A stretch of 58,508 nucleotides of DNA, from NCBI RefSeq assembly GCF_015552075.1, contig NZ_JADNDZ010000082.1, positions 1 through 58,508 on the forward strand. Direction: 5' to 3'. The notes under the pieces are model-generated. The model did not search any database. It saw nothing but the letters and a program-made list of their open reading frames with translations, and was not told where the DNA came from. This document shows, one piece after another, positions 1 to 58,508 of this stretch. The position numbers and the translations under genes were made by a program. The number at the start of each line of letters is the position of its first letter. The stretch's first letter is position 1. This DNA is from Collinsella aerofaciens (GTDB lineage Bacteria; Actinomycetota; Coriobacteriia; Coriobacteriales; Coriobacteriaceae).

Positions 1-8
1 GGCTCGCA

Positions 9-33
9 CGAAGAGCACATTTAGTGCTCTTCG
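9..33. repeat. Short perfect hairpin at the window edge
   Basis: CGAAGAGCAC and its reverse complement flank a 5-nt loop (ATTTA), giving a perfect 10-bp stem. It lies about 145 bp beyond the stop of the leftward aminotransferase gene and has no T tract, so it is only weakly terminator-like. The rest of 1-177 holds nothing I can name. Confidence 0.4.
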
Positions 34-177
34 GCTCGTGCGGAATCTACGAAAAGCTTGCGCCTGGCCTTCGGCGGCGCGGCCCGCGGTGACTTTGGGG
101 CAGCCCGGTTTCCCGTTGGCCGGCGCCCCCACTCATAAGCCTTAAGTCGGTGGGCTGATGTGTTGCGTCCCTGATGG

Positions 178-1314
178 CTACAGGGTTGAAACGAAGGTGG
201 ACAGGCGGTGGAGGCCTTCGTCTAGGTCTTTGTCGGAGACGCAGTAGCTGAGGCGGACGTGGCCTTCGGTGCCGAAACAGTCGCCCGGGACTAGGGCTAC
301 GTTGGCCTCTTTGATGGCTTTGATGCAGAAGTCTTCGCTGGTTAGGCCGAACTTTTTGATGCTTGGGAAAGTGTAGAAGGCTCCTGCGGGCTCTACTACG
401 TCGAGGCCCATGGCGTCTAAGGCCGCGAGTACGCGTTCGCGACGGGCTCGGTAGACTTCGAGCATGGGGGTTGGGTCGACGGTCAGGGCTCGGGCCGCGG
501 CGTCCATCTCGAAGGAGACGGCGCTCGATACTAGGTATTGGTGAGCCTTGGCGATCTCGGCGATGACGGGTGCCGCTGCTGCGAGCCAGCCCAGGCGCCA
601 GCCGGTCATAGCCCAGGGCTTGGAGAAGCTCTCGATGACTACCGTCTGCTCACGCAGCTCCGGGTGGTGCTGGGCGAAGCGCTCGTAGCCGTCCGCGTAG
701 ACCAAGCGGTTGTATACGTCGTCGCAGACCACGTAGATGCCTGCCTGCTCTGCCACGCGTGCCACGGCGTCGAGCGATGCCGCGTCAAGGATGCAGCCCG
801 TAGGATTGTTGGGCGAGCAGATGACGATGGCCTTGGTCGCCGGCGTCACGCAAGCACGAAGCGCATCCTCGTCAATCTGAAATTGCGCAGGCTCCGTATC
901 CAAAAAGACCGCTTTGGCGTGGTTGGCCACGACGATGCTTTCGTACAGGCCAAAGGCAGGCGTGGGGATAATGACCTCGTCGCTGGGGTTGAGCATAGCC
1001 ATGAATGTTGCCGACAGGGCCTCGGTCGCGCCGTCGGTCAGGATGACCTCGTCGGCCGAAAACGTAAGGCCCGCGTCCCCCATGTAGGCAGATAACGCCT
1101 CACGCAGGGCGGGACGACCGTTGTTGGGCGGATAGTGCGTGTCACCGCGGTCCAGTGCGGCGGTCACCTCGGCACTAATCACATCGGGCGTGGGAAAATC
1201 GGGCTCGCCAAGCGCAAGCGCGATACACCCCGGGTGCTGGGCGGCGAGCGCGTTGATCCGGCGGATACCGGAGGGCTTGAGCGTGGCAAGCGAGGTATTC
1301 ATGGGCAGTCGCAT
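178..1314 (-). CDS. Class I/II pyridoxal-phosphate aminotransferase
   Basis: A 378-residue fold-type I aminotransferase of the aspartate aminotransferase (AspC/PatA) group, expected to move an amino group between an amino acid and a 2-oxoacid in the cytosol. The sequence shows the substrate motif ALGEPDFPTP near the N-terminus, NNPTG around residue 170, the YNRLVY segment, and the PLP lysine in SFSKPWAMTGWRLGW (about residue 230). ATG at 1314 is preceded by AAAGGA at good spacing; a second in-frame ATG lies four codons later. The next gene is divergent across about 90 bp, so the two may share a promoter region. Substrate (aspartate, alanine or aromatic) cannot be settled from sequence alone. 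Confidence 0.9.
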   Translation of the reverse strand: MRLPMNTSLATLKPSGIRRINALAAQHPGCIALALGEPDFPTPDVISAEVTAALDRGDTHYPPNNGRPALREALSAYMGDAGLTFSADEVILTDGATEALSATFMAMLNPSDEVIIPTPAFGLYESIVVANHAKAVFLDTEPAQFQIDEDALRACVTPATKAIVICSPNNPTGCILDAASLDAVARVAEQAGIYVVCDDVYNRLVYADGYERFAQHHPELREQTVVIESFSKPWAMTGWRLGWLAAAAPVIAEIAKAHQYLVSSAVSFEMDAAARALTVDPTPMLEVYRARRERVLAALDAMGLDVVEPAGAFYTFPSIKKFGLTSEDFCIKAIKEANVALVPGDCFGTEGHVRLSYCVSDKDLDEGLHRLSTFVSTL

Positions 1315-1407
1315 GGCGTTCCTTTCGTAAGGGTTGCACTAGGATAGCGCGGCGGGGCGCCGCCAGACGGTGTAACCTAAACGGAAACGAGCCGGAAAGG
1401 AGATGGC

Positions 1408-2070
1408 ATGGAGCCGACCGCGCGCGGCGATGTACCAAAAACGCTGCAAACCATCGCGTATATCAGCATTCCCAATAGCGCCGATCTTGAGTTTTTGCTT
1501 TGGGACCTGCAGGATGCCATCGCCGCCTATGCACAGCTTTCCGGCACTGCACTCCCCCGCCCAGTCGACTTGAAGGCAAATGACGCCGGCAGCGTTGCCG
1601 ATGGCATCGTGCTGGCCATTGAAGATGTGGCTGACGATGAGACGTTGACTGCTATCGAGCAGGCGCTTGAGCGCTTTGGCGGTACGGGAACGCGTGTCTA
1701 TGCCGTGATCCGAGCCGCACGACAGGGCGCTGAACAGGCGCGTGGGACCGCCGTTCGTCTGCACAAGGTATGCGAGCGCCATGACCAATTGTGGTGTGGC
1801 GGCGTTGCCATCTGCGCCGGCAGCGGCATTGCGGCGCTTCGTCGCTCTCCGCGCATGGGACTCTTGCGCCGACCTTTTTCGGAAGCGATGGATAAGCTTG
1901 TGGGCGCTGTGCGCATGGGCTGCTCCGTCGAGCATGCACAGCGACTTGGCGGCGGCAATGCCGCCAACGTCGGCACCGACGGCATGGTGCGCGCCAGGCC
2001 CGCGCTGCCCACACCGATCTGGCATGCCATCATGAAACGCCTCGGCACCCATGCTCAATCAAGGATCTAG
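1408..2070 (+). CDS. Flavodoxin/FMN-reductase-like protein, divergent
   Basis: A 220-residue soluble protein. The stretch VYAVIRAARQGAEQA followed by CERHDQLWCGGVAICAGSG resembles the part of NADPH-dependent FMN reductase/flavodoxin-like proteins of Firmicutes where a GFPEA-type loop is followed by WGGGLAIGGG. The N-terminal half is less typical, and the usual early phosphate-binding loop is not obvious, so FMN binding is uncertain. The start has AAAGGAG six bases upstream of ATG. It converges with the DNA glycosylase gene, with one base between the stops. I would treat redox function as tentative. Confidence 0.55.
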   Translation: MEPTARGDVPKTLQTIAYISIPNSADLEFLLWDLQDAIAAYAQLSGTALPRPVDLKANDAGSVADGIVLAIEDVADDETLTAIEQALERFGGTGTRVYAVIRAARQGAEQARGTAVRLHKVCERHDQLWCGGVAICAGSGIAALRRSPRMGLLRRPFSEAMDKLVGAVRMGCSVEHAQRLGGGNAANVGTDGMVRARPALPTPIWHAIMKRLGTHAQSRI

Positions 2071-2071
2071 A

Positions 2072-2635
2072 CTACCGTGCGATCCAGTCAACGGCTTCGC
2101 GCCAACGCTCAACAAGACGTTCCAGACGCCAAGCCGCGTTAGCGGGACTAGTTGACGGCAATACGACAGCGGGCAGGCCTGTCCGCTCCTTTAGATAGCG
2201 CTTATAGAGGCGCCCCGCCGTACCTCCGTTACACACCACCAGCTCAATAGGCGCATTGCCCGTAATGCGCTCAATATGTGCCGGAACGACGTTTTTGATG
2301 CTGGCGTCGCTCGAGCCCTTAATGTCGCAGCTCTCGATCACATCCCACAGGGCCACGCCGCCGTTCAGCAGCATGGCCCGCTTGGCGGCAATGGAGGCAT
2401 CGAGCGTCGCGGGCTCACCGTTTGCCAAAGGATCGCCCTCGTTGGACGGCACGGATACACCGAGGCACGCGGCCATCACACGCCAAAAGCGGTTCTGCGG
2501 ATTGCCATAGTAGAAGGCATTGGCACGCGAGAGCACCGAGGGAAACGACCCCAGCACCAAAACGCGCGAGCGCTGGTCGAACACAGGCTCAAACCCATGC
2601 TCAATATGTTGATAGTCCTCGTCAGACACGGCCAT
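2072..2635 (-). CDS. DNA-deoxyinosine glycosylase (UDG family 6, HDG type)
   Basis: A 187-residue DNA repair enzyme. It opens with HGFEPVFDQRSRVLVLGSFPS, where the GSFPS loop corresponds to the GSMPS-type motif A of the hypoxanthine-DNA glycosylase branch of the uracil-DNA glycosylase superfamily, and continues with AFYYGNPQNRFWRV, the family's YY-x-P-x-N-x-FW segment. A later STSPANAAW matches motif B. The expected reaction is removal of deaminated bases, chiefly hypoxanthine, leaving an abasic site. The start codon lies three bases after the stop of the GH13 gene and has only a weak Shine-Dalgarno, which suggests translational coupling with that unrelated enzyme. Confidence 0.85.
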   Translation of the reverse strand: MAVSDEDYQHIEHGFEPVFDQRSRVLVLGSFPSVLSRANAFYYGNPQNRFWRVMAACLGVSVPSNEGDPLANGEPATLDASIAAKRAMLLNGGVALWDVIESCDIKGSSDASIKNVVPAHIERITGNAPIELVVCNGGTAGRLYKRYLKERTGLPAVVLPSTSPANAAWRLERLVERWREAVDWIAR

Positions 2636-2638
2636 GGG

Positions 2639-4015
2639 CTAGGCTCTCAACAGATAGCGCACCTCGTAGGGTGCAAGTTCAAGGGTGCCCGTCAGCTCGA
2701 CCGTGGGAGCATCGTCGGCAAGCAGGTCGACGAAGGAGCCGTTGAGTTCGCCGGCGCCAAAGGTGTAAGGCTCGCCCACGGCGTTCACCGCCACGAGTAC
2801 CGTCGCGCCGTCACAGGCGCGCTCGAACAGCAGCTGCTTGTTCTGGATCACCACGTTGCGATAGGCACCGTAGTTGAGAGCACGGGCAGCCGCGTCGTCG
2901 GCCGAGCGAAGGTGTGCGAGTTGCGTGATGAACGCCGTCAGCTCGTTGGGCGCAGGCTCATCGAGCGCAGGGCGCAGCGCCCAGTCGCCATCGGGGCCGC
3001 CCTTTTCGCCAGCAATTCCCCACTCGCTGCCATAGTAGACGCACGGGATGCCCGGCATGCCAAAGAGCATGCCATAGGAGGGACGCAGGCACGACTTGTC
3101 GGTGAGGATACTTGCCAGGCGCGGCACATCGTGGTTGTCGACAAACGACAGCAGGTGCTTGCCGCGGTAGATGCACCAGGGGTCGCCGCCAAACTGGCGG
3201 TGCAGCGAATGGGCGATCTCGAACATGTTGACCGAGTTAAAGCTGGAGTACAGGCCCTTGTAGCACTCGTAGTTGGTGCAGGAGTCGAGCATCTCGTCGT
3301 TGACGATCTGGTTGTAGTCGCCGTGGAGCGTCTCGCCAATGAGCACAAAGCCGGGCTTGAGCTCACGGGCAAAGCTATGCAAACGACGCATGAAATCGCG
3401 GTCGAGCATGTAGGCGACGTCCAGGCGCAGGCCGTCGACGCCAAAGACCTCGGCCCAGCGGCGCACGGACTCAAGCAGGTAATTGACCACGGCGGGGTTT
3501 TGCAGGTTGAGCTTCACGAGCTCAAAATGGCCTTCCCAGCCCTCGTACCAAAAGCCGTCGCCGTAGCACGAGTCGCCATCAAAGCTGATGTGGAACCAGT
3601 CCTTGTAGGGCGAGTCCCACTTGCGCTCCTGCACATCGCGGAAGGCCCAAAAGCCACGGCCCACATGGTTGAAGACGGCGTCGAGCACCACGTGGATGCC
3701 GTGGGCATGCAGCGTGTCGCATACGGCGGCAAAGTCGGCGTCCCCACCCAGGCGGCGGTCGATGTGGCGCAGGCTGCGCGTATCGTAACCGTGGCTATCA
3801 GATTCGAGCGGCGGGTTGATGAGCACAGCGCCAACGCCGAGTTCCTGCAGGTAGTCGGCCCATTGGGCGATCTTCATGATGGGCGCATCGGGGTTTGGCG
3901 CGGCGTTGACAGCCTGGGCGAGCTCATCCTCGGTAACGGGCGCGGCGTTTTCGCGCGGAGCTCCGCAAAAGCCCAGCGGATAAATCTGATAGAACGTCGT
4001 CTCGTATGCCCACAT
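2639..4015 (-). CDS. GH13 alpha-amylase-family glycosidase
   Basis: A 458-residue intracellular glycoside hydrolase of family 13, with no signal peptide. Conserved regions are clear: I DAVFNHVGRG (111-120), II DGLRLDV with nucleophile D199, III GETLHGDY with acid/base E228, and IV FVDNHD with transition-state D296. Its length and the C-terminal beta domain (ELAPYEVRYLLRA) suit a cyclomaltodextrinase, neopullulanase or oligosaccharide alpha-glucosidase. It probably trims imported maltodextrins. ATG at 4015 has GGGAGG upstream. It is the first gene of a two-gene unit with the DNA glycosylase. The exact linkage specificity is not decidable here. Confidence 0.9.
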   Translation of the reverse strand: MWAYETTFYQIYPLGFCGAPRENAAPVTEDELAQAVNAAPNPDAPIMKIAQWADYLQELGVGAVLINPPLESDSHGYDTRSLRHIDRRLGGDADFAAVCDTLHAHGIHVVLDAVFNHVGRGFWAFRDVQERKWDSPYKDWFHISFDGDSCYGDGFWYEGWEGHFELVKLNLQNPAVVNYLLESVRRWAEVFGVDGLRLDVAYMLDRDFMRRLHSFARELKPGFVLIGETLHGDYNQIVNDEMLDSCTNYECYKGLYSSFNSVNMFEIAHSLHRQFGGDPWCIYRGKHLLSFVDNHDVPRLASILTDKSCLRPSYGMLFGMPGIPCVYYGSEWGIAGEKGGPDGDWALRPALDEPAPNELTAFITQLAHLRSADDAAARALNYGAYRNVVIQNKQLLFERACDGATVLVAVNAVGEPYTFGAGELNGSFVDLLADDAPTVELTGTLELAPYEVRYLLRA

Positions 4016-4115
4016 AGCAACCTCCCGGTAAGCTCAACACAACGACATCCATTGTATGCCCAGCAGGGTAGCTAATTTGGGACGGGGCTCTTTTAGCTGC
4101 CCCGGCCCCTTTCCA

Positions 4116-4182
4116 AGTTGCGGTGGAATACGGACTGTTTGCCGGGTTTATTGGACCCAGCAGTCCGTATTCCACCGCAACT
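4116..4182. repeat. Palindromic element family A, copy 1
   Basis: A perfect 22-bp inverted repeat (arms 4116-4137 and 4161-4182; left arm begins AGTTGCGGTGGAATA) encloses a 23-nt loop. It sits 15 nt past the stop of the leftward MFS gene. The other copies are at 17292 and 56590. It may act as a transcript-end hairpin for the MFS mRNA, but there is no long T tract. Confidence 0.85.
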
Positions 4183-4197
4183 GATGAGGGAACGTGA

Positions 4198-5394
4198 TTA
4201 GGCGACGGGCTTGGCGCGGCGGATGGCTGGGAACATCACCGTGATGGCGAGGATAACGCCCACGGCAGCGATCGCACCGCCCGCGTAGCCGATCCAGGCG
4301 ATACCGGGGCCCGAAACCACGGCTCCGCCGATCGCGGTACCCGTGCCGATACCCAGATTAAACAGGCCCGAGAAGATCGACATGGCGACGGCCGACGAGT
4401 CCGCCGGCGTGTACTTGATGAGCTCGGCCTGAAACGCCACGTTAAAGGCCGTGGCGCAGCAGCCCCATAGCGCACAAACGCCAAGAACCGCGGCGAGCGA
4501 CGACGCGGCAGGACCCATAAGTAGCAAGGCGACCGGCACTCCGGAGAGCGTGATAGCCAAGAACGGGAAGCGATGCCCATCGAACAGGCGGCCAAACAGC
4601 CAGCTTCCGAGCAGACCAGAGCAGCCAAACGCCGTCAGCGTCATGGTGATGGCGCCCGCATCGACGTGCGCGACCTGCGCCAGGAAGGGCTCGATATAGC
4701 TGTAGCTTGCGTAATAGCCGGTCGCCATAAAGACCGTGACCGCGTAGAGCGCGATGAGGAACGGGTTCTTGAGCAGCTCGGGCAGCTGCTTGAGCGTAAA
4801 ACGCTCGCCCGCCGGCATGGTGGGGAACACCGTGGCCTGGTAGACGACCGCGACAGCAGACAGCGCCCCGACCACGGCAAACGTCATACGCCAGCCCACG
4901 GCCAGGCCAATGGCGCGGCCGAGCGGCAGGCCGAAGATCTGTGCGATGGAAGAGCCCGTGGCGATCATGCTGATGGCGAGCGCCCCGTGGCGTGTGTCAA
5001 CCAGGCGCGACGCCATAATCGAAGCGACCGACCAGAACACGGCGTGCGCGCAGGCAACCACCAGGCGCGCGCAGACTAAGATGGGATAGGTCGGTGCCAA
5101 GGCGGACAGGAACTGGCCCAGCGAGAACACGGCAAGCACGCCCAGCAGCATCCGCTTGAACTCGAAACGCGAAGCGAACACCATGAGCGGCAACGACAGC
5201 AGCATGACGCCCCAGGCATAGACCGAGATCATGATACCAGCTTGGGCCTCGGTGAGCGAGAACGACGCGGCAATATCAGTCAGAAGGCCGATGGGCATGA
5301 ACTCCGACGTGTTGAACACGAACGCGCAGCAGGTGAGCCCGACGAGTGGGAGCCACTGCTTGAGCGTGATGCCGTCTTGCTTTGTTTGAGCCAT
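4198..5394 (-). CDS. MFS exporter of the DHA1 / SotB-AraJ type
   Basis: A 398-residue major facilitator with about 12 hydrophobic helices. The N-terminus FVFNTSEFMPIGLLTDIA is characteristic of the SotB/YdeA and AraJ group of sugar or drug efflux proteins, followed by QAGIMISVYAWGVMLLSLPL. The family exports arabinose, IPTG-like sugars or small drugs by proton antiport; the substrate here is unknown. ATG at 5394 has GAGAGG upstream. It is transcribed alone, with a palindromic element after its stop and a 175-bp gap upstream. Confidence 0.85.
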   Translation of the reverse strand: MAQTKQDGITLKQWLPLVGLTCCAFVFNTSEFMPIGLLTDIAASFSLTEAQAGIMISVYAWGVMLLSLPLMVFASRFEFKRMLLGVLAVFSLGQFLSALAPTYPILVCARLVVACAHAVFWSVASIMASRLVDTRHGALAISMIATGSSIAQIFGLPLGRAIGLAVGWRMTFAVVGALSAVAVVYQATVFPTMPAGERFTLKQLPELLKNPFLIALYAVTVFMATGYYASYSYIEPFLAQVAHVDAGAITMTLTAFGCSGLLGSWLFGRLFDGHRFPFLAITLSGVPVALLLMGPAASSLAAVLGVCALWGCCATAFNVAFQAELIKYTPADSSAVAMSIFSGLFNLGIGTGTAIGGAVVSGPGIAWIGYAGGAIAAVGVILAITVMFPAIRRAKPVA

Positions 5395-5569
5395 ATAGGA
5401 AAACCTCTCCGATTATCTTGAGCGGTGGGCGATTATAGCAATGAGAAGTCTATAAAATGAGCAACAAAAGAATTCTTGGAAAACGATTGTTAACAGACGG
5501 CGCGCCAATTCTGCTTAGAAAGCAAGGTACGCAGGAACTCAATGTCGAAAACGTGGCTTCATCTTCGGG

Positions 5570-6397
5570 CTATCGCGCCTGCTCGGATACGCACAAGGAC
5601 ACCCCCATGAGCACGTCAATTTCGAGCCAACTCGCAACCGCACAATGAACTAGCAAAAGCAGCATATAAGCAAACGCCCCATAATAAAGTCCCTCATGCA
5701 CAAGCGCCGTCACTGAAAGTGCCGACGGCAGCGCCGCACTCGAAACTACCCATCCAACAAGAACCTGGATAGCGCAACTTGCAACCAGGTTCCATGCCAC
5801 CAGCAGCGTTGCGGGACGCGCGATTTCTCTCCAGGAGGAACGAAGCACCGTGACCGAACGCATGATGTAGCGTGGTGCAAACCGAATGCCTCGTAGTCCC
5901 CTCTGCTCCACGTCCGCATCTTCAATTAACACGAATACGAACGACGCGGAAAGAAGCGTCACGATTACTGCCACCACAAGCGAACACAACACCCCGAGCT
6001 GACTGCTCGCAAGCGAGGCAAACACTACAATTGCCGATAAAATCAAGTGAACCAAATAAATTAGCAGCGCCCCAGAAATCTGGAGGGGAACCGTCGAGGC
6101 CAAGAGATAAACCGGAGGGGTTCGAGCAGGTTGCACCGTCTCTTTGGACCGGTCGACGGCAAATAATGAAAAAGCCACATTCGATAGAAGCAGGTTTAAA
6201 AAGGCCGCGACCACAGTGCAAATAAGCGTAATGGACGGATTGATATAGGCGAGCTCAGTTGCAACGTTTGATACACCAATTTGAAGCGCGCTCATAACAA
6301 ACAAGGGGATATATAACGCCATCGTGCAGCCACTCCGGCATTCCTTCGCCCGATCGCCCGATTCCAGAAAGACATTGAAGTTCTCTCGCAAGTTCAC
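5570..6397 (-). CDS. Polytopic membrane protein of unknown function
   Basis: A 275-residue protein with roughly six hydrophobic segments (about 26-45, 52-75, 100-130, 133-155, 195-220, 235-262). I do not recognise the family; a DUF624/YesL-like role beside a sugar locus is conceivable but unproven. The first start is GTG at 6397 with a weak ribosome site; an ATG at 6322 just before the first membrane helix is the alternative. It lies 90 bp downstream of the GH4 gene on the same strand and may be its operon partner. The DNA looks more AT-rich than its neighbours, which may hint at acquisition. Confidence 0.6.
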   Translation of the reverse strand: MNLRENFNVFLESGDRAKECRSGCTMALYIPLFVMSALQIGVSNVATELAYINPSITLICTVVAAFLNLLLSNVAFSLFAVDRSKETVQPARTPPVYLLASTVPLQISGALLIYLVHLILSAIVVFASLASSQLGVLCSLVVAVIVTLLSASFVFVLIEDADVEQRGLRGIRFAPRYIMRSVTVLRSSWREIARPATLLVAWNLVASCAIQVLVGWVVSSAALPSALSVTALVHEGLYYGAFAYMLLLLVHCAVASWLEIDVLMGVSLCVSEQAR

Positions 6398-6487
6398 TCT
6401 ATACCCGTTTTCTTACTAAGCAGGGCGAACGGGCGCCAATATAAACGCCGGTCCGCCCATCCATAATTTCTAGTTTTAACGTCCAGA

Positions 6488-7861
6488 CTAGTCTGTCCAG
6501 CCGTCGATGTAGTCGCGGTTAAGCTCAAAGTACTGCGCGGCGATATCTTTCGCCAAGGAGTACGAATTAACGAGCGGGTGCATCGCGAGGCTCTCGACAA
6601 TGTCGCGCTTCGATCGGTTAACGATGCCACGCGCCACGGTGCGCTCGTAGTACTTGACGCGACGAATCAATTCGAGGTTTCCCGCGGGCACAGAATCGGC
6701 TTCGACGCGATGCGGCACGCAGCCATCGGTGGAGATATCGCACGTTGACTCAATGACATCTGTATCGAGAAGGCCGGGGATGGCGCCATTGTTGGGGGTG
6801 CACAGGATCATCTGCTGCGTCTTGCCAGAGCGAGCAATATCCATGAAGCGGAGCGCGACACCTGCGTATCCGCCAGCATCTTTGCCGTACACGTCAAACG
6901 TCCACGGCTTGTCGCGATGAATACCCGTCTCGGCCGCCATGTAGTTGTTTTCGCGCATTCCATACCACTTCTCAAAGCACGCGAGGCCTTTTTCGAAGTC
7001 GTTCTCAATATCGATAGATGCAAGCTCGCTCGTCATTTCTCGATTAATTTCTTCGATTAGTTCGCCGCGCGTCTGGGGCGAAGAGAGAACGTTGGCAACG
7101 GCGCGCTCGCGATAGTAGAAATAGTATAGGTACTCATTTGGCACGCATCCGCGATTTAGGACGAGGTCCTTCTCGAAGAACCTAAGATCTGTATGAGCAT
7201 ATGCCCCGTCGTCGTGGATCAAGTCGGACATGATGTCCTCGCCGTCAACCGTCACATTGCGGAAGAACGAGAGGTGGTTGAGTCCATAGCACTCGCCCTG
7301 AACCGATGCGGGATCAACGCCTTTATACTCGGCAAACTGATGCAACATGCCCGAGGGGGCATCACAAATGCCATAAGTAAAATCATAGCCCATATCGCGT
7401 AGGGCCTGAGATACGACGCCAGCGGGATTAGTAAAGTTAAACACCTTGACGTCCGGCTTTGCGTACTTCTTGATTAACTCGCAATACGAAGCAAGCGCAG
7501 GGACGGAGCGCATGGCAAAAGACACGCCGGCTGCGCCAGTCGTCTCTTGGCCAAGAACCCCATGCGAAAGAGCAATGCGCTCATCGCGAACGCGCATATG
7601 GTCCCCACCGACGCGAATCGTCGTGATCACGTAATCGGCGTCCTTAACGGCCTCGACTGCATCGCCCGTCAGTGAAAAATTAAGCGTGGGGCAAAGCATG
7701 CCCGAGACATGGGCGGCAAGGCCACCGTAGATGCGCAGCTTCTCGGGATCATTGTCCATAAACACAAGTTCGTCGATTCCAAGCGATGACGCCTGCTGGG
7801 CTATGCTCTTTGCCAAAAACATGGAGCGGACGCCACCGCCACCTATGACCGTAAGTTTCAT
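6488..7861 (-). CDS. GH4 6-phospho-glycosidase (NAD- and metal-dependent)
   Basis: A 457-residue family 4 glycosidase that hydrolyses phosphorylated disaccharides delivered by a PTS, through NAD-dependent oxidation at C3. The N-terminal MKLTVIGGGGVRS is the Rossmann NAD site, FTNPAGVVSQAL carries the NPA substrate motif, GICDAPSGM holds the metal-binding Cys and GLNHLSFF the metal-binding His. ATG at 7861 follows GGGGG; upstream in-frame codons lack a ribosome site and run into the divergent promoter region. Together with an RpiR regulator and an EIICB it matches the Bacillus glvA-glvR-glvC arrangement (maltose 6-phosphate), although GGGGVR-type N-termini are also seen in proteins annotated as 6-phospho-beta-glucosidases. 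Confidence 0.88.
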   Translation of the reverse strand: MKLTVIGGGGVRSMFLAKSIAQQASSLGIDELVFMDNDPEKLRIYGGLAAHVSGMLCPTLNFSLTGDAVEAVKDADYVITTIRVGGDHMRVRDERIALSHGVLGQETTGAAGVSFAMRSVPALASYCELIKKYAKPDVKVFNFTNPAGVVSQALRDMGYDFTYGICDAPSGMLHQFAEYKGVDPASVQGECYGLNHLSFFRNVTVDGEDIMSDLIHDDGAYAHTDLRFFEKDLVLNRGCVPNEYLYYFYYRERAVANVLSSPQTRGELIEEINREMTSELASIDIENDFEKGLACFEKWYGMRENNYMAAETGIHRDKPWTFDVYGKDAGGYAGVALRFMDIARSGKTQQMILCTPNNGAIPGLLDTDVIESTCDISTDGCVPHRVEADSVPAGNLELIRRVKYYERTVARGIVNRSKRDIVESLAMHPLVNSYSLAKDIAAQYFELNRDYIDGWTD

Positions 7862-8036
7862 ATCGAAACCCCCAATTAGCACATTCAATATTGCATGGTT
7901 CGCCTGTGTTTGGATATTGTATCCAGCATGGAGGGCCGCTTCCCGCCCCGGTTGCAAGGCGGGAAAGGAATTCCCCAAGGAGTTATTATTTACGCAACGG
8001 AAGCGGCCACACACGTCCGGCGGGAAGGAAGCACCG

Positions 8037-8789
8037 ATGGTTGATAAAAAGCAGATTTCCAAGCTCTACTCAGCCGCAAAGCTATCCGAAACCGAGCAAA
8101 GCGTACTCGAATACCTACTCAACAATATCGACGCCCTCGATGATATTGGCATAAAACCCGTCGCCATGGCATGCTTTACCAGCATGACGACAGTCATCAG
8201 GCTTTCGAAAAAGCTCGGCTACCGTGGCTACCGCGAAATGATGTACGATCTCAAGCACCTTCAGCATGTCTCCCGCGAAATGAATCAATCACTCAAAGAC
8301 AGTAGCGTCCACTTCGTATGTCACACCGGAGATGTAGACGTATTCATCGCCGCACTGCATCGCAACAGAATGATCGGAGTAAACGGAGAGGGCTTCTCAC
8401 GCATCGTTGCGCAGTACATGGCGACCAAGCTCGTTGGACTTGGCTTTTTGGCCGTCATACAGGACTTCCTAGAAACCGATCAGTTTGTCGAATCCAACCG
8501 AAATACGCTCAGCTGCATGATGCTCATATCCAAATCGGGCCAGACAGAAGCCATCCTGGAAACCGCAAGGGCATGCCACGACGCGGGCATTACGACCCTC
8601 GCGTTTACCGGCAACGAAGACAGTGAGCTCGCCAAGACGGCAGACGCAATCTTTACGATACGTGACGATCACCCAATGGATCTTAAGAACGTTATGCCTA
8701 ACTGCTTTACCGGGAGTTGTATTCTCGCATTCGAAGAACTATTGAGTATCTGCCTTGACAATCTAAAACAAGAAGGCTTGGCCCCCTAA
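8037..8789 (+). CDS. RpiR-family sugar-phosphate-responsive regulator
   Basis: A 250-residue regulator with an N-terminal HTH_6 domain (about 1-78; the recognition region is CFTSMTTVIRLSKKLGYRGYREM) and a C-terminal SIS sugar-phosphate-binding domain (about 105-240, including ISKSGQTEAILETA). ATG at 8037 has AAGGAAG upstream; the open frame extends 102 codons further upstream into the GH4 gene, but that extension has no RpiR similarity. It diverges from the GH4 gene over 175 bp and converges with EIICB, so it very likely controls both in response to a phosphorylated sugar. Activator or repressor is unknown. Confidence 0.9.
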   Translation: MVDKKQISKLYSAAKLSETEQSVLEYLLNNIDALDDIGIKPVAMACFTSMTTVIRLSKKLGYRGYREMMYDLKHLQHVSREMNQSLKDSSVHFVCHTGDVDVFIAALHRNRMIGVNGEGFSRIVAQYMATKLVGLGFLAVIQDFLETDQFVESNRNTLSCMMLISKSGQTEAILETARACHDAGITTLAFTGNEDSELAKTADAIFTIRDDHPMDLKNVMPNCFTGSCILAFEELLSICLDNLKQEGLAP

Positions 8790-8851
8790 ATCATGCGATA
8801 GGAAGCCAAGCCCTGGAATTGCGCTATGCAATTGAAAGCCACTTGCGCGTT

Positions 8852-10517
8852 TTACTCGTCACCGAGAACTTCGTGCACCTCAGAAGCGACTTCGCCGACA
8901 CGAGGACCGTAAATGACCTGGATTGCCTTGTCGCTCAGGCGGATAACGCCCATAGCTTCAAGATTCTTGGTGAACACCTCGTCGTCTGCAACCTTAGAAC
9001 CATCCTTGACAATCACGCGAAGACGTGAGATGCAGTTGTCAAGATCATCAATGTTGTCGGCTCCACCAAGCGCTTCGACAATGCCAACAGCAAGCGCGCT
9101 GTCCTTGGTCGCACGGCCCTGGACTGCCTTCTCGGGAGTGCTATCAGACTCGCCCTTTGCCTCAGCGGCCTTTGCCTCGAACTCAGCTCTGCTGTTGATC
9201 AACTCAATATCGTCACCATCGTCTCGACCGGGCGTCTTGATATCGAACTTAGTAATAAAGAACCGGAAGAGGAAGAAAGCTGCCAGGAAAAAGGCGGGGA
9301 GCAGGATAAGGTACGGAAGCAGATTAAGCTTCTCGGGGCGGAATAAGAATGGGATCAGGTCCTTGATATTTCCCTGGTACACCGAAACGCCCATTGCCTC
9401 CGAGAGAACTTCACCCAGTCCGGAAAGCGGAGCGTAAACGCCAAAGTAGAGCCAGGGGGCGGCAAACAGGAACGTAAAGAGAATAGGCTCCGTAACGCCA
9501 AAGAAAACAGTCGAAATCACTGTGGGGATTAAAAGACCAGCAACCTTCTTGCGGTTCTGGGGCTTGGCACAAGACCACATAGCAAGGGCGATGCCCGGGA
9601 ACAACGCGTAATCGTTAATGCCATAGCCAGCCATGAAGGCCCTAACCAAGAGCTTGTCACTGCTGGGAGAAGCGAGCTGTGCAAGCTGAATGGCGCTATT
9701 GCCCACCACGCGCGTTCCATCGACGACCATGGAGCCGCCAAGCTCAGTCCAATACATGGGCGTCTCGAGCAGCGGATGCAAGCCAAACGGCACAAGGCTC
9801 TCGAGCACCCAGCGATAGACAAACGTACCGACCAGACCGGAGCCTTTCACGAACGTCGCAATACCCGAGAAGCATCCACCGATGACGGGCCAGACGAAGT
9901 ACATGATGCCGCCCAGGATGCCACCGGCGACCAGCGATACAATGGGAACCGTTCGACTGCCCGCAAAAAAACGCCAGCGCCGTTGGAAGCTTGGTCTTGT
10001 AAAAACGGCCGGTGATCCAGGCGACCAGGCAGCCCACGATAATGCCGCCAAAGACACCAGAGCTGTAGCCAAAAAAGCCGAGCGAGGTAGTGTAGAGTGC
10101 GGACTGCTCACTCGCCTGAATGGACGTAAGGCCGACCTTCTGAAGAGCTTCCACCGTTGTATTGTCGGCAGCCAAGCCAGCTGCTCCAAGCAGAATCTCA
10201 ACCGTCTTGAGCATGGTGAGATAGCAGACAAGGGCAGAAAAGGCAGCCCAGCCCTTCTCTTTGCGAGACAAGGAGAAGGCGCAGCCGACGGCAAACAAAA
10301 CACCGAGGTTTCCAATGATTACCTCGCCGAGACCCTTAAATACCGAGAAGAACGTAAAGAGCGGCGAAGCGGCATACCAGTCCCAATTAACGCCAAGGGA
10401 CACAAGGGTCAGTTCGGTCGTAAAAACGCTACCGATACCCAAAAAGAGACCGGAAATGGCAATGAGCGTAATCGGAACGAGCATTGCCTTTCCGAACGAT
10501 TGGAATTTTTCTTTCAT
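8852..10517 (-). pseudogene. PTS EIICB of the glucose/maltose (GlvC-like) class, frameshifted
   Basis: Two overlapping frames together make one ~554-residue sugar permease. Frame 1 runs from ATG 10517 (GAGGAGGG ribosome site; MKEKFQSFGKAMLVP) through the first EIIC helices to TALAFF. Frame 2 resumes with AGSRTVPIVSL and continues through the rest of EIIC (GINDYALFPGIALAMW, FGVTEPILFTFLF) to a C-terminal EIIB domain with the phosphorylated Cys in NIDDLDNCISRLRV. The switch coincides with a run of seven T (9965-9971, coding strand), where six would keep the frame. This could be a sequencing error, a phase-variable run, transcriptional slippage or true inactivation. No EIIA domain is attached. 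Confidence 0.88.
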
Positions 10518-10832
10518 CAATTCCCTCCTCAATGAGCCTCCACAAACGACTATTGCACCCCACGTCCCCACACAGGCGAAACGGAAGACATGCTCGGCAA
10601 TAGACACAAAGTGATTGTAGAAAGGGGCACAAAAAATGTGCATCGGCATCGCGTAATGCGGTTAAATCGACCGACGATTGCAAGTATTTACGAATCCGTA
10701 AACGGCAGCAAATAGGCAGCGAACGGCAACCTGCAGCGTAGGACAGTCCCCGCAGGCCGACAATTACCGGTATTCTGGCTCATATTTTGTTGAATTGTTG
10801 CTCGCCCAAAAGCGCGGAGCATCAACGCGCCC
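10518..10832. other. 315-bp intergenic region with one possible operator (10687-10702)
   Basis: Between the starts-end boundary of EIICB and the stop of feoAB. It contains the dyad TTTACG-4nt-CGTAAA at 10687-10702, about 170 bp upstream of EIICB. A single TTTACG half-site also occurs near 7991 in the GH4/rpiR intergenic region, so it is a weak candidate for the RpiR site. I see no gene, RNA or clear terminator. Confidence 0.3.
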
Positions 10833-13193
10833 CTAAGCCAACCCCAGCAATATGCCCGCCGAATGCACGACAAACGCCACGATCCAGGCGACTGCCACCT
10901 GAAACGCGAACACGGCAACGGCGTAGCGCGCGCCCAGCTCGCTCTTGACGGCGCCGATCGCAGCCACGCACGGCGGGTACAGCAACGTAAAGACCAGGAA
11001 CACATAGGCAGTAAACGGCGAAAACATGGTCGACAGTGCCGCGGGCGAGGTCGCGCCCAAAAGCACCGTGAGTGTCGAGATGACGCTCTCCTTGGCAATA
11101 AGTCCCGTGACGAGTGCCGTCGAGGCGCGCCAGTCGCCAAAGCCGAGTGGGGCCAACACCGGCGCGATGATGCTACCCAGGCCGGCAAGCAGGCTTTGCG
11201 ACTGGTCGGCGACCACGTTAAAGCGGATATCGAACGTCTGCAGGAACCAGATGACCACCGTAGCGGCAAAGATAATGGTAAAGGCCTTGGTAATAAAGTC
11301 CTTGGCCTTATCCCATGCCAGCATCACCGTCGTCTTGACGCTCGGCAGGCGGTAATTGGGAAGCTCCATGATAAACGGCACCGGGTCGCCCTTAAATGCC
11401 GTGCGGTTGAGCACCAAAGCCGCGATGCAGCCGACCACGATACCGATCAGATAGAGCGAGACCATGGCGGGAACCGTCGCCTGCGGGAAAAACGCCCCGC
11501 ACAGCAAGCCGTAGACCGGCAACTTTGCCGAACAGCTCATAAACGGCGTGAGCATGACGGTCATCTTGCGGTCATGCTCGGATGGGAGCGTACGGGTCGA
11601 CATGATAGCCGGCACGGTGCAGCCAAAACCGACGAGCATGGGCACGAAGCTACGGCCCGACAGGCCAAAACGACGCAACACCTTATCCATGACAAAGGCC
11701 ACGCGCGCCATGTAGCCGGAGTCTTCCAAGATGGAGAGGAACAAGAAAAGCACGACGATAATCGGCAGGAAGGTCAGTACACTACCCACACCCGTAAGCA
11801 CGCCGTCGACAGCCAGCGAGCGCACCACGTCGTTGGTACCGAACGCCTTGAGGCCCGCATCGGCCGAGGCGATGATGGTAGCGATACCGTCCTCCATGAG
11901 TCCCTGCAACGCCGCGCCGATCACGCCAAACGTCAGCCAAAAGACGAGGCCCATGATCACCAGGAACGCCGGAATGGCTGTGTAACGACCTGTCAGGATG
12001 CGGTCAATCTTGACGGAGCGCACGTGCTCGCGGCTCTCGTGCGGCTTGACGACGCAACGCCCGCACACGTCGCCGATAAAGCTAAAACGCATATCGGCCA
12101 GCGCAGACAGACGGTCGGTGCCGGCCTCGCCCTCCATCTGGGTAATGATGTGCTCGATAGCGTCGAGCTCATTGCGATCCAGGTGAAGCGCCTCAGTTAC
12201 CAGCTCATCGCCCTCGACCAGTTTGGTCGCCGCAAAGCGCACCGGAATGTGCGCCGTCACGGCATGGTCCTCGATCAGGTTAGCAATACCGTGGATGCAG
12301 CGATGCAGCGCACCGCCGTCCGGACCGTCGGGCGCACAAAAGTCCAGGCGACCAGGGCGCTCGCGGAACCGTGCCACGTGCAGGGCGTGGTCCACCAACT
12401 CGCCGATGCCCTCGTTGCGGGCAGCGCTAATGGGGACAACGGGCACGCCCAACAGGCTCTCGAGCAAGTTGACGTCTACGGCGCCGCCGTTGGCGGTCAC
12501 CTCGTCCATCATGTTGAGCGCGATGACCATAGGACGGTCGAGCTCCATGAGCTGCAGTGTCAGGTACAGATTACGCTCGATATTGGTAGCGTCAATGATG
12601 TCGATGATGGCGTCCGGACGCTCGTCGAGGATGAACTGACGGCTCACGACCTCTTCGCCTGTGTACGGCGACAGGGAGTAAATGCCAGGCAGGTCGGTAA
12701 CGCTCGCCTCGGGATGGTTACGGATGGTTCCATCTTTGCGGTCGACCGTCACGCCGGGAAAGTTACCGACGTGCTGGTTGGAGCCCGTCAGCTGGTTGAA
12801 TAACGTGGTCTTGCCGCAGTTTTGGTTGCCGGCGAGGGCAAAGTGCAGCGGCGCGCCCTCGGGCACGGCCGTCTTTGCCGCACGGGGCGAATACGTCCCC
12901 TCGCCCAGAGCCGGATGCTCCGTCGTGCCGATTGCGGCGTTAGCGCGCGGACCCGTATCGGTGTCGTGAATACCCACGAGCTCGATGCGAGCGGCATCGT
13001 CCTTGCGCAGTGTCAACTCGTAGCCACGCAGGCGAATCTCGAGCGGGTCGCCCATGGGGGCGTACTTCATCATGGTGACTTCGGTGCCCGGCGTTAGACC
13101 CATATCCAAAATATGCTGTCGGAGTGCCTGATCGTCCGATGCCACCGATGCGACAACGGCGTCCTTTCCAATCTCGAGTGTATCGAGCTTCAC
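10833..13193 (-). CDS. feoB: Fused FeoA-FeoB ferrous iron transporter
   Basis: A 786-residue fusion. Residues 1-75 are an SH3-like FeoA domain (HILDMGLTPGTEV, PLEIRLRGYELTLR). After a linker comes the FeoB G domain: G1 GNQNCGKT (about 122-129), the NFPGVTVD switch, G3 DLPG (about 167) and G4 NMMD (about 227). Then follow membrane domains with paired Gate motifs, including VPMLVGFGCTVPAIM. It imports Fe(II) across the cytoplasmic membrane under anaerobic conditions. I chose GTG at 13193 because GGGGGAGGAA lies seven bases upstream; ATG at 13244 lacks a ribosome site. Fusion of FeoA to FeoB occurs in several anaerobes. No FeoC-like gene follows. Confidence 0.93.
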   Translation of the reverse strand: MKLDTLEIGKDAVVASVASDDQALRQHILDMGLTPGTEVTMMKYAPMGDPLEIRLRGYELTLRKDDAARIELVGIHDTDTGPRANAAIGTTEHPALGEGTYSPRAAKTAVPEGAPLHFALAGNQNCGKTTLFNQLTGSNQHVGNFPGVTVDRKDGTIRNHPEASVTDLPGIYSLSPYTGEEVVSRQFILDERPDAIIDIIDATNIERNLYLTLQLMELDRPMVIALNMMDEVTANGGAVDVNLLESLLGVPVVPISAARNEGIGELVDHALHVARFRERPGRLDFCAPDGPDGGALHRCIHGIANLIEDHAVTAHIPVRFAATKLVEGDELVTEALHLDRNELDAIEHIITQMEGEAGTDRLSALADMRFSFIGDVCGRCVVKPHESREHVRSVKIDRILTGRYTAIPAFLVIMGLVFWLTFGVIGAALQGLMEDGIATIIASADAGLKAFGTNDVVRSLAVDGVLTGVGSVLTFLPIIVVLFLFLSILEDSGYMARVAFVMDKVLRRFGLSGRSFVPMLVGFGCTVPAIMSTRTLPSEHDRKMTVMLTPFMSCSAKLPVYGLLCGAFFPQATVPAMVSLYLIGIVVGCIAALVLNRTAFKGDPVPFIMELPNYRLPSVKTTVMLAWDKAKDFITKAFTIIFAATVVIWFLQTFDIRFNVVADQSQSLLAGLGSIIAPVLAPLGFGDWRASTALVTGLIAKESVISTLTVLLGATSPAALSTMFSPFTAYVFLVFTLLYPPCVAAIGAVKSELGARYAVAVFAFQVAVAWIVAFVVHSAGILLGLA

Positions 13194-13240
13194 GTCCGTG
13201 TTCCTCCCCCGGCGCCCACAGGGCGTTGTATTTATGTTCA

Positions 13241-13269
13241 CCATGGCTAACCGTTTGCCATGGCTAACC
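13241..13269 (-). promoter_or_regulatory. Candidate DtxR/IdeR-type iron-regulator sites upstream of feoAB
   Basis: A perfect 12-bp direct repeat, CCATGGCTAACC, occurs at 13241-13252 and 13258-13269, 48-76 nt upstream of the feoAB GTG. On the coding strand each reads GGTTAGCCATGG, and GGTTAGCC is the left half of the DtxR/IdeR consensus. A third, weaker GGTTA lies at about 13274-13280. The right half-sites are poor, so the assignment is an inference. Confidence 0.45.
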
Positions 13270-13369
13270 AATTTTAACCATGCATGATAGCGCGAACACG
13301 CAACGATGTTCAATCGACAGATCGGTGCAAGGGGGATTCTGGGCCATTGCCTCCCAGACGGGCCTGCAG

Positions 13370-13541
13370 CGGAAACCGAATCCCACTCCGGAACACCTAA
13401 ACGGGATGGGCTTTCCGGTTGAGGCATCTAGCGGAAACTGCAGCCCGGAATCGACGCTCAGACTGGGATGCAATTTCCCAATGGGGCCCTCGGGGAAACT
13501 GCGGCCCGGAATCTGCTCTCGAAACGGGACGCGGTTTCCCC
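13370..13541. repeat. Tandem dyad array family B, copy B1 (three 61-62-bp units)
   Basis: Three consecutive units each contain a left arm GGAAAC-GC--CCC (GGAAA at 13371, 13433 and 13494) and an inverted right arm (13403-13417, 13463-13479, 13525-13541). Arms within a unit pair imperfectly but keep the GGAAA/TTTCC and CCC/GGG ends. The array lies upstream of feoAB and beyond the terminator of the amino-acid antiporter gene. The same architecture recurs at 17100-17274. No open frame with protein-like composition covers it. Confidence 0.75.
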
Positions 13542-13675
13542 GAGGACCAAAACAGCCGCCCGCCCCTCGACAAAATGATCCGTTCCCTCCGTCGCATGCG
13601 GAACATCCAAGGAGTGTCCCAGGGTGCCGGCACAATAGGAACGTCCCCAGCTGCCGGCAGCATTTCGCCGCAACA

Positions 13676-13717
13676 GCAAAAGCCCGCGCTGGCAACAAAT
13701 GTCACCTGCGCGGGCTT
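13676..13717 (-). terminator. Intrinsic terminator for the APC antiporter gene
   Basis: AAGCCCGCGC (13680-13689) pairs perfectly with GCGCGGGCTT (13708-13717); read leftward, the stem is followed by TTTTGC. It lies about 115 bp past the stop at 13831. Confidence 0.65.
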
Positions 13718-13830
13718 GGTGGGCGCTCACAAAGGCACGTTACAGAGGCCCACGTCAGTTATGGATTACCGGACGACACCGGCACGCGATGCCTCCGTCG
13801 GCTTACCAAGCGATGAAGCCTGCCGCAGTC

Positions 13831-15294
13831 TTAGACTATCGGCGCAATGCCGGCAAAGTGCAGATACAGCGAAATGATTGCCACGACAATGACCACCGCT
13901 GCGATCAGCTTGTCGTGCAGATGCGGAAGCACCGGTTTACCGCGGCCTCGCTCGCCCAGCATATAAACGGGAATGGCCGGAGCAAAAAGAATCGTCGTGA
14001 TCATAACGCCCTGAAGACCCGTCGACCACACCAGGAACAATGTGTAGATGAAGCCGAGCGTACCGAAGAAGCGGGCTTTGCCGACGCTGGGCGCATGCGG
14101 CCCGTCCAGATGCTCGTTCTTCCAGCCAATCACCATGTAATAGGCAGCCGAGCAGACATACGGAACCAGAATCGTGTTGACCGCGCAGCTATAGAAGAAC
14201 TGGTAGGTGCTCGCCGCCACATACGACACGATCAAGAAGAGCTGCGTGATGCCGGAGCTCACGAGAACCGTTACCACCGGGGCGTCGTGCTTGTTCGTCT
14301 TGGCAAACGCCAGAGGGAAGGATCCCTGGCGCGCCGCCTCGAACGGCGTCTCGGACGCAATGATGACATAGCCCAGCAGCGCGCCGACCAACGAAAGGAT
14401 AACGCCAAGGTTTACGATGGCAGCACCAACCGGACCGATTGCGCACTCGAGAATTCCCGCCATGGAGGGCGTTGCAAGCTGTGCCATCTCCTCGCGCGGC
14501 ATAATGCCGAGCGACAGCATCGAGATGATCAGATACAGCGTGAATACAGCCGCAAATCCGAGCGCCGTCGAGCGGCCGACGTCACGCACGCACTTTGCAC
14601 GGCCCGAGATAACGACAGCGCCCTCGATGCCCGTGAAGACCCAGACAAGGGCGATCATGGTCGAGACAACCTGCTCGCCAAAGCCAGGACCAGCCGGCTC
14701 TCCCCAGAAGTTGTCCATAAAGATATCGACGTTGAACTTACCCAGGAGCACGATACTCAGCACAAAGAGCCCCAGCGGCACCAGCTTCGCCAACGTGACG
14801 ATCGTGTTAATGCCCGCAGCCTCCTTAACGCCACGAAGCACAAGGGCGGTAAGGAACCACAAAAACACGCTGGCGCAAACGATAGAAAGCAGGTTGTTAC
14901 CCGCGCCAAACGCAGGGAAGAAATAGCCCAGCGCGCTAAACAGCAAGAGCGCAAAGCTCACGTTGGAAAGACATGCGCTGATCCAGTAGCCCCAAGCGGA
15001 GTTGAATCCAATGTAATCGCCAAAACCGGCCGCAGCGTATGCATAGATGCCGCCGGTCAGGTCGGGACGGGCCTGAGACAAACCGTTGAACACCATCATC
15101 AGCGCAAAGACGCCAATAAAGCAAATTCCCCACGAGACGATAACCGCACCGGTATTTGCCCCACCTGCTGCCATATCGCCGGCAAGCGAAAAGATGCCGC
15201 CACAAATACTGGCGGTAATGACCATCATGGTCAGACGAAAGAGATCGAGGCCATTAGGGTCGATAATCTCTTCATTTTGAGCTTTAGAGGCCAT
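13831..15294 (-). CDS. APC-superfamily basic amino acid / polyamine antiporter (ArcD/LysI-like)
   Basis: A 487-residue transporter with about 12 membrane helices. The first helix (TASICGGIFSL) has the broken-helix glycine region of the APC fold, and GGIYAYAAAGFGDYIGFNSAWGYWISA, VWVFTGIEGAVVISGRAK and ASETPFEAAR resemble the arginine:ornithine antiporter / lysine permease subgroup. The expected role is exchange of a basic amino acid for its product across the membrane. It follows the dimethylargininase gene by 109 bp on the same strand, with an attenuator-like hairpin between, which suggests that it moves arginine or methylarginine in and citrulline or ornithine out. The substrate is inferred from context only. 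Confidence 0.82.
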   Translation of the reverse strand: MASKAQNEEIIDPNGLDLFRLTMMVITASICGGIFSLAGDMAAGGANTGAVIVSWGICFIGVFALMMVFNGLSQARPDLTGGIYAYAAAGFGDYIGFNSAWGYWISACLSNVSFALLLFSALGYFFPAFGAGNNLLSIVCASVFLWFLTALVLRGVKEAAGINTIVTLAKLVPLGLFVLSIVLLGKFNVDIFMDNFWGEPAGPGFGEQVVSTMIALVWVFTGIEGAVVISGRAKCVRDVGRSTALGFAAVFTLYLIISMLSLGIMPREEMAQLATPSMAGILECAIGPVGAAIVNLGVILSLVGALLGYVIIASETPFEAARQGSFPLAFAKTNKHDAPVVTVLVSSGITQLFLIVSYVAASTYQFFYSCAVNTILVPYVCSAAYYMVIGWKNEHLDGPHAPSVGKARFFGTLGFIYTLFLVWSTGLQGVMITTILFAPAIPVYMLGERGRGKPVLPHLHDKLIAAVVIVVAIISLYLHFAGIAPIV

Positions 15295-15321
15295 TGTATG
15301 TGCACCCCCTTCATCATGTGA

Positions 15322-15368
15322 TCGAACGAAAGATGGCCCGGACGTCCCGAATCGGGTGCCGGGCCATC
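15322..15368 (-). terminator. Terminator-like hairpin between DDAH and the antiporter gene
   Basis: GATGGCCCGG (15332-15341) and CCGGGCCATC (15359-15368) form a perfect 10-bp stem with a 17-nt loop; read leftward the stem is followed by TTTCGTT. It lies between the DDAH stop and the antiporter start, so it may reduce read-through rather than separate two independent genes. Confidence 0.6.
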
Positions 15369-15403
15369 GGTCAAGCGATCATCAGACTGTTACAGCTATC
15401 GCG

Positions 15404-16180
15404 TTAGAAGCGCAGCGACAGGCAAGAAAGGCCGCCGTCGACCTTGCGATACTCGGAGGTGTCAACGACGAGCGTCTTGTAGCCCAGATCCTGCACGGCC
15501 TTGAGCACAGTCGGATAGCCCTCGGCAACGATGACCGTACCGTTGACCCAGATGCAGTTGGCGCCGTACGCCTCGTCCTCGGGCACGACGATCTTGTTGT
15601 ACTGGGCAAAGTCGGGCTTATCGATGAACTCACCAGAGACGAGCATGTTGTTGTCCTCGATGTAGTTGACGCCCGTCTTGAGGTGCAGGACCTCCTCCAG
15701 CGGAACCTCAGAACCCTCGAGGCCCCAGCCCTCGAGAATCTCACAGAACTGGCGGATGCCCTCTTCGTTGGTACGAGCGGAGCGACCGACGTAGAAATGG
15801 TCACCGACCATCATGACATCGCCGCCGTCGAGCGTGCCCGGAGAAACGATGTGCTTGACATGCTCGTCGTCAAAGAAGCGACGGACGGCCGGCTCGATCT
15901 CGTCCTTCTCGCCGTTGCGGCTATCGGCGCCGGGGTTGGTAATGATGGCGCCGCAGCGAGTGATAACGGCCGGATCTTCGACGAAGCAGCTGTCGGGATA
16001 CTGCTCGAGTGCCGGCAGCACCGACACGTCAACGCCGCACTGCTCGAGCGCATGCTCGTAATCGTAGTGCTCCTCGATGGCGCGCTCGTAGATGGGCTGG
16101 CCAAGCTCGGGGGCACTCGTGATGCCATTGCTCAGGGACTTGCCGGGGCGGCGGATGATGACGTGGCTGAACTTGGTCAT
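15404..16180 (-). CDS. Dimethylargininase (DDAH) / amidinotransferase-fold arginine-modifying hydrolase
   Basis: A 258-residue guanidino-group-modifying enzyme. It has SCFVEDPAV (64-72), the family's substrate-guanidine loop; GTLDGGDVM with catalytic Asp118; HLKTG with His166; and a C-terminal GGLSCLSLRF with nucleophile Cys253. The Asp-His-Cys set and the YVGRSARTNEEG segment are strikingly like mammalian DDAH-1. The reaction would be hydrolysis of N-omega-methylated arginines to citrulline and (di)methylamine; an arginine deiminase side activity cannot be excluded, though the length is far below the ~400 residues of ArcA. ATG at 16180 has a strong AAGGAGG site. An antiporter gene follows and a GntR gene diverges. 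Confidence 0.88.
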   Translation of the reverse strand: MTKFSHVIIRRPGKSLSNGITSAPELGQPIYERAIEEHYDYEHALEQCGVDVSVLPALEQYPDSCFVEDPAVITRCGAIITNPGADSRNGEKDEIEPAVRRFFDDEHVKHIVSPGTLDGGDVMMVGDHFYVGRSARTNEEGIRQFCEILEGWGLEGSEVPLEEVLHLKTGVNYIEDNNMLVSGEFIDKPDFAQYNKIVVPEDEAYGANCIWVNGTVIVAEGYPTVLKAVQDLGYKTLVVDTSEYRKVDGGLSCLSLRF

Positions 16181-16277
16181 GATGATCCTCCTTGGATCTC
16201 TTAGCAGAGAGCGGGACTTCTTCGCGCCCGCCTTCCTTTCGATGGCTTTATCTTAGGGCGGTTTTCCTGTTTTGTAT

Positions 16278-16289
16278 ATTGTATACAAT
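16278..16289. promoter_or_regulatory. Perfect FadR/GntR-type operator between DDAH and gntR
   Basis: ATTGTATACAAT is a perfect 12-bp palindrome whose core TGTATACA fits the FadR-subfamily pattern yGTM-N0-1-KACr. A partly matching TTGTATA lies just to the left, at 16272-16278. The site is about 98 bp upstream of the DDAH start and 147 bp upstream of the regulator start, well placed to control both. Confidence 0.65.
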
Positions 16290-16435
16290 CCTGAACGGTA
16301 GATATTCTTCGGTAAGCGTATTCTTACGTATCGGCGCAAAGTAGCATGATTTAGCTGGTCGTTCTATAATTCAACTGAGCTATTCAAGTGAAACGTATTT
16401 GCTTTTAGAAATATACCGTTAAGGAACATAGGCTC

Positions 16436-17086
16436 ATGGAAACGCTCAGAAGGCCCCTGAAGGACCACGTATACGACTATATTTCGAGCCGTATTGACGC
16501 CGGCGAGCTTTCGGCCGGCGACCGGCTGAGCGAGCAGGCGATCTGCGATGCCATGGGCGTGTCGCGCACACCGGTCCGCGAAGCGCTCATCCAGCTGGCA
16601 AGCGACGGCTACCTGGACAATCTCCCCCGCCGCGGATTCCGCGTCCGTGGGTTCGATCAGCAAAACGCCGTTGAAGTCTTTGAGATTATGGGGCCGCTCG
16701 ACGGGCAGGCCGCATATCTCGCCTGTCCGAATCTAACTGACGACGATATTACGCAGCTGAAATTTCTCGTCGGCTCCATGGACCTCGCGATCCAAGGCGG
16801 TCTCATCCGTAAGTATGACGACATTCAGCGAGACTTTCACCTTACGTACTTCAACCGCTGTGGCAACGATCGTCTGCGCGACATGATTTCACAGCTCGAG
16901 CGTTGCTTTATCAAGCGCGATTACGAGACTGTTGACCAGGAGACGGCGTGTAAGCTGCTCAATAAAGCCAACAACGAACATGCTCATATTCTTGAGTTGT
17001 TCGAAGCACGAGATGCGACGGGCGTGCGCGACTACGTTCGCGATGTCCATTGGAACACAGAAAACGCCCAGTTCACCGTTTGGTAG
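16436..17086 (+). CDS. GntR/FadR-family transcriptional regulator (FCD domain)
   Basis: A 216-residue regulator. Residues 5-72 form the winged helix-turn-helix (GDRLSEQAICDAMGVSRTPVREALIQLASDGYL), and about 80-210 an all-helical FCD ligand domain with the metal-ligand-like pattern DFHLTYFNRCGND and a later NEHAHILEL. It probably senses a small carboxylate or amino acid. ATG at 16436 has AAGGAA upstream. It diverges from the DDAH-antiporter genes across 255 bp that hold a matching palindrome, so it most likely regulates them and itself. Confidence 0.9.
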   Translation: METLRRPLKDHVYDYISSRIDAGELSAGDRLSEQAICDAMGVSRTPVREALIQLASDGYLDNLPRRGFRVRGFDQQNAVEVFEIMGPLDGQAAYLACPNLTDDDITQLKFLVGSMDLAIQGGLIRKYDDIQRDFHLTYFNRCGNDRLRDMISQLERCFIKRDYETVDQETACKLLNKANNEHAHILELFEARDATGVRDYVRDVHWNTENAQFTVW

Positions 17087-17099
17087 GAAACGATGCCCT

Positions 17100-17274
17100 T
17101 GCGGAAAGCGTGTCCCGTTATTCCCGCTCGAAACGGGTCGCAGTTTCCCAACGGGGCCCCTCGGGGAAACTGCGACCCAGAATTTGAGCTCGAAACGGGA
17201 TGTGGTTTCCAAATCGAGGCCCTATGGGAAACCGTGCCCCACCTTGAAGGGCGAGACTGGGGTGCAGTTTCCGG
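17100..17274. repeat. Tandem dyad array family B, copy B2 (three 62-bp units)
   Basis: It starts 14 bp after the gntR stop. Left-arm GGAAA cores fall at 17103, 17165 and 17227, exactly 62 bp apart, each followed by an inverted right arm (17134-17150, 17196-17210, 17257-17274). The right arm of unit 1 and the left arm of unit 2 are perfect 15-bp complements (17135-17149 and 17164-17178) around a loop containing GGGGCCCC. Unit spacers share the sequence GCTCGAAA with B1. Confidence 0.8.
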
Positions 17275-17291
17275 ACGGGACATCAAAAACA

Positions 17292-17360
17292 AAGTTGCGG
17301 TGGAATAGTTCCTGGATGGGCTGGTTGATGCCCCAGATCGGAACTATTTCACCGCAAGTT
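17292..17360. repeat. Palindromic element family A, copy 2
   Basis: Arms 17292-17312 and 17340-17360 (21 nt, two mismatches) share the GTTGCGGTGGAATA start with copies 1 and 3. It lies 26 bp past the stop of the leftward esterase gene and directly follows array B2. The right arm carries the TATTTCACCGC variant, as in copy 3. Confidence 0.8.
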
Positions 17361-17386
17361 ATTGAAGGGCTGGGATGCCCGTCCTC

Positions 17387-18286
17387 TTACAGATGGCGCT
17401 CCAGGAAGCGGAAGGCTAGGCGAATCCAAGGGCGGACCGCCACCTGCTTGTCCTCGTTGTCGACCGCGGTGTTGGCGTTGCCGAGCGAAAGGCCGTGACC
17501 ACCCTGGTCGAAGACGTGCATCTCGCATGCAACGCCCTCCTCGGCCATGCGCTGCGCAAACGGGTAGACCTGCGCGATCGGCGCCGTCTTGTCGTCGGAC
17601 ACGCCCCACACAAAAGTCGGTGGCATCTGGCGCGAAACATGCGTGGTGGGGCAGATGTCGGCCAGATGCTCGTCAGTTGCCTCGCCGCCCGTCACCATCG
17701 ACAGGTAGTCGTTGAGCAAATCGCGCCCCGTCTTGCCGCCCGTCTTGGGCACGCGCAAGTCAATGCGCGGATCGCGCGTCTGCATGTCGCGCACATAGGC
17801 AAAGTCGAGCAATGGATAGCCCAGCACCACGGCATCGGGACGAATGTCGTCCGGACGCGCCCCGGCAAGTGCCGCGAAGGGGCCGGTCTTCCACTGTGTT
17901 GCCAGCGAGGCGCAAATCATGCCGCCAGCAGAAAAGCCCACGACGCACACGCGCTTGGGGTCGACATGCCACTCGTCGGCATTCGCGCGCACCGTGGCGA
18001 CCATCTTGGCAAGATCTGCCTGGGGGTGCGGAAAGCTCACGTCACCCGTAGAACTCGTGACATAGTTGAGCACAAAGGCCTGGTAGCCGCGGTCCAAAAA
18101 CGCAAACGCCACCGGGTCCTGCTCGTGCGGAGCGATATGCGTAAACCCGCCTCCGCCGCAGATGATCACCGCGGGGCGGCGGCCATTGGGCTTGTCGGGC
18201 AGCGGCTCGGCACCCAGATACGTAAAGGTCGCCGGATAATCCTCGGTCGGCTCCTCGCCCCACAGCGCATGGTTCTCGACAATCAT
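17387..18286 (-). CDS. Alpha/beta-hydrolase, acetyl-esterase-like
   Basis: A 299-residue serine hydrolase resembling the xylan/oligosaccharide acetyl esterases (BD-FAE/Aes-like). It shows the oxyanion segment VIICGGGGF, nucleophile elbow GFSAGG, an acidic residue in GVSDDKTAP and the catalytic His in GGHGLSL. There is no signal peptide, so it would act in the cytosol on imported acetylated sugars or esters. ATG at 18286 has GAAGGGAG upstream; the frame stays open for another 69 codons but without conserved sequence. It diverges from the EIIA gene. Confidence 0.85.
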   Translation of the reverse strand: MIVENHALWGEEPTEDYPATFTYLGAEPLPDKPNGRRPAVIICGGGGFTHIAPHEQDPVAFAFLDRGYQAFVLNYVTSSTGDVSFPHPQADLAKMVATVRANADEWHVDPKRVCVVGFSAGGMICASLATQWKTGPFAALAGARPDDIRPDAVVLGYPLLDFAYVRDMQTRDPRIDLRVPKTGGKTGRDLLNDYLSMVTGGEATDEHLADICPTTHVSRQMPPTFVWGVSDDKTAPIAQVYPFAQRMAEEGVACEMHVFDQGGHGLSLGNANTAVDNEDKQVAVRPWIRLAFRFLERHL

Positions 18287-18472
18287 ATGTGCTCCCTTCG
18301 CGCAAATTATGCGCCCTTGTTTTTCGCCTTCAAGCGTACCCCACTTGAACCCGTGGCGCAGAAACACACCAGCAATTAGTTTCCCTCCAACTGATATATC
18401 ACATAATCCCAGCTCAGAGGTATCGCTGAGCAGCGTAGAATAGGGGCGTTGACCAAGCCGCGAAACACATAT

Positions 18473-18482
18473 GAAACGTTTC
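18473..18482. promoter_or_regulatory. Possible catabolite-type operator upstream of EIIA
   Basis: GAAACGTTTC is a perfect 10-bp palindrome within TGAAACGTTTCC, 48 bp upstream of the EIIA start. Its half-sites resemble LacI/CcpA-family operators, but the central spacing is shorter than a classical cre site. Confidence 0.3.
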
Positions 18483-18529
18483 CGGCAAACCATACGCGCG
18501 ATATGCGCCTATTTAAGTTGGAGGCAACT

Positions 18530-19093
18530 ATGGGTCTGCTCGATTCGCTTAAGTCCACCTTCACCTCGACCGGCGAGGCGTCCGTTCCGCCCGCAGCAAG
18601 CTTCGCTACCCGCGAAGGCGTCATCTACGCCCCCGTCAACGGCGTGCTCGTCAACCTGGACGAGGTTCCCGACGAGACGATCGCCTCGGGCATGCTTGGC
18701 CAGGGCTATGGCATCGAGCCCATTACCGGCACCATCTATGCGCCCGCCAACGGCCGCATCGGCGCCACCACTGTCACCAACCACTCCATTGGTATGATCA
18801 CCGAGGACGGTCTTCGCGTGTTCATCCATGTTGGCCTGGGCACCGTGGAAATGAACGGCAAGGGTTTTGCCCGCTTTGTCGAGATGGGCGATGTGGTCAA
18901 GGCAGGCCAGCCGCTCATCAGCTTCGACCGCGAGGCCATTAAGGCCGCTGGTCACGAGGACATCGTGACCGTCATCGTCTCCGAGCTCGATCGTCTTAAG
19001 AGCATCGACCATGTCGGCGAGTCTGGAACGCTTATTGGCGGCAACCCGCTCGTCAAGCTTGGCGACCCGCTGCTGGTAGCCAAGACCAAGTAG
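18530..19093 (+). CDS. PTS EIIA(Glc)-type phosphocarrier protein
   Basis: A 187-residue single-domain EIIA of the glucose family. VYAPVNG-like repeats ([27 protein letters not shown]) form the beta-sandwich; NHSIGMI supplies His85 and FIHVGLGTV the phosphorylated His100. It takes phosphate from HPr and passes it to EIIB. The GlvC-like EIICB 8 kb away has no EIIA domain of its own, so this protein is a plausible partner for it and for other Glc-family permeases. ATG at 18530 has GGAGG upstream. It is followed by a strong terminator, so it is monocistronic. Confidence 0.92.
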
Positions 19094-19131
19094 CCAGGCC
19101 CCGCGCCACACAGCCAAAAAGGCACCTCGTT

Positions 19132-19170
19132 AAGCGCCCGCGACCATTTGGCCGCGGGCGCTTTTCGTTT
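19132..19170 (+). terminator. Intrinsic terminator after EIIA
   Basis: AAGCGCCCGCG and CGCGGGCGCTT form an 11-bp GC-rich stem around a short loop, followed by TTCGTTT. It lies about 40 bp past the stop at 19093. Confidence 0.8.
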
Positions 19171-19275
19171 GAAAAACCATCCCGTCAATGCCTTATCTGT
19201 ATAGCCCAAATGAGCCGAGCTGCTAGAATATCGAACTGTATGGATAACTATCATTCAACCGTTATGGGAGGATAC

Positions 19276-20679
19276 GTGAACCGCACCAAAATCGCGCAGC
19301 TCTATGCCGATGCCGAGTCGCTCGGTGGCCAGACCGTCACCGTCGCCGGCTGGGTCAAGTCCGTCCGCGACATGAAGAACTTTGGCTTTGTTACGCTCAA
19401 CGACGGCAGCTGCTTCCGCGACCTGCAGGTCGTCATGAACCGCGAGGCACTCGACAACTACGACGAGATCGCCCATCAAAACGTCTCGGCCGCACTCATT
19501 TGCACCGGCACCGTCAAGCTGACCCCCGATGCGCCCCAGCCTTTCGAGCTTTCTGCCACCTCCATCGAGGTCGAGGGCACGAGCGCCCCGGATTACCCGC
19601 TGCAGAAGAAGCGCGCAACCGTCGAGTTCCTGCGCACCCAGCAGCACCTGCGCCCGCGCACCAACCTGTTCCGCGCCGTGTTCCGCATCCGCTCTGTCGC
19701 GGCTGCCGCCATCCACCGCTTCTTCCAGGAGCAGGGCTTTGTCTACGTCAACACCCCCATCATCACCACGAGTGACTGCGAGGGCGCCGGCGAGATGTTC
19801 CGCGTGACCACGCTCGACCCCAAAAATCCGCCCCTCACCGAGTCCGGCGAGGTCGACTGGAGCCAGGACTTCTTTGGCAAGCATGCAAGCCTCACCGTGT
19901 CCGGCCAGCTCAATGCCGAGAACTTTGCCATGGCCTTTGGCGACGTGTACACCTTTGGCCCCACCTTCCGTGCCGAGAACTCCAACACCACGCGCCACGC
20001 CGCCGAGTTTTGGATGATCGAGCCCGAGATGGCCTTTGCCGACCTTAACGACTACATGGATAACGCCGAGGCCATGCTCAAGTATGTCCTCAAGGACGTC
20101 ATGGCAACCTGCCCCGACGAGCTCAATATGCTCAACAAGTTTGTGGACAAGGGTCTGCTCGAGCGCCTGGACCATGTCGCCAACTCCGACTTTGCCCGCG
20201 TTACCTACACCGAGGCCGTCGAGATCCTGGAGCAGGCAGTCGCTGCTGGCCACCAGTTTGATTACCCCGTCAGCTGGGGCATCGACTTGCAGACCGAGCA
20301 CGAGCGCTTCCTGACCGAGGAGCACTTTAAGCGCCCGACCTTCGTGACCGACTACCCGGCCGAGATCAAGGCGTTCTACATGCGCATGAACGAGGACGGC
20401 AAGACCGTCGCCGCCGCCGACTGCCTGGTGCCGGGCATTGGCGAGATCATCGGCGGCTCCCAGCGCGAGGAGCGCCTGGACCTACTCGAGGCCCGCATTA
20501 AGGACCTGGGCATGGCCCCCGAGCAGTACAAGTACTATCTGGACCTGCGCCGCTACGGCTCCTGCAAGCATGCCGGCTACGGCCTGGGCTTCGAGCGTCT
20601 GGTCATGTATCTGACGGGCGTGGGCAACATCCGCGACGTCCTGCCGCACCCGCGCACCGTGGGCAACGCCGACTTCTAA
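19276..20679 (+). CDS. asnS: Asparagine-tRNA ligase
   Basis: A 467-residue class IIb aminoacyl-tRNA synthetase that charges tRNA-Asn with asparagine. The N-terminal OB-fold anticodon domain ([25 protein letters not shown]) is followed by DYPLQKK and the HLRPRTNLF segment typical of AsnRS, motif 2 [22 protein letters not shown] and motif 3 [16 protein letters not shown] use GTG at 19276 because GGGAGG lies five bases upstream; longer frames lack a site. Presence of AsnRS means the organism need not rely only on GatCAB for Asn-tRNA. A terminator follows. Confidence 0.96.
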
Positions 20680-20719
20680 TCGCATCAACGCCACAAAACG
20701 CGCATGTAACATCGCGCCA

Positions 20720-20753
20720 GCGCCTCTCGGCAACAGCCGAGGGGCGCTTTTTT
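20720..20753 (+). terminator. Intrinsic terminator after asnS
   Basis: GCGCCTCTCGGC and GCCGAGGGGCGC form a near-perfect 12-bp stem with an AACA loop, followed by six T. Confidence 0.9.
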
Positions 20754-20929
20754 CAACAGCATCCGTCAAGCTTTTGGCAAGCTTTTGGTTAGTTGAGCAG
20801 GGCTGTTGAAAACTCGACCCACCGTTTGCCGGCAGCCATCGACCGTCCAAGGCGTCATGCGTCCTTGGCCAGACTCCACGCCCTAGGCTCTGAGCCGTCA
20901 TCGCCAAAACCGGAAAGGACGTGGGCACT

Positions 20930-21715
20930 ATGACCGAATCAGTTGTTGAAAACTACGAGACCACGACCAGAGGCGCCGCCTCGATGGCAGCCTATCGCGC
21001 CGTACGTATCCTGCAGCTCTTGAGCGAGAACACCGGCGAAGACAAAGCCTTGCTATCCGACGAGTTGGTCGAGCGCCTCGCCCATCCCGACGACCCCGCC
21101 CGCATGCCCATCTCCGCGGCGCGGCGCAGCATCTACACCGCCATCTCCGCACTTCGCCATGCCGGATACGAAATTGAGTACAAGCGCGGCGTGGGCTATC
21201 GACTCTTGACCCGTCCGCTCACCGACGAAGAGATCATCCGGCTCCACGGCATGGTCATGCGCAACCGCTCCACGCCCATCGCCATTCGAAAGAGCATGGC
21301 GCAGCACCTGGTCGCCATGGCGAGTGCCGACGTTCGCGGCTACCTCGATGCACCCGAGCCTGCTCCAAGCGCAGGCGACAAATCCACCAAGGCCACACGC
21401 ACGCCCGTCAAGCGCATCGATGCCTGCGAGCTCATCGAGCAGGCCATCGACCACGGAACCACGGTGAGTTTTGATATTTCGAGTGTCACGGCACGCGGAG
21501 AGGTCGAAGTGGCGCGGATGACACTCCGGCCCTTTGCCATCAAGCAACGAGACGGCATCTCGTATCTGCTGGGAACGGTCTATGACGCGCGAGGCGCCGA
21601 TGACACGTTGCGTACCGTAGAGATCGGCCGAATGAGAAACGTCACCACACGTCTCCTCGACGGCAAGAAGCTCTTCGCCGCCCTGGACGAGGACGACGCC
21701 TCCTCCGCCGCATAA
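20930..21715 (+). CDS. Helix-turn-helix regulator with WYL-like C-terminal domain
   Basis: A 261-residue putative transcription factor. The N-terminal part has an HTH-like stretch (AARRSIYTAISALRHAGYEIEYKRGVGYRL), and the C-terminal part (LRPFAIKQRDGISYLLGTVYD...RTVEIGRMRNV) has the pattern of WYL ligand-sensing domains. ATG at 20930 with AAAGGA ten bases upstream is preferred over GTG at 20921, which would sit almost on the ribosome site. It lies 160 bp upstream of the ABC importer genes on the same strand, so a regulatory link is possible but the gap contains its own promoter. Confidence 0.7.
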   Translation: MTESVVENYETTTRGAASMAAYRAVRILQLLSENTGEDKALLSDELVERLAHPDDPARMPISAARRSIYTAISALRHAGYEIEYKRGVGYRLLTRPLTDEEIIRLHGMVMRNRSTPIAIRKSMAQHLVAMASADVRGYLDAPEPAPSAGDKSTKATRTPVKRIDACELIEQAIDHGTTVSFDISSVTARGEVEVARMTLRPFAIKQRDGISYLLGTVYDARGADDTLRTVEIGRMRNVTTRLLDGKKLFAALDEDDASSAA

Positions 21716-21784
21716 GACCCTCCGCCGCCCATTCGACTACCCGTACCGCCCATCCGATTCTGTATTAAAAAACCCGCCAGGCTG

Positions 21785-21812
21785 TTGTAAAAATGGACAT
21801 CAGCGCTACTAT
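21785..21812 (+). promoter_or_regulatory. Candidate promoter for the ABC importer operon
   Basis: TTGTAA (21785-21790) and TACTAT (21807-21812) are separated by 16 bp, 64 bp upstream of the substrate-binding-protein start. No T-box or other leader structure is evident. Confidence 0.4.
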
Positions 21813-21875
21813 AGTCCCACTTGCACTTTGTCCCAGTGCAGTGTTTCCAGCCATTTTTATACTGGGGGTAATGAT

Positions 21876-22856
21876 ATGAAGGACATCACCATCAGTCGCA
21901 GGAGCCTTCTGGTCTCCGCCGGCCTGCTCGCGCTCGCCCCGCTCGCCGGATGCGGCGGCAGCTCTGGTTCCGGCTCCGCTGCCGCCGGTTCCGACTACAC
22001 CATCGGCGTTCTGCAGCTCACCGAGCACTCCGCGCTCGATGCCGCCAACGACGGCTTCGTCAAGGCCATCAAGAAGAGCGGCCTTAAGGTCAAGATCGAC
22101 CAGAAGAACGCCCAGAACGACCAGTCCACGTGTAAGTCCATTGCCGACAAGTTTGTGGGCGACAACGTCAACCTGATTTATGCCATCGCCACGCCCGCCG
22201 CGCAGGCTGCCGCCGGCGCCACGGCCGATATCCCCATCGTGGGCTGCGCCATCACCGACTACGCCGCCTCCGGCCTGGTCCAGGACAACGACAAGCCCGG
22301 CACCAACGTCACGGGCGCTTCCGACCTCACCCCGGTCGCCGAGCAGCTCGAGATGATGCAGAAGGTCCTGCCCGACGTAAAGAAGGTCGGCCTGCTCTAC
22401 TGCACCGCCGAGTCCAACTCCGACGTCCAAATCAAGGCCGCCAAGAAGGAGCTCGACAAGCTTGGCCTCGAGTACACTGACTTCACCGTCTCGAGCTCCA
22501 ACGAGATTCAGTCCGTCGTCGAGTCTGCCGTGGGCAAGGTCGACGCGCTGTACTCCCCCACCGACAACACCATCGCCGCGGGTGCCTCGCAGGTCGGCCA
22601 GATCTGCAAGGAAAACAAGCTTCCCTTCGTGACTGGCGAGGAGGGTATGTGCATGGCCGGCGGCCTGTTCACCCTCTCCATCAATTACGAGGACCTGGGC
22701 TACGCCGCGGGCGAGATGGCCGTTAAGATCCTGAAGGGCGAGGCCAAGCCCGAAGACATGCCGATCAAGCACCTCTCGAGCAAGGACCTGGTCGTCGTCA
22801 AGAACGACGAAATGGCCGAGGCCCTGGGCATCGACCTTTCCGCTCTGGACGCGTAA
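21876..22856 (+). CDS. ABC importer substrate-binding lipoprotein (TrpX-like)
   Basis: A 326-residue lipoprotein with a twin-arginine-like start (SRRSLLVSAGLLALAPLAGC), a lipobox LAGC and a Gly/Ser-rich tether, followed by a two-lobed binding domain of the PF04392 type (YTIGVLQLTEHSALDAANDGF; IYAIATPAAQ; VGLLYCTAESNSD; YSPTDNTI). This group in streptococci includes TrpX for tryptophan or tyrosine. It is membrane-anchored outside the cell and hands ligand to the permease encoded next. ATG at 21876 follows GGGGG. Aromatic amino acid specificity is inferred only from family membership. Confidence 0.85.
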   Translation: MKDITISRRSLLVSAGLLALAPLAGCGGSSGSGSAAAGSDYTIGVLQLTEHSALDAANDGFVKAIKKSGLKVKIDQKNAQNDQSTCKSIADKFVGDNVNLIYAIATPAAQAAAGATADIPIVGCAITDYAASGLVQDNDKPGTNVTGASDLTPVAEQLEMMQKVLPDVKKVGLLYCTAESNSDVQIKAAKKELDKLGLEYTDFTVSSSNEIQSVVESAVGKVDALYSPTDNTIAAGASQVGQICKENKLPFVTGEEGMCMAGGLFTLSINYEDLGYAAGEMAVKILKGEAKPEDMPIKHLSSKDLVVVKNDEMAEALGIDLSALDA

Positions 22857-23059
22857 TGCCATACGCGGCATGCGTCTAGAGCCCGTGCTCGCGCTTTAGC
22901 CGCGTTATTCAATATCTGAGCCACAGGGGCGGGCGCTGTAGACCGGCGTCCGCCCTGCTTGTTTCAGGTAAAACAAAACGTCTGTCCGCAGCTCTTCTAT
23001 GCATTGTTACCGCTATTATGGTGAATCACGTGTCCACCCTATCCTAGGAGGTATGAAGC

Positions 23060-23983
23060 ATGCTCATTGCATTGCAGGGCGCCGTTTCGCAGGGCGTCCT
23101 CTGGGGCATTATGGTGCTTGGCGTGTTTATCACGTTCCGCCTACTCGACATTCCCGATATGACCTGCGACGGCAGCTTTGCCCTCGGCGGCTGCGTCTGC
23201 GCTGTGCTCATCGTCAATAACAACGTCGACCCGCTGCTCGCCGTGCTGGCCGGTATGTGCGCCGGCGCCATCGCGGGTGCCGTCACGGGCATTTTGACCA
23301 CCGTCTTTGAGATTCCTGCGATCCTCGCCGGAATCCTCACCCAGATCAGCCTGTGGTCCATCAACCTGCGCATCATGGGCAAGTCCAATACACCCATTCT
23401 TGCCAAGGGCACCGTGTTCTCCGCCGTCAGCAATATGACCGGTCTGCCGCAGTCCACCGTTGCCATCATCTTGGGCATCCTGCTCGCCGTGGCTATCGTT
23501 GCCATCCTGTATTGGTTCTTTGGCACCGAGATCGGCTCGGCGCTGCGAGCCACCGGCAACAACGAGTACATGATCCGCGCTCTGGGCGTCAACACCAACT
23601 CCACCAAGATGATCGCCCTCGTGCTCTCCAACGCCCTCATCGGCCTTTCGGGCGCGCTCATCTGCCAGAGCCAAAAGTATGCCGACATTGGTATGGGCAC
23701 CGGTGCCATCGTTATCGGTCTTGCCGCCATTGTTATCGGCGAGGTGCTCGGCCGTCTGCTGCCCGGCGGCCTCACGCAGTTTAGCGTCCGTCTTGCCTCC
23801 GCCGTCTTTGGCTCCGTGGTGTACTTCCTTATCCGCGCCATCGTGCTGCAGTTGGGCATGGACGCCAACGACATGAAGCTGCTCTCCGCCGTAATTGTCG
23901 CTGTGGCCCTGTGCGTGCCCGTGGTTTGGGAGCGCTATAAGCTCCGCAGCTCCTACACGAAGGGAGATGAGGCAGATGCTTAA
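23060..23983 (+). CDS. ABC importer permease (TrpY-like)
   Basis: A 307-residue integral membrane permease of the branched-chain/ribose-type (LivH-like) fold, with about 8-9 helices. GAVSQGVLWGIMVLGVFITFRLLDIPDMTCDGSF is typical of the permease that accompanies PF04392 binding proteins, and SALRATGNNEYMIRALGVN is the EAA-like loop that contacts the ATPase. AGGAGG lies upstream of the ATG. It overlaps the ATPase gene by eight bases, which implies coupled translation. Confidence 0.9.
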   Translation: MLIALQGAVSQGVLWGIMVLGVFITFRLLDIPDMTCDGSFALGGCVCAVLIVNNNVDPLLAVLAGMCAGAIAGAVTGILTTVFEIPAILAGILTQISLWSINLRIMGKSNTPILAKGTVFSAVSNMTGLPQSTVAIILGILLAVAIVAILYWFFGTEIGSALRATGNNEYMIRALGVNTNSTKMIALVLSNALIGLSGALICQSQKYADIGMGTGAIVIGLAAIVIGEVLGRLLPGGLTQFSVRLASAVFGSVVYFLIRAIVLQLGMDANDMKLLSAVIVAVALCVPVVWERYKLRSSYTKGDEADA

Positions 23984-24770
23984 GCTCTCGCATGTCAAGA
24001 AGACCTTTAACAAGGGCACCGTCACCGAGAAGCGCGCGCTCACCGGCGTCGACCTCACCCTGAATGACGGCGACTTTGTAACCGTGATCGGCGGCAACGG
24101 CGCCGGCAAGTCCACGCTGCTCAACATGATCGCCGGCGTGTACCCGCTCGATTCGGGCGTTATCGAGCTCGACGGCACCGACATCTCGCGCCTGAGCGAG
24201 TCGCAGCGCGCCAAGTACCTGGGCCGCGTGTTTCAGGACCCCATGCGCGGTACCGCTGCCGACATGCAGATTGCCGAGAACTTGGCCCTCGCCAAGCGTC
24301 GCGGCCAGCGTCGCGGCCTTTCGTGGGGCGTCACCAAGGCCGAGAAAGATGAGTACGTTGAGCTGCTCAAGCGCCTGGACCTTGGTCTGGACACGCGTCT
24401 CAACGCCAAGGTCGGCCTGCTCTCGGGTGGCCAGCGCCAGGCACTCACCCTGCTGATGGCCACGCTCACCAGGCCGCGCCTGCTGCTGCTCGACGAGCAC
24501 ACTGCGGCCCTCGACCCCAAGACGGCCTCTAAGGTGCTCAACCTGACCGAGGAGATCGTCGACGAGAACCACCTGACCACGCTCATGGTCACGCACAACA
24601 TGAACGACGCCATCCGTCTGGGCAACCGTCTGATCATGATGCACGAGGGCCATGTGATCTACGACGTGGCCGGCGACGAGAAGAAGTCGCTCACCGTGGC
24701 CGACCTGCTGCAGAAGTTCGAGGAGGTCTCGGGCGGCGAGCTCGCCAACGACCGCATGCTGCTAAGCTAA
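23976..24770 (+). CDS. ABC importer ATP-binding protein (TrpZ-like)
   Basis: A 264-residue ABC ATPase with Walker A GGNGAGKST, signature LSGGQRQ, Walker B LLLLDEHTAALDP and the H-loop VTHNM. It energises uptake by the preceding permease. ATG at 23976 lies inside the last codons of the permease gene with GAGG just upstream. A hairpin of family D follows the stop directly. Confidence 0.93.
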   Translation: MLKLSHVKKTFNKGTVTEKRALTGVDLTLNDGDFVTVIGGNGAGKSTLLNMIAGVYPLDSGVIELDGTDISRLSESQRAKYLGRVFQDPMRGTAADMQIAENLALAKRRGQRRGLSWGVTKAEKDEYVELLKRLDLGLDTRLNAKVGLLSGGQRQALTLLMATLTRPRLLLLDEHTAALDPKTASKVLNLTEEIVDENHLTTLMVTHNMNDAIRLGNRLIMMHEGHVIYDVAGDEKKSLTVADLLQKFEEVSGGELANDRMLLS

Positions 24771-24809
24771 AACCTGCCAAAAAGGGACAGGTTTATTTTG
24801 GTAGGTTTT
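24769..24809 (+). repeat. Gene-end hairpin family D, copy 1
   Basis: AAAACCTGCCAAAA and TTTTGGTAGGTTTT pair with one G-T wobble around a loop containing GGGACAGG. It overlaps the stop codon of the ATPase gene and ends in TTTT, so it can terminate the importer transcript. Confidence 0.6.
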
Positions 24810-24824
24810 ATCTGCGCAAACGCC

Positions 24825-24866
24825 AAAACCGCCGCAAAGGGACAGAGGCCCTTGCGGCGGTTTTCG
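24825..24866 (+). terminator. Second gene-end hairpin (family D, copy 2)
   Basis: AAAACCGCCGCAAAGGG and GCCCTTGCGGCGGTTTT form a long GC-rich stem around GGGACAGAG, ending in TTTTCGC. It backs up the preceding hairpin and lies 63 bp before the 5'-nucleotidase gene. Confidence 0.75.
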
Positions 24867-24928
24867 CATATTATGTCGATAATCCGATATTCAACCAGAC
24901 ATTCTGGCTAAGGACTAAGGAAACTGCC

Positions 24929-26953
24929 ATGAAAAGACTCCCCCGCTTTGCGTTGGCCGCCGCGTTGTTTGCCGGCGCGCTCGCAGGCATCCCAAGCCTC
25001 GCTTTCGCGGGAAACCTGCCCGCCGCTATTGACGGCTCCGTGGCCGTCATGCACACCAACGATATCCACGGCAGCTACAAGTACAGCTACAACGCAAGCA
25101 AGGGCACCGGCACTGTGGGCTTTGACGGACTGGCGGTTTTCTATAGCGCCCAAAGCAGCGCCCCCGATCTTTTACTCGATGCGGGCGACACCTTCCACGG
25201 ACAGTCCTTCGCCACCATGAGCGAGGGCAAGAGCATCGCCGAGCTCATGGACACCTTCTACGCCGACGGCTACGACGCAACCACGCCAGGCAACCACGAC
25301 TGGAGCTACGGCGCGGACAAACTCCGCACCATGACCGGCTACAGCACCACCGGCACGCCCTTCGCCATGCTCTGCGCGAATGCAACGTCCTCGAACGGCG
25401 TATGGAGCTCGAGCATCACGAAGACGCTCGATCGCACCTGGGAGGATAGCGAGGATCACTCCACATTCGACTACAAAATCAAGGTCGGCGTCGTCGGAGC
25501 CATGGATGAGTCGCTAGGTTCCTCGCTGCGCGCGGACCTGGTCGCGGGCACCAGCTTCTCGAGTGCCGCGAACGCCATCAATACCGAGGCAGAGCAGCTG
25601 CGCAAGGAGGGCTGCGATGTTGTTGTGTGTATCGCGCACACGCTCGACGCCAAGACCTTTGCCACGCGACTCCGTGGCGTCGATGCCCTTATCGCAGGCC
25701 ACGAGCACATCAACCTTAACGAGAAGGTGACGGGAGCCGACGGCAAGACGATCCACGTTGTCGAGGCAGGCAGCGCCTTTGCCGAGGTGGGGCTGCTTTC
25801 CATTCCGTACAAGTACAACACGAATGACACCGAGACGACCGACGATGACACGGTCACGGTCCCTGCAGACGGTAGCGACGAGAAGCTCTACACCGCCAAG
25901 AACGTCAACGACCTTTTGGCAGACCCCGACAAGGGCTCCGACTACCAAAGCCGCCTTGAAGCCGTCCGCAACAAAATCAAGCCGCTCGACGAGGACTTTG
26001 AAAACGAATCGAACAAGGTGCTCGGCACATCCACCACCAACTATTTCTACGGCGAGGACGCCGCAGGCACGCATGGTTGGGAAATGGTGCGCACCACCGA
26101 TTTCCGCCCCAGCAAGGAGGGCGACACCACCAAGGCCCAGACCATCGGCCACGTGATTTGCGGCTCCTATCTTGCCCTGACGGGCGCGGACTTCGCTATC
26201 GAAAACGCTGGCGGCATCCGCGGCGGCATCGCGGCGGGCAACGTGACCGCCGGCAACGTCATCGCCATCTCGCCCTACGGCAACACCGTGGAGACCTGGA
26301 CCATGACCGGCGCGGACTTCCTCGCAGCGCTCGAGCACTCGCTACAAATCAGCGACGATTGCAACGACAGCTACGAGCTTCAGCAGGCTTATGTGGCGGC
26401 CGGTCACACCGAGCAGGAGGCGCAAAACAAGTACAAGTGGCGCGATGACTCTGGCAGCGTTCTCTCCTTTGGCGGCATCAATGTGACGATTGATTGGACG
26501 CAGCCCGAAGGCAAGCGCATTGTGAGTGCCACACTCACCAAAGACGGCAGCACGTTCGATCCCACCAAGACCTATACCGTCGCCACCAACAACTACATCA
26601 TTACCAACACGACCGACTTCCCCACCTTCGCAAACGCCACCAAGCACACCGAGTGGGGTACCTGCGAGTCAGCGCTAAGGGCGCTGATCGGGCAGAACGG
26701 CTGGGAGAGCAAGATGGCCGGGCTCGCCGGCACCATCGGCTTCGGCTCCGCAGCCGTGGACCCCACGCCCTCACCGGCCCCGACGCCTAAGCCCTCGTCT
26801 AAGACGGACACGGCGACCACGAAGGTCATCACCAAGAAGACGACCGGTAAGCTTGCCGCAACGGGAGACCGCACGCTGGCAGTAGTTGGCGCGTGCCTTA
26901 TCGGCGGCATCATCGTCATCATGCTCGGCATTATCTGGAAGCGTCGACGCTAA
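24929..26953 (+). CDS. Cell-wall-anchored 5'-nucleotidase / UshA-like metallophosphatase
   Basis: A 674-residue exported enzyme. A signal peptide (MKRLPRFALAAALFAGALAG, cleaved near AFA-G) precedes a calcineurin-type metallophosphatase domain with MHTNDIHG, LLDAGDTFHG, TPGNHDWSYG and IAGHEHINL. The 5'-nucleotidase C domain (IENAGGIRGGI; ISPYGNTVETWTMTG) follows. The tail is Pro-rich, then LAATGD, a hydrophobic helix and KRRR, a sortase-type sorting signal. It would release nucleosides and phosphate from extracellular nucleotides at the cell surface, possibly including host purinergic signals. It is monocistronic, with a terminator behind it. Confidence 0.92.
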   Translation: MKRLPRFALAAALFAGALAGIPSLAFAGNLPAAIDGSVAVMHTNDIHGSYKYSYNASKGTGTVGFDGLAVFYSAQSSAPDLLLDAGDTFHGQSFATMSEGKSIAELMDTFYADGYDATTPGNHDWSYGADKLRTMTGYSTTGTPFAMLCANATSSNGVWSSSITKTLDRTWEDSEDHSTFDYKIKVGVVGAMDESLGSSLRADLVAGTSFSSAANAINTEAEQLRKEGCDVVVCIAHTLDAKTFATRLRGVDALIAGHEHINLNEKVTGADGKTIHVVEAGSAFAEVGLLSIPYKYNTNDTETTDDDTVTVPADGSDEKLYTAKNVNDLLADPDKGSDYQSRLEAVRNKIKPLDEDFENESNKVLGTSTTNYFYGEDAAGTHGWEMVRTTDFRPSKEGDTTKAQTIGHVICGSYLALTGADFAIENAGGIRGGIAAGNVTAGNVIAISPYGNTVETWTMTGADFLAALEHSLQISDDCNDSYELQQAYVAAGHTEQEAQNKYKWRDDSGSVLSFGGINVTIDWTQPEGKRIVSATLTKDGSTFDPTKTYTVATNNYIITNTTDFPTFANATKHTEWGTCESALRALIGQNGWESKMAGLAGTIGFGSAAVDPTPSPAPTPKPSSKTDTATTKVITKKTTGKLAATGDRTLAVVGACLIGGIIVIMLGIIWKRRR

Positions 26954-27005
26954 GCTACACCGCCGGGCCTTACAGCCCCGCCGCGTAAACCTTATATCGA
27001 GCACA

Positions 27006-27038
27006 GAAGCCCGTCCGATGTGATCGGACGGGCTTCTT
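27006..27038 (+). terminator. Intrinsic terminator after the 5'-nucleotidase gene
   Basis: GAAGCCCGTCCGAT and ATCGGACGGGCTTC form a perfect 14-bp stem with a 3-nt loop, followed by a short TT. Confidence 0.7.
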
Positions 27039-27081
27039 GGTGGGTATCATGGTTGGACGATCATTAGGAGGTTTTCCCTAC

Positions 27082-27849
27082 ATGGAATTGTTTGAGCCGA
27101 TTCTTCATTTCTTTGAGCAACGGTGGGTCCACAACATCATCTGGGCCGTCATCTTGGCGATAGGCACCGCCGTCGCCGCCAAGGTCGTATCCAAGACCCT
27201 GAACCATCTGCTTAACCGAGACGATAACCCGCTTCCGGCATCGAGTATCTTCATCAACATCGCGCGCGCCGTCATCTGGATGATCGGCGGCAGCTTTATC
27301 CTCGACAACTGCTTTGGCATTAACGCAAACGCCCTCGTTGCCGCTCTTGGCGTCGGCGGCATCGCCATTTCGCTCGGCTTTCAGGACACGCTGTCAAACC
27401 TTATCGGCGGCATGCAGGTGACCTTTATGGGCATCATCAAGCCCGGCGACAATATCGAGGTCGGCGGCGTATCCGGCGTGGTCCAAGACATCACTTGGCG
27501 CCATACAACGATTGAGGATGCCTGTGGACAGACCATCATTGTGCCCAACTCCAACATTTCCAAGAACACACTCGTGCATTTGGTGCCCTTTGGGCGCGTG
27601 GCCGTGCCCGTTGCCGTAAAGGACACGTCCAAGTGGGCTTCCCTTGACGTGCTGGCAGACGAGCTGACCAGCGCCACCAAGGCCGCCGTGCTTCCCATCT
27701 CGGGCTTTGACAAGGAGCCCTACGTACTCTTTAGCGAAATCGGCGACTTTGGCATCAAAGGAAAGATCATCTTTATCGTCAGCGACGACAGCACTACTTT
27801 CACGGCAGCCGACGCCTGCATCCGTGCCATCGCCCCCATCATCGCCTAA
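27082..27849 (+). CDS. Small-conductance mechanosensitive channel (MscS family)
   Basis: A 255-residue channel with three N-terminal helices. The pore helix TM3 reads NALVAALGVGGIAISLGFQDTLSNLIGGM with the Ala/Gly packing of MscS, followed by the beta domain (IIKPGDNIEVGGVSGVVQDITWRHTTIEDACGQTIIVPNS). It opens under membrane tension to release solutes during osmotic downshock. ATG at 27082 has AGGAGG ten bases upstream. The gene has its own hairpin at the 3' end. Confidence 0.93.
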   Translation: MELFEPILHFFEQRWVHNIIWAVILAIGTAVAAKVVSKTLNHLLNRDDNPLPASSIFINIARAVIWMIGGSFILDNCFGINANALVAALGVGGIAISLGFQDTLSNLIGGMQVTFMGIIKPGDNIEVGGVSGVVQDITWRHTTIEDACGQTIIVPNSNISKNTLVHLVPFGRVAVPVAVKDTSKWASLDVLADELTSATKAAVLPISGFDKEPYVLFSEIGDFGIKGKIIFIVSDDSTTFTAADACIRAIAPIIA

Positions 27850-27886
27850 CCCGCCAAAAAGGGACAGGCACCTTTGTGGTGGTTTT
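27849..27886 (+). repeat. Gene-end hairpin family D, copy 3
   Basis: It begins at the last base of the mscS stop codon. ACCCGCCAAAAAGG pairs with CCTTTGTGGTGGT (wobble pairs included) around GACAGGCA and is followed by TTTTC, so it resembles an intrinsic terminator. Confidence 0.55.
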
Positions 27887-27940
27887 CATTCGTGGTACCA
27901 TGGTTCATATAGTTGTTTAAACGACTAAGGGAGCAACATC

Positions 27941-29857
27941 ATGGAAGAGGCCTATCGTCAAGCACGCAAGCGCGGCGAGCAGGGACGCCGTCGCGCCATC
28001 AGCCAAAGCGAGCACCCGTACCTTACGGACCTCGACAGCCTCGTTGCCCAGCTCCCCTTAGGTCAGCGAGAGAATGTCGGCCTAAGGGATATTCCGCTCG
28101 AAATGGTCGTCGGCACAGTCACCAAAGGCCGTCAGTCCGCCTTTTCATGCAACTTTATGCCCCTGCTGCCGTTTAACACTGAGTTCGCCCGCAAGTGGTC
28201 CAACCTCTACGACATCCAGGTAACCGAGGGCTATCGCGATCCCATCATCGTCACCGAGTTCATGCATCGGTTCTATGTCCAGGAAGGCAACAAACGCGTC
28301 AGTGTCCTCAAATTCCTGGACGCTCCAACGGTTTCGGCCAGGGTCACCCGTCTCTACCCCGGCACATGGGATTCCGTCGAAAGCCGCCTGTACGGTGAAT
28401 TCTGCGCGTTTTGGCGCGTCTGCCCCCTATACGAAATCGAGTTCTCGCGTGAGGGAAGCTACGAGACGCTCGCCAAGATGCTCGGTCGGAACCTTATCGA
28501 AAAATGGCCGCAGAAAAAGGTCGACTACCTGCGCCACACCTTCCTGCTCTTTAAGCGCGCCTACCTTCGCGCAGGCGGCGACCACCTGGACATTACGCCC
28601 GCCGACGCCATGCTCGTTTACCTCAATGTGTACAACCAGGACCGCCTGCTGGATACGCCGACGGATATCGTCGTAAACCGCCTGTGCAAGATTTGGCGCG
28701 AGCTGGTCATTGCCGGCAAAAATGACGAGGACAAGGTCGATCTTGTCGAAGCGCCGAGCGTCGATGAGGAGGAGACGCCCGCCAAGTCCACCTCTGGCGT
28801 GCTCAACTTCTTTATGGGCAAGACCGTCTACTCGACGGCCAACCCCCTGCGCATCGCCTTTATCCATGAGTTCCCCTGTGCGACGTCGAGCTGGGACAGC
28901 CTGCACGACCAAGGGCGTCAGTATCTCGATGAGCACTTTGGCGGTATCGTGCGCACCGAGGCGTTCGAGGACTGTCACGATCCGGATGTGTTCTACGCCG
29001 CCGTGGAAACGGCTGTCAAACATGGAGCAAACGTCATCTTCTCGACCTCGCACCGCCTGATGGAATACACGCTCAGGGCTGCCGTTGAGTATCCCCGGGT
29101 TCGGTTCCTCAACTGCTCTATCGGCCTTCCCCATCAAAGCGTCCGTTCGTACTTTGGCAAGATGTACGAGGCCAAGTTTCTGCTGGGCGCCCTTGCGGCC
29201 AGCATGGCGGACAACCACCGCATCGGTTACCACGCGTCGGTCTTCGCCTCGGGCGCACTCAGCGAGATCAACGCCTTTGCGATTGGCGCCTCGCTGCTCG
29301 ACCCGCGCGCGCAGGTCATCCTCACCTGGGGCGATGTTCCCGCCGGTGGTCTTGCCGAAGCCATGTGCCGCGAAGGCGTAAGCGTCATGACCGGCGCTGA
29401 CATGTCAAAGTCGCTCGAAGACCCAACGGCCTACGGGCTTCACCGCTTGGTCGACGGCAAAGTCACCGGCATCGCCATGCCCGTATGGAACTGGGGCCGT
29501 TACTACGAGCTCATCGTTCGCAGCCTTCTTCACGGCACGTGGGACGAGACCAGCGACGACAACCAAGTGCGCGCTGTCAACTACTGGTATGGCATGAGCT
29601 CCGGCGTTATCGACATCCGTTACGCTCCGGGCCTACCCTACCAAACGCGCAAACTCGTGCAGTTGCTCCGCAACGGCATTGTTGTGGGATCCATCAACCC
29701 CTTTGGCGGCGAGCTCCACAGCCAGAACGGCGTGGTACAGATCGAAGGCTTCCCTCCGCTGCCGAGCACGCAGATTGTCGAGATGAATTGGCTGGCGGAC
29801 AACGTGGTAGGCACCATTCCGCAGCTCGACGATGAGCCGAAAGTCCCTGCCCTATGA
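27941..29857 (+). CDS. Cytosolic ParB-like / BMP-family fusion protein
   Basis: A 638-residue protein without a signal peptide. Residues about 48-130 look like a ParB/Srx-type domain (VGTVTKGRQSAFSCNFMPLL; FYVQEGNKRVSVLKFL). Residues about 305-600 form a BMP/PBP1-type periplasmic-binding fold (LRIAFIHEFPCATSSWDSLHDQGR; VIFSTSHRLMEYTLRAA; GYHASVFASGALSEINAFAIGA). BMP proteins normally bind nucleosides outside the cell for an ABC importer; here the domain is intracellular, so ligand sensing is more likely than transport. Similar proteins occur in clostridia, as far as I recall, without known function. Its last four bases overlap the phosphoesterase start. Confidence 0.78.
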   Translation: MEEAYRQARKRGEQGRRRAISQSEHPYLTDLDSLVAQLPLGQRENVGLRDIPLEMVVGTVTKGRQSAFSCNFMPLLPFNTEFARKWSNLYDIQVTEGYRDPIIVTEFMHRFYVQEGNKRVSVLKFLDAPTVSARVTRLYPGTWDSVESRLYGEFCAFWRVCPLYEIEFSREGSYETLAKMLGRNLIEKWPQKKVDYLRHTFLLFKRAYLRAGGDHLDITPADAMLVYLNVYNQDRLLDTPTDIVVNRLCKIWRELVIAGKNDEDKVDLVEAPSVDEEETPAKSTSGVLNFFMGKTVYSTANPLRIAFIHEFPCATSSWDSLHDQGRQYLDEHFGGIVRTEAFEDCHDPDVFYAAVETAVKHGANVIFSTSHRLMEYTLRAAVEYPRVRFLNCSIGLPHQSVRSYFGKMYEAKFLLGALAASMADNHRIGYHASVFASGALSEINAFAIGASLLDPRAQVILTWGDVPAGGLAEAMCREGVSVMTGADMSKSLEDPTAYGLHRLVDGKVTGIAMPVWNWGRYYELIVRSLLHGTWDETSDDNQVRAVNYWYGMSSGVIDIRYAPGLPYQTRKLVQLLRNGIVVGSINPFGGELHSQNGVVQIEGFPPLPSTQIVEMNWLADNVVGTIPQLDDEPKVPAL

Positions 29858-30564
29858 AAATCCTTGCCATAGCCGATACCGAAGAACGATGCCTTTGGGA
29901 GTGCTTTCGCAAGGAACGCTTTGAGGGAGTCGACCTGATTTTGTCCGCCGGCGATCTGGACCCGGACTATCTTGAGTTTTTGGTTACGGTCATCAACAAA
30001 CCGCTCATCTACGTGCGCGGCAATCACGATGACCGCTACGCACGTCATGCACCGGGTGGATGTATCTGCGTAGAGGACAGCGTGTACACGTACCGAGGGA
30101 TTCGCATTGCGGGCCTTGGCGGGTCCATGCGTTATCGCGACGGCGCCAACATGTACACCGAACGCGAGATGTCCAAGCGCATGCGTAAGCTGTCGCGTAA
30201 GGTTAGGATGGTCGGCGGGTGCGACATTCTGCTTACCCATGCACCCGCCGCCGGTATGGGTGATCTGGACGATCTGCCGCATCGAGGATTCGAGTGTTTT
30301 AACACAGCACTCGAATCCTGGAATCCCGACTACATGGTGCACGGGCATGTGCACCAAAGCTACGGTTGCGATTTTCAGCGCGAGCGTCAGCATGTGTGTG
30401 GAACGACGATCATCAACGCCTGCGGCTATACGCAGTTTGAGCTCGACCAGACGCACTACCCCATCCGCGGCTGGCAAGCAGCTTGGCTCAACTCACAAAC
30501 CATGCGCCGCGAGCTCAAACGCCACGAAGCCATCGAGTCTTCAACAGCCAGAACACCCTGGTAA
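29854..30564 (+). CDS. Calcineurin-like metallophosphoesterase
   Basis: A 236-residue phosphoesterase with the dimetal motifs AD (7-8), SAGDLDPDY, RGNHDD, LLTHAP and HGHVHQSYG. The substrate could be a nucleotide, a phosphodiester or a protein. Its ATG overlaps the stop of the ParB/BMP gene (ATGA), so the two are translated together and probably act in one process. A perfect hairpin begins two bases after its stop. Confidence 0.87.
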   Translation: MKILAIADTEERCLWECFRKERFEGVDLILSAGDLDPDYLEFLVTVINKPLIYVRGNHDDRYARHAPGGCICVEDSVYTYRGIRIAGLGGSMRYRDGANMYTEREMSKRMRKLSRKVRMVGGCDILLTHAPAAGMGDLDDLPHRGFECFNTALESWNPDYMVHGHVHQSYGCDFQRERQHVCGTTIINACGYTQFELDQTHYPIRGWQAAWLNSQTMRRELKRHEAIESSTARTPW

Positions 30565-30565
30565 C

Positions 30566-30603
30566 CACCATAAAGGGGACACTGTCCCCTTTATGGTGCT
30601 TTT
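30566..30603. repeat. Gene-end hairpin family D, copy 4
   Basis: CACCATAAAGGGGACA (30566-30581) and TGTCCCCTTTATGGTG (30583-30598) are perfect 16-nt complements around one base, followed by CTTTT. The usable stem is about 14 bp. It carries the family's GGGGACA/TGTCCCC core. Confidence 0.75.
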
Positions 30604-30616
30604 GACGCGATAGCAA

Positions 30617-30655
30617 GAAACCCGGTCCTGCACAAGGCAGAACCGGGTTTCTTTA
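30617..30655. terminator. Bidirectional terminator between the phosphoesterase and rplA
   Basis: GAAACCCGGTCCTG pairs with CAGAACCGGGTTTC (one mismatch) with TTTC/TTT on both sides. It can end both the rightward phosphoesterase transcript and the leftward ribosomal operon. Confidence 0.75.
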
Positions 30656-30689
30656 GCAATGCTTGCTGTACTCAGGCAGTAACTAGCAG

Positions 30690-31397
30690 TTACTCAGCCA
30701 AGAAGTCACGCTGGACAGCAGGATCGACCTTGACGCCAGGGCCCATGGTGGAAGACACGGAGATGGACTTGACGTACTTGCCCTTAGCAGAAGAGGGCTT
30801 GACACGCAGGATCTCGGTGTACAGGGCAGCGTAGTTCTCGACGAGCTGCTGCTCAGAGAAGGACTTCTTGCCCAGGGGCACGTGGCAGATGCCGTAGCGG
30901 TCGGCGCGGTACTCAACGCGGCCAGCCTTGAGCTCGGAGACCATCTTGGCGACGTCCATGGTCACGGTGCCGAGCTTGGGGTTCGGCATGAGGCCACGGG
31001 GACCAAGGATCTTACCGATGCGGCCAACCTTGGCCATCATGTTCGGCGTAGCGATAGCGGCGTCGAAGTTGATCTCGCCCTTCTGGATCTGGGCGACGAG
31101 CTCGTCGGAACCGATGATGTCGGCGCCGGCAGCCTCAGCCTCGCGGGCCTTCTCGCCCTCGGCGAAAACGGCAACACGAACGGTCTTGCCGGTGCCGTGG
31201 GGCAGGGAGATGGAACCACGGATGTTCTGGTCAGCCTTACGAGTATCGATGCCCAGACGGAAGTGAGCCTCGACGGTCTCGTCGAACTTGGCGGTGTCGA
31301 GCTCCTTGATGAGCTTGGCAGCCTGAAGGGGGGTGTAGAGCGTGGCGCGGTCGATCTTCTCGGCAGCGGCGTTATAGCTCTTACCATGCTTAGCCAT
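30690..31397 (-). CDS. rplA: 50S ribosomal protein L1
   Basis: A 235-residue L1, which forms the ribosomal stalk base on the E-site side and in many bacteria represses its own operon. Conserved segments include [56 protein letters not shown] and VNYAAL. ATG at 31397 is preferred over 31403, because AGGAGG sits eight bases from it but only two from the other. It is the last gene of the leftward tuf-secE-nusG-rplK-rplA cluster; the 117-bp gap to rplK may hold an L1-binding leader. Confidence 0.97.
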
Positions 31398-31514
31398 GTG
31401 CATTACCTCCTGTGGTTAAACGGGCGTGAGCCCTCCCACATCGTATCGTGTGCCCTATTGCACACATTTAACGGGCGCCCCGGTCGGAGCACCCGTCGTT
31501 ACCATAAGAAATCG

Positions 31515-31943
31515 CTACTCAGCGATGGTGACGCCCATGGAACGGGCGGTACCGGCGATGATCTTCTTGGCGGCGTCAATGTCGTTGGCATTGAGGTCCG
31601 GCATCTTGATCTCGGCGATCTTGGTGAGCTGCTCCTGGGAGAGCTGACCAACCTTGTCGGCCTGGGGCTTAGCGGAACCAGACTTGAGGTTCAGCTCCTT
31701 CTTGATGAGGTGAGCCGCCGGCGGGGTCTTGGTGATGAAGGAGAAGGACTTATCCTCGTAGACAGAGATCTCAACGGGGATGATGTCGCCCTTCTTGTCC
31801 TGCGTCTCGGCGTTAAAGGCCTGGCAGAACTGCATGATATTCACGCCAGCAGCGCCCAGGGCGGGGCCGACGGGAGGAGCGGGGTTAGCTGCACCAGCAG
31901 GAATCTGGAGCTTAATGACGTTGGCAACCTTCTTCTCAGCCAT
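31515..31943 (-). CDS. rplK: 50S ribosomal protein L11
   Basis: A 142-residue L11, part of the GTPase-associated centre that binds 23S rRNA and contacts elongation factors. [36 protein letters not shown] is the universal N-terminal signature, and the C-terminal rRNA-binding domain ends [26 protein letters not shown] at 31943 is chosen for its spacing to AAAGGA. It follows nusG by about 120 bp. Confidence 0.97.
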
Positions 31944-32063
31944 GGTCATTCCTTTCGAATCACGAGTGTGAAGTACTTGCTATATCGTAAGCACGCACGT
32001 GTTAGAAGCACTCCTGAGATGAGCAGTCACAGAAGAAGCACGCTCGCGCGAACGGACGAAAAC

Positions 32064-32600
32064 TTAAGCGATGACAGCGACCTGGTTAAAGTCGAGCTCA
32101 ACCGGCGTCTCGCGGCCAAAGATCATCAGGGTGACCTTAAGCTTGCCTGCCTCGGTGTTAACCTCGGAGACCTTGCCATCAAAGTCGGTAAGCGGGCCAT
32201 CGGTGACGCGGACGGACGTGCCGACCTGAATATCAACCGAGGTGCGCTTGGGCGAATCGCCCTTACCGGGACGACGAGTCATCTTGTTGTACTCGTCACG
32301 GGAAAGCGGAGCGGGCTTGCCGTTGCCGCCTAGGAAACCGGTGACGCCGGGCGTGTTGCGAACACACGTCCAAGCATCGTCATCCATCTCCATGCGGACC
32401 AGGACATAACCCGGGAAGATCTTGGAATCCTTGGTCTCGCGCTTGCCACCCTCTTTGATCTCGATGACGCGCTCCATAGGAATCTCGATATCAAAGATAC
32501 GGTCCTGCATGCCCATGGTCTCGATACGATGCTCGAGATCGGACTTTACGCGGTTCTCGTATCCGGAGTAAGTGTGAACGACGTACCAACGCTTAGACAT
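32064..32600 (-). CDS. nusG: Transcription elongation/antitermination factor NusG
   Basis: A 178-residue NusG. The NGN domain opens with KRWYVVHTYSGYENRVKSDLEHRI and includes IFPGYVLVRM and VRNTPGVTGFLG. The C-terminal KOW domain reads VRVTDGPLTDFDGKVSEVN. It binds the RNA polymerase clamp and modulates pausing and Rho action. It starts three bases after the secE stop, with GAGGGG in the secE end, so the two are translationally coupled. Confidence 0.97.
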   Translation of the reverse strand: MSKRWYVVHTYSGYENRVKSDLEHRIETMGMQDRIFDIEIPMERVIEIKEGGKRETKDSKIFPGYVLVRMEMDDDAWTCVRNTPGVTGFLGGNGKPAPLSRDEYNKMTRRPGKGDSPKRTSVDIQVGTSVRVTDGPLTDFDGKVSEVNTEAGKLKVTLMIFGRETPVELDFNQVAVIA

Positions 32601-32603
32601 GGT

Positions 32604-32942
32604 TTAGCCCCTCAATCCAGAGAACAGAGCAAGAGCCTCGCCAAAGCCAGCATCGAGCAGAGCGATGACGACGCCGACGACGACCAGAGAAGCGCAAACG
32701 ACGACCGAGTAGTTCACGAGCTCCTTCTTATCGGGCCACGTGACACGCTTCATCTCGGACTTGACCGAAGCGAAATACTTCTTGGTGCGGGCGAAGAAAC
32801 CAGGCTTCTCGTTCTTCTTGGACTTCGCAGCCTTCTCGTTCTTCTTGGCAACGGCCTTCTTGGCCTCAACCTTGGAGTTGGCGGCAGCGCTGTTGGCAGG
32901 TGCCGGCTGCTGAGCCTTCTTCTTGTTCTTCTTGTTGGCCAT
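32604..32942 (-). CDS. secE: Preprotein translocase subunit SecE
   Basis: A 112-residue SecE with a long Lys/Ala-rich N-terminal extension (about 1-50), then the conserved amphipathic segment FFARTKKYFASVKSEMKRVTWPDKKEL and one membrane helix (VNYSVVVCASLVVVGVVIALL). It clamps SecY in the protein-export channel. A highly basic extension of this sort is common in Actinobacteria. GGAGGT precedes the ATG. It lies just downstream of tRNA-Trp. Confidence 0.95.
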   Translation of the reverse strand: MANKKNKKKAQQPAPANSAAANSKVEAKKAVAKKNEKAAKSKKNEKPGFFARTKKYFASVKSEMKRVTWPDKKELVNYSVVVCASLVVVGVVIALLDAGFGEALALFSGLRG

Positions 32943-33021
32943 TTGGGTTACCTCCGCGCAATGCGCTTATACATGAGTAAACCGTAAGCCCCCAAGTGGG
33001 AGCTTACGGAATAATGACTGG

Positions 33022-33094
33022 CACGCCAGGAAGGACTCGAACCCTCAACACTCGGTTTTGGAGACCGATGCTCTACCAATTGAACTACTGGCGT
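33022..33094 (-). tRNA. tRNA-Trp (CCA)
   Basis: A 73-nt cloverleaf: acceptor ACGCCAG/CTGGCGT, anticodon loop CTCCAAA with anticodon CCA, T-loop GGTTCGAGTCC and discriminator G. It sits between rpmG and secE, as is common in this conserved cluster. Confidence 0.96.
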
Positions 33095-33107
33095 ATGTGA
33101 CTAGAGA

Positions 33108-33257
33108 CTAGCGAGTCTCTTTGTGCAGCGTGTGGTGACGGCACCAGGGGCAATACTTCTTGATCTCCATACGATCAGGCATGGTCGACTTGTTCTTGGT
33201 GGTCGTATAGTTGCGGCGCTTGCACTCAGTGCACGCAAGAGTAACTAGAGTACGCAT
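33108..33257 (-). CDS. rpmG: 50S ribosomal protein L33
   Basis: A 49-residue L33. It begins [17 protein letters not shown] and ends [17 protein letters not shown]. The two CxxC pairs (ACTEC and YCPWC) make it a zinc-binding type, so the cell could recycle zinc or carry a Cys-free paralogue elsewhere. It is read leftward between tuf and tRNA-Trp, 13 bp from the tRNA. The ATG at 33257 follows an AGGA site. Confidence 0.95.
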
Positions 33258-33302
33258 GTATCCTGAACCTTTCATTTCCGCCCCGTACGGGCACGAGTTG
33301 TT

Positions 33303-33332
33303 ACTTTATCAGCTCCATATAAGTGCTGTCAA
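33303..33332 (-). promoter_or_regulatory. Promoter for rpmG-tRNA-Trp-secE-nusG
   Basis: Read leftward, TTGACA (33327-33332) and TAAAGT (33303-33308) are 18 bp apart, 46 bp upstream of rpmG. With the terminator after tuf, this makes the rpmG-secE part a separate transcription unit. Confidence 0.65.
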
Positions 33333-33472
33333 TGAAAACCTCGAGTCAATTGGTTCTCGGTGGATCCATTCATATTTGGAACACATCAATGAAGCCATCG
33401 AGAGCTAATCGACAGTGCATCCAGGACCATTATCGATCCTCTCGACACCAGCAACGGCTCAATATCCATTGC

Positions 33473-33508
33473 AGAAAAGAACCCGGCACCCATATAAGTG
33501 CCGGGTTC
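33473..33508 (-). terminator. Intrinsic terminator after tuf
   Basis: GAACCCGGCAC and GTGCCGGGTTC form a perfect 11-bp stem with an 8-nt loop; read leftward it is followed by TTTTC. It lies about 30 bp past the tuf stop. Confidence 0.85.
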
Positions 33509-33536
33509 TCTAAGTCAGCTATATCAAAGAGCTAAT

Positions 33537-34727
33537 TTACTCAATGATCGTGGAGACGATGCCCGAACCGACGGTGTGGCCACCCTCGCGGATAGCGAAG
33601 CGCAGGCCCTCCTCCATGGCGATCGGGTGGATGAGGTCGCCCTCGATGGTGATGTGGTCACCAGGCATAGCCATCTCGGTGCCCTCGGGGAGCTTGACCG
33701 TACCGGTAACGTCGGTGGTACGGAAGTAGAACTGAGGACGATAACCATCGAAGAACGGGGTGTGACGGCCGCCCTCCTCCTTGGTCAGAACGTAGATCTC
33801 GCCGGTGAACTTGGTGTGCGGGGTAACCGAACCAGGCTTGCAGAGAACCTGGCCGCGCTCGATGTCCTCGCGCTTGATGCCGCGGAGCAGCAGACCGACG
33901 TTGTCGCCAGCCTCGCAGAAGTCCATGGACTTACGGAACATCTCGATACCGGTAACGACGGTGTTCTGGGTATCCTTGATGCCGACGATCTCGACGGGCT
34001 CGTTGAGCTTGAGCTCACCGCGCTCGACACGGCCGGTAGCAACGGTACCACGGCCAGAGATGGTCATAACGTCCTCAACGGCCATCAGGAAGGGGAGGTC
34101 GTTGTTACGAGCAGGCGTCGGGATGTACTCGTCGACGGCCTTCATGAGCTCGCGGATAGCGTCCATCCACTTGGCGTCGCCCTCGAGAGCGCCCAGAGCG
34201 GAACCACGGATGACGGGGATGTCGTCGCCGGGGAAATCGTACTCGGAGAGGAGCTCACGGGTCTCCATCTCGACGAGGTCGATGAGCTCGTCATCGTCGA
34301 CCATGTCGCACTTGTTCAGGAAAACGACGATGTAGGGAACGCCGACCTGACGGGCGAGCAGGATGTGCTCGCGGGTCTGAGCCATGGGGCCGTCGGTAGC
34401 GGCGATGACCAGGATAGCGCCGTCCATCTGAGCAGCACCGGAGATCATGTTCTTGACGTAGTCAGCGTGGCCCGGGCAGTCAACGTGAGCGTAGTGACGG
34501 GCAGCAGTCTCGTACTCGACGTGGGAGACGGAGATCGTAATGCCGCGCTCGCGCTCCTCGGGAGCCTTGTCGATGTTCTCGAACGCAGTGAAGTCAGCCT
34601 TGCAGCCCTCGGTCTCGGAGAGAACCTTGGTGATGGCAGCGGTCAGCGTGGTCTTGCCGTGGTCGACGTGACCAATGGTGCCGATGTTAACATGCGGCTT
34701 AGTGCGCTCAAACTTCTCTTTGGCCAT
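33537..34727 (-). CDS. tuf: Elongation factor Tu
   Basis: A 396-residue translational GTPase that delivers aminoacyl-tRNA to the ribosome. G1 GHVDHGKT, the switch segment [10 protein letters not shown]3 DCPGHAD, G4 NKCD and G5 SAL are all intact, followed by domains 2 and 3 ending [14 protein letters not shown] at 34727 has AGAGGAGGG upstream. It lies 99 bp downstream of tRNA-Met on the same strand and is probably co-transcribed with the tRNA-Tyr, tRNA-Thr and tRNA-Met genes from the promoter at 35134-35163. Confidence 0.98.
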
Positions 34728-34826
34728 AAAGCCCTCCTCTAAACAGGTCGTCCCCGGACGGGACTTTGCCTTTATACCATAGTGGCCTCTCAACATACTA
34801 TTGAGAAGCCACCGTGTTACCTATGG

Positions 34827-34900
34827 TAGCGGTGACTGGATTCGAACCAGTGACGCCACGGGTATGAACCGTGTGCTCTAACCAACTGAGCTACACCGCC
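34827..34900 (-). tRNA. tRNA-Met (CAU)
   Basis: A 74-nt cloverleaf: acceptor GGCGGTG/CACCGCT, D-loop AGCTCAGTTGGTTAGAGC, anticodon loop TTCATAC and discriminator A. The paired first base and the body identify an elongator-like tRNA-Met rather than an initiator. Confidence 0.93.
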
Positions 34901-34906
34901 GGATGG

Positions 34907-34979
34907 AGCCTGCAACCAGACTTGAACTGGTGACCTCTTCGTTACCAACGAAGTGCTCTACCGACTGAGCTATACAGGC
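34907..34979 (-). tRNA. tRNA-Thr (GGU)
   Basis: A 73-nt cloverleaf with acceptor GCCTGTA/TGCAGGC, anticodon loop TTGGTAA (GGT) and T-loop GTTCAAGTC. It lies six bases from tRNA-Met. Confidence 0.95.
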
Positions 34980-34989
34980 ACTTGACGGG

Positions 34990-35071
34990 TGGGAGCTATA
35001 GGATTCGAACCTATGTAGGCAGAGCCAACGGGTTTACAGCCCGTCCCCATTAACCACTCGGGCAAACTCCC
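34990..35071 (-). tRNA. tRNA-Tyr (GUA)
   Basis: An 82-nt class II tRNA with a long variable arm, anticodon loop CTGTAAA (GTA), T-loop GGTTCGAATCC and discriminator A. It is the first gene after a strong promoter. Confidence 0.95.
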
Positions 35072-35133
35072 AATCGTTCAAGTATCCGCAGGTCCTTTGG
35101 TCTTTTGGACCGCCGCCCCCGCGAACGAAGAAG

Positions 35134-35163
35134 ATAATACGATGCCACCTTGGGGGCTGTCAA
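35134..35163 (-). promoter_or_regulatory. Strong promoter of the tRNA-Tyr/Thr/Met-tuf unit
   Basis: Read leftward, TTGACA (35158-35163) and TATTAT (35134-35139) are 18 bp apart and lie about 63 bp upstream of tRNA-Tyr. This is the closest match to a housekeeping sigma promoter in the window. Confidence 0.8.
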
Positions 35164-35378
35164 CGAAAACCTCTAGATACACGGCTCCGGGCGTATCCAT
35201 ATAGCTTTGACCTGCCGTTTTGCTGAGTTTGGATATGAAGGACGGTGAATTTGCATATTGCGGTGACATTTCCCGAGGGAACACTTTGGCGTAGTGGAGT
35301 GAGCCTGTAGAATATTACTTCGATAACGACTCATTTGCACCTATATATAGGTCGAGATCGGGCTTCCCAGACAGAATC

Positions 35379-35471
35379 GAGCGTGGATAATCTCCCACTT
35401 TTGGCGTGGCTTCGAGCCCAAAGTGGGAGATTATCCACGCTCAGCCTCCAGGCGGGAGATATTCCACGCTC
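35379..35471. repeat. Palindromic element family C1
   Basis: A perfect 23-bp inverted repeat (35379-35401 with 35420-35442; arm starts GAGCGTGGATAATCTCCCA) is followed by a third, diverged right arm at 35454-35471 (GGGAGATATTCCACGCTC). One left arm can therefore pair with either of two right arms. It lies upstream of the tRNA-Tyr promoter in a stretch without coding signal. Confidence 0.85.
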
Positions 35472-35525
35472 GTATGTCCGGAAATCCTCGCTCGGGCAGG
35501 ATGACTGGGACCGGTCCGGCCTTTG

Positions 35526-35580
35526 TCTCGATCTGTAACAGTAAGAGGGTTATTCCTCCCCCATCTGTTACAGATCGAGA
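35526..35580. repeat. Palindromic element family C2, copy 1
   Basis: Perfect 16-bp arms TCTCGATCTGTAACAG (35526-35541) and its complement (35565-35580) enclose a 23-nt loop. Confidence 0.85.
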
Positions 35581-35604
35581 TATTACGCAGAGACCCCAGC
35601 TTAC

Positions 35605-35661
35605 GTCTCATTCTGTAACAGCTAGAACGGTTTTCAGCCTCTTCGTGTTACAGATTGAGAC
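35605..35661. repeat. Palindromic element family C2, copy 2
   Basis: Arms GTCTCATTCTGTAACA (35605-35620) and 35646-35661 pair with one mismatch around a 25-nt loop. The arm is nearly the same as in copy 1 while the loop differs, so arms rather than loops are conserved. Confidence 0.85.
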
Positions 35662-35704
35662 AAACCTGAAGCTTGGTTGGCACCAAACCTACTGACTTAT
35701 CGAC

Positions 35705-35746
35705 ATAAATAGAAACGGGCCCTGTCCCATATAGAGACAGAGCCCG
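35705..35746 (-). terminator. Terminator after tRNA-Thr (UGU)
   Basis: CGGGCcCTGTC (35716-35726) pairs with GACAGaGCCCG (35736-35746); read leftward it is followed by TTTCTATTT. It also carries the GGGACA/TGTCCC core of family D. Confidence 0.75.
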
Positions 35747-35758
35747 AAACTTTCATGG

Positions 35759-35830
35759 AGCCAGTGACAGGAATCGAACCCGCAACCCACTGATTACAAA
35801 TCAGTTGCGCTACCGTTGCGCCACACTGGC
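35759..35830 (-). tRNA. tRNA-Thr (UGU)
   Basis: A 72-nt cloverleaf: acceptor GCCAGTG/CACTGGC, anticodon loop TTTGTAA (TGT), T-loop GGTTCGATTCC. It is transcribed leftward and followed by its own terminator, separate from the tRNA-Tyr-tuf unit. Confidence 0.95.
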
Positions 35831-35983
35831 ACACTTGGCGCTTTCACGCGAAGCCAGTTAAGAATAAAGGAATTGCGGACGGGGCGCAACAGGCCGCACG
35901 GCGTTATACAAATATGCAAAATCCAGCAACAACGCATACCAGGCCCGTTCATTTCTGTCAGTGCGCCCTCAATCTTAAAACCA

Positions 35984-36044
35984 TTCGCCAGAACGAATAG
36001 TTTTAATTACAATTGCTATATATAAAACTATTCGTTCTGGCGAA
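35984..36044. promoter_or_regulatory. 61-bp perfect inverted repeat upstream of the HTH-HipA gene
   Basis: Two perfect 21-bp arms (35984-36004 and 36024-36044; core CCAGAACGAATAG) flank a 19-nt AT-rich spacer that contains TATATA, a possible -10 element. It ends ten bases before the ATG of the HTH-HipA gene. This is the layout of an autoregulatory operator. Confidence 0.8.
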
Positions 36045-36054
36045 GGGTTTCGCG

Positions 36055-37395
36055 ATGCTTACTACCAAAGAAGCCGCCGAGCTGCTCGGCATCACTCCGC
36101 GCAGGGTGCAGGAGCTCATAAAAAACGGAGCACTTGAGGCCCGCAAGGCTTCTGGTGTATGGCTCATCGACAAAGACAGCGTCGACACGCGACTCCGCTC
36201 TGTGACCAAAACGGGGGGACGTCCCCGCCGCGGCCACGGTAAGAGCGAGATCGCGTTCACCCTCATGAACCGCACGTACGAAGTCGCTCAGCTGGTCTAC
36301 AGCACATCGCGAAAAGACTTTACCCACATCGGTGCCGACATCGATTACGCCCACGCCCCTATTGGAGTATTTGGCCCTAATAGCCCCATATTGCTAGACT
36401 CCTTCCGCATCTGGTGGCGCGGCCGCGGTATCCCGCTCGCACGCATTGGGCTAGCCTCCCTGCTTGCAGAAGCCGCAGTCGATGTTCCCGATGAACTCGT
36501 CCAGCGAAATCTCGGCCTCTCCTTATCCGACCAGTATTGGATTAGGCCCCAAGGTTCCGGTCTCGCGTGGGAGGATATCAACTTCTTCAATAACGCCTTT
36601 GATGACGTCTCGCTGTCCATTGCGCCCTTTGCCCCAGAGGGAAAAGCGGCTGCCGCAAAGCCCGATAACACCTCGGACGGCAATCTTCAAAAGTACTGGA
36701 CGTGCGAGGGCGGGCGTCGAATTCTGCATAAGGCAGGAGCGCACCTGAACCAGGAACCTTATAACGAGCTGGTGGCGACCGCGCTCCACCGTCGCATCCT
36801 AAACGCCTGCGATTATGTACCTTACTCGCTCGAGGGCACGGGCACTTCCGCCCTGAGCATATGCGATGTCTTCTTAACTGATGAAGAAGAGTATATCCCT
36901 GCGTTCTATGTAAACCAGCACGCAAACGCAGATGAACGGCTAACCGACTACGAGCGATACGTAGCAAACTGCGAGGAGCTCGGGGTGACAGGCGTTAAGG
37001 ATGCCCTTGACCGCATGATCGTATGTGACGACATCATCGCCAACTATGACCGTCATTGGCGTAACTTTGGCCTTGTGCGAAACGTCAACACGCTAACCTG
37101 CAGACCAGCCCCCATCTTCGATTCGGGCTCATCGCTCTGGTGCAACATATCTCTAGAGGAGCTTAGGGCAGGAGAGCACAGTTTTGCCAGCGCGCAGTTC
37201 CATTCAAGTCCCGCGAAACAAATGTTGCTTGTTGAGGATATGAACTGGTTTGACGGCGACAAACTCGAAGGCTTCGTTGACGAGGCAATCGAGATTCTTT
37301 CCAGAAACGACGCGCTCACGGCAAGGCTGCCATATCTAAAAGAGGCGCTAACGTGGCGCCTCGAAAGAATGATCGACATCGCTGAATGGAGTTAG
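36055..37395 (+). CDS. HTH-HipA fusion: excisionase-like DNA-binding domain plus HipA-type kinase
   Basis: A 446-residue protein. Residues 1-50 are an excisionase/MerR-like helix-turn-helix (MLTTKEAAELLGITPRRVQELIKNGALEARKASG). Residues about 60-170 are a family-specific region (GLSLSDQYWIRPQGSGLAWEDINFF), and about 185-440 a HipA/CtkA-like kinase: DGNLQKYW glycine loop, RRILHKAG Lys, EPYNELVA Glu, catalytic ANYDRHWRNFGL and metal Asp in APIFDSGSSLW. All catalytic residues look intact. I recall similar uncharacterised proteins in gut clostridia. Antitoxin-like DNA binding and kinase activity in one chain, behind a long palindrome, suggests a self-regulated toxin, stress or signalling kinase. 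ATG at 36055 has AAGGG upstream. Confidence 0.8.
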   Translation: MLTTKEAAELLGITPRRVQELIKNGALEARKASGVWLIDKDSVDTRLRSVTKTGGRPRRGHGKSEIAFTLMNRTYEVAQLVYSTSRKDFTHIGADIDYAHAPIGVFGPNSPILLDSFRIWWRGRGIPLARIGLASLLAEAAVDVPDELVQRNLGLSLSDQYWIRPQGSGLAWEDINFFNNAFDDVSLSIAPFAPEGKAAAAKPDNTSDGNLQKYWTCEGGRRILHKAGAHLNQEPYNELVATALHRRILNACDYVPYSLEGTGTSALSICDVFLTDEEEYIPAFYVNQHANADERLTDYERYVANCEELGVTGVKDALDRMIVCDDIIANYDRHWRNFGLVRNVNTLTCRPAPIFDSGSSLWCNISLEELRAGEHSFASAQFHSSPAKQMLLVEDMNWFDGDKLEGFVDEAIEILSRNDALTARLPYLKEALTWRLERMIDIAEWS

Positions 37396-37422
37396 CGAGG
37401 CAGCATTGCCCCGCCAACTTCC

Positions 37423-38100
37423 CTACCGTCCGCGCAGGGCCTTGAGCTTGGCCAGGGCATCGGGGCTCAGGCGACTGCCCAGAGTCATCTTGATCTGCGG
37501 AGCTTCCTCTGCCTCGTGAACGTCGTTATCGATCTGTTTGATCTCGTCCACCAGCATACGGCTCGAGATGCGCGTGACGCCCTTACCCATGACGACGGCC
37601 TGGATCGTGCCGTCGCTCGATACCACGGAGCACGCGCGGCCTTCCTCACGTGCCTCGATGCAGAGCTTCTGCACCACGGTATCGGCCGAAACACCCGTCG
37701 GCGAAAACTCAATGCGCACACCGCGGGCCGGTAGGTTGGAGCGCTCGCTGGAGATATTGCCCGCGCCGTCAAATACGATCACGGCCTCGTAGCGGCCCTG
37801 GGCAAACGCAGCTACGTCATTAATGAGCGCCGTGCGCGCCATATCGTGAACGTCGCTGGAATACGGATCGTCGGAATGGTCGTACACGAGCTTTTCGTAG
37901 CGCGGCGTGCAGTGAATCACGTTGTAACCGTCGACCACCAGCAGCTCGGGCTTGTTGGAGTGCACCGTCGAGACTGGGTCGGCGATAGCCTGCGCAAACG
38001 CATTGCCGCCCACGCCGTAGGTCGCGGCCGAAACAATCGGCTTGGCCGAGCCCTCGCCAAAGCGCTTGGCCTTGGACTTGGCACGGTTCTTTTTGGACAT
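37423..38100 (-). CDS. yacP: NYN-domain endoribonuclease of the YacP/Rae1 family
   Basis: A 225-residue protein with a basic N-terminal tail (MSKKNRAKSKAKRFGEG) and a PIN/NYN-like nuclease fold: LLVVDGYNVIH, VIVFDGAG, SADTVVQKL and SSDGTIQAVVMG supply the acidic metal site. In Bacillus, Rae1 cleaves mRNA in the ribosomal A site. It starts three bases after rlmB, with its ribosome site in the rlmB end, the same rlmB-yacP pairing seen in Firmicutes. Confidence 0.9.
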   Translation of the reverse strand: MSKKNRAKSKAKRFGEGSAKPIVSAATYGVGGNAFAQAIADPVSTVHSNKPELLVVDGYNVIHCTPRYEKLVYDHSDDPYSSDVHDMARTALINDVAAFAQGRYEAVIVFDGAGNISSERSNLPARGVRIEFSPTGVSADTVVQKLCIEAREEGRACSVVSSDGTIQAVVMGKGVTRISSRMLVDEIKQIDNDVHEAEEAPQIKMTLGSRLSPDALAKLKALRGR

Positions 38101-38103
38101 GCG

Positions 38104-39024
38104 CTACTCCTCCCCCATGAGCTCGCCGGCGTTGCGGCGCAGCCACTCAAAGCACAGCGCCGTTGTCGCCTGGGCAACGTTGAGACTCTCGGTCATGCCG
38201 CGCTGGGGAAGCTTGGTCAAAAAGTCGCATTTCTCAAGCACCAGGCGCGAGATGCCATCGCCCTCGGAGCCCATGACGAGCGCCACGCGGCCCTCGAAGG
38301 GAGCATCCCAGCAGCTGCCCTCGGCGTGCTCGGAAGCACCGCCCACCCAAAAGCCAGCGGCCTTGAGGTCGTCGAGCGCACGGGCGATATTAGGAACCTG
38401 CGCGATAGGCAGGTGCATGACGGCGCCGGCAGAGGTCTTGTAGCTGCCGACGGTCACACCGGCGGCGCGCTTGTTGGCAATGATGACGCCTGCCGCGCCC
38501 ACGACCTCGGCGGAGCGCACGATGGCACCAAAGTTGCCGTCGTCGGTCACATGGTCGAGCACGATGACGAGCGCCGGACCGTCGCCCGCGCGGTCGAGAA
38601 TATCGGCGACATCGGCATAGGGGAAGTTGCCCACCTCGAGCGCAATGCCCTGGTGAGCGCCATGGCTCGATAGCGCATCGAGCTGCGCGCGCGGCACATA
38701 CTTAATGCGGACGCCCGCGGCGTTGAGGTCATCGACCAGACGAGACAGGGCGGCATCGCGCTCCCCGCCCTCGGCAATGAGCGCGCACTTGACGGGAAAG
38801 CCGGTACGCAGCGCCTCGGCGGCAGCACGGCGACCTTCGATAAACTCGCCCTTGGGGACCTGAACGTTGTCGCGGTTGCGATCTCGCTGCGGACGTGCAG
38901 CCTGAGCTTGGGAGCGCTCGCGCTGGCCCTTGGGAGCGGCAGTGCGGTCGTTGCGGCGACCCGGACGCGAGCCAGAAGCAGCCTGTTTGCCGCCACGAGG
39001 CGCACGCTTGCGATTGTCGGCCAT
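38104..39024 (-). CDS. rlmB: 23S rRNA (guanosine-2'-O-)-methyltransferase, TrmH/RlmB family
   Basis: A 306-residue SPOUT methyltransferase. A very basic, low-complexity N-terminal tail (about 1-60) precedes the substrate-binding domain (FIEGRRAAAEAL) and the knotted catalytic domain: LDHVTDDGNFGAIVRSAE, ALVMGSEGDGISRLV and LPQRGMTESLNVAQA. It 2'-O-methylates a G in 23S rRNA using SAM. AAGGAGG precedes the ATG. It follows cysS in the order cysS-rlmB-yacP, separated by a terminator-like hairpin and a structured segment. Confidence 0.93.
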   Translation of the reverse strand: MADNRKRAPRGGKQAASGSRPGRRNDRTAAPKGQRERSQAQAARPQRDRNRDNVQVPKGEFIEGRRAAAEALRTGFPVKCALIAEGGERDAALSRLVDDLNAAGVRIKYVPRAQLDALSSHGAHQGIALEVGNFPYADVADILDRAGDGPALVIVLDHVTDDGNFGAIVRSAEVVGAAGVIIANKRAAGVTVGSYKTSAGAVMHLPIAQVPNIARALDDLKAAGFWVGGASEHAEGSCWDAPFEGRVALVMGSEGDGISRLVLEKCDFLTKLPQRGMTESLNVAQATTALCFEWLRRNAGELMGEE

Positions 39025-39053
39025 AAAGCGGCCTCCTTAAAACATTTTTCAAA

Positions 39054-39100
39054 CAAGACAAAAGAAGCGACCGCTTAAGACGAATAGCCCAAGCGGTCGG
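39054..39100 (-). terminator. Terminator-like hairpin between cysS and rlmB
   Basis: CGACCGCTT (39068-39076) and AAGCGGTCG (39091-39099) form a 9-bp stem; read leftward, CTTCTTTTGTCTT follows. It ends 30 bp before rlmB. Confidence 0.6.
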
Positions 39101-39103
39101 TAC

Positions 39104-39203
39104 GGGTTTTCCAAGTGCCCGAGATTGCCGTGAAAGAGGAGCGACGCGTACTTGAGTACGCGAGCGACGGTTTGAACGGCAAGGTCGGGCGCTTGGGAAA
39201 CCC
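39104..39203 (-). ncRNA. Candidate structured RNA (nested hairpins) downstream of cysS
   Basis: Outer arms of 28 nt (39104-39131 and 39176-39203) pair with only four mismatches, and an inner perfect 8-bp hairpin (CGCGTACT-TG-AGTACGCG, 39145-39162) sits at the tip. The element starts eight bases after the cysS stop and is followed by a terminator-like hairpin, as for a small RNA released from a 3' UTR. Family is unknown to me. Confidence 0.5.
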
Positions 39204-39210
39204 GAAGGGA

Positions 39211-40677
39211 TTAGAGAGTCTTAATACGGGTGCCCGCGGCAGTATCCTCGATCGTCAGGCCCAGGTCCTTGAGCTGATCGCGGATGGCATCTGCCAGATC
39301 CCAGTTCTTGGCGGCACGGGCCTCGGCGCGAGCCTCGAGAATCTTAGCAGCGGCCTCGTCCACGTCGTCGCCCGTGTAAGCAACCAAGCCGGCGGCAACG
39401 CCCAGCAGGCCCAGCGGCAACTCGACCTTGGGCTCGGGAAGCTCGACGCCAAACGTATCGAGCAGCTCGGCCAGCGTATCGGCGGCAGCCAGGACTGCGG
39501 CCTTGTCGGCAGCATCGCCCGCCTGCTCCAGATACTGATTGCACTCGGTGACAAAGCCAAAGACAGCACCCATGGCACCGGCGGTGTTAAAGTCGTCGTC
39601 CATGCACTCCTTAAAGGCGGCGCGGGTCTCGGCGGCCTTGGCGGCAAACGCCTCGGCGGCAGCCGCATCGGCATCGGCCGTCGCATGGTTCGCAGCCCAA
39701 CGAAGGTTCTCGACCGTACCGGCAATACGCGTGAGCGAATTCTCGGCACCCTCCAGGCGCTCCCAGGAGAAATCGAGCGGCGAGCGATAGCTCGTCTGCA
39801 GCATCAGCAGGCGCAGGGCCGCGGCAGAGTGCTGCTCGAGCACCTCGGCCAGCGTAAAGAAGTTTCCGAGCGACTTGGACATCTTCTCGCCGTCAACCAG
39901 CAGCATACCCGTGTGCATCCAGGTGTTGGAGAAGCCCTGGTGCCAGGCGCAGGTGGCCTGGGCGCACTCGTTCTCGTGATGCGGGAAGGCAAGGTCGGAG
40001 CCGCCGCCGTGAATGTCGATCGGGGTGCCCAGGTAGCGGTGCACCATGGCGGCGCACTCGGTGTGCCAACCGGGACGACCCTCGCCCCAAGGGCTCGGCC
40101 AGCTGGGCTCGCCGGGCTTGGCGGCCTTCCACAGGGCAAAGTCGAGCGGGTCGTTCTTGTCCTCGTTCTCCTCGATACGTGCACCAACCATAAGGTCATC
40201 GATGTTGCGGCCCGAGACCTGGCCATAGTTGGGATCGCTGCGCACGGCAAAGTACACGTCGCCGTTATCGGCGGCATAGGCATGGCCCTGCTCGATAAGC
40301 GTCTTGATCATGGCGATCATGGGGCCGATCTCCTTGGTGGCGCGGGGGCGCACATCGGGATCGAGCACGTTGGCAGCGCGCATGACGCCAATGAACTTAT
40401 CCGAGAACTCCGTTGCGACCTCGGCGGCCGTACGGCCCTGCTCGTTGGCGCGCTTGATGATCTTGTCGTCGACATCGGTGAGGTTCTGGGCGAACGTGAC
40501 CTCATAGCCGCTCGCGATGAGCCAACGACGAATCACATCGAAGCTGATGAACGTGCGGGCATTGCCGATGTGGATGTTGTCGTAGACCGTGGGGCCGCAC
40601 ACGTACATGCGGACCTTGCCGGACTCGATGGGCTGGAACTCTTCCTTTTTATGGGTAGCGCTGTTGTAGATACGCAT
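39211..40677 (-). CDS. cysS: Cysteine-tRNA ligase
   Basis: A 488-residue class Ia synthetase. The HIGH motif appears as DNIHIGNART, KMSKS as DGEKMSKSLGN, and zinc ligands in MYVCGPTVYD, WHTECAAM and FPHHENECAQ. It joins cysteine to tRNA-Cys. AAGGAG lies just upstream of the ATG, which is three bases after the ispF stop, so it is coupled to the isoprenoid genes. The ispD-ispF-cysS-rlmB-yacP order matches the conserved Gram-positive cluster. Confidence 0.97.
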   Translation of the reverse strand: MRIYNSATHKKEEFQPIESGKVRMYVCGPTVYDNIHIGNARTFISFDVIRRWLIASGYEVTFAQNLTDVDDKIIKRANEQGRTAAEVATEFSDKFIGVMRAANVLDPDVRPRATKEIGPMIAMIKTLIEQGHAYAADNGDVYFAVRSDPNYGQVSGRNIDDLMVGARIEENEDKNDPLDFALWKAAKPGEPSWPSPWGEGRPGWHTECAAMVHRYLGTPIDIHGGGSDLAFPHHENECAQATCAWHQGFSNTWMHTGMLLVDGEKMSKSLGNFFTLAEVLEQHSAAALRLLMLQTSYRSPLDFSWERLEGAENSLTRIAGTVENLRWAANHATADADAAAAEAFAAKAAETRAAFKECMDDDFNTAGAMGAVFGFVTECNQYLEQAGDAADKAAVLAAADTLAELLDTFGVELPEPKVELPLGLLGVAAGLVAYTGDDVDEAAAKILEARAEARAAKNWDLADAIRDQLKDLGLTIEDTAAGTRIKTL

Positions 40678-40680
40678 TCG

Positions 40681-41175
40681 TTACTCCTTAACGGTTTTCT
40701 GTAGCAGGCAGACGGCCCAGGCGCCGATCCCCTCGCCTTGGCCTTCCCAACCGAGCTTTTCGGTCGTGGTAGCGGCGACGCCCACGTTTTCGACGTCAAC
40801 GCCCAGGGCATGGGCAAGGTTGGCGCGCATGGCATCGCGGTGCGGGGTGATCTTAGGCTGCTGACAGGCAATGGTGCAATCGGCATCGACAAACTCAAAG
40901 CCCAGCTCGCGTGCATAGTCCATCACGCGGGCAAGCAGCACCATCGAGTCGGCGCCCTCATAGGCAGGGTCGGTGTCGGGGAATAGCTTGCCGATGTCTC
41001 CCCCGCGGCAGGCACCCAGAATGGCGTCGGCCAAGGCGTGCGCGAGCACATCGGCATCCGAGTGGCCCAGCAGGCCGCACTCGTAGGGAATGTCGACCCC
41101 GCCGATGATACATCGACGCCCCTCCACCAAACGGTGGACGTCGTAGCCATGGCCAATGCGCAGGTTACTGAACAT
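40681..41175 (-). CDS. ispF: 2-C-methyl-D-erythritol 2,4-cyclodiphosphate synthase
   Basis: A 164-residue MEP-pathway enzyme that cyclises CDP-ME 2-phosphate to ME-cPP. Zinc ligands lie in GHGYDVHRL and LGHSDADVLAHA; TDPAYEGADSMVLL and the C-terminal ATTTEKLGWEGQGEGI complete the active site. ATG at 41175 overlaps the ispD end by 11 bases; the upstream 11 codons lack conservation. Confidence 0.96.
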   Translation of the reverse strand: MFSNLRIGHGYDVHRLVEGRRCIIGGVDIPYECGLLGHSDADVLAHALADAILGACRGGDIGKLFPDTDPAYEGADSMVLLARVMDYARELGFEFVDADCTIACQQPKITPHRDAMRANLAHALGVDVENVGVAATTTEKLGWEGQGEGIGAWAVCLLQKTVKE

Positions 41176-41893
41176 GGGGAAGATCCTCTCCCTCGGCCAT
41201 ACGGCCAAGCAGAATCGCGGTTACGGGACGTAGGTCCTCGGGCACCGTAACCTTAAGGTTGTCGCGCGGGCTCTGGACGCAGCGGACGCGTCCGCCCATG
41301 CGCTCGACCAGCGATGAATCGTCGGTACCGATAAAGCCCTCGGCGATAGCAGCGGCGTGAGCGCGCTTCATAGCATCGACGCTAAAGATCTGCGGCGTCT
41401 GCGCTGCCCAGTAGAGCTCACGTGGCGGCGTCTCGACGATATTATCGCCGTCGACGATCTTGAGCGTGTCGATCGCGGGCTGACCGCACACGACACCGTC
41501 GAGAGCACGGTCGTTCACGAGCACGTCGATAGCGTGGTCGATAGCCTCGGTGGTAATGAGCGGACGGGCGCCGTCGTGGATAGCGACATATTCGAAACCC
41601 GCCGGCACCGCGTGCACGCCGGCGCGGGTGGAATCCTGACGAGTATCGCCGGCATCGGCAAAGCTGATGGGCGTGTCATAGTCAAACGGGTCGATGGCCA
41701 GGCGGCGCATCTCGGCACGGCGCTCGGCAGGGCAAACCACGACGATTTGGCCGACCTTATCGCTACGATCGAACGCGCGGATGGACCAGCTCATGAGCGG
41801 ACGGCCCGCCACGTTAATGAGCTGCTTGCCGCCGGGATTTCCAAAGCGCTGGCCGCTGCCGCCGGCAACGACCACGGCGCATACGGGCGCCAT
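41165..41893 (-). CDS. ispD: 2-C-methyl-D-erythritol 4-phosphate cytidylyltransferase
   Basis: A 242-residue MEP-pathway enzyme that couples MEP to CTP. The nucleotide loop VVAGGSGQRFGNPGGKQL, DSTRAGVHA, VAIHDGARPL and the C-terminal GTDDSSLVER/NLKVTVPED segments are typical. Its ATG overlaps the disA stop by one base (TAATG), so translation is coupled. Confidence 0.96.
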   Translation of the reverse strand: MAPVCAVVVAGGSGQRFGNPGGKQLINVAGRPLMSWSIRAFDRSDKVGQIVVVCPAERRAEMRRLAIDPFDYDTPISFADAGDTRQDSTRAGVHAVPAGFEYVAIHDGARPLITTEAIDHAIDVLVNDRALDGVVCGQPAIDTLKIVDGDNIVETPPRELYWAAQTPQIFSVDAMKRAHAAAIAEGFIGTDDSSLVERMGGRVRCVQSPRDNLKVTVPEDLRPVTAILLGRMAEGEDLPHVQ

Positions 41894-42960
41894 TATGCGT
41901 TCCCCTGTTTGGTGCCCTTCATGCGGTACAGCGAGTCCGCAAGAATGGCAGGGTTGTTGACGCCAAAGTCGCCCAAGCGCTCCGGATCCTCGCTGATGTC
42001 GTCCATGAGTTCCTGCAGCGAGCCGTACTCGTCGACGATCTTCTCGGCCACGCCGTCGCGCACGACGGACACGCGCGAAAGCGTGCGCAGGCCCAGCGGC
42101 GTCATGACGGAGTCCTCGTCCAGGTCGTCGTAACCCAGAACCGCCGCCACATGCTGTGGGTCGGACAAGTCCTTAGGCGTCATGCGGCTAAGCTCGGCGC
42201 GAATCTTCTCGGCGTTTGCCTCGGAGGAATCGCTCGCATAGTCGCGGATCATCAGGTCGTATTCGGTATCCATGCTGGAGCCAGCGAGCTGCTCGAGCTG
42301 CATCTGCACGAGCTTGCCCTGGTTGCCCAGCTTGACGATACAATCCTTAAGCTCGGTCTTTGCCTGTTGCATGATCTCGAAACTCGAGAAAATGCCGGTG
42401 ATGTCGGCGAGCGTAACGTAGTCATCGAGCTCGAGGGCCGTCAGACGCAGCAGGGAGCGGTCGAGCGACTGACGGGTGGTCTGAAGCGTGGCGACGAGCT
42501 GGTTGACCGAGCTCATGATGGTGGTGACAGGCTGAATCTCGTAGCTCTTACCGTGGACGTACACGTTAACGACGGCACGACGGGCCGAGACCGAGATCAC
42601 GATGGCATCGGTGAGCACCGACATGCGAGCGGCAGTACGGTGACGCATGCCCGTCTCACTCGTGGCGAGCGAGGGATCGGGATTGAGGTGGAAGTTGGCG
42701 CGCAGGATCTGGGTGAGGTCGCCATCGATGACGATGGCGCCGTCCATCTTGGAGAGCTCGAATAGACGGTTCGAGGTGAACGAAATGTTGAGCGGGAAGC
42801 CGTCGTTGCCGGCGGCGAGCACGTTTTCGGTGTCGCCGACGCAGATAAGGGCGCCCAGGTGACCGGCGATGATCATGTCGAGGGCGGTGCGGATCGGCTG
42901 GCCAGGTGCCGTCAGGCGAATAGCCTGTTCCATACGCTTTTGCAGCTCGTTCTTATCCAA
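41893..42960 (-). CDS. disA: DNA integrity scanning diadenylate cyclase
   Basis: A 355-residue DisA that makes c-di-AMP while scanning DNA for branched structures. The DAC domain has SKMDGAIVIDGD (DGA motif) and GMRHRTAARMS (RHR motif). A helical spine and a C-terminal HhH DNA-binding domain (LGLRTLSRVSVVRDGVAEKIVDEYGSL) follow. The start is TTG at 42960 with GGGAG seven bases upstream; an ATG five bases earlier is out of frame. It is the first gene of the disA-ispD-ispF-cysS unit; radA, its usual partner, is not adjacent. Confidence 0.96.
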   Translation of the reverse strand: MDKNELQKRMEQAIRLTAPGQPIRTALDMIIAGHLGALICVGDTENVLAAGNDGFPLNISFTSNRLFELSKMDGAIVIDGDLTQILRANFHLNPDPSLATSETGMRHRTAARMSVLTDAIVISVSARRAVVNVYVHGKSYEIQPVTTIMSSVNQLVATLQTTRQSLDRSLLRLTALELDDYVTLADITGIFSSFEIMQQAKTELKDCIVKLGNQGKLVQMQLEQLAGSSMDTEYDLMIRDYASDSSEANAEKIRAELSRMTPKDLSDPQHVAAVLGYDDLDEDSVMTPLGLRTLSRVSVVRDGVAEKIVDEYGSLQELMDDISEDPERLGDFGVNNPAILADSLYRMKGTKQGNA

Positions 42961-43118
42961 GGCATCGCTCCCATCGTATACGCTCCATAAACGCTAAATA
43001 GTTTCTCACGGTTTGTCCCTGCGGCGCTTGCGAAATCCGATGCTTACAGAATGAGCGAACACAGCTGAGAGCCCAACCCAAATGGGCTGCTTATGTGGTA
43101 GCATCGGGATTCGCATAA

Positions 43119-43253
43119 ATGAGGGAGTAGTCGCGTGATCGGGTTCGCCTCCGGTGGCGCGGCAAGTCAACACACTGGCCGATGCGGCCTGGCTTGCCTT
43201 AATGAACGAGACTCGTGGCTGTGCGCGCAACGCGTACGCCACGGGTCTTTTTT
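43119..43253 (+). promoter_or_regulatory. yybP-ykoY manganese riboswitch with terminator, upstream of mntP
   Basis: The leader carries GAGGGAGTAG (43121-43130), and GGCCTGGCTTGCCTTAATGAACGAGACT, split across the P1/P3 region, as in the yybP-ykoY aptamer. It is followed by a terminator stem GACTCGTGGC/GCCACGGGTC (43210-43247) and six T. The family binds Mn(II) and switches expression on. Placement before a Mn exporter fits. Confidence 0.78.
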
Positions 43254-43306
43254 GTTACTCTCCCAAGAGGTACACGCGGGCCCGCCCGCAGAGAGGGAGC
43301 CAGACT

Positions 43307-43891
43307 ATGGGACTCGCAGAGCTCGTGTTGCTCGCCGTTGGCCTTTCGATGGACGCCTTTGCCGTTTCCATCTGCAAAGGCCTTGGCATGAAGAAAACCA
43401 ACCTTAAAGTCGCCGTGGTGCTCGGCCTGTTCTTTGGCGGTTTTCAGGCCGGCATGCCCATAATCGGATGGGCGCTCGGCAGTCAATTCATGGGCATCAT
43501 CGGACCCATCGACCATTGGATTGCCTTTATCCTTTTGTCCTTCATCGGCGGCAAAATGCTGTGGGAGGCCTTTACCGAAGACGAGGATGAGGACGAAGGC
43601 GACGTCAAGGATGCCGAAAAGATCGACCTGGGCGAGTACCTAATCCTTGCCATCGCCACCTCGATTGACGCGCTCGCCGTGGGTATCTCGTATGCCGCGC
43701 TCTCGGTCGATATCGTTCCTGCCGTGTCGCTCATTGGCATCACGACCTTTCTCTTCTCCGTTGCCGGCGTAGCGATCGGCCACACCTTTGGCGCGCGCTA
43801 CGAAAAACCCGCCGCCATCGTGGGTGGCGTCGTACTCGTCCTCATCGGGCTTAAGATCTTGCTTGAGCATCTGGGGATTTTGGCGCTGTAG
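43307..43891 (+). CDS. mntP: Manganese exporter MntP
   Basis: A 194-residue membrane protein with six helices and two inverted repeats, each with the conserved acidic signature: LAVGLSMDAFAVSICKGLGM and LAIATSIDALAVGISYA. An acidic cytosolic loop (EDEDEDEGDVKDAE) lies between. It pumps Mn(II) out when the metal is in excess. ATG at 43307 has AGGGAG upstream. It is controlled by the manganese riboswitch before it and ends in a clear terminator. Confidence 0.95.
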   Translation: MGLAELVLLAVGLSMDAFAVSICKGLGMKKTNLKVAVVLGLFFGGFQAGMPIIGWALGSQFMGIIGPIDHWIAFILLSFIGGKMLWEAFTEDEDEDEGDVKDAEKIDLGEYLILAIATSIDALAVGISYAALSVDIVPAVSLIGITTFLFSVAGVAIGHTFGARYEKPAAIVGGVVLVLIGLKILLEHLGILAL

Positions 43892-43927
43892 TGCCAAACA
43901 CAATCGCTCAAAACTCAACGCCAGCAC

Positions 43928-43961
43928 AAGGCCTCATGCAGAGTTTTGTATGAGGCCTTTT
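43928..43961 (+). terminator. Intrinsic terminator after mntP
   Basis: AAGGCCTCAT (43928-43937) and ATGAGGCCTT (43950-43959) form a perfect 10-bp stem followed by TT. It abuts the hipBA operator. Confidence 0.8.
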
Positions 43962-44006
43962 CGTGCAGACTTTTGCATGTCATACTGATATGCAAAAGTC
44001 TGCACG
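43962..44006. promoter_or_regulatory. Inverted-repeat operator of hipBA
   Basis: Perfect 17-bp arms (CGTGCAGACTTTTGCAT at 43962-43978 and its complement at 43990-44006) flank an 11-nt spacer and end 13 bp before the hipB GTG, directly against its ribosome site. A related GCAGAGTTTTG half-motif lies in the mntP terminator loop. Confidence 0.8.
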
Positions 44007-44019
44007 TTAGGAGATCACC

Positions 44020-44490
44020 GTGGATACCCTTCCCATCACCACACCGCGCCAAGCTGGCATCTACGTGCGCCAGGCACGCGAGGCTCAGGGTCTCACCCGT
44101 GCCGCCCTCGCTAAAAAGGCCGGTGTTTCGGAGCGCCTGCTCGCATCGCTCGAGCTGGGAGATGCCACGGGCATTCGGCTCGACAAGCTGCTGGCGGTTT
44201 TCGGTGCTCTTGGACTGGCACTCGCCGCTCAAGGGGATATCGACGAATCGAAAAACGAGCAACCAGTCGACGCCCCGCATGCTGATTTGCAACCTCGTAG
44301 CACCCCCAGGCGCCATCACGCTCAACGTTTTCACCATCGCAACCGTCGCAACGCAGCCATTCCGGCTCTCGCAGATGTCCCCTTTACGTCCGAGCTCTAC
44401 GACAAGGCCTTCGCCGATTTCGCCATGTCCAATCTCGGAGTCTCGATTGCCGCAAACCCATCTGCCCAAACCAGACCCAAAGGGAGGTAG
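44020..44490 (+). CDS. hipB: HipB-like XRE-family antitoxin
   Basis: A 156-residue protein whose N-terminal 70 residues form an XRE helix-turn-helix (IYVRQAREAQGLTRAALAKKAGVSERLLASLELGDATGI). HipB binds its operator and HipA. The C-terminal part (ADVPFTSELYDKAFADFAMSNLG) looks protein-like, while the middle (about 92-125; RRHHAQRFHHRNRRN) is odd in composition, so I cannot exclude a pair of compensating frameshifts. GTG at 44020 has AGGAG upstream. It ends four bases before hipA. Confidence 0.78.
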   Translation: MDTLPITTPRQAGIYVRQAREAQGLTRAALAKKAGVSERLLASLELGDATGIRLDKLLAVFGALGLALAAQGDIDESKNEQPVDAPHADLQPRSTPRRHHAQRFHHRNRRNAAIPALADVPFTSELYDKAFADFAMSNLGVSIAANPSAQTRPKGR

Positions 44491-44493
44491 CAA

Positions 44494-45798
44494 GTGGCCA
44501 GCAAAACGCTTCGGACCATTATTTGCGGCGTACCTGCGGGAACGCTCACACAAGATGAGAACGGTCTTGTCAACTTTGTCTACGATCGAGACTATGACGG
44601 GCCAGCTCTATCGACAAACATACCCGTATCAAATCGCATATACGGCCAACAGGTCATGAATCCGTACTTGTTTGGTCTTCTGCCCGACAGCGAGGACCAG
44701 CGAAAAGCGATCGCCGTCGAATTCGACACCAGGCCCAACAATTCCGTTGCTCTGCTCAGCCATATCGGACTCGACTGTCCGGGCGGAGTACAGTTTTGTG
44801 CCGAAGAAGACGTCGACGCCGTCCTGCATCGCGACGGCGAATACCGCCCTATAGACGACCACGATATTGCTCTCCGTCTCAAGTCGATCAGAGATGACCA
44901 CGAGGCATCGTGGATGGGTCTAGATGAAAGTTGGTCACTTGGGGGCAATCAGGGCAAGTTCGCTCTCGCCCTCATAGACGGTCGCTGGTGCGAATGCGTG
45001 GGTTCCTCGCCCACGACGCATATTTTCAAAAATGGCGTTATCGGATTTAAACTTGAGGCTCTTAATGAGTTTGTCTGCATGAAAAGCGCCCAGCGCGCCG
45101 GTATCGCAACGGCAAACGTCGAATATCGTATGTTTGAGGACGAACCTGCCCTCATTGTTGAGCGCTATGACCGCGTGAAAGTCAAAGACGGAACGATCAG
45201 GCGCCTACATCAAGAAGACCTCTGTCAGGCACTTGGGGTGATGCCCGCCCAAAAGTACACGGCAGACGGCGGCCCGACCACACGCGACATTCAAGAGCTC
45301 CTCGTAAATACGAGCCACCATCAACTTAACCTGTATCTGTTTACGCAGGTACTGTTCTTCAACGCCATTATCGGCGCACCGGATGCGCACGCGAAAAACT
45401 ATTCCCTGCTCCTTGGAAACGACGGCGCAGCCATGATGGCTCGTATGTACGATGTCGCGTCGGGTTTAGCGTATGAGCGCATGCGCCGCCGAGCGCGCCT
45501 CGCCATGAGCGTTGGCGGCGAAAATCGTGTGGGGCGCATCGGTCCAGGTGCTATCCGCCGATACCACGGTATGGGCGACCCCGCGCTGGAGGCGGCGCTC
45601 ACCGATGCCGGGCTATCCGAGAAGTTTTGCTTTGCGACCATGATGGACCTCGCCTACGAGGTACCCATTTGCATGGAAGAGGTCATGAACGAATACGCCG
45701 ACCTGCCCGGCATGGCGGACCTGCGCGAGCATATGCTCGGCCCCGTCTGCGAAAACTGCCAGCGCACCCTCGACCTCATCAAGGCGGATATGGGCTAG
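44494..45798 (+). CDS. hipA: HipA-family serine/threonine kinase toxin
   Basis: A 434-residue HipA. Family landmarks are PALSTNIPVS, NPYLFGLLPDSEDQR, SLGGNQGKFALAL (regulatory Ser/P-loop region), THIFK with the ATP-binding Lys, NEFVCMKSAQRAGI, VERYDR, LHQEDLCQALG, catalytic APDAHAKNYSL and metal Asp in MYDVASGL. HipA of E. coli phosphorylates glutamyl-tRNA synthetase and causes growth arrest and persistence; the target here is unknown. All catalytic residues are present, so it is probably active. GTG at 44494 has AGGGAGG upstream, four bases from hipB. Confidence 0.92.
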   Translation: MASKTLRTIICGVPAGTLTQDENGLVNFVYDRDYDGPALSTNIPVSNRIYGQQVMNPYLFGLLPDSEDQRKAIAVEFDTRPNNSVALLSHIGLDCPGGVQFCAEEDVDAVLHRDGEYRPIDDHDIALRLKSIRDDHEASWMGLDESWSLGGNQGKFALALIDGRWCECVGSSPTTHIFKNGVIGFKLEALNEFVCMKSAQRAGIATANVEYRMFEDEPALIVERYDRVKVKDGTIRRLHQEDLCQALGVMPAQKYTADGGPTTRDIQELLVNTSHHQLNLYLFTQVLFFNAIIGAPDAHAKNYSLLLGNDGAAMMARMYDVASGLAYERMRRRARLAMSVGGENRVGRIGPGAIRRYHGMGDPALEAALTDAGLSEKFCFATMMDLAYEVPICMEEVMNEYADLPGMADLREHMLGPVCENCQRTLDLIKADMG

Positions 45799-45819
45799 GT
45801 GTCTGTAATCTCCCATTTC

Positions 45820-45870
45820 CCAAAAGAAGAGAGAGGGGGCACCTGTCGCAAAGACCGGGTGCCCCCTCTC
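45820..45870 (-). terminator. Terminator between hipA and pepD
   Basis: GAGAGGGGGCACC (45831-45843) and GGTGCCCCCTCTC (45858-45870) form a perfect 13-bp stem. Read leftward it is followed by TCTTCTTTTG, so it mainly serves pepD, although it may also stop hipA transcripts. Confidence 0.75.
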
Positions 45871-45925
45871 GTAATGTCATTTGCAATCCGCTAGCACGTG
45901 GCTCGGACTGCTGCTAGCGCAACCT

Positions 45926-47383
45926 TTACGCAGCGAGGCGCTTGAGGACGTCGATGAGCAGCTCGTAGAAGCGCTCGGCAGAAGCGAGCTCCATGCTCTC
46001 GTCCGGGGTGTGGACATCGGAGAGCGTCGGGCCCACGGCGATGGCGTCCAGGCCGTGCAGGGCCTCGGCAAACAGGCCGCACTCAAGGCCGGCGTGAATG
46101 GACTCGATTCGCAGCTCGGAGCCAAAGAGCTCGCGATAGCTCTCGACAAAGACGTCGCGGACCGGCGAATGCTCAGCATAGCTCCAGCCGGGATACTCGA
46201 ACTCAAACTTGGCGTCGAAGCCCAGGACATCGGCCAGCGTCTGCAGGCGGTCCTTGAACTCGTTCTGCAGCGAGGTGATCGAGGAGCGCGGGGACAGCAT
46301 GATCTTGACCTGGTCGTCAGAGGTGGCAACCACGCCGATGTTGGAGGAAACCTCGACGGAGCCGTCGGTGGCGACGTTGCGGCGGATCACACCGTTGGGG
46401 GCAAGACGCAGAGCGCGAATAAGGGCAAGTGCGGACTTCTCGTCCATGGCCTCGACCTCAGTGTTGTCGGCAATCTCAACCGTGCAGGTAAAGCCGGGGT
46501 CGAAGACCTCGAGCTCGGCAGTAACGTCGGCGATGATGCCCTTTGCGATCTGGGCCGCGGCCTCGGCGGCAGCGTGGTCGGCGTAGACCAGAACAGCCTT
46601 GCACTCACGGTTGATGGCGTTGTCCTTGGTGCCGCCGTTAAAGCTAACGATGGCGGGCTCGCCGGCAACCATCAGGCGGTCGATGATGCGGGCCATGATG
46701 AGGTTGCCGTTGCCGCGCTCCAGGTTGATATCGCTGCCGGAGTGGCCGCCCAGCAGGCCGGAGATGTCGAGCGTGAGGGTGCTACCGGTCTTGTGCTCGC
46801 GCGCGATCGGGCAGGTGTAGGTAACGACGACACCGCCGGCGCAGCTGACGGTAGCAACGCCCTCTTCCTCGGAGTCAAGGTTAATCATGGTGCGGGCGCT
46901 AATCTGGGACTTGTCGAGCGTCTCGGCGCCGACCAGGCCAGTCTCCTCGTCGGTGGTGAATACGCACTCGAGGGCGGGGTGAACGATCGAATCGTCATCG
47001 AGAACAGTGAGCATCAGAGCGACGGCAATACCGTTGTCGGCGCCCAGAGTGGTACCGTTAGCGGTGAGGACGCCGTCCTTGACGACCAGGTCGATACCAT
47101 CGGTCGTAAAGTCGTGCTCAACGGAGCCCAACTTGTCGCACACCATATCGATGTGGCCCTGCAGCATCACGGTCGGGGCATTCTCGGCGCCGGCAGATGC
47201 GGGCTTGCGAATGATGACGTTGTAGACCTCATCCTGATACACATCGAGACCGCGCTCCTTGGCAAACGCGACCAGGAAATCGCTGATGCCCTTCTCGTTG
47301 CCAGACCCACGGGGGATCGCGCTGACCTCCTCAAAGAAATGGAACAGCTGGGCGGGCTCGTAGCCGGTAATCTTGTAGTCCAT
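45926..47383 (-). CDS. pepD: Aminoacyl-histidine dipeptidase PepD (M20 family)
   Basis: A 485-residue cytosolic dizinc dipeptidase that cleaves Xaa-His and other dipeptides. Metal and catalytic motifs are LQGHIDMV, TTLGADNGIAVA, TTDEETGLVGAE, NLDSEEEG and the C-terminal DVHTPDE. A lid/dimerisation domain interrupts the catalytic domain (LLGGHSGSDINLERGN). ATG at 47383 has AAGGAGG upstream; six extra upstream codons lack a ribosome site. Confidence 0.94.
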   Translation of the reverse strand: MDYKITGYEPAQLFHFFEEVSAIPRGSGNEKGISDFLVAFAKERGLDVYQDEVYNVIIRKPASAGAENAPTVMLQGHIDMVCDKLGSVEHDFTTDGIDLVVKDGVLTANGTTLGADNGIAVALMLTVLDDDSIVHPALECVFTTDEETGLVGAETLDKSQISARTMINLDSEEEGVATVSCAGGVVVTYTCPIAREHKTGSTLTLDISGLLGGHSGSDINLERGNGNLIMARIIDRLMVAGEPAIVSFNGGTKDNAINRECKAVLVYADHAAAEAAAQIAKGIIADVTAELEVFDPGFTCTVEIADNTEVEAMDEKSALALIRALRLAPNGVIRRNVATDGSVEVSSNIGVVATSDDQVKIMLSPRSSITSLQNEFKDRLQTLADVLGFDAKFEFEYPGWSYAEHSPVRDVFVESYRELFGSELRIESIHAGLECGLFAEALHGLDAIAVGPTLSDVHTPDESMELASAERFYELLIDVLKRLAA

Positions 47384-47539
47384 GGTGCCTCCTTGGCGCA
47401 ACTGGTTAGACAGTAAGACATGCGACTTGTATATTCCCAGACTTTACGTGCATAAACCAGTCGAAAACGCCGAGCGCCCTCGCATCATCGGCTAACGGTG
47501 GACCGCATAGCGTAACGGTCACAACTTCGCAGTTCTACA

Positions 47540-47571
47540 AATCGAGGCGCCCTTGCCAGAGCGCCTCGATT
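47540..47571 (-). terminator. Probable terminator after clpC
   Basis: AATCGAGGCGC and GCGCCTCGATT form a perfect 11-bp stem with a 10-nt loop, 26 bp past the clpC stop; read leftward, TTGTAG follows. Confidence 0.6.
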
Positions 47572-47596
47572 GCGCGTATCAAATTGTCGCCACGCC

Positions 47597-50239
47597 CTAC
47601 AGCGCGCCGGAACCGGCTTGCATCATGCCGCCGGGGCCCGAGGTCACGCCGCCGCTCACGGACGCGGCGTTGCCGGTGTGCGGTGCCGCCGGGGCGGTAT
47701 CGCCACCGAGCGTGCCCGCCGGACGCGGTGCCGGGATCTCGCCCGTGCCGTGGCTAAAGACAAACTTGCCATCGGCCACGTCGCACAGGACGGTATCGCC
47801 CTCGCCCCACTCGCCGGCCAGAAGCTCCTCGGACAGCGGGTCCTCGATGAGCTTTTGAATAGCACGGCGCAGCGGACGCGCACCGTTGGTGAGGTCGGTG
47901 CCCTCGGCCACGATCTTGTCATAGGCCGCATCGGTGAGCTTGATGTTCATGCAGTTGGCAATCAAACGCTGACGCAGGTCGTCCACCAGCAGGTGCGCGA
48001 TCTTGGTGAGATTCTCACCCGAGAGCTTCTGGAACACCACAATGTCGTCGATACGGTTGAGCAGCTCGGGGCGGAACAGGCGCTTGAGCTCGCCCATCGC
48101 GCGGCCGCGGATCTCACTCGACGTGAGGCCCTGCTCGCCGGTGGTGCCAAAGCCCACGCTCGCATCCTGCGCAATCTCGCGAGCGCCCACGTTGGACGTC
48201 ATGATGATCACGGTGTTGCGGAAGTCGACCGTCTTGCCCTGGCTATCGGTCAGGCGGCCCTCCTCCAGCACCTGCAGCAAGATGTTGAAGATATCGGGGT
48301 GCGCCTTCTCGATCTCGTCGAACAGCACGACCGAGTACGGGTGACGACGAACGGCCTTGGTGAGCTGGCCGCCCTCGTCGTGACCGACGTAACCCGGAGG
48401 GCTACCGATGAGCTTGGAGACCTCGAACTCGCTACCGAACTCGGACATGTCGAAGCTGATGAGCGCATCCTTGCTGCCAAAGAGGTACTCGGCGAGCGTC
48501 TTGGCGAGCTCGGTCTTGCCCGTGCCGGTGGGACCCAGGAAGATAAAGCTGCCGCCGGGGCGACGCGGGTCCTTGAGCGGCGAGCGGCTGCGGCGCACGG
48601 CCTTGGCAACTGCCTCGACAGCCTCATCCTGACCGATGATGCGCGTCTTGAGCACGCTTTCGGCCTGCAGCAGGCGACGGCTCTCGCTCTCGGTAAGCGA
48701 AGACACCGGCACGCCCGAAGTCACGGACACGATGTCGGCGATCTGGGAGACATCGATGGTGAGCGGGCTGGCGTCGAGCTCGGCGGTCCAGGCGGCCTTG
48801 GCCTCGGCGAGCTCAATCTCGGCGGCCTTCTGCTGCTCGGTGATCTCGGCGGCCTTGTTCATGTCGTCGCTCTCGGTGGCCTCCTGCGCGGCGGCCTTAA
48901 GCTCCTCCACGCGATGCTCGGCCTCACGCACCGGCTCGGGCGCGCGATTCGCGGCGATGCGAGCGCGGGCGCCGGCCTCGTCGATGAGGTCGATGGCCTT
49001 ATCGGGCAGGAAGCGATCCTGGATGTAGCGGTTGGAAAGGTTCGCGGCGGCCTCGATAGCACCTTGCGTATAGCGCACATGGTGGTGCTCCTCGTAGCGC
49101 GGCTTGAGCGCGGTCAGGATCTTGACCGTGTCCTCGACGCTCGGCTCCTCGACATCGATGGTCTGGAAGCGACGCTCGAAGGCCGGGTCCTTGGTGAGGT
49201 ACTTGCGGAATTCCTCGGCCGTGGTGGCGCCGATAATCTGGAAGGCACCGCGCGCGAGCACGGGCTTGAGCATGGAGCTCGCGTCGATGGAGCCCTCGGC
49301 AGAACCGGCACCGATGATGGTGTGCATCTCGTCGATAAACAGGATGACGTCGTCGGCTTCGGTGGCCTCCTGGATCACGTTCTTGAGGCGCTCCTCAAAC
49401 TCGCCGCGATACTTGGCACCCGCCACGAGGCCCGGCAGGTCGAGCGTCCAAATATTCTGGTTCATGAGGTTCTCGGGCACGTTGCCGGCTGCAATCTGCT
49501 GAGCCAGGCCCTCGACGATGGCCGTCTTGCCCACGCCGGGGTCGCCCAGAATGAGCGGGTTGTTCTTGGTGCGGCGCGAAAGAATTTCCATCATACGCTG
49601 GACTTCCTTTTCGCGACCGATTACAGGGTCGAGCTCGCCGTCGCGCGCCTTCTGCGTGAGGTTGGTCGCGAACTGCTTAAGTGTATCGGTGCCACTCCCC
49701 TTTTGCTGAGAGGCATCCGAGCCGCTAAAGAACGGCAGGCCCGCACCGGGACGACCGGCACCGGCGCCGGCGAGCGGACGCTTCTTGTCCTGGTCCTTGG
49801 CGGTGAGTTTCTCGATAGCCTTTTTGATGGAGGCGGACGACACACCCAGGCGCATGAGGATGTCCATGGCCATGCCGTTGCCCTCTTCGACGATGCCGAT
49901 CAGCAAGTGCTCGGTCGACACGTAGGTCTGGTTGTTCTCACGCGCCACGCGGAACGAACGCTCCATCACGCTAATGACGAGCGGCGTAAAGGCGAGCTTG
50001 GCCGCCTCGGTCTCCTCGCTGGGCTCGGGAACCGTGGTCTGGACCTCTTTGAGAGTATCCATGATGTCATCGTAGGAGATGTCGAGCGAACGCAGTGCCT
50101 CGGCGGCAATGCCCTCGTCCTCCTTGGCAAGCGCGAGCAGCAGGTGCTCGGTGCCCACCTTATTTGAATGAAGATCAAGCGCCTCTTGCTTGGCCATGGA
50201 CATGACCTTACGCGCGCGATCGGTAAATCTATCTAACAT
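47597..50239 (-). CDS. clpC: ATP-dependent Clp protease ATP-binding subunit ClpC
   Basis: An 880-residue HSP100 unfoldase that feeds ClpP. Two Clp N repeats ([27 protein letters not shown]) come first. Then D1 has Walker [14 protein letters not shown] and Walker [11 protein letters not shown], a coiled middle region around [17 protein letters not shown] resembles the UVR motif, and D2 has [13 protein letters not shown] and [13 protein letters not shown]. The C-terminus has an unusual Gly/Ala/Pro-rich tail of about 40 residues after the D2 small domain. ATG at 50239 has AAGGAA upstream. I see no clear CtsR box. Confidence 0.96.
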
Positions 50240-50430
50240 GCTCGTTTCCTTACATGAGTTCATCGAAATCAAAAGCCCGCCCGTCGGCGGCGCTTTTGTC
50301 TCTTTACCCACAGGTTGTCTATGTTAACAGCTGGAGGAATATCTATAAACCCGGCTCACATGAATGCAGGTTATGACCGCATCGCGGGACTCACCGCGCG
50401 ATGCGCGACAGGCGCCCCGCAAGAGAAACC

Positions 50431-51120
50431 CTAGGCGTCTTTCACCACGTCGGGACTCGTCGCACGCGATGCGCGATAGGCATCGGCCTCCTTGGAGACG
50501 CGTTCGAGCAGTTCGGATGTATCGACGCCCTCGACTTGCGCGACCGTTTCCACCGTCTGCATGGCGACCGCCCTCAGGTACGCGCACGCGCTGTCCCCCA
50601 GCCGCTCGAGGTCTATCTCCTCGCCGCCCTCCCGGGCAAAGCCGACCGCCATCACAAAGCCCATGATGCCCGAGACCAGAAAGCCCACCGCAAAGCTCGA
50701 ATCTGCCTTGAGCTCTTCTCCGTCGGGGTGGACGATCTCTCTCACGCGGTCGATGATGATCGTATGGATGCCCTGCACGACCTGCTCGGCGGCACCCGCC
50801 CTCATGGTGATGACGATGCGCCGCAGCAGGCAGCGGACGTCGCGCCGGTCGAACGCCGAAAGGTCGCCCTTGCTCGAAAAATGCCAGAGGGCATCGGTGA
50901 TGAGCTCGTTATCCTGCAGCAGCTGGGCTATGGCGATGGCGACGAGTTCATCGAAATCGTGAAAATAGTAGTAAAACGTTCCGCGATTGCACTGGGCGGC
51001 GCGGGTCACCTCGCCAACCGACAGCTCGAAGATGCTGTTGTTCTCGATGAGCTCCCAAAACGCCTCGATGATACGGGTGCGTGCATCGGGCGCATCGGCG
51101 TCCTTACGCGGTCTCGCCAT
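50431..51120 (-). CDS. TetR-family transcriptional regulator
   Basis: A 229-residue repressor-type protein. TRIIEAFWELIENNSIFELSVGEVTRAAQCNRGTFYYYFHDFDEL is a typical TetR helix-turn-helix; the C-terminal ligand domain is not assignable. ATG at 51120 overlaps the end of the dehydratase-activase gene by 17 bases (another ATG lies three codons upstream), so the two are translated together. The perfect palindrome upstream of that operon is its likely operator, which would make it an autoregulator. Confidence 0.88.
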   Translation of the reverse strand: MARPRKDADAPDARTRIIEAFWELIENNSIFELSVGEVTRAAQCNRGTFYYYFHDFDELVAIAIAQLLQDNELITDALWHFSSKGDLSAFDRRDVRCLLRRIVITMRAGAAEQVVQGIHTIIIDRVREIVHPDGEELKADSSFAVGFLVSGIMGFVMAVGFAREGGEEIDLERLGDSACAYLRAVAMQTVETVAQVEGVDTSELLERVSKEADAYRASRATSPDVVKDA

Positions 51121-54100
51121 GCGCCTCACCGCACCCCTGCGCCTTGGCGTTCATGATGAGCATCTGAAGACGGTTCTCCACGTTGGCGAAGCTCACGTCG
51201 GGATCGTAGTCGAGCGGCAGGAACTGCGCCGTGGGATACTGCTCCTTGAGCGCATGGATGAGCCCGCGCCCCACGACATGGTTGGGCAGACACCCGAACG
51301 GCTGTAGGATCACGAAGTTGCGGCAGCCGCGCTTGGCGTGCTCGAGGATCTCCGCCGGAATCAGCACGCCCTCGCCCGCATCGAACGTATGGTGCAGGAT
51401 CTTATCGCTCGCGCGCACGAGCTCGGGCATGCGCGTCGGCGGCTCGTAGAGCGGGCTCGCCGCGCCCAGGCGGTCGCAACGGTCGTGCGCGAGCTCGAAC
51501 AGGTTGTCCGCTGTGGCGTACCAGGCCTTTTCGGGCAGCGACAGGTCGACGTGGAACTCGCGCGACTGCGCATGCTTGTAGAAATAGGTCTTGCGGATCA
51601 CGTCGGTCATGCGCGCCTCGATGACCTCGAGCCCGTTGTCCTCGAGGTAGCGCTCGATCTCGTGGTTGGCGCCGAGATGGAAATTGAGCAGGTACTCGCC
51701 CACGATGAGAACGGTCGGATGCGGGTTCGAGCGGTCGTACGGAACGGCGTCCATGATCGCAAGCGCGCGTTTGAAGCCCGTCGCCTGGCCTCTCAGCCCG
51801 GAGCGCTCCATGCCCTCGATAACCTCATCGAGCGCGCGGTCGAACGCAGCGTCCGCCGCGCCCTTCTCGAGCTCGTAGGGACGGATGCGCCTAAGCATGG
51901 CCTCGAGGGCATCGATCATGGGAAGACCGTAGGCGATCTGGATGCTCGGGCCAAGGCCGAGCTTGAAGCCCGGATGCGCATTGTGGGCATCGACGTCGTC
52001 GTTGGTGAGCACCGGGACATAGTCGTATCCCGCGTCGTCGAGCGCGCGGCGCAGCAGGGGCATGTAGTGCGTCAGGCGGCAGTCGCCGATATACTTGCCA
52101 GTCACCACGGCGACGTCGTGCGGGTCGTACTTACCGCTCTCGAGTGCCGCGAGCGCCTCGCCGATCACGATTTGCGCGGGGAAGCAGATGTCGTTGTGCA
52201 CATAGCGTTTGCCCAGGCGGATGGCATCCTCGCGCCCGATATCAAGGGCCTCGGCGCGCACGCCCTGATTGCGCATCGCCGCGGTCATGAGCCTGCAGAA
52301 CGCATGGGAGGTGTTGGGGACCAGCGCGATCTTGTCGTGCCGGTCGCGCTTGGTGTACTTGACCTTATACGGGTCGTCGAGCGGATGGACCGCGTGCACC
52401 CGGGCGCCCTCGGCACGCTCCTCCGCGCGACGACGGTTGACCGACTCGATAAACGAACGCACGCGAATGCCCATGGGACCGGCGACGTCGCTCTCATCGA
52501 GCTTGATCATCATCGGAACCTTGGAGCCCATCTCACCCATCATGCGCGCGATCTCGTCGGTGAGATACGCATCGTGGCCGCAGCCGAAGCTGCCCATCTG
52601 CACGAGCTCGAGCTCGGGCGTCGATGCGACGATGACCGCGCACGACAGCATGCGCGCATGGTAGTTGTTCACGATGTCGATGCGGCTGTTGGAAAGATCG
52701 ACGTTGCAGACCCCCGGCACCGCATCGGGCGTCAGCACGGGGATGCCGCGCTCAGAGAAGAGCTTGGGCAGCCCGTGGTTGACCAGCGGGTCGTTGTGGT
52801 ACGGGCGCGAAGCGATCACCACCGCGTAGCCGCCGTCCTCGCGCACGTTCTCGAGCACCTGCCTGCCGCGCAGCTGCAGCTGGTTCTCAAACGTCTCCTG
52901 CGCGCGGTCCGCCTGCTCGGTCGCCTTGGCAACCAGGTCGGCATCGATATCGAAGGTCTCCTTGCACCACGCCTTGAGCTGGCGGTTTCGGTCGCCCTCG
53001 TCGTACCAGTGGAACAGCGGCGTATCGAACGGAACGCCGAAACGCTCCTCCGGGTTATCGGAATTGCGCATCACGTAGGGGTATCCCTTTACGACGGCGC
53101 ACATCCACTCGCTGGTAGAGGCGGTGTTTTCGGTGGGCACCGTCGTGATGATGGGCATGAAGATGCGGTCGACGCCGGCGTCGACGAGATTGCGGATGTG
53201 CCCGTGGACGAGCTTGGCCGGGAAGCACACGGTGTCGGATGTGACGTGCGCCAGACCGCGCTCGTACATCGCCTTGGTGCTGCGTCCCGAGACGCGCACC
53301 TTAAAGCCGAGCGTGCTGAAGAACGTCGACCAGAACGGCATGGCGTCCCAGAACTCGAGCACACGGGGAATGCCGATCGTGACATCGCGCCCCCCGCAGA
53401 CGGGAACCGTGGGGTACGACTCGAACAGCAGCTTCTCGCGGTCGACAAAGAGATTGGGGGCAGCCGCGGTCCGGTCGCGCCCCGTGCCGGGTGCCTGTGC
53501 CTCGCAAGCACCCTGCGGACGCAGCTCCTCCGCCGCGGGAACCTCGCGCACGAGCTCATCCCATGAGATGGCGCCGCCGCGCGGGCAGCGATTGCCCGTG
53601 ACGTAAAGCGAGCCGTCGCCAAATGCCACGACCGCGCGCTGGCAGCGGTTGTTGCACCGACGGCAGGTAACGCCGCCGAACTCGCGATGCTCGAAGCGCT
53701 CCACGGCATCGAGCCCGATAAACGACGTGCCGGCGTCGCCCTTGCGGCATTCCTCGCGCGCGAGCAGGGCGATACCGATAGCGCCCATCAGCCCCGGGTG
53801 GGGCGCACGCGTGACGGGTTTGCCCAGATACTGCTCGAATGCGCGCAGCACCGCGTCGTTTCGGAACGTGCCGCCCTGGACGACGACTTTGTCGCCCAGA
53901 CGGTTGAGATTTGAAACGCGAATGACCTTGGTGAACACGTTCTCGATAATCGAACGGCAGAGACCGGCCATGATGTCGCCCGGACCCTTACCGCGCCGCT
54001 GCTCGGAAACGACGCTGCTGTTCATGAACACCGTGCAGCGGCTGCCGAGAACGGCGGGGGCTTTGGACGAAAATGCCTCGGTCGCGATATCCTCAACGGC

Positions 54101-55543
54101 TATTCCGAGGTTTTTGGCAAAACCCTCGAGGAACGAGCCGCAGCCCGCAGAGCACGCCTCGTTGACGACGATATCGGTCAGCACGCCGTGGTTGAGCCAG
54201 ATGGCCTTCATATCCTGTCCGCCGATGTCGAGCACGAAGGTCGCATCGGGAACGCATGCGCACGCGGCGCGGGCGTGCGCGACCGTCTCGACCGTATGGT
54301 AGTCGGCGTGGAACGCGCGCGCGAAAAGCTCCTCGCCGTATCCCGTGGTGCCCACGGCATCGATCGCAAGCGTGACTCCCGCTGTCTCCCAGCGGTTCTT
54401 CAAGCTGACAAGACCCTGTTGGGCGACGTCGAGCGGTCTGCCGTTATTAGACGCGTAGAACGAATCGACAAGCTCACCCGCCTCATCGACCAGGGCGAAC
54501 TTGGTCGTCGTGCTCCCCGAATCGATACCGAGCGCCACACGCACCGTCTCTCCGGGCGCATACGCATCCGGACCCTTTGCCGGCGTCTCTTTGCCATGGC
54601 GTGCCGTAAAATCCGCCTGCTCGGCAGGTGTGGCAAAAAAGGGCTGGGCAAGACGTCCCTCCCCGCTTGCGGGCGCGACCGTCTCGAGCTTATCCAGCCG
54701 GACAAAAGCGTCGGGAAGGTCGATCGGTTGGGACGATGCGAACATGTCAGTCAGCGACAGGGCGGCACCGCGCGCGACCATGATCTGCGGATCGCGCGGG
54801 ACGATAACCTGATCGTCCGATAGATTCAGTTGCTCCCGGAACACGCGGACCAGTGTGGGGTTGTAGGCGAGCGTACCGCCCTCGAAGATTACCGGCGGCT
54901 CGATGTCGATACCCTGGGCCAGACCGCCGATCGTTTGGCGGGCGACCGCGTGAAGCGCCGAAAGCGCCAGGTCGGTGGCAGGAATGCCCTCGTTGAGCAG
55001 CGGCTGGATATCGGTCTTTGCGTACACGCCGCAGCGGCCCGAGACCTCGTGGACGGTCGTTCCCCGGCTTGCGAGCTGCTCGAACTCGCCCGATTCGGTG
55101 CCGACCCCCATGAGCTTTGCCATCTCGTCGATAAATGCACCGGTACCGCCTGCGCACGAGCCGTTCATGCGCATGTCGGCAACCTCGATGTCTCCCTTAT
55201 CGTTGGTGCGGAAGAAGATCATCTTGGCGTCTTGGCCGCCCAGCTCGATGGCGCAGCGCGTCTGCGGATAGAACCTGCTGATCGCGAGCGCGTTGGCGAC
55301 CACCTCCTGAACGTACGAGGCGCCCAGCGCGGTCGCGATATCGCGCGCACCCGAGCCGGTCACCGCAACGCGCAGCGACTCATGGGGAAAGCGCTCGGCG
55401 AGCTCGCCGAGCATGGCGCGCACGCTCGCTGTCTGACACGCCCCGTGGCGGCGATATCCCCACCACGCCTCGGTCATATCCTCGTGCATCGCGTAAACTT
55501 TGGTCGTCGTCGACCCTACGTCCAGTCCTACTAGCAACGCCAT
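51104..55543 (-). CDS. Giant 2-hydroxyacyl-CoA dehydratase activase-like protein
   Basis: A 1479-residue fusion. Two ASKHA ATPase modules of the HgdC/BadF type come first (GLDVGSTTTK at 6-15 with LGGQDAK and NGSCAGGTG, Cys130; and GIDSGSTTTK near 340 with IGGQDMK and CSAGCGS). Then follow a CRRCNNRC cysteine cluster near 640, a DUF2229-type region (about 715-1000) and an HgdB-like [4Fe-4S] dehydratase-subunit region to the end. HgdC proteins use ATP to drive an electron into a dehydratase; having activator and dehydratase-like parts on one chain suggests a self-activating radical or low-potential reductase. The substrate is unknown. It heads a two-gene unit with tetR. Confidence 0.9.
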   Translation of the reverse strand: MALLVGLDVGSTTTKVYAMHEDMTEAWWGYRRHGACQTASVRAMLGELAERFPHESLRVAVTGSGARDIATALGASYVQEVVANALAISRFYPQTRCAIELGGQDAKMIFFRTNDKGDIEVADMRMNGSCAGGTGAFIDEMAKLMGVGTESGEFEQLASRGTTVHEVSGRCGVYAKTDIQPLLNEGIPATDLALSALHAVARQTIGGLAQGIDIEPPVIFEGGTLAYNPTLVRVFREQLNLSDDQVIVPRDPQIMVARGAALSLTDMFASSQPIDLPDAFVRLDKLETVAPASGEGRLAQPFFATPAEQADFTARHGKETPAKGPDAYAPGETVRVALGIDSGSTTTKFALVDEAGELVDSFYASNNGRPLDVAQQGLVSLKNRWETAGVTLAIDAVGTTGYGEELFARAFHADYHTVETVAHARAACACVPDATFVLDIGGQDMKAIWLNHGVLTDIVVNEACSAGCGSFLEGFAKNLGIAVEDIATEAFSSKAPAVLGSRCTVFMNSSVVSEQRRGKGPGDIMAGLCRSIIENVFTKVIRVSNLNRLGDKVVVQGGTFRNDAVLRAFEQYLGKPVTRAPHPGLMGAIGIALLAREECRKGDAGTSFIGLDAVERFEHREFGGVTCRRCNNRCQRAVVAFGDGSLYVTGNRCPRGGAISWDELVREVPAAEELRPQGACEAQAPGTGRDRTAAAPNLFVDREKLLFESYPTVPVCGGRDVTIGIPRVLEFWDAMPFWSTFFSTLGFKVRVSGRSTKAMYERGLAHVTSDTVCFPAKLVHGHIRNLVDAGVDRIFMPIITTVPTENTASTSEWMCAVVKGYPYVMRNSDNPEERFGVPFDTPLFHWYDEGDRNRQLKAWCKETFDIDADLVAKATEQADRAQETFENQLQLRGRQVLENVREDGGYAVVIASRPYHNDPLVNHGLPKLFSERGIPVLTPDAVPGVCNVDLSNSRIDIVNNYHARMLSCAVIVASTPELELVQMGSFGCGHDAYLTDEIARMMGEMGSKVPMMIKLDESDVAGPMGIRVRSFIESVNRRRAEERAEGARVHAVHPLDDPYKVKYTKRDRHDKIALVPNTSHAFCRLMTAAMRNQGVRAEALDIGREDAIRLGKRYVHNDICFPAQIVIGEALAALESGKYDPHDVAVVTGKYIGDCRLTHYMPLLRRALDDAGYDYVPVLTNDDVDAHNAHPGFKLGLGPSIQIAYGLPMIDALEAMLRRIRPYELEKGAADAAFDRALDEVIEGMERSGLRGQATGFKRALAIMDAVPYDRSNPHPTVLIVGEYLLNFHLGANHEIERYLEDNGLEVIEARMTDVIRKTYFYKHAQSREFHVDLSLPEKAWYATADNLFELAHDRCDRLGAASPLYEPPTRMPELVRASDKILHHTFDAGEGVLIPAEILEHAKRGCRNFVILQPFGCLPNHVVGRGLIHALKEQYPTAQFLPLDYDPDVSFANVENRLQMLIMNAKAQGCGEAHGETA

Positions 55544-55592
55544 AATGCTCCGTCTCTCGCATTTTTCCCGCTAGAGATATACCACTCTACGT

Positions 55593-55613
55593 AATACAAC
55601 AGACTGTTGTATT
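55593..55613. promoter_or_regulatory. Palindromic TetR-type operator
   Basis: AATACAACAG, one central base, then its exact complement: a perfect 10-bp inverted repeat, 50 bp upstream of the activase start. Its size and position fit a TetR dimer site overlapping the promoter. Confidence 0.75.
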
Positions 55614-55625
55614 TAAACTCCGTAT

Positions 55626-55658
55626 AAAAAGCGGCTGCCGAAACGCTTCAGCAGCCGC
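55626..55658 (-). terminator. Intrinsic terminator upstream of the activase operon
   Basis: GCGGCTGC (55631-55638) and GCAGCCGC (55651-55658) form a perfect stem; read leftward it is followed by TTTTTATACG. It would end transcripts from the DUF2798-type gene. Confidence 0.8.
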
Positions 55659-55824
55659 CGAATGCACCAACAGATTGTTCTGCGCGCTAGCACGTCGGGC
55701 AACGGAGCAGCACGGGCCCTCCGGTCATGCGCACCGCTCACGCCCGCGATGTCGCCGAGAGAGCTATCCACGCTTTGGGCTCCAACCAAGCAAGTCGCCC
55801 GCGCTCAGCAGATCCCTAAGCGAG

Positions 55825-56381
55825 CTACTCGCACTCAGGAGCCATAGCCTGCTCCAAGAGCTCGGCATGCTCCTCCTCGAAAACCGTCCCCACAGGGAAG
55901 GCGCGACGGAAGACGAAGCGGGAAATCGGACCGGCTACCAAAAGGTTCCACGGCAGCGCCATCACAAAATTATGCGGGATGTTGATCATCCAGATCGCGG
56001 GCACGGAATACAGGTTCGCAAGGATGCCGCCGGGCATGTGCGTCAGACCCTCACAGGCACCGTACAGCGACATGATGATGACCATGGGAACGACCATGCA
56101 GGAGCTGACGGCAGCGTCATGGCAAGCGGCGAACTCTTGCCCGGCGTGACCAGGAATTTAAAGGCGAAACCCTTGGCAAGGGGGCTGGCAACAAACCAGT
56201 CGCAGCACATGGCAAAAATGTAGGCAACGGGGAAGCCGAGCCACGCGGCGGCAACAACCTCGCCGTTGATGGCCCCATGCTGCAGGGCAACGTTGTAGAT
56301 GCTCATCCAGAGCACCATGCAAAAGCACATGATAAAGGTGAACAGCAGGCTCTCTCGTTTGTTGATAGGCATAAAGGGCAT
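55825..56381 (-). pseudogene. DUF2798-type four-helix membrane protein, frameshifted
   Basis: Two frames make one small membrane protein. Frame 1 from ATG 56381 (AAAGGA upstream) reads MPINKRESLLFTFIMCFCMVLWMSIYN and continues through a second helix to KSSPLAMT. Frame 2 continues from about SSCMVVPMVIIMSLYGACEG through two more helices to FVFRRAFPVG. The break lies near 56115-56122, where one base seems missing on the coding strand (ATGACGCTGCC, where ATGACGGCTGCC would keep frame). DUF2798 proteins have no known function. Sequencing error and true inactivation are both possible. Confidence 0.75.
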
Positions 56382-56568
56382 TGTCCTTTCTGTGTTACGC
56401 CGCGGCACCACGCAACAAAAACGGGCGGGCAAGATGGAGCTGTTGGGACTTCATCTCGCCCGCCCGTGGTACGTGCGTCTGCGACTACTTATGTGGTGGA
56501 ACTACCCTAACACGAACGGCGCGCGCTTCGTAAGCGTTGAGTTTATGGAGATGCAGGGCACCAATAAT

Positions 56569-56580
56569 CCCCCCCCCCCC
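56569..56580. repeat. Homopolymer tract of 12 C
   Basis: An uninterrupted run of 12 C, immediately left of hairpin A3 and about 190 bp upstream of the DUF2798-type gene. Runs of this length are prone to slippage in replication and sequencing. Confidence 0.9.
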
Positions 56581-56589
56581 GACCCCATA

Positions 56590-56656
56590 AGTTGCGGTGG
56601 AATACGGACTGTTTTGACCCTTTAAGCAGCAATTCAGTCCCTATTTCACCGCAACT
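56590..56656. repeat. Palindromic element family A, copy 3
   Basis: Arms 56590-56611 and 56635-56656 (22 nt, two mismatches) with a 23-nt loop. The left arm is identical to copy 1 and the right arm has the TATTTCACCGC variant of copy 2. It lies 39 bp past the stop of the leftward ThrE-like gene. Confidence 0.85.
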
Positions 56657-56663
56657 CATTGGG

Positions 56664-56692
56664 GGTGCAAAGTAACCTGTCCCCTTTGCACC
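56664..56692. repeat. Gene-end hairpin family D, copy 5
   Basis: GGTGCAAAG and CTTTGCACC form a 9-bp stem with CCTGTCCCC at the loop. It lies two bases past the ThrE-like stop, between that gene and hairpin A3. Confidence 0.6.
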
Positions 56693-56694
56693 AA

Positions 56695-58263
56695 TTAGCT
56701 GGTGTGGCGCCAGCGAGGGTCGGTGAGCGTACGCGCCACACCCAGTCCAACGGGCAGAAACGCTACGATGAGCACTGCGCGCACAAACCAGCCGAGCATA
56801 TTGACCGTGTCGAAGGTGCACATGTAATACATCGAGCGATACAGATACAAGCCCGGCACCATAATGACAATCGAAGGCACCGTGAGGGCGATGCGCGGGT
56901 AGGTGAGCTTGACTTCAGCCAAGCTTGCGAGCAGCCCCGATACCAGCGCGCCGATAAACGCTGCTGCCTCGGGAGGCATTCCCGTGCTGAGGCCCAGGAA
57001 GGGAATCATCGTCGGCGCATCGACAAGGGTCAGACGCAGGGTATTGGACACGGCGCCGATCAACCCAGCTGCCGCGGCCATCTTTACCGGGCTGTTGAAC
57101 ATCACCGAGAAGCCGAATACGCCAACGAAGCTCATCACCACGCGCAGGAGCGTAAGGGCAAGCGGCGAAAGGCCCAGTGGGGCAAAGTCGTCCGGCGCCA
57201 GGCCAACACACTCGGCAACCATCCAACCTACGAGGGTCGCCATCACAATAATCGATACGGCATATGAAAGGCGCTCGATACCGCTTCGCATGTCGAGCTT
57301 AGCGATGTCGAGGCCTGCCGTAATGAGTGGAAAGCCGGGAATCACAAAGAGCATGGCGCCGATATAGCCTTCTTGGTGCGACATTGCCCCCGGTATGACC
57401 TGGCCAAGGCCGAGCAATGCCAGCAGATACGAAACGCAAGCGAGCGCAACGCCGGTCGTCAGCGCGCTGAACTGACCAAGGCCTTGCTTGAGAATATGGG
57501 AGCGGGCAAAGTTGCCGACACCCGCGCCCACGAACGCGCAGGCCATCTCGATAGGGCCGCCGCCGAGCAAAAAGACGAAGGCGCCGCAAGCACAGGCTGC
57601 CGCAAGGCCCTGTTGCCAGGGAGAGTAATCAGGCTTTGAGCTCTCAACGGTCCTGAGCATCTCGTGATACTCGTGTACCGTGAAGCGACGACCATAGGTC
57701 TCGATTTCCTTGAGGAAACTCTCCATCATCCAAATGCGATGGGTATTGACTCCCGTTGTGGGCAGGCTGACAACCTCGTTAAAGCAGTGGCCATCTTCGA
57801 TGCAAGTGCACTCAAACGACAGAAGACTCAGGTCGACGTGAATCGTGACGCCGAGTACGGCAGCAACACGATTCATGGTATCGCGCACGCGCCAGGCACC
57901 TGTTCCGCTTGCCAGCATAAGCATGCCGGTGCGGCAGATGATGGATGACTTATCGGTGAGTGGCGCATCGACGGCAAGCTCATCGCCTGCCGTCACGATC
58001 TGGTGCCAGTCAGTTTTCATATGGAGCGCGCCGGCACGAACGCCGTGGTGCATGGGGGCTCTCGAAAGCAGCGAGTCAAGGCGCGAAGGCTGTGGGGGCT
58101 CCGCTGATCCGACCTCGTCCTCGTCGGGCTCTTCATCAATAAGGTCGAAAGTATCGAGCGCCGCCGGCTCGCGACGGTCGATCAATTCCTCGTCCTCATC
58201 ATCAAAGTAGTTGAACTGATCGAGCATGTCCTCTTCGATTGCACGCTCGCTCGCGTCGTCCAT
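56695..58263 (-). CDS. ThrE-family threonine/serine exporter, one-piece form
   Basis: A 522-residue protein. A very acidic N-terminal extension (about 1-75) precedes a soluble domain (SSIICRTGMLMLASGTGAWRVRDTMNRVAAVLGV, DUF1212) and about ten membrane helices covering both the DUF1212 and DUF3815 halves (GAMLFVIPGFPLITAGLDIAKLD; LGLSTGMPPEAAAFIGAL; VPSIVIMVPGLYLYRSM). In many bacteria these halves are two genes; in Corynebacterium ThrE they are fused, as here. It exports threonine and serine. ATG at 58263 has GAAGGGAG upstream. Confidence 0.88.
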   Translation of the reverse strand: MDDASERAIEEDMLDQFNYFDDEDEELIDRREPAALDTFDLIDEEPDEDEVGSAEPPQPSRLDSLLSRAPMHHGVRAGALHMKTDWHQIVTAGDELAVDAPLTDKSSIICRTGMLMLASGTGAWRVRDTMNRVAAVLGVTIHVDLSLLSFECTCIEDGHCFNEVVSLPTTGVNTHRIWMMESFLKEIETYGRRFTVHEYHEMLRTVESSKPDYSPWQQGLAAACACGAFVFLLGGGPIEMACAFVGAGVGNFARSHILKQGLGQFSALTTGVALACVSYLLALLGLGQVIPGAMSHQEGYIGAMLFVIPGFPLITAGLDIAKLDMRSGIERLSYAVSIIVMATLVGWMVAECVGLAPDDFAPLGLSPLALTLLRVVMSFVGVFGFSVMFNSPVKMAAAAGLIGAVSNTLRLTLVDAPTMIPFLGLSTGMPPEAAAFIGALVSGLLASLAEVKLTYPRIALTVPSIVIMVPGLYLYRSMYYMCTFDTVNMLGWFVRAVLIVAFLPVGLGVARTLTDPRWRHTS

Positions 58264-58472
58264 CCCGGTGCTCCCTTCCTGTCGACTAACCCCCATCCTA
58301 GGCAGCAACGGCTAAAGGAAACATAAAAGAGACGACTGTCATGCATGGAAGGCGCAAACCCCCAATGAGCCGGTAGGCCCCCCGACGAAAAGGACCGTCC
58401 CCAAGTGCTAATCAAGGCAACGCCGATGCCTTGGCAACGACAGCGAGCGACGTCCAGGGCGAACAAGTTGGC

Positions 58473-58508
58473 ATGAAAAAGGCAAGGCATAGACCTTCTG
58501 GTCATGCC
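58473..58508 (-). terminator. Terminator of a leftward gene beyond the window
   Basis: GGCATAGACC and GGTCATGCC form a stem with one bulge at the right edge; read leftward it is followed by TTGCCTTTTTC. The rest of 58264-58472 is upstream sequence of the ThrE-like gene, with nothing I can name. Confidence 0.5.

Follow-up and report, generated by a model that had tools for sequence, protein, structure and literature searches.

The interrupted hairpin found behind cysS in the window (the whole stretch of DNA analysed, 58,508 nt) is a copy of a dispersed repeat of Collinsella and related bacteria of the gut, which is unnamed in the resources searched and is not specific for cysS. We consider it, with a probability of about 0.6, to be of mobile origin, a REP-like hairpin repeat that has settled at the 3' ends of genes and is co-transcribed there. 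Its copies are dispersed, conserve their fold by compensatory change, lie at gene 3' ends with a marked polarity, and are present, absent, inverted or replaced at orthologous sites.

Structure and distribution of the repeat

A sequence-only reading of the window had described a candidate structured RNA in the cysS 3' region, with outer 28-nt arms containing four mismatches, a perfect inner hairpin of 8 bp and a terminator-like hairpin following the structure. The structured element was confirmed at 39103-39204, and the terminator-like hairpin does follow it on the cysS strand. The features of this site are as follows:

38104-39024, - strand: gene of an rlmB-like RNA methyltransferase, the next gene, on the same strand as cysS
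39069-39098, - strand: terminator-like hairpin (GACCGCTT/AAGCGGTC), downstream of the repeat on the cysS strand
39103-39204, + strand (the better-folding strand): class I copy of the repeat, a 102-nt interrupted hairpin
39103-39122, + strand: 5' arm of the outer 20-bp stem, with two G.U wobbles, partner 39185-39204 (fold and covariation)
39125-39131, + strand: 5' arm of the second, 7-bp stem, partner 39176-39182; a 2x2 purine loop lies between this stem and the outer one (fold and covariation)
39145-39162, + strand: apical hairpin CGCGTAC-TTGA-GTACGCG (fold)
39176-39182, + strand: 3' arm of the second stem (fold and covariation)
39185-39204, + strand: 3' arm of the outer stem (fold and covariation)
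39211-40677, - strand: cysS, the host gene, with its stop codon at 39211-39213

The 28-nt arms (39104-39131 and 39176-39203) indeed contain four non-Watson-Crick positions; on the + strand these are two G.U wobbles and the two positions that form the 2x2 purine loop. The inner hairpin also exists, but 8 bp would leave a loop of 2 nt and the realistic form has 7 bp and a 4-nt loop. The structure begins 6-7 nt behind the cysS stop codon, and not eight bases after it. The + strand starts with an uninterrupted 20-bp stem, which the purine loop separates from the 7-bp stem; further inward are a conserved internal region and, at the apex, the 7-bp hairpin. The minimum free energy of this strand is -71.4 kcal/mol (z -9.35), as compared with -54.6 kcal/mol (z -8.87) for the - strand; none of the 200 shuffles matched the native value on either strand. 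The better-folding + strand is antisense to cysS, and the cysS transcript is thus not the first place in which to expect a structured RNA.

BLAST analysis of the region against its own genome revealed 19 matches (76-100% identity). These copies were aligned and used to build a covariance model, whose search of the same genome returned 40 rows, some of them reverse-strand echoes of the same palindromes, which corresponds to approximately 30 distinct loci. The element was detected in (i) 39 of the 43 Collinsella genomes, with a maximum of about 38 matches per genome, (ii) 53 of the 65 genomes of the family Coriobacteriaceae, and (iii) 67 of the 197 genomes of Coriobacteriia, where the matches span three families. 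Among 84,980 species, the exact core motif occurred in 99 stretches, every one of them from Coriobacteriia (Collinsella, other Coriobacteriaceae, Olsenella, Thermophilibacter, other Atopobiaceae and Slackia). It was present in none of the viral contigs, and carriage by phages was rejected as far as this exact motif is concerned. In the literature we found nothing specific on Collinsella repeats.

The sequence-only reading had listed two outcomes as damaging to it, namely a lack of compensatory changes in homologues and a match to a known insertion repeat. The former was not observed, as 25 of the 36 pairs had changed on both sides. The latter applies in part, since the element does prove to be a dispersed repeat but has no name in the resources searched. 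The compensatory changes, which the reading had proposed to seek in the cysS-rlmB gap of related genomes, were found mostly across paralogous copies. Pairing was retained in 94.2% of the cells, versus 78.0% in shuffles and 28-42% with the arms slid, and the covariation score was 0.439, versus 0.150 in shuffles; both comparisons are to be read with the paralogy of most aligned copies in mind, and with the fact that template switching can self-correct palindromes. A putative structural constraint on the element is supported by these values. Covariation in a dispersed palindrome is not in itself evidence of a functional RNA.

A cmscan search against Rfam, the other computational check proposed, yielded only tRNAs and chance matches at both gathering and permissive thresholds, and no family fitted the element. 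The suggested identity with the Collinsella-1 RNA (RF01700) was rejected. Even at E=10 the RF01700 model did not match the element, and its sole match in the source genome is a different locus (G000:C70:70103-70299, 205.6 bits). This locus is the genuine Collinsella-1 RNA of the genome. The two are alike in being structured non-coding sequences of the same genus, but they differ in model and in number, since Collinsella-1 occupies one separate locus. What stands of the candidate RNA is its constrained structure; its identity with Collinsella-1, its specificity for cysS and its placement in the cysS transcript as the obvious reading do not. A coding repeat was also rejected: some copies have an open frame on the + strand (VPEIAVKEERR...), but single-base indels in the loops separate the copies.

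Position and orientation at gene ends

Positional analysis was carried out in a near-complete relative (G001, one contig of 2.43 Mb out of approximately 2.5 Mb), with gene positions from a simple purpose-written gene finder based on codon usage. Most of its 37 copies are located just 3' of a stop codon, and the few at larger distances may reflect gaps in gene calling. In 33 of the 37 copies the strand that folds better runs antisense to the flanking gene (p about 1e-6), while the remaining four lie 15-42 nt behind a gene of the same direction. No copy was placed between divergent genes (0 of 37), and each of the eight between convergent genes lay closer to the antisense one. Replication strand was rejected as the determinant of orientation, which it predicted less well than did gene direction (29/37 versus 33/37), with replichore boundaries estimated from sampled GC skew. 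Where the host gene is head-on, the orientation of the element followed the gene, and not the replichore, in five of six cases. The segment G001:C1, 0.48-0.93 Mb, contains zero copies, the three RAYT-like genes of this genome and one apparent switch of GC skew.

Two layouts were distinguished. Copies of class I start approximately 0-15 nt from the stop codon, as at cysS. Those of class II are flanked by CAGCGA and GCAGCGTC, carry a second small hairpin toward the stop codon and lie at a distance near 40 nt; their GCAGCGTC stands beside the hairpin, several nucleotides off the stem of the small one. A Slackia copy shows the class II layout, and class II therefore spans families. The host genes are diverse and have no common function (pheS, ileS, hisF, queA-like and amtB-like genes were recognized by eye from their C-termini). 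With copies behind dozens of unrelated genes, the element cannot be regarded as a cysS-specific RNA.

The strand preference recurs throughout the copies compared. In 77 distinct copies, the strand equivalent to the window + strand contained 180 G.U versus 22 A.C cells, or 52 versus 20 when fixed wobble columns were left out, counts that are biased in this direction by an alignment fitted to a model of the + strand. Predicted energies, which are independent of the alignment, were lower for this strand in 77 of the 77 copies, with RNA and DNA parameters alike.

Turnover and conservation at orthologous sites

The content of the cysS-rlmB gap varies. The copy of the window (V1) and a second one (V2) were each observed alone and also in combination, V2 in inverted form as well; elsewhere the gap contained two other copies or a hairpin unrelated to the repeat. 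In sister strains V2 takes the place of the terminator hairpin 39069-39098, with which it shares a GACCG..CGGTC stem. In L074 (G002), this gap is filled by an unrelated long hairpin that is unmatched by the model. Four other genomes lack one of the G001 copies at the corresponding site. In one comparison of an occupied and an empty site, CCACCNNAAAGG-like repeats were present on both sides, belonging to a neighbouring REP-like palindrome, and a target-site duplication, as expected of a TIR-bearing MITE, could not be clearly seen. At C58, a copy gives way in other strains to an element of different sequence or to simple hairpins. Some of the copies have a further recurrent palindromic repeat, CCACCACAAAGG..CCTTTGTGGTGG, in their vicinity (L104 near 7366, the L017 flank, and the window near 30577).

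Other copies are retained. The one between pheS and pheT persists across families, and displays compensatory differences among Collinsella, Olsenella and Thermophilibacter, which may reflect copy replacement at this site. Between strains, V1 differed by 1.4%, versus 14.5% at the 4-fold sites of cysS; two C58 copies differed by 6.7% versus 18.0%, and by 2.3% versus 17.5%. The low divergence at these three loci is suggestive of constraint, as judged against 4-fold sites and with intergenic flanks that, at C58, also looked conserved by eye. Retention of the pheS-pheT copy, together with this low divergence, could indicate function rather than mobility. A weak match (52.6 bits; L102, position 15159) recurs, seemingly in one and the same position, in each of the five genomes compared (L102, L113, L122, L132 and L142).

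These observations bear on the possibility that the element is a selected RNA of the 3'-UTR or intercistronic space, i.e. a hairpin of the host mRNA kept for stability, processing or attenuation, whose spread would be secondary. The fixed place and polarity behind stop codons, the pheS-pheT copy with its compensatory changes, and the divergence below that of 4-fold sites at three loci all point in this direction. However, the host-sense strand folds less well in every one of the 77 copies, close relatives have the element absent, inverted or replaced, no function is common to the host genes, and the low divergence is ambiguous in view of the conserved-looking flanks. We therefore regard this explanation as unlikely.

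Relation to known repeats and probable origin

REPs occur close behind the 3' ends of ORFs, between unidirectional or convergent genes, and contain G.T pairs in their stems (PMC3733652); they have been linked to TnpA-REP enzymes (PMC6006769). The palindromes of REPs and REPINs are 20-40 nt long and bear a GTAG or CGTC tag (PMC3733652, PMC6006769). The element is likewise a multi-copy, extragenic palindrome with G.T pairs, dispersed at gene 3' ends. It differs in (i) its length of approximately 102 nt, with internal loops, (ii) the hairpin base, where no GTAG or CGTC foot was recognized in the aligned copies, (iii) its absence, at 14 Y1/RAYT loci, from the flanks of RAYT genes, where the REPs of REPtrons lie, and (iv) its strong polarity relative to the host gene. 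The element is thus REP-like in its behaviour and location, but differs in size, foot and RAYT flanks, and we do not claim that it is a REP.

Could it nevertheless be the substrate of a RAYT (TnpA-REP), i.e. serve as the REP of a HUH transposase resident in the genome? Enzymes of this type use single-strand hairpins with wobbles as substrates, and the presence of RAYT and of the element was associated both in the set of 65 genomes (Fisher p=9e-5, Spearman 0.53) and outside the core cluster (p=0.0025), phylogeny being ignored in both cases. Against this, a search of the 14 Y1/RAYT loci with E values of up to 10 found no copy, one RAYT of the source genome carries inverted repeats of its own that are different, and some element-rich genomes of other families (e.g. 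G124 and G128) have no Y1_Tnp match, as is the case for genomes of another family with about 20 matches, which means that a resident Y1 enzyme is not needed for persistence of the element today. Dependence on RAYT was rejected, as the association seen in Coriobacteriaceae fails in other families, and a RAYT substrate is in our opinion improbable. In L032 (G000:C23:26000-31000), a RAYT-like gene lies between 51-nt inverted repeats (arms 1926-1976 and 2922-2972) carrying GGGGACAG, which resemble the terminal repeats (GGGGWSAS) reported for tyrosine transposases of the TIR-associated kind (PMC3733652).

In its length, intergenic location and imperfect palindromy, the element is similar, by description, to other repeats from different taxa. 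ERIC, RUP and similar repeats are intergenic imperfect palindromes of 100-130 bp. Integron attC sites are imperfect palindromes placed directly behind a stop codon, of which the strand antisense to the gene folds. The element shares this arrangement by analogy only, since attC sites are found in cassette arrays, whereas its copies are single and scattered behind chromosomal housekeeping genes, which argues against an attC or integron origin.

That the + strand yields a small RNA, antisense to the end of the gene, is very improbable: the better-folding strand has the appropriate orientation, but the upstream sequence varies from copy to copy and has no apparent conserved feature in class I. An ordinary intrinsic terminator, to which the G+C-rich stem and the location after a stop codon would conform, can be practically dismissed, because only 3 of the 77 copies show a U-tract, as counted from five or more T among the 8 nt that follow in host sense, the 102-nt structure is interrupted by conserved loops, and a separate terminator-like hairpin lies just downstream at cysS.

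According to the preferred reading, of a REP-like repeat of mobile origin, copies would arise by insertion of the hairpin into, or at, hairpins that already stand at 3' ends (terminators or REPs), probably via a folded single-strand intermediate processed by an enzyme, and would survive at gene ends as they may do little harm there. Co-transcribed with the upstream gene, the stable hairpin would probably form a 3'-end or intercistronic block (an exonuclease barrier or processing site), as has been described of REPs, and any effect on the transcript is inferred. More tentatively, and with more doubt than belief, we propose that the element, class-wide in its occurrence, is a marker of gene 3' ends with fixed polarity. 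It would fold as ssDNA on the strand antisense to its host gene, and an undescribed recombination system would insert it at stop-proximal hairpins, with some copies (e.g. pheS-pheT) having been domesticated.

The apparent cysS RNA is explained as a copy of this repeat, which adds to Coriobacteriia a long, well-folded repeat family of a kind that we did not find for this class in the sources searched. The sites at which it is present, absent, inverted or replaced provide a natural series for studying both the effect of a hairpin at the gene end and its movement.
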